Shown one piece after another: positions 1 to 16,779 of a stretch of 16,779 nt of DNA. Both the position numbers and the translations under genes were made by a program. The stretch spans positions 1 through 16,779 of the forward strand of contig JASHXM010000201.1 of assembly GCA_030043545.1 (NCBI GenBank). Reading direction: 5' to 3'. The notes beneath the pieces were generated by a model. The model ran no database searches. It had not been told where the DNA came from and saw nothing but the letters and a program-made list of their open reading frames with translations. Origin of the DNA: Thermoplasmata archaeon. GTDB lineage: Archaea > Thermoplasmatota > Thermoplasmata > Lutacidiplasmatales > UBA184. Numbering within the stretch: position 1 is the stretch's first letter; every line of letters starts with the position of its first letter.

Positions 1-2359
1 TGTAGTCGAGGATCCGCTGCGGGCCGACGGGCAGGAGCGCCGCCGTCTGCATGAAGGCGGAGGCGACGGTGTACGCCACGCCCTGGCAGGTGTTGTTGAG
101 CGGGGACGTCGCCGAGGGGTTCGCCGCCGCGTGCGCCCAGTAGTCGAGGTTCTTGAGCGCGGTCGCCGCGGGCGTCAGGGCGTTGTGGCCGCACGTGGTG
201 TTGTTTGCCACCGCCGCCTTCCCCCAGCCGAGCGCTTCCGCGAAGTCGTCCGGCTCGGTGTACGACGACTCAGGCTGCACCTCGGGCGCGACGTAGTCCG
301 TCGGGTCGGGGTAGTCCGGAGCCCAGCCCGTCCCCACGAAAGAGACGACCGGGTTCTGGGCCGCCGACACGAGGAAGTCATCGAGCACCGTGTCGAACGT
401 CACGTCGAAGGTGAACGGCACGAGCCGGCCACCCGTCAGCGCGCTGATGTCGTTGATCCAGTCCCCGATCGCGATGTCGTCACCGGGGTCACCGATCAGG
501 CCCGTGATCGGCCACGTGCACGGCGTTGCCACCGTACAGGCCGCCGTCGCGGAGTCGTAGTACTCCGAGTGGGGGTTGGTCGCCTGCGACCACCACCACT
601 CCGCACCGCTCACGTTCCCGGCCGCGAAGCTCGGGTTGCCGATCGGGAACGAGACGTTCGTCGGGTAGTACGGGTTCATCCCGTAGGGGATCGGCCCGCC
701 CGTGTTGAAGTCGAACTGGATCCCATCGACCGTCCGGACGGTCTGTTCGACCGTCGCGTACGGGTACGAGTGGACCAAGAACTCCCTCAGCGCGTAGTTC
801 TGGAAGAACGTCTGCGGGATCGTCGGGACGGCTTCGGTCGGGAACTCCGAGATGAAATTCGCCTTGTTGTAGTTGAGGTTGATCGGCGTGAAGAAGTCGC
901 TGATCGTCGGCGACGTAAAGTAGTTCAGCTTCCCCTCGGAGACGAGCTGGAGCAGCGTCGGCGTGTCCGTGCTCGCGATCGCGCAGAAGTCCGCCGTGCC
1001 CGCGCGGCACTCACTGATGCCGTACGAGTCGTCGGGGTCCCAGTTCACGTTGACGCTCCCGATGTAGCCGCCGACCGCGGGGTCGCAGTAGCTGTCGGGG
1101 TACGTCGCGAGGCCGCCCGCACCGGAGCAGCCGCTGGGCTGCTGGTAGGCCGGGTTGACCCGGAGCTGGTAGCCGATCCCTCGGGACGGCGACCCGTAGT
1201 ACGGGCCCGACCCGACCATCGACCACTCAACACCCGTCTGGACCTGCGGCGAGGTGATGGCGAGCTCCTCGAACGTGTCCCAGTAGGTCGCGTTCATCGC
1301 GCCCGGGGCCGTGGAGTTCAGCTTCGCCACGTACGACGCCCAGCCGGGCGTCTGCGTCGAGGTTCCGCCGTTCGGCAGCTTGCACGGACCATCGCCCGGG
1401 CCCGCCGTCGAGTTCGTCCCGTGCCAGCCGGGAATCCCGGCGTCCTGGTAGGTGTACCAGCCGCACGGCACGATGCTCGCGCCCAAGTTGTCCTCAACGA
1501 GCTCGAGGAAGAACGGCCAGTCGTGGCCGCCACCGTTCGCGCGGAAGGTGATGCAGCCGTTGCCGACAAAGTGGCCGCCGACCTGGGGACAGTAGTTGGT
1601 GTCGTTCACCAACATCGAGCCCAGGATGTTCCCCGGCGTGTTGTTGAAGTCGTACCCGGGGAATCCCGCGTGGATCCCGCCGTCCCACGCCGCGCCCAAC
1701 GCCGTCGGCGTGGGGAGCAGGGACTGGCCGATGATCCAGCCAGGGTTCTTCGTCGGGTACGGCAGGTTCGCGAACGCGAGCGTCCGCGAGATCGAGAACA
1801 TTACGTCCGACGGATAGACGGACCAGCTCACGCCCGTGTGCGGGTCGTAGAAGTGGGCCGCGGGGTCGATGACGAACGTCCAGTAGATCGGCTGGCCGTG
1901 CTCGTACGTCGTCAGGTTCGTCCCGTAGTCGTGGACGCACTGCTCGGTTCCGGGCACGCACGTAGCGAGCGTCGGAACGAATGTCGAGGTCGAGGAACCA
2001 TTGTAGTTGACGAGCGTCTGGTAGACGTTCAGGATGGGCTCATAGCTACCGGTATCGTACGCGATAGCAGGGTCCATCGTGTTCCCGCCCCCAGCCAAAA
2101 TCTCATCGACTTCCAACGTTCCCGGATGCGGCGATTTCGGCGTTGACGGACCCGAACTAGGCGTCGGAACCGCAGCGGCAGCGGTCTGTTGGACCGCGGC
2201 CCCCCCAGCTCCGGCGGTAGTATGGGTCGCCACCACCGGCGACACGGACGTCACTGCCCCGGCGCTCAGCGCGCCGGCCGCGACGGGCAACGCCATGCTC
2301 AAAACGAGCACGAACGTGGCAGCGATGACTGCCGTCCGCGTAGTCGCTCTTTCTCCCAC
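1..2359 (-). CDS. Secreted ABC transporter solute-binding protein, family 5 (peptide/nickel type), partial at the left edge
   Basis: Reading the complement from GTG at 2359 gives 786 uninterrupted residues running off the left edge, so the C-terminus is missing. Residues 1-34 are a signal peptide (positive n-region GERATTRT, hydrophobic core AVIAATFVLVLSMALPVAAG). Residues 41-80 are a Thr/Ala/Pro/Ser-rich spacer without a lipobox cysteine. The mature part opens with the family-5 hallmark, TMDPAIAYDTGSYE at about 94-107 followed by NVYQTLV. Members bind oligopeptides or similar solutes outside the cell and pass them to an ABC permease; no permease gene is visible here. At least 786 residues is long against the usual 500-600. 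It has 14 cysteines arranged as seven consecutive pairs. GTG 2359 is preferred because GGGAGGG lies 10 bases upstream and the signal peptide is then compact. An in-frame GTG at 2389 would suit a leaderless mRNA. Substrate cannot be told. Confidence 0.9.
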   Translation of the reverse strand, partial: MGERATTRTAVIAATFVLVLSMALPVAAGALSAGAVTSVSPVVATHTTAGAGGAAVQQTAAAAVPTPSSGPSTPKSPHPGTLEVDEILAGGGNTMDPAIAYDTGSYEPILNVYQTLVNYNGSSTSTFVPTLATCVPGTEQCVHDYGTNLTTYEHGQPIYWTFVIDPAAHFYDPHTGVSWSVYPSDVMFSISRTLAFANLPYPTKNPGWIIGQSLLPTPTALGAAWDGGIHAGFPGYDFNNTPGNILGSMLVNDTNYCPQVGGHFVGNGCITFRANGGGHDWPFFLELVEDNLGASIVPCGWYTYQDAGIPGWHGTNSTAGPGDGPCKLPNGGTSTQTPGWASYVAKLNSTAPGAMNATYWDTFEELAITSPQVQTGVEWSMVGSGPYYGSPSRGIGYQLRVNPAYQQPSGCSGAGGLATYPDSYCDPAVGGYIGSVNVNWDPDDSYGISECRAGTADFCAIASTDTPTLLQLVSEGKLNYFTSPTISDFFTPINLNYNKANFISEFPTEAVPTIPQTFFQNYALREFLVHSYPYATVEQTVRTVDGIQFDFNTGGPIPYGMNPYYPTNVSFPIGNPSFAAGNVSGAEWWWSQATNPHSEYYDSATAACTVATPCTWPITGLIGDPGDDIAIGDWINDISALTGGRLVPFTFDVTFDTVLDDFLVSAAQNPVVSFVGTGWAPDYPDPTDYVAPEVQPESSYTEPDDFAEALGWGKAAVANNTTCGHNALTPAATALKNLDYWAHAAANPSATSPLNNTCQGVAYTVASAFMQTAALLPVGPQRILDY

Positions 2360-2411
2360 CGAATTAGACCCTCCCGGCAATTGGGTCACCCGATGCGGGG
2401 AGGCGGGGTCC

Positions 2412-2426
2412 CTATATGAGCTTTCC
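2412..2426 (-). promoter_or_regulatory. BRE/TATA promoter of the solute-binding protein gene
   Basis: On the minus strand GGAAAG (BRE-like) is followed directly by CTCATATAG (TATA-like) in otherwise GC-rich DNA. The usual 25-27 base spacing places the transcription start near 2389. That is either exactly at an upstream in-frame GTG, or 30 bases before the GTG at 2359, which has its own Shine-Dalgarno sequence. Confidence 0.6.
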
Positions 2427-2471
2427 AAAAATTTCGACCTCTAAAACACCGTTTCCACCGCCGACCGGCGG
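2427..2471 (-). terminator. Possible terminator downstream of tRNA-Glu
   Basis: On the minus strand, past the tRNA, a short hairpin (CCGCC/GGCGG, 2458-2471) is followed by TTTT and then TTTTT (2427-2431), the only T-tracts in the neighbourhood. Archaeal terminators are mainly T-tracts. The last tract abuts the BRE of the next gene, so it may instead be part of that promoter. Confidence 0.3.
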
Positions 2472-2517
2472 GCCTTCCCAAGGGGGGTGGGTCGTTCGCC
2501 GACGTTTAACCCCCGGA

Positions 2518-2621
2518 TGGTGCTCCCGGCGGGAGTTTCCCCGGCCGGGGGGACCGACCGGTTTTGAACCCGCGTCAGAGGCTCGAGAGGCCTCTATCCT
2601 TGACCACTAGACTACGGGAGC
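2518..2621 (-). tRNA. tRNA-Glu(CTC) with a T-loop intron (59/60) and encoded CCA
   Basis: On the minus strand the acceptor GCTCCCG (5' end 2621) pairs with CGGGAGC ending at 2522, followed by discriminator A (2521) and CCA (2518-2520). The D arm is GTCT/GGAT with two wobble pairs. The anticodon stem GAGGC/GCCTC encloses loop CTCTCGA, giving anticodon CTC (glutamate). The T stem GCGGG/CCCGC is complete only if 28 bases (2535-2562) are removed from the T loop. The spliced loop is then TTCAAAT, the form expected for archaeal tRNA-Glu, and the mature tRNA is 73 nt plus CCA. A scanner that does not model non-anticodon introns could miss it or call it a pseudogene. It lies between the UPF0145 gene and the solute-binding protein gene on the same strand. 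Confidence 0.85.
2535..2562 (-). other. Predicted 28-nt tRNA intron at position 59/60
   Basis: The intron folds as CCGGTCG/CGGCCGG (7 bp, one G-T wobble) around loop GTCCCCC. Exon bases T54 T55 C56 A57 face intron GGAA: three Watson-Crick pairs plus an A-G mismatch. This leaves 3-base bulges AA^A and AC^T, which place both cuts at 59/60. This is a slightly relaxed bulge-helix-bulge, the substrate of the archaeal tRNA splicing endonuclease. Splice positions are inferred from the fold. Confidence 0.75.
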
Positions 2622-2647
2622 GCCGCGGGGCGGTAGGGGGGGCCGCC

Positions 2648-2660
2648 TTTCAATCTTTCC
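2648..2660 (-). promoter_or_regulatory. Probable tRNA-Glu promoter
   Basis: The minus-strand sequence GGAAAGATTGAAA is the only AT-rich patch before the tRNA. It is centred about 30 bases upstream of the tRNA 5' end, a normal TATA distance. The match to a TATA consensus is weak. Confidence 0.4.
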
Positions 2661-2693
2661 CCGCGGACTGGGTCCGGGAGAGCGGAGCAGGGC

Positions 2694-3098
2694 TCAGCGG
2701 AGGCTCACCGCGGCGGGAGCGGTCGGGTCCGCCTCGACGACGACCGCGGTCCCGTATGCCATGATCTCGGTCATGATCTCGCTCATCTCGGAGGTGTCGA
2801 AGCCGACCGAAACGACCGCGTTCGCGCCCAGGCTGATCGCATGCTGGGTCAGCCGCGCGATCGCCTCGTGCCGGGACTGCTCGAGCAGCTGGGTGTACTC
2901 CGTGATCTCGCCCCCCGCTAGGCTGCGGAACCCGGCGACGATGTTCCGTCCCAAGCCGCGGGACCGGACGATCAGGCCGAACGTCACCCCGATCACCCGG
3001 GAGATCCGGTAGCCGGGCAGGAACGGGGTGGTGACGACCGGAATCTGGGTCGGGGGGGCGTACGCGGGGGTCCCGGGCGGTAGGGGGGTACCGGACAT
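2694..3098 (-). CDS. UPF0145 (YbjQ/DUF74) family protein
   Basis: The 134-residue product matches the UPF0145 pattern: TTPFLPGYRISRVIGVTFGLIVRSR near residues 23-47 (quoted in part as PGYRISRVIGVTFG), then AGGEITEYTQLLEQSRHEA, ALGAN-type segment SLGANAVVSVGFDTS, and the terminal AYGTAVVVEA. Family members are about 100-110 residues and are thought to form small oligomeric barrels. A heavy-metal-binding label exists in databases but no reaction is established. The extra length is a Pro-rich N-terminal tail (residues 1-20) and a short C-terminal tail. There is no signal peptide, so a cytoplasmic location is expected. ATG at 3098 is supported by a TATA-like box about 27 bases upstream, implying a leaderless transcript. 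It is transcribed divergently from the 3178 gene. Confidence 0.88.
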   Translation of the reverse strand: MSGTPLPPGTPAYAPPTQIPVVTTPFLPGYRISRVIGVTFGLIVRSRGLGRNIVAGFRSLAGGEITEYTQLLEQSRHEAIARLTQHAISLGANAVVSVGFDTSEMSEIMTEIMAYGTAVVVEADPTAPAAVSLR

Positions 3099-3120
3099 CG
3101 GCCCGGGGAGTCCGGCGCCG

Positions 3121-3129
3121 CCATAACAG
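3121..3129 (-). promoter_or_regulatory. TATA-like box of the UPF0145 gene
   Basis: CTGTTATGG on the minus strand is centred about 27 bases before ATG 3098. This spacing predicts transcription starting at the start codon. Confidence 0.45.
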
Positions 3130-3140
3130 CGCGGGTCCCG

Positions 3141-3158
3141 GGGAAGAGCCTATCTAAC
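3141..3158 (+). promoter_or_regulatory. BRE/TATA promoter of the 3178 gene
   Basis: GGGAAGAG followed by CCTATCTAAC lies 20-30 bases before GTG 3178. The spacing predicts a leaderless mRNA and decides the start codon. It sits back to back with the UPF0145 promoter in an 79-base divergent gap. Confidence 0.55.
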
Positions 3159-3177
3159 GGGGCGCGCTCTTCCGCCC

Positions 3178-3633
3178 GTGAACCCCCCGGTCAAGGCGCG
3201 CAGCGGCCACATCCTCCTGGAGCCGAAGCGGTCGTTCCACGATCTGGTCCGGGTCTATCCGGAGATCCACAAGCGGGTCGTGGAGATGAACCGACCTTTC
3301 GTCAAGGAGTCGGACCCCCTCTCTCCGGAGGCGCTCCTGGAGGAGAACCTGCGCGATCTCCGGCGGGACCGCAAACCGGTCGGCTACAACCGCCAGGATG
3401 CGTTCGGGCTCCGGCTGATCTTCCCGATCTCGGACGAGCGACGGGTCGAGTTCTACTTCGCGAAGCCGGCCCGGTGCCAGGAGGTCGTCCAGGTGACCGA
3501 GCAGGTCTCCCAGCTGCTGCGGCGACGGGGGGTCAAGCACTCGGTCGAGTACGACCGCCTCCCGCTCGGCCCGGTCCGCATCCCGCCCGGGGTGCCGATC
3601 CCCGGAGGCGGCACGCCGTTCGGCGCCTCGTAA
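3178..3633 (+). CDS. Conserved-looking hypothetical protein, 151 residues
   Basis: I do not recognise this family. The product is soluble, with no signal peptide or membrane segment. Residues 20-65 look helical and charged (HDLVRVYPEIHKRVVEMNRP, then a Leu/Glu-rich stretch). Residues 75-97 look like two beta strands (AFGLRLIFPI, RRVEFYFAK). A helix follows (VVQVTEQVSQLLRRRGVKHS), then a Pro/Gly-rich tail. This alternation suggests a small alpha/beta fold. There is a single cysteine and there are no catalytic signatures. GTG 3178 is chosen because the TATA-like box is about 26 bases upstream and no good alternative lies closer. Codon positions show the strong G/C third-base bias of the neighbours, which supports real coding. 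It converges with the giant helical-repeat gene, with only 10 bases between the stop codons. Confidence 0.75.
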   Translation: MNPPVKARSGHILLEPKRSFHDLVRVYPEIHKRVVEMNRPFVKESDPLSPEALLEENLRDLRRDRKPVGYNRQDAFGLRLIFPISDERRVEFYFAKPARCQEVVQVTEQVSQLLRRRGVKHSVEYDRLPLGPVRIPPGVPIPGGGTPFGAS

Positions 3634-3643
3634 CCCGGTCGGC

Positions 3644-6600
3644 CTACCCGCCCGGCGGCCGTCGGAACGGCCAGAACGGCGCGGAGGCGGCGGGCGACGG
3701 GGCGGCCGCTTCCGGGACGACGACCCCCTCCTTCTGGAGCAGGCGGAGCGCCTCCCGCGCCGTCTCGAGCGCCGCGGCGTAGTCGGCCGCCCGCTGGCGG
3801 AGCGACTCCTCGAGCAGCGCCCGGGCCTTCGTCGTGTCGATCTGCCGGGCCTCCGCCCGGGCGAGCGCCGCGTCGATCAGGTAGTGGAGGTTCGTCAGCT
3901 CCCGGTGGAGCGACTTGCGGAGGTTCAGCTCCTCCTCGACCTTGAGGATCATCATGCCGCCGTCGAGCAGCTGGCCGGCGGCGAGGAGCTGGTCCGCCTC
4001 CTTGAGCTGCTCCTTCACCGGCCCGACCGTGACGTGGAGCCCCTCCTCCGCGAACGTCACCTCGGAACCGATCTCCTTGCGACGCCGGGCGATCGGGGTG
4101 CGGACCGTCTCGGCGAGCGCCGTCCCGGCCTTCTCGAGCCGCTGGACCGCCTCGTCGACCTGCCCCGCGTCGAGCGCCGCCCGAGCCTCCCCGAACGTCT
4201 GCATCACCGGCGTCGTGTCGACCCCGAGCCGCTCGCCGACCCAGAGCCGGTCGCGGAGCGCGTTGACTCGGACGAGCACCCGCTCCTTCCGCTGCGCGCG
4301 GACGGCCGTCTGCTCGCTCCGGACCAGCCGCAGGGCTCCGGCGAGGTCTTTCGCCGACCGCAACGAGGCGAGGCGATGGGCGACGTCGTCCCGCCGCGTC
4401 ACCTCGGCCTGGGGGACCTCGCCGATCTCGGCCCGGTCGGCCTCGATCTCGCGCCACCGGCCGTCGACGGCCTCCTCCGCGAGCCGTCGGGCCGCGTCCT
4501 CCGCGCGCGCGACCGTTCCGCGCGCCTCGGCCCACTGGTGGGCCCGGACCGCGGCGTCGGCGGCGGCGATCAGCGCGTCGAGCGGCTCGATCTCGGCCGT
4601 GAGACCCTCCCCGCGGGCCGCCTCGGCCTGCCGACGGAGCTCTCCGAGCGGGGCCGCGAACGCCCGGTCGACGGCCCACCGGGCCATCTCGGTCGCCTCG
4701 CGCGCGCGGCGGACCGCCGGCGAGTAACGGCCGTTCTGGAGCTCGGATTTCGCCTCGGCGAGCTCCTTCGCCGAGTCGGTCGCCTCGACGCCGACCGCGC
4801 GGACCTCGTTCAACTGACGGTCGGCGACGTCGATCGCCTCGCGCGCGCGTCGGAGTCCGTCCTCGGCGGAGGAGACGACCTCGGCGATGAAGATCGCCCG
4901 TTCAAAGACGTCGACGTAGGCGCCGCGAGCGAACGACGACTTCGCGTTGCGCAGCGCGTTCTGGGCCTCGGTCGCGACGACCCCCTGCTGGGCGGCCGCC
5001 TGGATCGCGCCCTCCGCGGCGGCGAGGCATCCGTCGGCGAGTCGGCGCTGGAGATCGGCCCGCTCGAGCTCGCGCTCGCTGCGGGCCGCGAGTTGCAGCG
5101 ACTCGAGCGGCCGACCCTCGTCGAGCTCCATCCGCGCCTGGTGGAGAAGGTTCTCCGCGACCGACGTGTTCGCGCCGTCGCGCCGCAGTTGCGTGACCGT
5201 CGCCTGGAAGCCGGCGAGCGTCTTCGAGACGTGGCGGTACGTCGCCTGCCGGAGCTCCCGCTCGAGCGGTCCGGCGAGCTCGATCAGTTTCGGGTAGTCG
5301 CGCTCGCCGAGCACCGCGTCGAACCGTTCCGTCCGGCCCTTGAGGTCCCCCACGTCGGCGCGCAACAGCTCCGCCTCGGTGAACGCCTCGTGGACCCGCT
5401 TCGCGGCCCGCTCGGCGTGCTCGACGAACCCGCGGGTCGAGATGAGGGAGCTTCGGACCTCGTCGATCAGCGCCGCCGCCCCGGTCGGCGTCGGGAGCGC
5501 GACCCGGCGGCGCGCCTCCGCGAGCGGGGCGACGATCTTGTCGAGCGGTACCCCGGCCGAGCGAGCGGCGTCGAGGTCCCGTTCCAGCGAGCGGAGGTGC
5601 TCCTCGAGCACCGGGCGGAGGATCGCGCGGAGCTCGTCGTGGAGGAGCGTCGCCGCCGTTCGGGTCGCCTCGGGCGGAGCGCTCGCGCGCTCCGTGCGGA
5701 GCGCGCCGAGGCGGATCGCGAGCGGCTCGACGGTGGCACCGATCTGGCGGCCTTCCTCGACGAGGAGGCCGATGTCGCCCAGGATCCGCTCCGTCTCGAC
5801 CCGCGCGCCCTCGGTGGCGAGCCGCCGCTCGACGTCGTCGAGCAGCTTCTTCGCCCGGTCGAACCGAAGCGCGTTCAGCTCCTCGCGCGCCGCCTTGAGC
5901 GGCTCGTAGAACGGGGCGGGGTCGGCGCCCGCCGCGCGGACCTTGCCGAGCTCGTCCTGGAGCCGGGCGATCTGCTCGACGATCGACTGCGCCGCGGCGC
6001 GTCCGCGCCCGGCCGCCTCCTCGAGGCCGGCCGCCGCGCGGTACGCCTCCAGGTACCGTCCGTCGCGCGCCGCCGCCTGGGCCTCCTCGAGCACCGGCCG
6101 AAGCGAGGAGAGGTCGAGCCCGATCGGCTCGAGCTCGACGAGCGCGAGCTTCGCGTGGGAGATCGCGTCGTCCGACCGGACGAGCTGCTGCTGGCGGGCC
6201 CGGGTCCGGATCTCCTGCGACGCCCGGGACGCCTGGACGAAGTCGCCCATGTTGAAGATCTGCTGGACCTCGTCGATCTGCCGCTGGATCTCGTCGCTCG
6301 CCCCGCCCATCGACTCGAGCGTGCGGACCTCCGCCTCGAGCGCTTCGACCAGCGCGGAGGCGTGCGCCCCGAAGAGGGCCGAGAACTCCCGCTCCGCCCG
6401 TCGGAGGCTCTCGATCGACGCGACGACATCCTGCTTCACCCGAAGCGAGACATCGGCGTCGGCGAGCAGCCGCCGGACCGGCCCGACGAGCGCGGGGTCG
6501 GTGATCTCGGCGAACGACTTCTCCATCTCCTCGACGCGGCGCGCGACGTACGGCCCGGCCGCCGTCCGAAGCTCGACCTCGAACCGGGCGAGCCGCTCGG

Positions 6601-8134
6601 CGGCGGAACCCAGGTCGCCCGCGTCGAGCCGCTGCTTCGCCTCGGCGAGCCGCTGGTCCGTGGCGTCGTCGAGGAACCCGTGCTCCTTCGCGTACGCCCG
6701 GGTCCGGTCGAGCGTCGCCCACCGGTCGACGAAGTAGCGGACCGCCTCCTTGCCCGCGAGGCGGACCGTCTCCGCGAGCGCCTTCCGGGCCCCAACGACG
6801 TCCGCCCGGTCGAGGAACGACCGGACGCGCGCGATCGCCGGATCGAACGGCTCGGTCGGGAAACCGGCCGACTTGAACGTGGAGAGCATCTCGGAGAGCG
6901 TCTGGAGCTCGCCCCGGGCCGCCTCGAGGTCCTCGGTGAGCCCGCTGACCTTGTCGAGCGCCTCCTGGGCCGCCGCGAGCGCCTCCGAGTAGATCTTGAG
7001 CCGCAGCGCCTCGCGCGCCCGGTTCATCGCGGCGAACACTTCGCTCGGGTCGCGCCCCAACCGGCGCGCCCCGGCGATCCGCGGCCGGACCTCGTCGAGC
7101 AGCCCGGCGACGACGGTGACGATCGGCTCCTCCGCCGCCGACCGCGCGGAGGCGAGCAGCTGCGGGAGGTCGAGTGGCGGCGCCGCCGGCAGCTGCGCGA
7201 GCGACTCGTCGACCGCTGCCCGCGCGGCCTGGGCGTCGACCTCGAACTCCGCGACGGTGCCGAGCGAGGTCCGAAGTCCGTCCAGCACCTGCCGGCACCG
7301 TTCCCGGACGGCGTCGGCGACCTCCGGCGCTGCGGCGTCGATCGCCCCGACCGACTCCGGCCACCGGTCGACGGGCGCCGACGCGTCGGCGCGGAGCGCC
7401 GCCTCGAGCGGACCGGCCGGGGCGCCGAGCTCCTCGGCGGTCGCCCGGAGGCGTTCCGCGAGGCTACGGGCGGAGGCGTGACGGTCGCGCGCCTCGGGGA
7501 GTCCGTCGGCGAGCGCCCGCTGGACGTTCCCGACCGCGTCGGCGAGGCCGTCGTCGCCGGGGCCGGCCTGGACCGACGGGAGGAGCCGTTCGAACTCGGC
7601 GAGCCGGCTGCCCGACAGTCCGGCCCACTGCGCGACGGCGACGGCGCGACCCCGGACCCCTTCTAGATAGCCGGTGGTCGCGGCCTTGAGCGCGCCTTCC
7701 GCCGCCGCGAGCCGGCCCAGCGTGTCGGTCCACGCCGCGTCCGGCCCGACCCGTCCGAGCGCGTCGAGCTCGATCTTCACCTCCGGCGGGACGACGATCC
7801 CGAGCGAGGTGAGCCGGGCGAGCGAGTCGGCCGCCTTCTTCCGACGCTCCTCGAGGAGCGGCGGCACCGAGCGGGCGAGCTCGGCGAGCAGCGCCTGCGA
7901 CGCCGACTCGACCTGTTCCCAGTCGGAGCGACGGACGAGCTCCTGGACCTGCGCCATCCGCTCGGCGATGCCGGGAGCGATCCCGAGCGCGTCGAGCTGC
8001 GCGAGCCGCTCCTCCGCCTCCTTGAGCGCCACTTCGGCGGTCTGGCGCTTTTTCTTGAGCGCCTCCGCCTTTTCCTGGAGGATCCGGGTCAGCCGGGACG
8101 AAGGGAGCGGTCCGACGCCGCCCGGACCCCCCAC
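3644..8134 (-). CDS. Giant all-helical repeat protein (TPR-like or coiled coil), 1496 residues
   Basis: The product has no signal peptide or membrane segment and no Walker A or other nucleotide-binding signature that I can see, so a cytoplasmic structural or scaffold role is the safest inference. It opens with a charged coiled-coil-like helix (LQEKAEALKKKRQTAEVALK). It then consists of about 23 degenerate units of roughly 45-70 residues. Each has the pattern: helix, a short turn such as GLD, GVP or GVDTT, then a helix like PLxxARxALxxG, then a helix like yxEAlxxAreAL. Clear units include EALRLKIYSEALAAAQEAL, LEEAQAAARDGRYLEAYRAA and GEARAALDAGQVDEAVQRLE. The C-terminus is a Pro-rich tail ending PFWPFRRPPGG. 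GTG 8134 is preceded by GGGAGGAGG; an ATG further upstream is out of frame. It lies 124 bases downstream of aIF5A on the same strand with its own AT-rich promoter. No specific family was recognised. Confidence 0.88.
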   Translation of the reverse strand: MGGPGGVGPLPSSRLTRILQEKAEALKKKRQTAEVALKEAEERLAQLDALGIAPGIAERMAQVQELVRRSDWEQVESASQALLAELARSVPPLLEERRKKAADSLARLTSLGIVVPPEVKIELDALGRVGPDAAWTDTLGRLAAAEGALKAATTGYLEGVRGRAVAVAQWAGLSGSRLAEFERLLPSVQAGPGDDGLADAVGNVQRALADGLPEARDRHASARSLAERLRATAEELGAPAGPLEAALRADASAPVDRWPESVGAIDAAAPEVADAVRERCRQVLDGLRTSLGTVAEFEVDAQAARAAVDESLAQLPAAPPLDLPQLLASARSAAEEPIVTVVAGLLDEVRPRIAGARRLGRDPSEVFAAMNRAREALRLKIYSEALAAAQEALDKVSGLTEDLEAARGELQTLSEMLSTFKSAGFPTEPFDPAIARVRSFLDRADVVGARKALAETVRLAGKEAVRYFVDRWATLDRTRAYAKEHGFLDDATDQRLAEAKQRLDAGDLGSAAERLARFEVELRTAAGPYVARRVEEMEKSFAEITDPALVGPVRRLLADADVSLRVKQDVVASIESLRRAEREFSALFGAHASALVEALEAEVRTLESMGGASDEIQRQIDEVQQIFNMGDFVQASRASQEIRTRARQQQLVRSDDAISHAKLALVELEPIGLDLSSLRPVLEEAQAAARDGRYLEAYRAAAGLEEAAGRGRAAAQSIVEQIARLQDELGKVRAAGADPAPFYEPLKAAREELNALRFDRAKKLLDDVERRLATEGARVETERILGDIGLLVEEGRQIGATVEPLAIRLGALRTERASAPPEATRTAATLLHDELRAILRPVLEEHLRSLERDLDAARSAGVPLDKIVAPLAEARRRVALPTPTGAAALIDEVRSSLISTRGFVEHAERAAKRVHEAFTEAELLRADVGDLKGRTERFDAVLGERDYPKLIELAGPLERELRQATYRHVSKTLAGFQATVTQLRRDGANTSVAENLLHQARMELDEGRPLESLQLAARSERELERADLQRRLADGCLAAAEGAIQAAAQQGVVATEAQNALRNAKSSFARGAYVDVFERAIFIAEVVSSAEDGLRRAREAIDVADRQLNEVRAVGVEATDSAKELAEAKSELQNGRYSPAVRRAREATEMARWAVDRAFAAPLGELRRQAEAARGEGLTAEIEPLDALIAAADAAVRAHQWAEARGTVARAEDAARRLAEEAVDGRWREIEADRAEIGEVPQAEVTRRDDVAHRLASLRSAKDLAGALRLVRSEQTAVRAQRKERVLVRVNALRDRLWVGERLGVDTTPVMQTFGEARAALDAGQVDEAVQRLEKAGTALAETVRTPIARRRKEIGSEVTFAEEGLHVTVGPVKEQLKEADQLLAAGQLLDGGMMILKVEEELNLRKSLHRELTNLHYLIDAALARAEARQIDTTKARALLEESLRQRAADYAAALETAREALRLLQKEGVVVPEAAAPSPAASAPFWPFRRPPGG

Positions 8135-8140
8135 GCTCCT

Positions 8141-8148
8141 CCTCCCGT
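8141..8148 (-). promoter_or_regulatory. Ribosome binding site deciding GTG 8134
   Basis: The minus-strand run GGGAGGAGG ends three bases before the GTG. Its first GGAGG sits six bases from the start codon, an ordinary Shine-Dalgarno spacing, and no comparable site precedes later in-frame starts. Confidence 0.6.
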
Positions 8149-8210
8149 GCGCCGAACGGCCCGGCGCGGATCGCGACGGGCCCCCGGCCCGGGTTTCATG
8201 CCGCCCCTTC

Positions 8211-8220
8211 CTTATTAATG
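8211..8220 (-). promoter_or_regulatory. TATA-like box before the giant helical-repeat gene
   Basis: CATTAATAAG on the minus strand is the only AT-rich run in the 124-base gap after aIF5A. It is about 80 bases before GTG 8134, implying a leader of about 55 bases that ends in the GGGAGGAGG ribosome site. The box is nearly palindromic, so its direction is not certain. Confidence 0.5.
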
Positions 8221-8231
8221 AAACGCGCGGA

Positions 8232-8249
8232 CCGCCGTCTCACCGGCGG
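8232..8249 (-). terminator. Weak hairpin downstream of aIF5A
   Basis: CCGCCG and CGGCGG (6 bp, 6-base loop) begin 10 bases past the aIF5A stop codon on the minus strand, followed by a modestly T-rich GTTTCATTAAT. It could help end the aIF5A transcript. There is no strong T-tract, so this is a weak call. Confidence 0.3.
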
Positions 8250-8258
8250 GAAACGACG

Positions 8259-8645
8259 CTACGTGCGGGTGATCCGGCGCTTCCCCATCGCGTCGACGTA
8301 CTGGACCTCCGCGCCCGGGGCGACGGCGGCCCGCGTCTCCGCGTCGAGCGGGAGCGTGAACGTCTCGTACGATTCGAGGTCCATCAGCTGGACCTCGGCG
8401 TCGGTCATCGAGAGGACCTGCGCCTGCTTCTTCCCGATCATCGGCACCTGGACCTTGTGCTTCACCGGGAAGACGACGCTCCGCTTCGACCCGTCGAACA
8501 CTCCGACGGCGTCGATCCGGGCCTTCGCCTCTCCGTGCTTCCCCGGTTTCGACGTCTGGATGCTGAGGATCCGGCACGGCTCGTCGTCGATCAGCATGTA
8601 GCGCCCTTCCTTGAGTTCGCGAACTTCCTGCTGCGTCCACGCCAT
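8259..8645 (-). CDS. eif5A: Translation factor aIF5A (hypusine-containing)
   Basis: The 128-residue product is a full-length archaeal IF5A. The N-terminal SH3-like half carries the modification loop [13 protein letters not shown], with Lys36 as the expected deoxyhypusine/hypusine site. The C-terminal half (from about residue 70) is the OB-fold ([19 protein letters not shown]). The factor binds the ribosome near the peptidyl-transferase centre and relieves stalling, notably at polyproline; it is the archaeal/eukaryotic counterpart of EF-P. The loop has Pro where many archaea have Thr or Ser before GKHG. ATG 8645 has GGAGGG seven bases upstream (8652-8657) and a TATA-like box at 8681-8688. The gene is divergent from the synthetase-like fusion and upstream of the giant helical-repeat gene. 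No deoxyhypusine synthase is visible in the window. The neighbouring fusion contains many proline runs, so it is a plausible client of this factor. Confidence 0.97.
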
Positions 8646-8680
8646 CGCCGACCCTCCGACCGGTGAGGTAGGGGCGTTCG

Positions 8681-8688
8681 GCATAAGC
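8681..8688 (-). promoter_or_regulatory. TATA-like box of aIF5A
   Basis: GCTTATGC on the minus strand, about 39 bases before ATG 8645, predicts a leader of about 12-15 bases that contains the GGAGGG ribosome site. Confidence 0.45.
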
Positions 8689-8758
8689 GTTGCTCCGGTC
8701 GCGCGACGCGCGCGCCGCTCGGGCGTCGCACCCCGGCCGGTAGCCGGGCGGACCGAGG

Positions 8759-8766
8759 GTTTATTC
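8759..8766 (+). promoter_or_regulatory. TATA-like box of the synthetase-like fusion gene
   Basis: GTTTATTC is the only AT-rich run between the divergent starts at 8645 and 8812. It is about 50 bases before ATG 8812, implying a leader of about 23 bases without a convincing ribosome site. Confidence 0.45.
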
Positions 8767-8811
8767 GCGGCGCCGACGCTCCGACGGGTCGGGGGGAATC
8801 CGCCGGCCGCC

Positions 8812-11800
8812 ATGCCCGATCCGCCGCCGCGCCCGGACCTCCGCGGCGTCGAGCCGGAGGTGCGCCGGCTGTGGGCGTCGCGACGGCTCCCGCCGCGAAC
8901 GGGCGTCCTCGGTCCGGACGACGGGCCGCGCGTCCGGCTCCTCGAAGGGTGGTTCGAGGCCGACGACCCGGCCGAGCTGACCGTCCCGCGCGCCGTGGCG
9001 GCGGACATCGACGCGCGGCACCTGATGCTCACCGGCCGCGGCGCGGCCGGCACGCTCCGTTGGCATCGTTCGGCCGGGGGTCCCGACACCCCGGAGATCG
9101 CGCCGCTCCTCGACGCCCTCGGGGTCTGGGTCGGGGGCGCTGAGCGACCGTGGGACGCCACGGCGATCACCGCCGGCGTGCAGGCGATCACCGCCCGGCT
9201 CGCGGAGCGCGGGATCGTCGTCGCGCGCGACGGGCCGCTCCGGTTCTGTCTCGCCTGCCGAGCGCCTCGGACCCCCGAGCGGATCGTCTACCAGAAGGAG
9301 GTCGGCGACACGTTCCTCGTCCGGTTCCCGATCGCGGGGACCGAGCCGTCGATCGACGCCCTCGTCTGGGTCGACGCCCCGTGGCGCCTTCTCGGCGCGA
9401 GCGCCCTCCTCGTCCACCCCGATGTTCCGTACTCCGTCGCGGACTACCATCTTCGGGGCGCCACCGCTCGGATCCTCGCGTCCCACGGCTCCCTCGCCCG
9501 GCTTACCGCCTGGCTCCCGGACGCGACGGTCGAGGTGCGCGAGGAGAAGCTCGGGAAGGAGTGGGTGGGGCGGTCGTACGCGTACCCGCTCCGCCACGAG
9601 TTCCCGATCGGCGGGGCGCTCGACCCGCCCGCGGGGACGATCCAGGCGACGACCGAGGTCGGCGACACCGGCACCGGCATCGTGCCGCTCGTCCCCGGCC
9701 ACGGGCCGACGGATGCGGAGATCGCCGACCGGCTCGGGATCGCGGGCTGGCCGCTCCTCACGTCGCGCGGCGTCCTCGACCCGACGCTGATGCACAAGTA
9801 CTCCGGGCTCGACGTGGAGACGGCCAACGAGTTCGTCGCCCGGGACTTGACCGAGAGCGGCGCCGTGCTCGCTCGCCTCCGGGTGGTGCGCGGCGTGCCG
9901 TACTGCGCCATCTGCGGCCACCGGATCGTCTGGAGCCCCGGTCGGGCCTGGTGCCTCGAGCCGACCCGACTGCCGCCCGACCAACAGGAGCGGTACGCCC
10001 GGCTCCTGCCGCACGAGCGACCGATCGGACAGCTCGAGGTCTCCCGCTGGCCGGTCAGCGAGACGACGAGCTCGACCGACCCCGAGGCGGTCACGCTCCT
10101 CGAATGCGCGCGGTGCGAACGGCTCGACGCTCCCGACGGGGCGACCCAGTGCCCGTGCGGCGGGACCCGACGGCGCGTCGCGCGCCGCCTGTTACCGTCC
10201 GTCGACAGCTCGTTCGCCCAGTGGGCCCGGCAGGGGGCGATCCCGCCGTCCGATCGGATCCATCTGTACATCGCCGACCGCCGACGAGCGCCGACGCTGA
10301 TCCACCACCTCGCGGCCTGGAGCGGGGCGGAGGCGGGCACCGCCGAGGTCGGACTGACCGTTCTGCCGACGCTCAGTCGCGTCGCGATCGGGGAGGCGGT
10401 CGCGCGGTTCGGGGCGGACCCGGTCCGCGCCGCGATCGCGCGGACCGGCCCGTCGCACGGCTCGACCGACTCGTTCGCAGAGCGGTGTCGCCAGGAGTCG
10501 GAGCGGCTGGTGCGGCTGCTCGACCGGGCGCGCACGATCGCCGCGCAATGCCCTCCCGAACTGCTACGCGAGGGAGTCGCCCCCCCGGACCTGAACTCCC
10601 GGGAGTTCGAGATCGAGGACCGGGCGATCCTGGCGCGGTGGGCGCGCGCCCACCTCAAGGTCCTGGCCGCGTTCGACCGGTCGCAGCCGGGCACGTCGCT
10701 GCGGGTCCTCGACCGGTTCGTCGATCGGGACCTGCCCCGCTACCTCCAGCTGGTCCGACCTCGGCTCGCGCTCGCCGGCCAACCCCCGACGAAGCGCGGG
10801 GTCCTGCGGGCGCTCCGGTACCTCCTCCGCTCCGCCGCGACGGCGCTCTCCCCGGTCGCCCCGTTCTCGGCCGAGGCGATCCACCGGAGCCTGATCGCGG
10901 ACCCGAGGAGCGTCTTCGAGACGACGGACTTCGCCGTCGACCGGACGCTGCTCGACGAGGCGCTCGAGGCCGCCTGGGACCGATGGCAGGGGATCGTCGC
11001 CGCCGCCGACGAGCTGCGGGCCGCCCGGAACCTCCCGGCCGCTACGGTCGTCCCGGCCGCGGCGGTGGTGCTCGCCGACGAGGCGGCCGCCGCCCGACTG
11101 CGGGCCGACCGCGGAACGATCGAGCGGATCGCACGGATCGGGCGGCTTGAGGTGGCGAGTCCGGAGGTGCCTTGGGAGGGTCGGCACCGGCGGATGGTCC
11201 CCGTCGAGTCGGAGATCCAACGGGCGTACCCGGCGCTCGCCTCGCAGATCGTCCACCTGCTCAACCGGATGCCGCCCCGTCGGTCCGCCGAGCTCGGCGC
11301 CCGCGAGACGACGGTGTTCGTCCACGGGATCGCCCGTTCGATCACCCCCGAGATGCTCGCCGCGGTCGACACCCTGCCCGACGGCTTCGTCCCCGTGCCG
11401 TACCCCGGCGGAGAGCTGTACCTTCAACTCCCGGCGCCGGCGACAACGGCTACGACCCCCCCACCGCTGTCGCCCGACGCGTTCTGGCTCACTCGACGGG
11501 TCCGCGCTCGAGTCGGTACGGTCGGCCTCGACGCTCCCCGGCGCGTGGCGATCGTGACGGCGGTGGATCCGCTCGCCCAAGAGCTCCGCGAGAAGGCCGG
11601 GCCGATCGCGCAGTACCTCGGGCTTTCCGAGCTCCGGGTCACCGGGGCGACGCCGGGGGCCCGTCCCCACCATCGGATCGACGGTCGCACACGCACGGGG
11701 GCGCGGTGGAGCGTGGCGCTCTCCGGCCCCTCCGGCCCGGCGCGCCCGCGCAAGCAACGCGCCGCGCGCGCCGACGGACGCCGAGTTCCTCGCCCGACCG

Positions 11801-14112
11801 AGGCGGGCGCGTCGAGCGAGACCGACTTCGCCGACGCCGCCGTGATCGCGCGGGAGGAGTCGATCCGCGGGCTCGGGCACCAGTTCGACGAACTGATCGC
11901 CGCGCCGCTCCTCGGGCCGTCGAAGCTCACCCTCGCGTGGGAGGCGGGGTTCCACTCGCTCGACGATTTCCGGGACGCTCCGTTCGACCGGGTCGCGACG
12001 CTCACGGGGTTCGGTCGACCGGTGGCGGAAGCGCTCTGGAGCAAGATGGGCCGGCCAGTTCCGACGGCCCCGCCGCGCGCGCGCCCGACCGTCCGCCGCA
12101 CCGCGCCCGCACGGCCGACCGGATCCGTGGCGGCGACCGTTCTTGCCCCACCCGCCCCGTCGCTGGTGGCGCGAGAACGGCCGGCGCCGAGTCCGGAAGC
12201 GGCGTCGCCTCCCACCCCGGAGGAGCGGAAGGTCGAGACCCCGGAACTTCCGCCGACCGCGCTCGCCGTGGAGGACGAGCCAACTCCCGTCGCCGCGATC
12301 CCGCTCGGCCCTCCGGCCGAACTTCCTATCGACCCCGCGGAGTCCCCCGCGCCTCCCCCGGCCGAGCCCCTCGTCACTCCCCCACCGCGGCAGGAACCCG
12401 GGCCGGCGCCGCCGTCGGGGGAGACGCTCACCACGCCGGTCCCAGAGGAGCCCGCCGTCACCCCCGCGGATGCCCTGGCCATTCCGGACGAGCTCGGATC
12501 CGAGGCGGAAGCGGCGATCTCCGCCGAACCGGCGGCACCGCCGCCGTCCGAGGTCGCCGTCGAGGAGATCGGTTCCGCGGAACCCGCGATCGAAGCGCCC
12601 CCAGAGCCGACACTCCTGGAGGGCGTGCCCGCCACTTCCGAGGAGCCATCGCCCACGGGCGATCCGCTGGCGCCGACGGAGATCGTCCCCCCGACCGACG
12701 TCCCGCCGATTCCCGACGCGGCACCCGAGCCGTCACCGACTCCGCCGGAGCCGATCGAGCGGTCGGCGGAAACGGCGCCGCCGGCCGAGGTGAGAGCGGA
12801 GCTCCCGGTCGGGGCCCCAGAGCCCGCCATCCTGGACGAGAATCCCCCTCCGCCGGACGGACCCGGGCCCGGAGACGCGCCGCCATCTGGTCCCGCTTCC
12901 GAGTCGGCGCCCGCGGCTCCCACCGCGGAGTTGGCGAACGGCGAGCTCGCCCCCTCGGTGGCGCTCGAGGTCGGCGCCGAGGACGCGACGACCCCGTCGG
13001 TGACCCCGACCGTCGAACCTCCACCGCCCGTCCCCGAGGTCGCCCCGGTCCCCTCGCCTCCGATCGCCGCGGAGGCCCCGTCGGAGATCGGCCCTCCCTC
13101 GAGCGAACTCCCCCCGCCGACCGACCTTCCAGCGCCGACCGAACCGGCCGCCGCGGAGTCCGCGATGCCTACCCCCGCACCGGTCGCAGCGCTCGTGCCG
13201 GAGCCGACTCCCGACCCGACGGAGACGCCGGTGGGGGAACTTCGACCGACGATCACCCCGGTGCCGGAACATACGGAGGCCGCGATCGCGCAGGAGCTGC
13301 TCGGCCCCGCCGCTGCCGAGGTCCCCGCGTCGAGCGGAGAGGCGCCACCAGCTGAGCCCCCGGCGGCCGAACCGTCGCCCGAGCCGGTGGCTCCCGCGAC
13401 TCCGGAGCCCGCGCCGGCCGCCGTCCCGCCTGTGGCGGAAGCTCCCGTGATCGAGCCGCCGGCGGAGGCGGCGCCGGCTCCGCCTACGCCGGAGCTCGTC
13501 CCGAACGTGCCGGAGGTCGCGCCCCTCGCCGAGGCGCCAGCTCCCTCGGTTCCGTCGTCCCCGGCGCTCTCCGAGCCGGCCCCGGCCGTCGCGCCGGAGC
13601 CGATCCCGCCGGTCGAGATACCGCCGCCCACGGGGATCGAGGTCGACTACGCTCCGGCGCTGTTCTTCGCGCTCCAGCCGTTCCTGGACGCCACGGCGGC
13701 GGGCCATCGGGGGATCGCGATCGTCCGGGAGCTTCCCGAGCGGATCCGGGTCCACGTCGGGCCTCGACCGGTCGACGTCTACTGGCTGACCAACCTCGAT
13801 CGGCCCCGGACGCTCCGGCCGACCGACCTGCCCGCCCTCACGAGCCGGCTGGTCCGCGCGCTCGACGAGGAGGGGGTCACCGCCATCTTCCTCGAGGGGA
13901 TCGAGTACCTCGCGCGCGTGCACGGCATCGACCGGGCGTCGGAGTTCCTCTCCACGCTCGATCGCGCTGCGCGCGCGCGGCTCGCGCGCGTCTGGCTGCA
14001 CGTGACGCCCGGCCTCCTCCCGGAGGCGGAGCTCGATCGGCTGCTCGCGGCGATCCGACCCGAGGGCGAGCCGACCGAGTCGGCGCCCGGTCCGGCAGCC
14101 GGCCTGCCGTGA
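8812..14112 (+). CDS. IleRS-like pseudo-synthetase fused to HhH, Pro-rich linker and DUF835
   Basis: The 1766-residue product has four parts. Residues 1 to about 980 follow class I isoleucyl-tRNA synthetase: N-terminal EPEVRRLW, editing-domain echoes DAPWRL (188-193) and [12 protein letters not shown] (287-298), zinc-type cysteines C365/C368 and C432/C435/C447/C449, the KMSKS-flanking RFGADPVR (532-539), and an anticodon-domain-like helical region with [15 protein letters not shown]. The HIGH site is replaced (about 53-60, PAELTVPR), and KMSKS is replaced by LPTLSRV (518-524). Residues 1034-1078 form a helix-hairpin-helix region ([26 protein letters not shown]). About 1085-1605 is a Pro/Ala/Glu linker. 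About 1612-1755 is DUF835 (WLTN at 1658, FLEGIEYL at 1693). Aminoacylation is unlikely; an RNA-binding or regulatory role is inference. ATG 8812 is chosen because an upstream in-frame start would lie over aIF5A. The frame is continuous, so it is not a decayed pseudogene. Confidence 0.88.
12064..13620 (+). repeat. Low-complexity coding region for the Pro/Ala/Glu-rich linker
   Basis: This segment of the fusion gene encodes about 520 residues dominated by Pro, Ala, Glu, Ser, Thr and Val in loose, irregular motifs (PAPPTPE, EPPPEP, APAPS-like). There is no fixed period and no predicted fold. The nucleotide sequence is correspondingly rich in ccg, gcg and gag codons but is not an exact tandem repeat. 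It is expected to be a disordered spacer between the HhH region and DUF835. Confidence 0.8.
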
Positions 14113-14120
14113 ACGCATAG

Positions 14121-14131
14121 TTCTTTATCTT
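14121..14131 (+). promoter_or_regulatory. TATA-like box of the 14150 gene
   Basis: TTCTTTATCTT is centred about 25-27 bases before the tandem GTG codons at 14150 and 14153. This predicts a leaderless mRNA beginning at one of them, and that the gene is not simply read through from the fusion gene 37 bases upstream. Confidence 0.55.
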
Positions 14132-14149
14132 GAGCCGACTGCCGAGACG

Positions 14150-14920
14150 GTGGTGACCGACCGCCGGAGCCGGATCCGCCCCGCGCGGGTCGCGGTCGCG
14201 CTCACGCTCGTCGCGACGTTCGCCGCGCTCGCCTTCGGCCCGCTCGAGGCGACCTCCTCCGCCGTCGCCCGCACCGTAGCGCCCGAGCCGCTCCTCTACC
14301 ACACGTTCGCGGCGCACGCCACCTGGCAGGGGAACAACCTCACCTCGGCGAGCGACTCGACGCACGCGTTCCGGATCACCACGAACCAGCAGATCCTGGT
14401 GAAGTTCGGCTACTCCGAGCCGACCGGCGGCCCGACGATCACGACGGCCCGGATCCAGGCGATCTACTTCGGCTCGGTGATCTCGACGAACCAGGTGTCG
14501 GCGAGCTCGCACGCGTTCGCCGGCGGCGCGACCGGCAACGCCACGATGAACTGGACGCTCGGGACGTTCACGTACCTCCTCGCCGGGACGTACCTCCTCA
14601 CGGCGAGCCTCGTCTCCAGCACCGGATCGACCGTCTGGAGCGAAAGCTTCTACATCAACGCGGTCGCGCCGTACTACGTCGCCTCCGGGCTGATCGTCTT
14701 CCTGCTGATCTTGGGCGCCGTCGAGCTCTGGTCGATCGCCACCGTCGCCCGCGGGCCGAAGGTGCGCGGGGGCCGGACGCCGGCGTCCCAGCCCCCCGAG
14801 CCGTGGGACTCCGGTACGCCGCCGGCGGGCGCCGCGCCGACCGCTCCCGCGGACGAGTCCGAGCCGGCGCCCCCGACGCCGGCGGCCGATCCGCCGCCTC
14901 CTCCGGAGGAGTCGTCGTGA
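14150..14920 (+). CDS. Surface protein with signal peptide, external beta-type domain and one C-terminal TM
   Basis: The family is not recognised. The 256-residue product has a positive N-terminus and hydrophobic segment at about 13-30 (VAVALTLVATFAALAFG). An external domain of about 140 residues follows, rich in Thr, Ser, Ala and Gly with alternating hydrophobic residues typical of beta strands. A membrane helix lies at about 178-199 (ASGLIVFLLILGAVELW). A cytoplasmic tail of about 55 residues is rich in Pro, Ala and Glu. Sequons at N63, N130 and N134 would allow archaeal N-glycosylation. Start choice is between tandem GTG codons at 14150 and 14153. Its stop overlaps the start of the next gene (GTGA), so the two are translationally coupled and their products may interact. 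There is no cysteine in the external domain, unlike the other envelope proteins here. Confidence 0.8.
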   Translation: MVTDRRSRIRPARVAVALTLVATFAALAFGPLEATSSAVARTVAPEPLLYHTFAAHATWQGNNLTSASDSTHAFRITTNQQILVKFGYSEPTGGPTITTARIQAIYFGSVISTNQVSASSHAFAGGATGNATMNWTLGTFTYLLAGTYLLTASLVSSTGSTVWSESFYINAVAPYYVASGLIVFLLILGAVELWSIATVARGPKVRGGRTPASQPPEPWDSGTPPAGAAPTAPADESEPAPPTPAADPPPPPEESS

Positions 14921-15105
14921 GCGGCGCGAGCAGCGCGGCGGCGTCGGGGGCGGTCTTCGGGATCGTGGTGATCCTGTTGATGCAGCAGTTCGCCCTGATC
15001 TCGCTCAGCACCCTCACCTGGGGGATCATCTACGTCGCGATCGGGCTGATCGCCGGCGCGGTCCTCGGCGGGTTGGTCGGCCGGCGGTTGACTCACCGCC
15101 AGTAA
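14917..15105 (+). CDS. Two-TM membrane miniprotein, 62 residues
   Basis: The family is not recognised. It starts at GTG 14917, which overlaps the upstream stop codon as GTGA. The ribosome site GGAGGAG (14905-14911) lies five bases before the GTG, inside the upstream reading frame, so translational coupling is likely. The product has two membrane helices: about 11-31 (GAVFGIVVILLMQQFALIS) and about 35-56 (WGIIYVAIGLIAGAVLGGL). The Gly-rich second helix resembles packing helices of small membrane subunits. A short basic tail RRLTHRQ follows, which favours both ends in the cytoplasm. It probably partners the 14150 protein, but this is inferred only from the overlap. The in-frame stretch upstream of 14917 lies inside the previous gene and is not used. 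Confidence 0.75.
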   Translation: MSGASSAAASGAVFGIVVILLMQQFALISLSTLTWGIIYVAIGLIAGAVLGGLVGRRLTHRQ

Positions 15106-15136
15106 GCTCCATCTCGCGTGCGGCCGGGCGGCCTCT

Positions 15137-15661
15137 CTACGAGAAGTCGATCTCGGAGCTCTCGAGCGGGTCTTTGCGGGGGCGCGAGCTCCGCTCCCGC
15201 CGGGACGGACCGAGCCGGATCCCCGCGATGACGAGGACGACGCCGATCCCGACAAAGACGATCCCGGCTACCCCGCCGAACAGCGGCTCGGCGTACTCGA
15301 AGTCGACCTCGACCGGACGGGTCGAGGAGACGAACGCGTAGTACTCGCCGACCTTGCCGGTCCAGTGGAGCGTCCCGGACTTGCCGGTCCCGCCGGTGAC
15401 GTAGTTCGACTTCGACAGGTTGGTGCAGAGCGGGTGCGGGCCGCAGTCGTACAGGGAGACGGTGATGCTGAACGACGCGCTCCAGTCGACGGTGTACGGG
15501 ATCGGCGAGTCGAGGACCGCCGCCGGCGCGGAGAACTCGAGGACATCGGTCGTCCGGTTCACGTTCTGGTTGCCGGTCGACATCGTCTGGACCGGCGCAT
15601 ACCACAGGCCGACGCCGACGAGCGCGGCGATGATCCCGATCACCAGCATCCGGCGGTCCAC
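15137..15661 (-). CDS. Membrane protein with two TM helices and an external domain, 174 residues
   Basis: The family is not recognised. TM1 is at about 5-22 (MLVIGIIAALVGVGLWY). An external domain of about 105 residues has a beta-like pattern (ASFSITVSLYDC, SGTLHWTGKVGEYYAFVSST), a close cysteine pair C73/C79, and sequons at N35 and N81. TM2 is at about 128-150 (GGVAGIVFVGIGVVLVIAG). A basic then acidic cytoplasmic tail ends EIDFS. The alternation resembles small anchored beta-sandwich proteins of archaeal envelopes, but no named domain is evident. The start is GTG 15661; an ATG four codons in is an alternative. It converges with the miniprotein gene (31-base gap) and diverges from the 15812 gene through a 150-base promoter region. 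Confidence 0.8.
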   Translation of the reverse strand: MDRRMLVIGIIAALVGVGLWYAPVQTMSTGNQNVNRTTDVLEFSAPAAVLDSPIPYTVDWSASFSITVSLYDCGPHPLCTNLSKSNYVTGGTGKSGTLHWTGKVGEYYAFVSSTRPVEVDFEYAEPLFGGVAGIVFVGIGVVLVIAGIRLGPSRRERSSRPRKDPLESSEIDFS

Positions 15662-15698
15662 CGCTCGTCCCTCGGGTGCGCGGCGAGCCGCGCCGCCC

Positions 15699-15708
15699 CC
15701 TTATAGCC
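15699..15708 (-). promoter_or_regulatory. TATA-like box of the 15661 gene
   Basis: GGCTATAAGG on the minus strand lies about 40 bases before GTG 15661, implying a leader of about 15 bases. It is one of two AT-rich islands in the divergent 150-base gap. Confidence 0.5.
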
Positions 15709-15744
15709 GGCGGGGGCGGGCGCTCGGCCGCGGGAAAAGCGCCA

Positions 15745-15754
15745 CCGATTAAAC
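15745..15754 (+). promoter_or_regulatory. TATA-like box of the 15812 gene
   Basis: CGATTAAAC is about 60 bases before GTG 15812. It implies a leader of about 35 bases, long enough to carry the GGGAGGG ribosome site at 15797-15803, eight bases before the GTG. Confidence 0.5.
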
Positions 15755-15811
15755 CCTCCGCTCGCTGGCGCGCCGACCGACCTTCGGTCGAGGGCAGGGA
15801 GGGTTCGAGGA

Positions 15812-16779
15812 GTGTCCGGACTCGGCCCAGGGGCTCGCGCCGCCGCCGGCGGGGGGTCCCTCTCGTGGTCGCTCGACGCCCGGCGGCGGCAACGTCAGCT
15901 CCACTACGTCGACCTCGCCCGGGTGGTGAGCGCGCTGCTGCTGATCGGCTCTGGCGTGCTGATGGTCGGGTTCGCCGAAGGAACGTGGTGGGAGGCGGAC
16001 CGGATCTCGACGGCGCTCACGAGCCCCGTGCAGCTGCAGGACGTCGGGGTCGACTACAACGTCGGCGGCTCGATCACCTGCTGGGTGTACGGTTCGTGGC
16101 CCCCGCGGGCGACCCCGTGCCTCAACGTGAGCGATCACGTGGAGGGATCGCTCGGCGAGGCGTACTCCGTCGTCGACGTGCTGCTCCACCTCTTCGGCGC
16201 CTTCGGGATCGTCGCCGGGGCCCTGGTCCTCCTCGGCATCCTCGGACGGTCGTTCGGCCGGCTCCAGTTCACCCTCGCGATCCTCCTCGCGCTCGCGACC
16301 GCGGTAGGGGGATTCGCGCTCGCGGGCGGCACGGCGCTGGCCGGTTCGGGCAGTCAGGCCGCCACGTACTGCCTCTACTACTCGGCGAACACGACGAACT
16401 GTCCCGGCTTCTTCGGGAGCGTGACGGCCGGGGTGATGCAAGGCGGCTGCCTTTCCTGCGCGAACACGATGTACTGGGGGCCTGGCCTCGCCTGGTACTT
16501 GACCGTCGGAGCGGGCGGCCTCGCCCTCCTCGCTTGGTTCCTCCTCTACCGCCGGCGGGAGGGTCCGTTCACCCAGGCAGAACACCTCGCGTGGGCCGCG
16601 CACAACATCCCGTATGAGCTCCGAGGAGGCGGGCCCTCCGGTCCCGCGGCGCCCGGCGGGAAGAGCGCGATCCCGTACTCCGAGGCGAGCCGGGCCCGCT
16701 GGACCTGTCCCGTCTGCCAGGCGACCAATTCGCCGTGGGCGCCGCGATGCGGGCGATGCCGACGACCGCGCCCCGCGTC
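15812..16779 (+). CDS. Four-TM membrane protein with C-terminal zinc ribbon, partial at the right edge
   Basis: From GTG 15812 the frame is open for 322 residues to the edge. The family is not recognised. Membrane helices lie at about 36-56, 118-145, 153-175 and 226-246. Two external loops result: 57-117 with a cysteine pair (C90, C103), and 176-225 with two pairs (C187/C197, C213/C216). The cytoplasmic tail carries a zinc-ribbon half (CPVC at 299-302, CGRC at 313-316) spaced as CxxC-x10-CxxC, the form common in archaeal membrane proteins with an N- or C-terminal ribbon. Helix placement with positive residues before TM1 and after TM4 supports both ends inside. GTG 15812 is chosen for the GGGAGGG eight bases upstream and the fit of the N-terminus. 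The tail continues beyond the window, so its final domain is unknown. Confidence 0.8.
   Translation, partial: MSGLGPGARAAAGGGSLSWSLDARRRQRQLHYVDLARVVSALLLIGSGVLMVGFAEGTWWEADRISTALTSPVQLQDVGVDYNVGGSITCWVYGSWPPRATPCLNVSDHVEGSLGEAYSVVDVLLHLFGAFGIVAGALVLLGILGRSFGRLQFTLAILLALATAVGGFALAGGTALAGSGSQAATYCLYYSANTTNCPGFFGSVTAGVMQGGCLSCANTMYWGPGLAWYLTVGAGGLALLAWFLLYRRREGPFTQAEHLAWAAHNIPYELRGGGPSGPAAPGGKSAIPYSEASRARWTCPVCQATNSPWAPRCGRCRRPRPA

Follow-up and report, generated by a model that had tools for sequence, protein, structure and literature searches.

A displaced native isoleucyl-tRNA synthetase apparently retained as a pseudo-enzyme in Thermoplasmata

Synthetase-like domains without charging activity have been repurposed in GCN2 and HisZ, which are class II and eukaryotic or bacterial, whereas the protein described here belongs to class I. 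In the sections of PMC9437257 that deal with them, LeuRS-I of Sulfolobaceae and LeuRS2 of Halobacteria are archaeal class I synthetase paralogues standing beside a working enzyme, which bind tRNA with little or no aminoacylation and whose role is unknown; LeuRS-I still forms leucyl-adenylate, and DUF835 is not mentioned for either protein in those sections. The same source covers IleRS-derived duplicates with other roles, IleRS2 being tied to mupirocin resistance and SbzA to the transfer of isoleucine to altemicidin, and it tabulates HisZ under L-His synthesis (PMC9437257). Archaeal response regulators contain DUF835 attached to REC and PAS domains, and part of PMC5847659 treats it as an inactivated KaiC (iKaiC); the copy studied here belongs to the same Pfam family and has a KaiC-like fold as predicted by AlphaFold2, but is attached to a synthetase. 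Among the matches listed from titles and abstract openings of open-licence PMC papers, none described an IleRS-DUF835 fusion or a Thermoplasmata IleRS paralogue, and a term search of PMC11237513, on archaeal fusions, returned no mention of isoleuc-, synthetase or DUF835.

The nearest systems in domain order are working enzymes. IleRS fused to a helix-hairpin-helix (HhH) and DUF835, with intact motifs (here type A), is widespread in class Thermoplasmata, including Methanomassiliicoccales: DUF835 is present in 119 of the 120 hits listed, and all three patterns (HIGH, KMSKS and RYWG) in 118. Source-named entries with this layout are labelled isoleucine--tRNA ligase or isoleucyl-tRNA synthetase. 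Separate, unfused IleRS is termed type B; the IleRS of family f23 is an unfused type A. By sequence, the architecture itself is not new, being a common IleRS layout in the class, and these motif-intact enzymes contradict the earlier note, which had seen no described precedent for it. The protein encoded in the window (the whole 16,779-nucleotide stretch of DNA analysed) shares their domain order, and the descent of its body is recognisable, but it lacks the HIGH, KMSKS, editing and RYWG motifs that they keep and carries a long Pro-rich linker. What seems new is its fate. Judged from sequence comparison, the protein is probably the displaced native IleRS of this archaeal lineage, turned pseudo-enzyme; in contrast to paralogues of the LeuRS-I kind, in our reading it would be the old native enzyme that became the relic. 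The features are as follows:

3644..8134, minus strand: presumed coiled-coil/helical protein, 1496 aa, no Pfam match
8259..8645, minus strand: eIF5A, divergent neighbour (Pfam IF5A-like_N, E 1.9e-15)
8646..8811, no strand: divergent intergenic region, 166 bp, TATA-like strings each way
8812..14112, plus strand: pseudo-IleRS gene, 1766-aa product with a dead IleRS body, HhH, Pro-rich linker and DUF835
8812..9234, plus strand: residues 1-141, first half of what was once the catalytic Rossmann domain, with PAELTVPR in place of HIGH
9235..10011, plus strand: residues 142-400, CP1 (editing-type) domain and cysteine quartet 1, the slowest-evolving part
10012..10581, plus strand: residues 401-590, what is left of the second Rossmann half, without KMSKS, and cysteine quartet 2 (alignment, profiles, model)
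10582..11061, plus strand: residues 591-750, helical anticodon-binding domain (Anticodon_1, E 1.4e-11; profiles; model)
11062..11766, plus strand: residues 751-985, type A-like C-terminal IleRS domain (36.6 bits with the type A profile, -1.7 with type B)
11824..12066, plus strand: residues 1005-1085, helix-hairpin-helix (HHH_5, E 3.2e-4, below its cut-off; modelled as five helices)
12067..13626, plus strand: residues 1086-1605, Pro/Ala/Glu-rich linker (composition, comparison of relatives)
13633..14052, plus strand: DUF835, predicted KaiC/RecA-like fold, no P-loop

The IleRS-derived, continuous 1766-codon frame reported in the earlier note is confirmed by translation of the window, which runs from an ATG with no internal stop, and by matches to known families. 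The top NCBIfam model is ileS (TIGR00392, E 6.8e-29, best stretch 126-383), at 100.6 bits against an equivalog cut-off of 621.4 that is not reached, and a PDB sequence search gave the IleRS entry 1ile, consistent with the NCBIfam result. The Pfam scan placed Anticodon_1 at residues 603-746, DUF835 (PF05763) at 1627-1744 (E 2.9e-15; 56.7 bits, above the gathering cut-off of 33.1) and HHH_5, below its cut-off, at 1025-1074, with no match to tRNA-synt_1; HHH_5 is above its cut-off in six of six relics scanned from other families. AlphaFold2 predicts an IleRS fold (pLDDT 85.7) with Rossmann, CP1, anticodon and C-terminal domains, the predicted CP1 superposing on an IleRS editing domain with an rmsd of 1.7. 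Residues 1-141, which have no score against the type A or type B profiles (-0.5 and 1.4 bits), are modelled with a strand at 40-48, a helix at 54-73 and a strand at 77-84. Chance similarity is ruled out by the CP1 superposition together with the 46-65% identity of the IleRS body to 71 aligned relatives. Database names within the family include one valyl-tRNA synthetase and several class I tRNA ligase entries. Cysteine quartet 1 consists of C146, C149, C365 and C368, which we take to be a putative zinc site, and quartet 2 (C432, C435, C447 and C449) is presumed to be another. The linker is 29% Pro, 19% Ala and 13% Glu with no aromatic residues; it is Pro-rich as first described, but the 520 residues given for it are not a fixed length, as it ranges from 90 to 613 (median 421) across 113 of 120 family proteins, the other 7 giving no DUF835 match.

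The catalytic and editing motifs are gone. A regular-expression scan over the full length of the window protein found no HxG[HTSQ], [MLFQ][SH]KS, SRxR[YFW], D[MCT]HG, T[TS][TS]PW or Walker A (the P-loop of KaiC/RecA ATPases), which also answers a check set in advance for motifs elsewhere in the protein. The H[ILMV]G[HT], KMSKS and SRxRYWG patterns each occur in 0 of 120 proteins (the window protein and 119 relatives), bearing out the proposal of a body without catalytic motifs; a Walker-A-like string occurs in one of the 120, at residue 1101 of 1655, within the linker by position. The aligned motif table places PAELTVPR at the HIGH position and VDAPWRL at the TTTPWTL position, exactly where they had been read from the sequence alone, and shows GTGIVP where GTGIVH would carry the editing histidine. 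KMSKS is present in 41 of 41 aligned rows of working IleRS versus 0 of 30 relic rows, among which HxG of HIGH is retained in five (f13, f18 and f2) and TTTPW in two (f13).

Profile scores point to descent of the relics from type A instead of type B. The relic body scores higher against the type A profile in 30 of 30 rows, on which a type B origin is rejected; the body of the window protein reaches 186.6 bits against type A and 107.9 against type B, and the anticodon domain is slightly better against type B in 2 of the 18 rows of its family. Trees split the relics from type B (100*) without fixing their place beside type A: type A plus relics minus f1 has a support of just 58, and the long relic branches are weakly placed, with odd composition in many rows. 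Types A and B share the same best PDB IleRS entries, and among the best 120 of 8000 type B matches scored all names given are Thermoplasmata. Since the fused layout is common among working Thermoplasmata IleRS, DUF835 was most likely inherited together with the enzyme, which for the window's family we infer. The motif-intact fused enzymes reject a fusion created after enzyme death, with DUF835 added to a dead synthetase as an output. In the DUF835 tree, relics of f2, f3, f6, f9, f13 and f18 group with type A (86/69; two other DUF835 rows inside), and the window's family sits on a long branch. DUF835 of the window protein scores 43.5 bits against the IleRS-fused kind versus 58.6 against other DUF835s, and the latter are better in 10 of 13 family rows; one row labelled 'other' (L146, genome G012) was excluded from this test because the tree places it within the pseudo-IleRS family.

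A second canonical ileS, the object of another check set in advance, is present in the window's genome: a type B IleRS with intact motifs, on another contig (G000:C219). An ileS match of canonical strength (by best E-value) was found in 43 of 45 f1 genomes; in G053, a pseudo-IleRS genome, no intact ileS was found, with three of eight candidates scored in one search, and G162 has just an ileS fragment. Among the genomes examined, those with type B either gave no type A or carried it as a pseudo-enzyme. Such relics of type A were found in seven families, in graded decay from nearly intact (f13) to the unrecognisable catalytic halves of the window protein, and DUF835 is retained at 27 of 28 relic loci, though intact type A enzymes without DUF835 exist; it is lost in the f6 relic of G018. 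Replacement of type A by type B probably occurred at least twice, and an RpoB tree is consistent with recurrent replacement, with the single-event alternative not rejected (AU p 0.074). The pseudo-IleRS is dispensable: it was not found in 18 of 78 genomes of the window's genus (presence read by eye from matches), nor in any of 13 from genera g9-g12.

Decay has been uneven across the protein. Against type A, both catalytic parts give at most 15 bits in 18 of 18 rows of the window's family, versus 61-107 bits for CP1, 21-68 for the anticodon domain and 28-73 for the C-terminal domain. Conservation within the pseudo-IleRS family is higher in CP1 (0.655) and DUF835 (0.576) than in the catalytic halves (0.494 and 0.497), whereas in working type A the second catalytic half is most conserved (0.716 versus 0.620 for CP1), as is the first half in working type B by a slight gap (0.789 versus 0.770). 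Quartet 1 is present in 30 of 30 relic rows, and quartet 2 is complete apart from one Ser in one row. The ratio dN/dS is 0.13-0.27 for the body and 0.07-0.15 for CP1 across eight pairs of closely related family members, the window protein being in none of them, with the pairs involving L029 and L124 repeating one genome and DUF835 excluded (incomplete loci, bad alignment); these values uphold the proposal that the body is under selection. Purifying selection appears to maintain CP1, the two cysteine quartets, the anticodon domain, HhH and DUF835 in the window's family, where many residues are invariant across 72 aligned proteins.

We favour, with modest confidence, a non-catalytic tRNA-binding sensor or adaptor in which a second, ancestral function of type A IleRS lives on. 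Type B would have taken over charging, and the type A-derived copy has shed all its catalytic and editing motifs while keeping a selected open frame. CP1, the anticodon and C-terminal domains and HhH may still bind tRNA (tRNA-Ile or a tRNA subset) without charging it, and the P-loop-less, KaiC-like DUF835 on its flexible linker could signal to a protein partner whether tRNA is bound, so that the protein would serve the translation machinery as a tRNA-dependent sensor or adaptor. The sensor role of DUF835 is suggested by its predicted fold and by analogy with response regulators, as described in part of PMC5847659. A non-catalytic role would most simply have pre-existed in the active enzyme, which could account for the survival of dead copies in several lineages; retention without the catalytic parts suggests that the old enzyme perhaps had a second task all along. 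More tentatively, and perhaps doubtfully, the native Thermoplasmata IleRS may carry an ancestral non-catalytic function residing in its tRNA-binding body plus DUF835, for which alone the old enzyme was kept after at least two independent replacements; it would then be an archaeal tRNA-state sensor of GCN2-like logic, with a class I synthetase and a dead KaiC as its building blocks. The series is a natural experiment in which evolution stripped aminoacylation from a housekeeping enzyme, by degrees, and kept the remainder; it makes a moonlighting job of archaeal synthetases a directly testable question, gives DUF835, named in one paper of the open-licence PMC library, a biochemical handle and cautions that DUF835-bearing proteins annotated as synthetases can be dead copies.

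The neighbourhood bears on the sensor or adaptor reading and on its strongest rival. In the window's family eIF5A is divergent to the pseudo-IleRS gene at 21 of 21 loci, within 400 bp at 20 and at about 1.9 kb in L109, a translation context that we count in favour of a sensor or adaptor; the pairing is seen at none of six loci examined in f2, f3, f4, f5 and f7. The same arrangement would suit a structural cofactor that acts as a scaffold instead of a sensor, a dead subunit that binds tRNA and keeps type B IleRS, eIF5A or the coiled-coil protein within a translation complex, as would the HhH and the long, variable, Pro-rich linker. The gene for the 1496-aa presumed coiled-coil protein is mostly co-retained and co-lost with the pseudo-IleRS gene: among 78 genus genomes both genes are present in 56, one only in 4 and 4, and neither in 14 (Fisher p 7e-9, with kinship ignored and presence scored by eye). 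No match to this gene was found near the f2 and f3 relics. Against a scaffold, the coiled-coil gene persists in g9-g12 where the pseudo-IleRS was not found, and of ten genomes sampled from f15, f19, f27 and f31, nine have an intact type B while no relic was found (the tenth, G299, shows no intact ileS). We regard the scaffold as rather unlikely.

Trans-editing or another hydrolase activity, with a rewired CP1 pocket acting on aminoacyl-tRNA or a small molecule, draws on CP1 being both the most conserved part and superposable on an editing domain, and on D188 (new), H297 and D301, which do not vary among the 18 rows of the window's family. The editing threonines and the GTGIVH histidine are missing, however, and relics of other families have different residues at those three positions, making this improbable. 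Slightly more improbable still is binding of a nucleic acid other than tRNA (mRNA, rRNA or DNA) by HhH together with the surface that formerly contacted tRNA: HhH domains are present, one f6 relic matching at three stretches, but HhH already belongs to working type A IleRS and is therefore no sign of a new ligand. Rossmann-like strands and helices survive in the model, and amino acid activation through a non-canonical site is nonetheless very improbable, given the absence of HIGH, KMSKS and RYWG patterns from all 120 family members, catalytic halves both less conserved than CP1 and a motif-complete IleRS in the same genome. A decaying pseudogene, which would fit the lineages where the gene was not found, is barely credible given dN/dS well below 1, the invariant residues, the conserved position beside eIF5A and the lack of internal stops in any relic match listed, which also rejects a gene broken by stops.

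Within the divergent intergenic region, TTTATT (8760-8765) faces the pseudo-IleRS gene and CATAAG (8682-8687) faces eIF5A, and both may be promoter elements; TATA-like strings are similar in most relatives (by eye, 16 stretches).

The pseudo-IleRS gene is an unbroken frame of 1,766 residues (8812-14112, forward strand) in which Pfam recognised Anticodon_1 and DUF835 above their cut-offs, HHH_5 below its cut-off, and no class I catalytic family. Its locus is not among the four PF00133 matches in a search of the window's own genome, and its best NCBIfam match, to the ileS model, scored 100.6 bits where the cut-off is 621.4 and was strongest in the region of the editing-type domain CP1. The earlier note, which read the protein as a dead synthetase, had considered that intact motifs might lie elsewhere in it; a whole-protein pattern scan found no HIGH, KMSKS, SRxRYW, D(M/C/T)HG or TTTPW string, so this possibility can be discounted at the level of sequence. 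The second, canonical ileS for which the note suggested a search is present in the same genome, where contig C219 encodes an unfused IleRS with HLGH, TTTPWTLPAN and KMSKS. A protein search with the pseudo-IleRS returned 142 proteins, and HIGH, KMSKS and RYWG patterns occur in none of the best 120 of these 142 (the window's protein and 119 relatives), which in alignment have different conserved letters at the positions of HIGH, the editing threonines and KMSKS.

The fused layout is found with intact motifs in other families of the class (L043, L044, L045 and further loci), where IleRS is followed by the anticodon domain, the C-terminal domain, HhH and DUF835, some of the loci compared lacking one or another domain of this layout. 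We refer to these enzymes as type A, to the second, unfused IleRS as type B, and to degenerate type A copies as relics. A database search with one motif-intact type A enzyme gave DUF835 in 119 of the 120 matches listed, and 118 of the 120 fit the HIGH, KMSKS and RYWG patterns; those listed that carried a name in their source were called isoleucine--tRNA ligase or isoleucyl-tRNA synthetase, their origins being given as Thermoplasmata, Methanomassiliicoccales or one of a small number of broader labels. The architecture, for which the earlier note knew no precedent, has one in these enzymes and is most likely ancestral for the window's family (f1). Eight type A enzymes, in families f8, f29 and f23, have no DUF835, which indicates that this domain is dispensable for the intact enzyme. 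In 19 aligned type A rows (e.g., L044, L045, L204-L210) the HIGH site reads HxGT rather than HxGH (HxGQ in L206).

In both trees the type B enzymes group as a single clade, fully supported by SH-aLRT. In a survey of f1 that scored three ileS candidates per genome, 43 of 45 genomes had a canonical-strength match by best E-value; of the 2 genomes with none, G053 carries the pseudo-IleRS and G027 does not. One type B match in family f6 (L151, G121:C95) contains an in-frame TAG, which could stem from an error in sequencing, from disruption of the gene or from read-through at this codon.

A type B enzyme and a relic share genomes in f1, f2, f3, f6, f9, f13 and f18; in the f9 genome G162 ileS was seen only as a fragment. 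KMSKS, the HxG of HIGH and TTTPW are each retained in all 19 type A and all 22 type B rows of our motif table, versus 0, 5 and 2, respectively, of 30 relic rows, 2 of which (L114 and P0113) look like one protein counted separately. As read from these motifs, decay is graded between families: TTTPW and the RYWG block survive in f13 copies, HIGH and RYWG survive in f2 copies, and HIGH and KMSKS are gone in f3, f6, f9 and f1. No relic was seen in the ten genomes of f15, f19, f27 and f31, 9 of which have an intact ileS, with none in the G299 assembly. Several HhH stretches occur in f6 relics (L199, L211), and in the f6 copy of G018, which gave no match to DUF835, HhH-like repeats form the C-terminal end.

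Among 106 genomes from the order, with E below 1e-20 as the limit for family membership, the pseudo-IleRS occurs in 60/78 genomes of the window's genus (g1), 5/6 of g13 and 6/6 of g14, and in 0/13 of g9-g12, these absences being soft because many of the genomes are incomplete. More distant relics occur in the order-mate families f2 (2/2 genomes) and f3 (1/1).

Descent from type A is indicated by whole-body profile scores, which were higher for type A than for type B in 30/30 relic rows, and by the C-terminal domain of 18 f1 relic rows, which matches the type A profile only. A DUF835 tree unites type A with the relics of f2, f3, f6, f9, f13 and f18, at weak support. In f1 the DUF835 evidence is indecisive, with 10 of 13 rows, the window included, scoring higher against other DUF835s, so vertical inheritance of the domain there is inferred from the body and from f2 and f3. 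An RpoB tree of 38 genomes (2 of 40 chosen had no match), labelled with IleRS types from the motif and ileS surveys, places f13, f18 and f24 beside f4 and f17 (95/97), in which type A alone was seen, and at a distance from the remaining type B families. Parsimony on this tree needs 3 switches, and type B genomes formed one clade in 0% of 200 bootstrap trees, but the p value of the AU test was 0.074. At least two independent replacements of type A by type B are favoured, not proven.

In 18 f1 rows neither catalytic part exceeds 15 bits against IleRS profiles, and the same rows are still recognisable in CP1 (61-107 bits), the anticodon domain (21-68) and the C-terminal domain (28-73). Two cysteine quartets, which from IleRS structures we take to be zinc-binding sites, are also kept, the first whole in 30/30 relic rows and the second whole but for one position of one row. 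Conservation within the pseudo-IleRS family is highest in CP1 (0.655) and next highest in DUF835 (0.576); in working enzymes one of the catalytic halves ranks first, ahead of CP1 by a clear margin in type A (0.716 versus 0.620) and a slight one in type B (0.789 versus 0.770). In the eight closest pairs of relatives, among which one genome is repeated and the window does not figure, the body has a dN/dS of 0.13-0.27 and CP1 one of 0.07-0.15.

As far as sequences can tell, the relics have lost the catalytic motifs and kept, under selection, a tRNA-binding architecture and DUF835, with a motif-intact enzyme as replacement; enzymatic activity has presumably been lost. The pseudo-IleRS would bind tRNA and signal through DUF835, a role that the active type A enzyme may already have had, and we somewhat favour this reading of a sensor or adaptor. 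A plain scaffold seems less likely, and a CP1 hydrolase is improbable. The nearest published parallels found for the window's protein are LeuRS-I of Sulfolobaceae and LeuRS2 of Halobacteria (PMC9437257), the former of which, according to that paper, binds tRNA-Leu and forms leucyl-adenylate without aminoacylation. Unlike these, the window's protein belongs to the IleRS lineage, has no motif left, is fused to DUF835 and is, as we read it, the native enzyme after displacement. Among the matches listed from the open-licence literature, no description of a protein of this type was found.

In each of the 21 f1 loci compared (of which L009 and L119 probably come from the same genome), the pseudo-IleRS gene is divergent to eIF5A (8259-8645, reverse strand, in the window), the spacing being within 400 bp in 20 loci and 1.9 kb in L109. 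Two further window genes concern this neighbourhood:

3178-3633, forward strand, conserved 151-aa protein, no Pfam match
3644-8134, reverse strand, presumed coiled-coil protein of 1,496 aa, no Pfam match

The coiled-coil gene lies on the other side in 20/21 loci, and the L110 genome has a copy on another contig. With a limit of E 1e-10, this protein was found in 88 of the 106 genomes and is mostly co-retained with the pseudo-IleRS within the genus. Judged by reading, the 78 g1 genomes have both genes in 56 cases, neither in 14, and one alone in 4 and 4; the 25 genomes at least 90% complete with at most 5% contamination pair perfectly (19 both, 6 neither), counts that carry no correction for relatedness and may stem from a small number of events. 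Nine g1 genomes without the pseudo-IleRS retain eIF5A with neither gene adjoining and have no coiled-coil match at E 1e-10; in g9-g12 the coiled-coil gene is present without the pseudo-IleRS. In those nine genomes the 151-aa protein gene adjoins eIF5A. By eye, the f2 relic (L041) lies near EF-1A-like and S10-like genes and the f3 relic (L042) near a tRNA-guanine-transglycosylase-like gene. Several family genomes, including G001 and G002, both of which are without the pseudo-IleRS, have a second DUF835 match, which is divergent and lies in a frame of about 300-440 aa (L145 in G005:C193, L147 in G001:C6). DUF835 matches number 31 and 37 in the f2 genomes G013 and G015, versus one or two in each of 13 g1 genomes.
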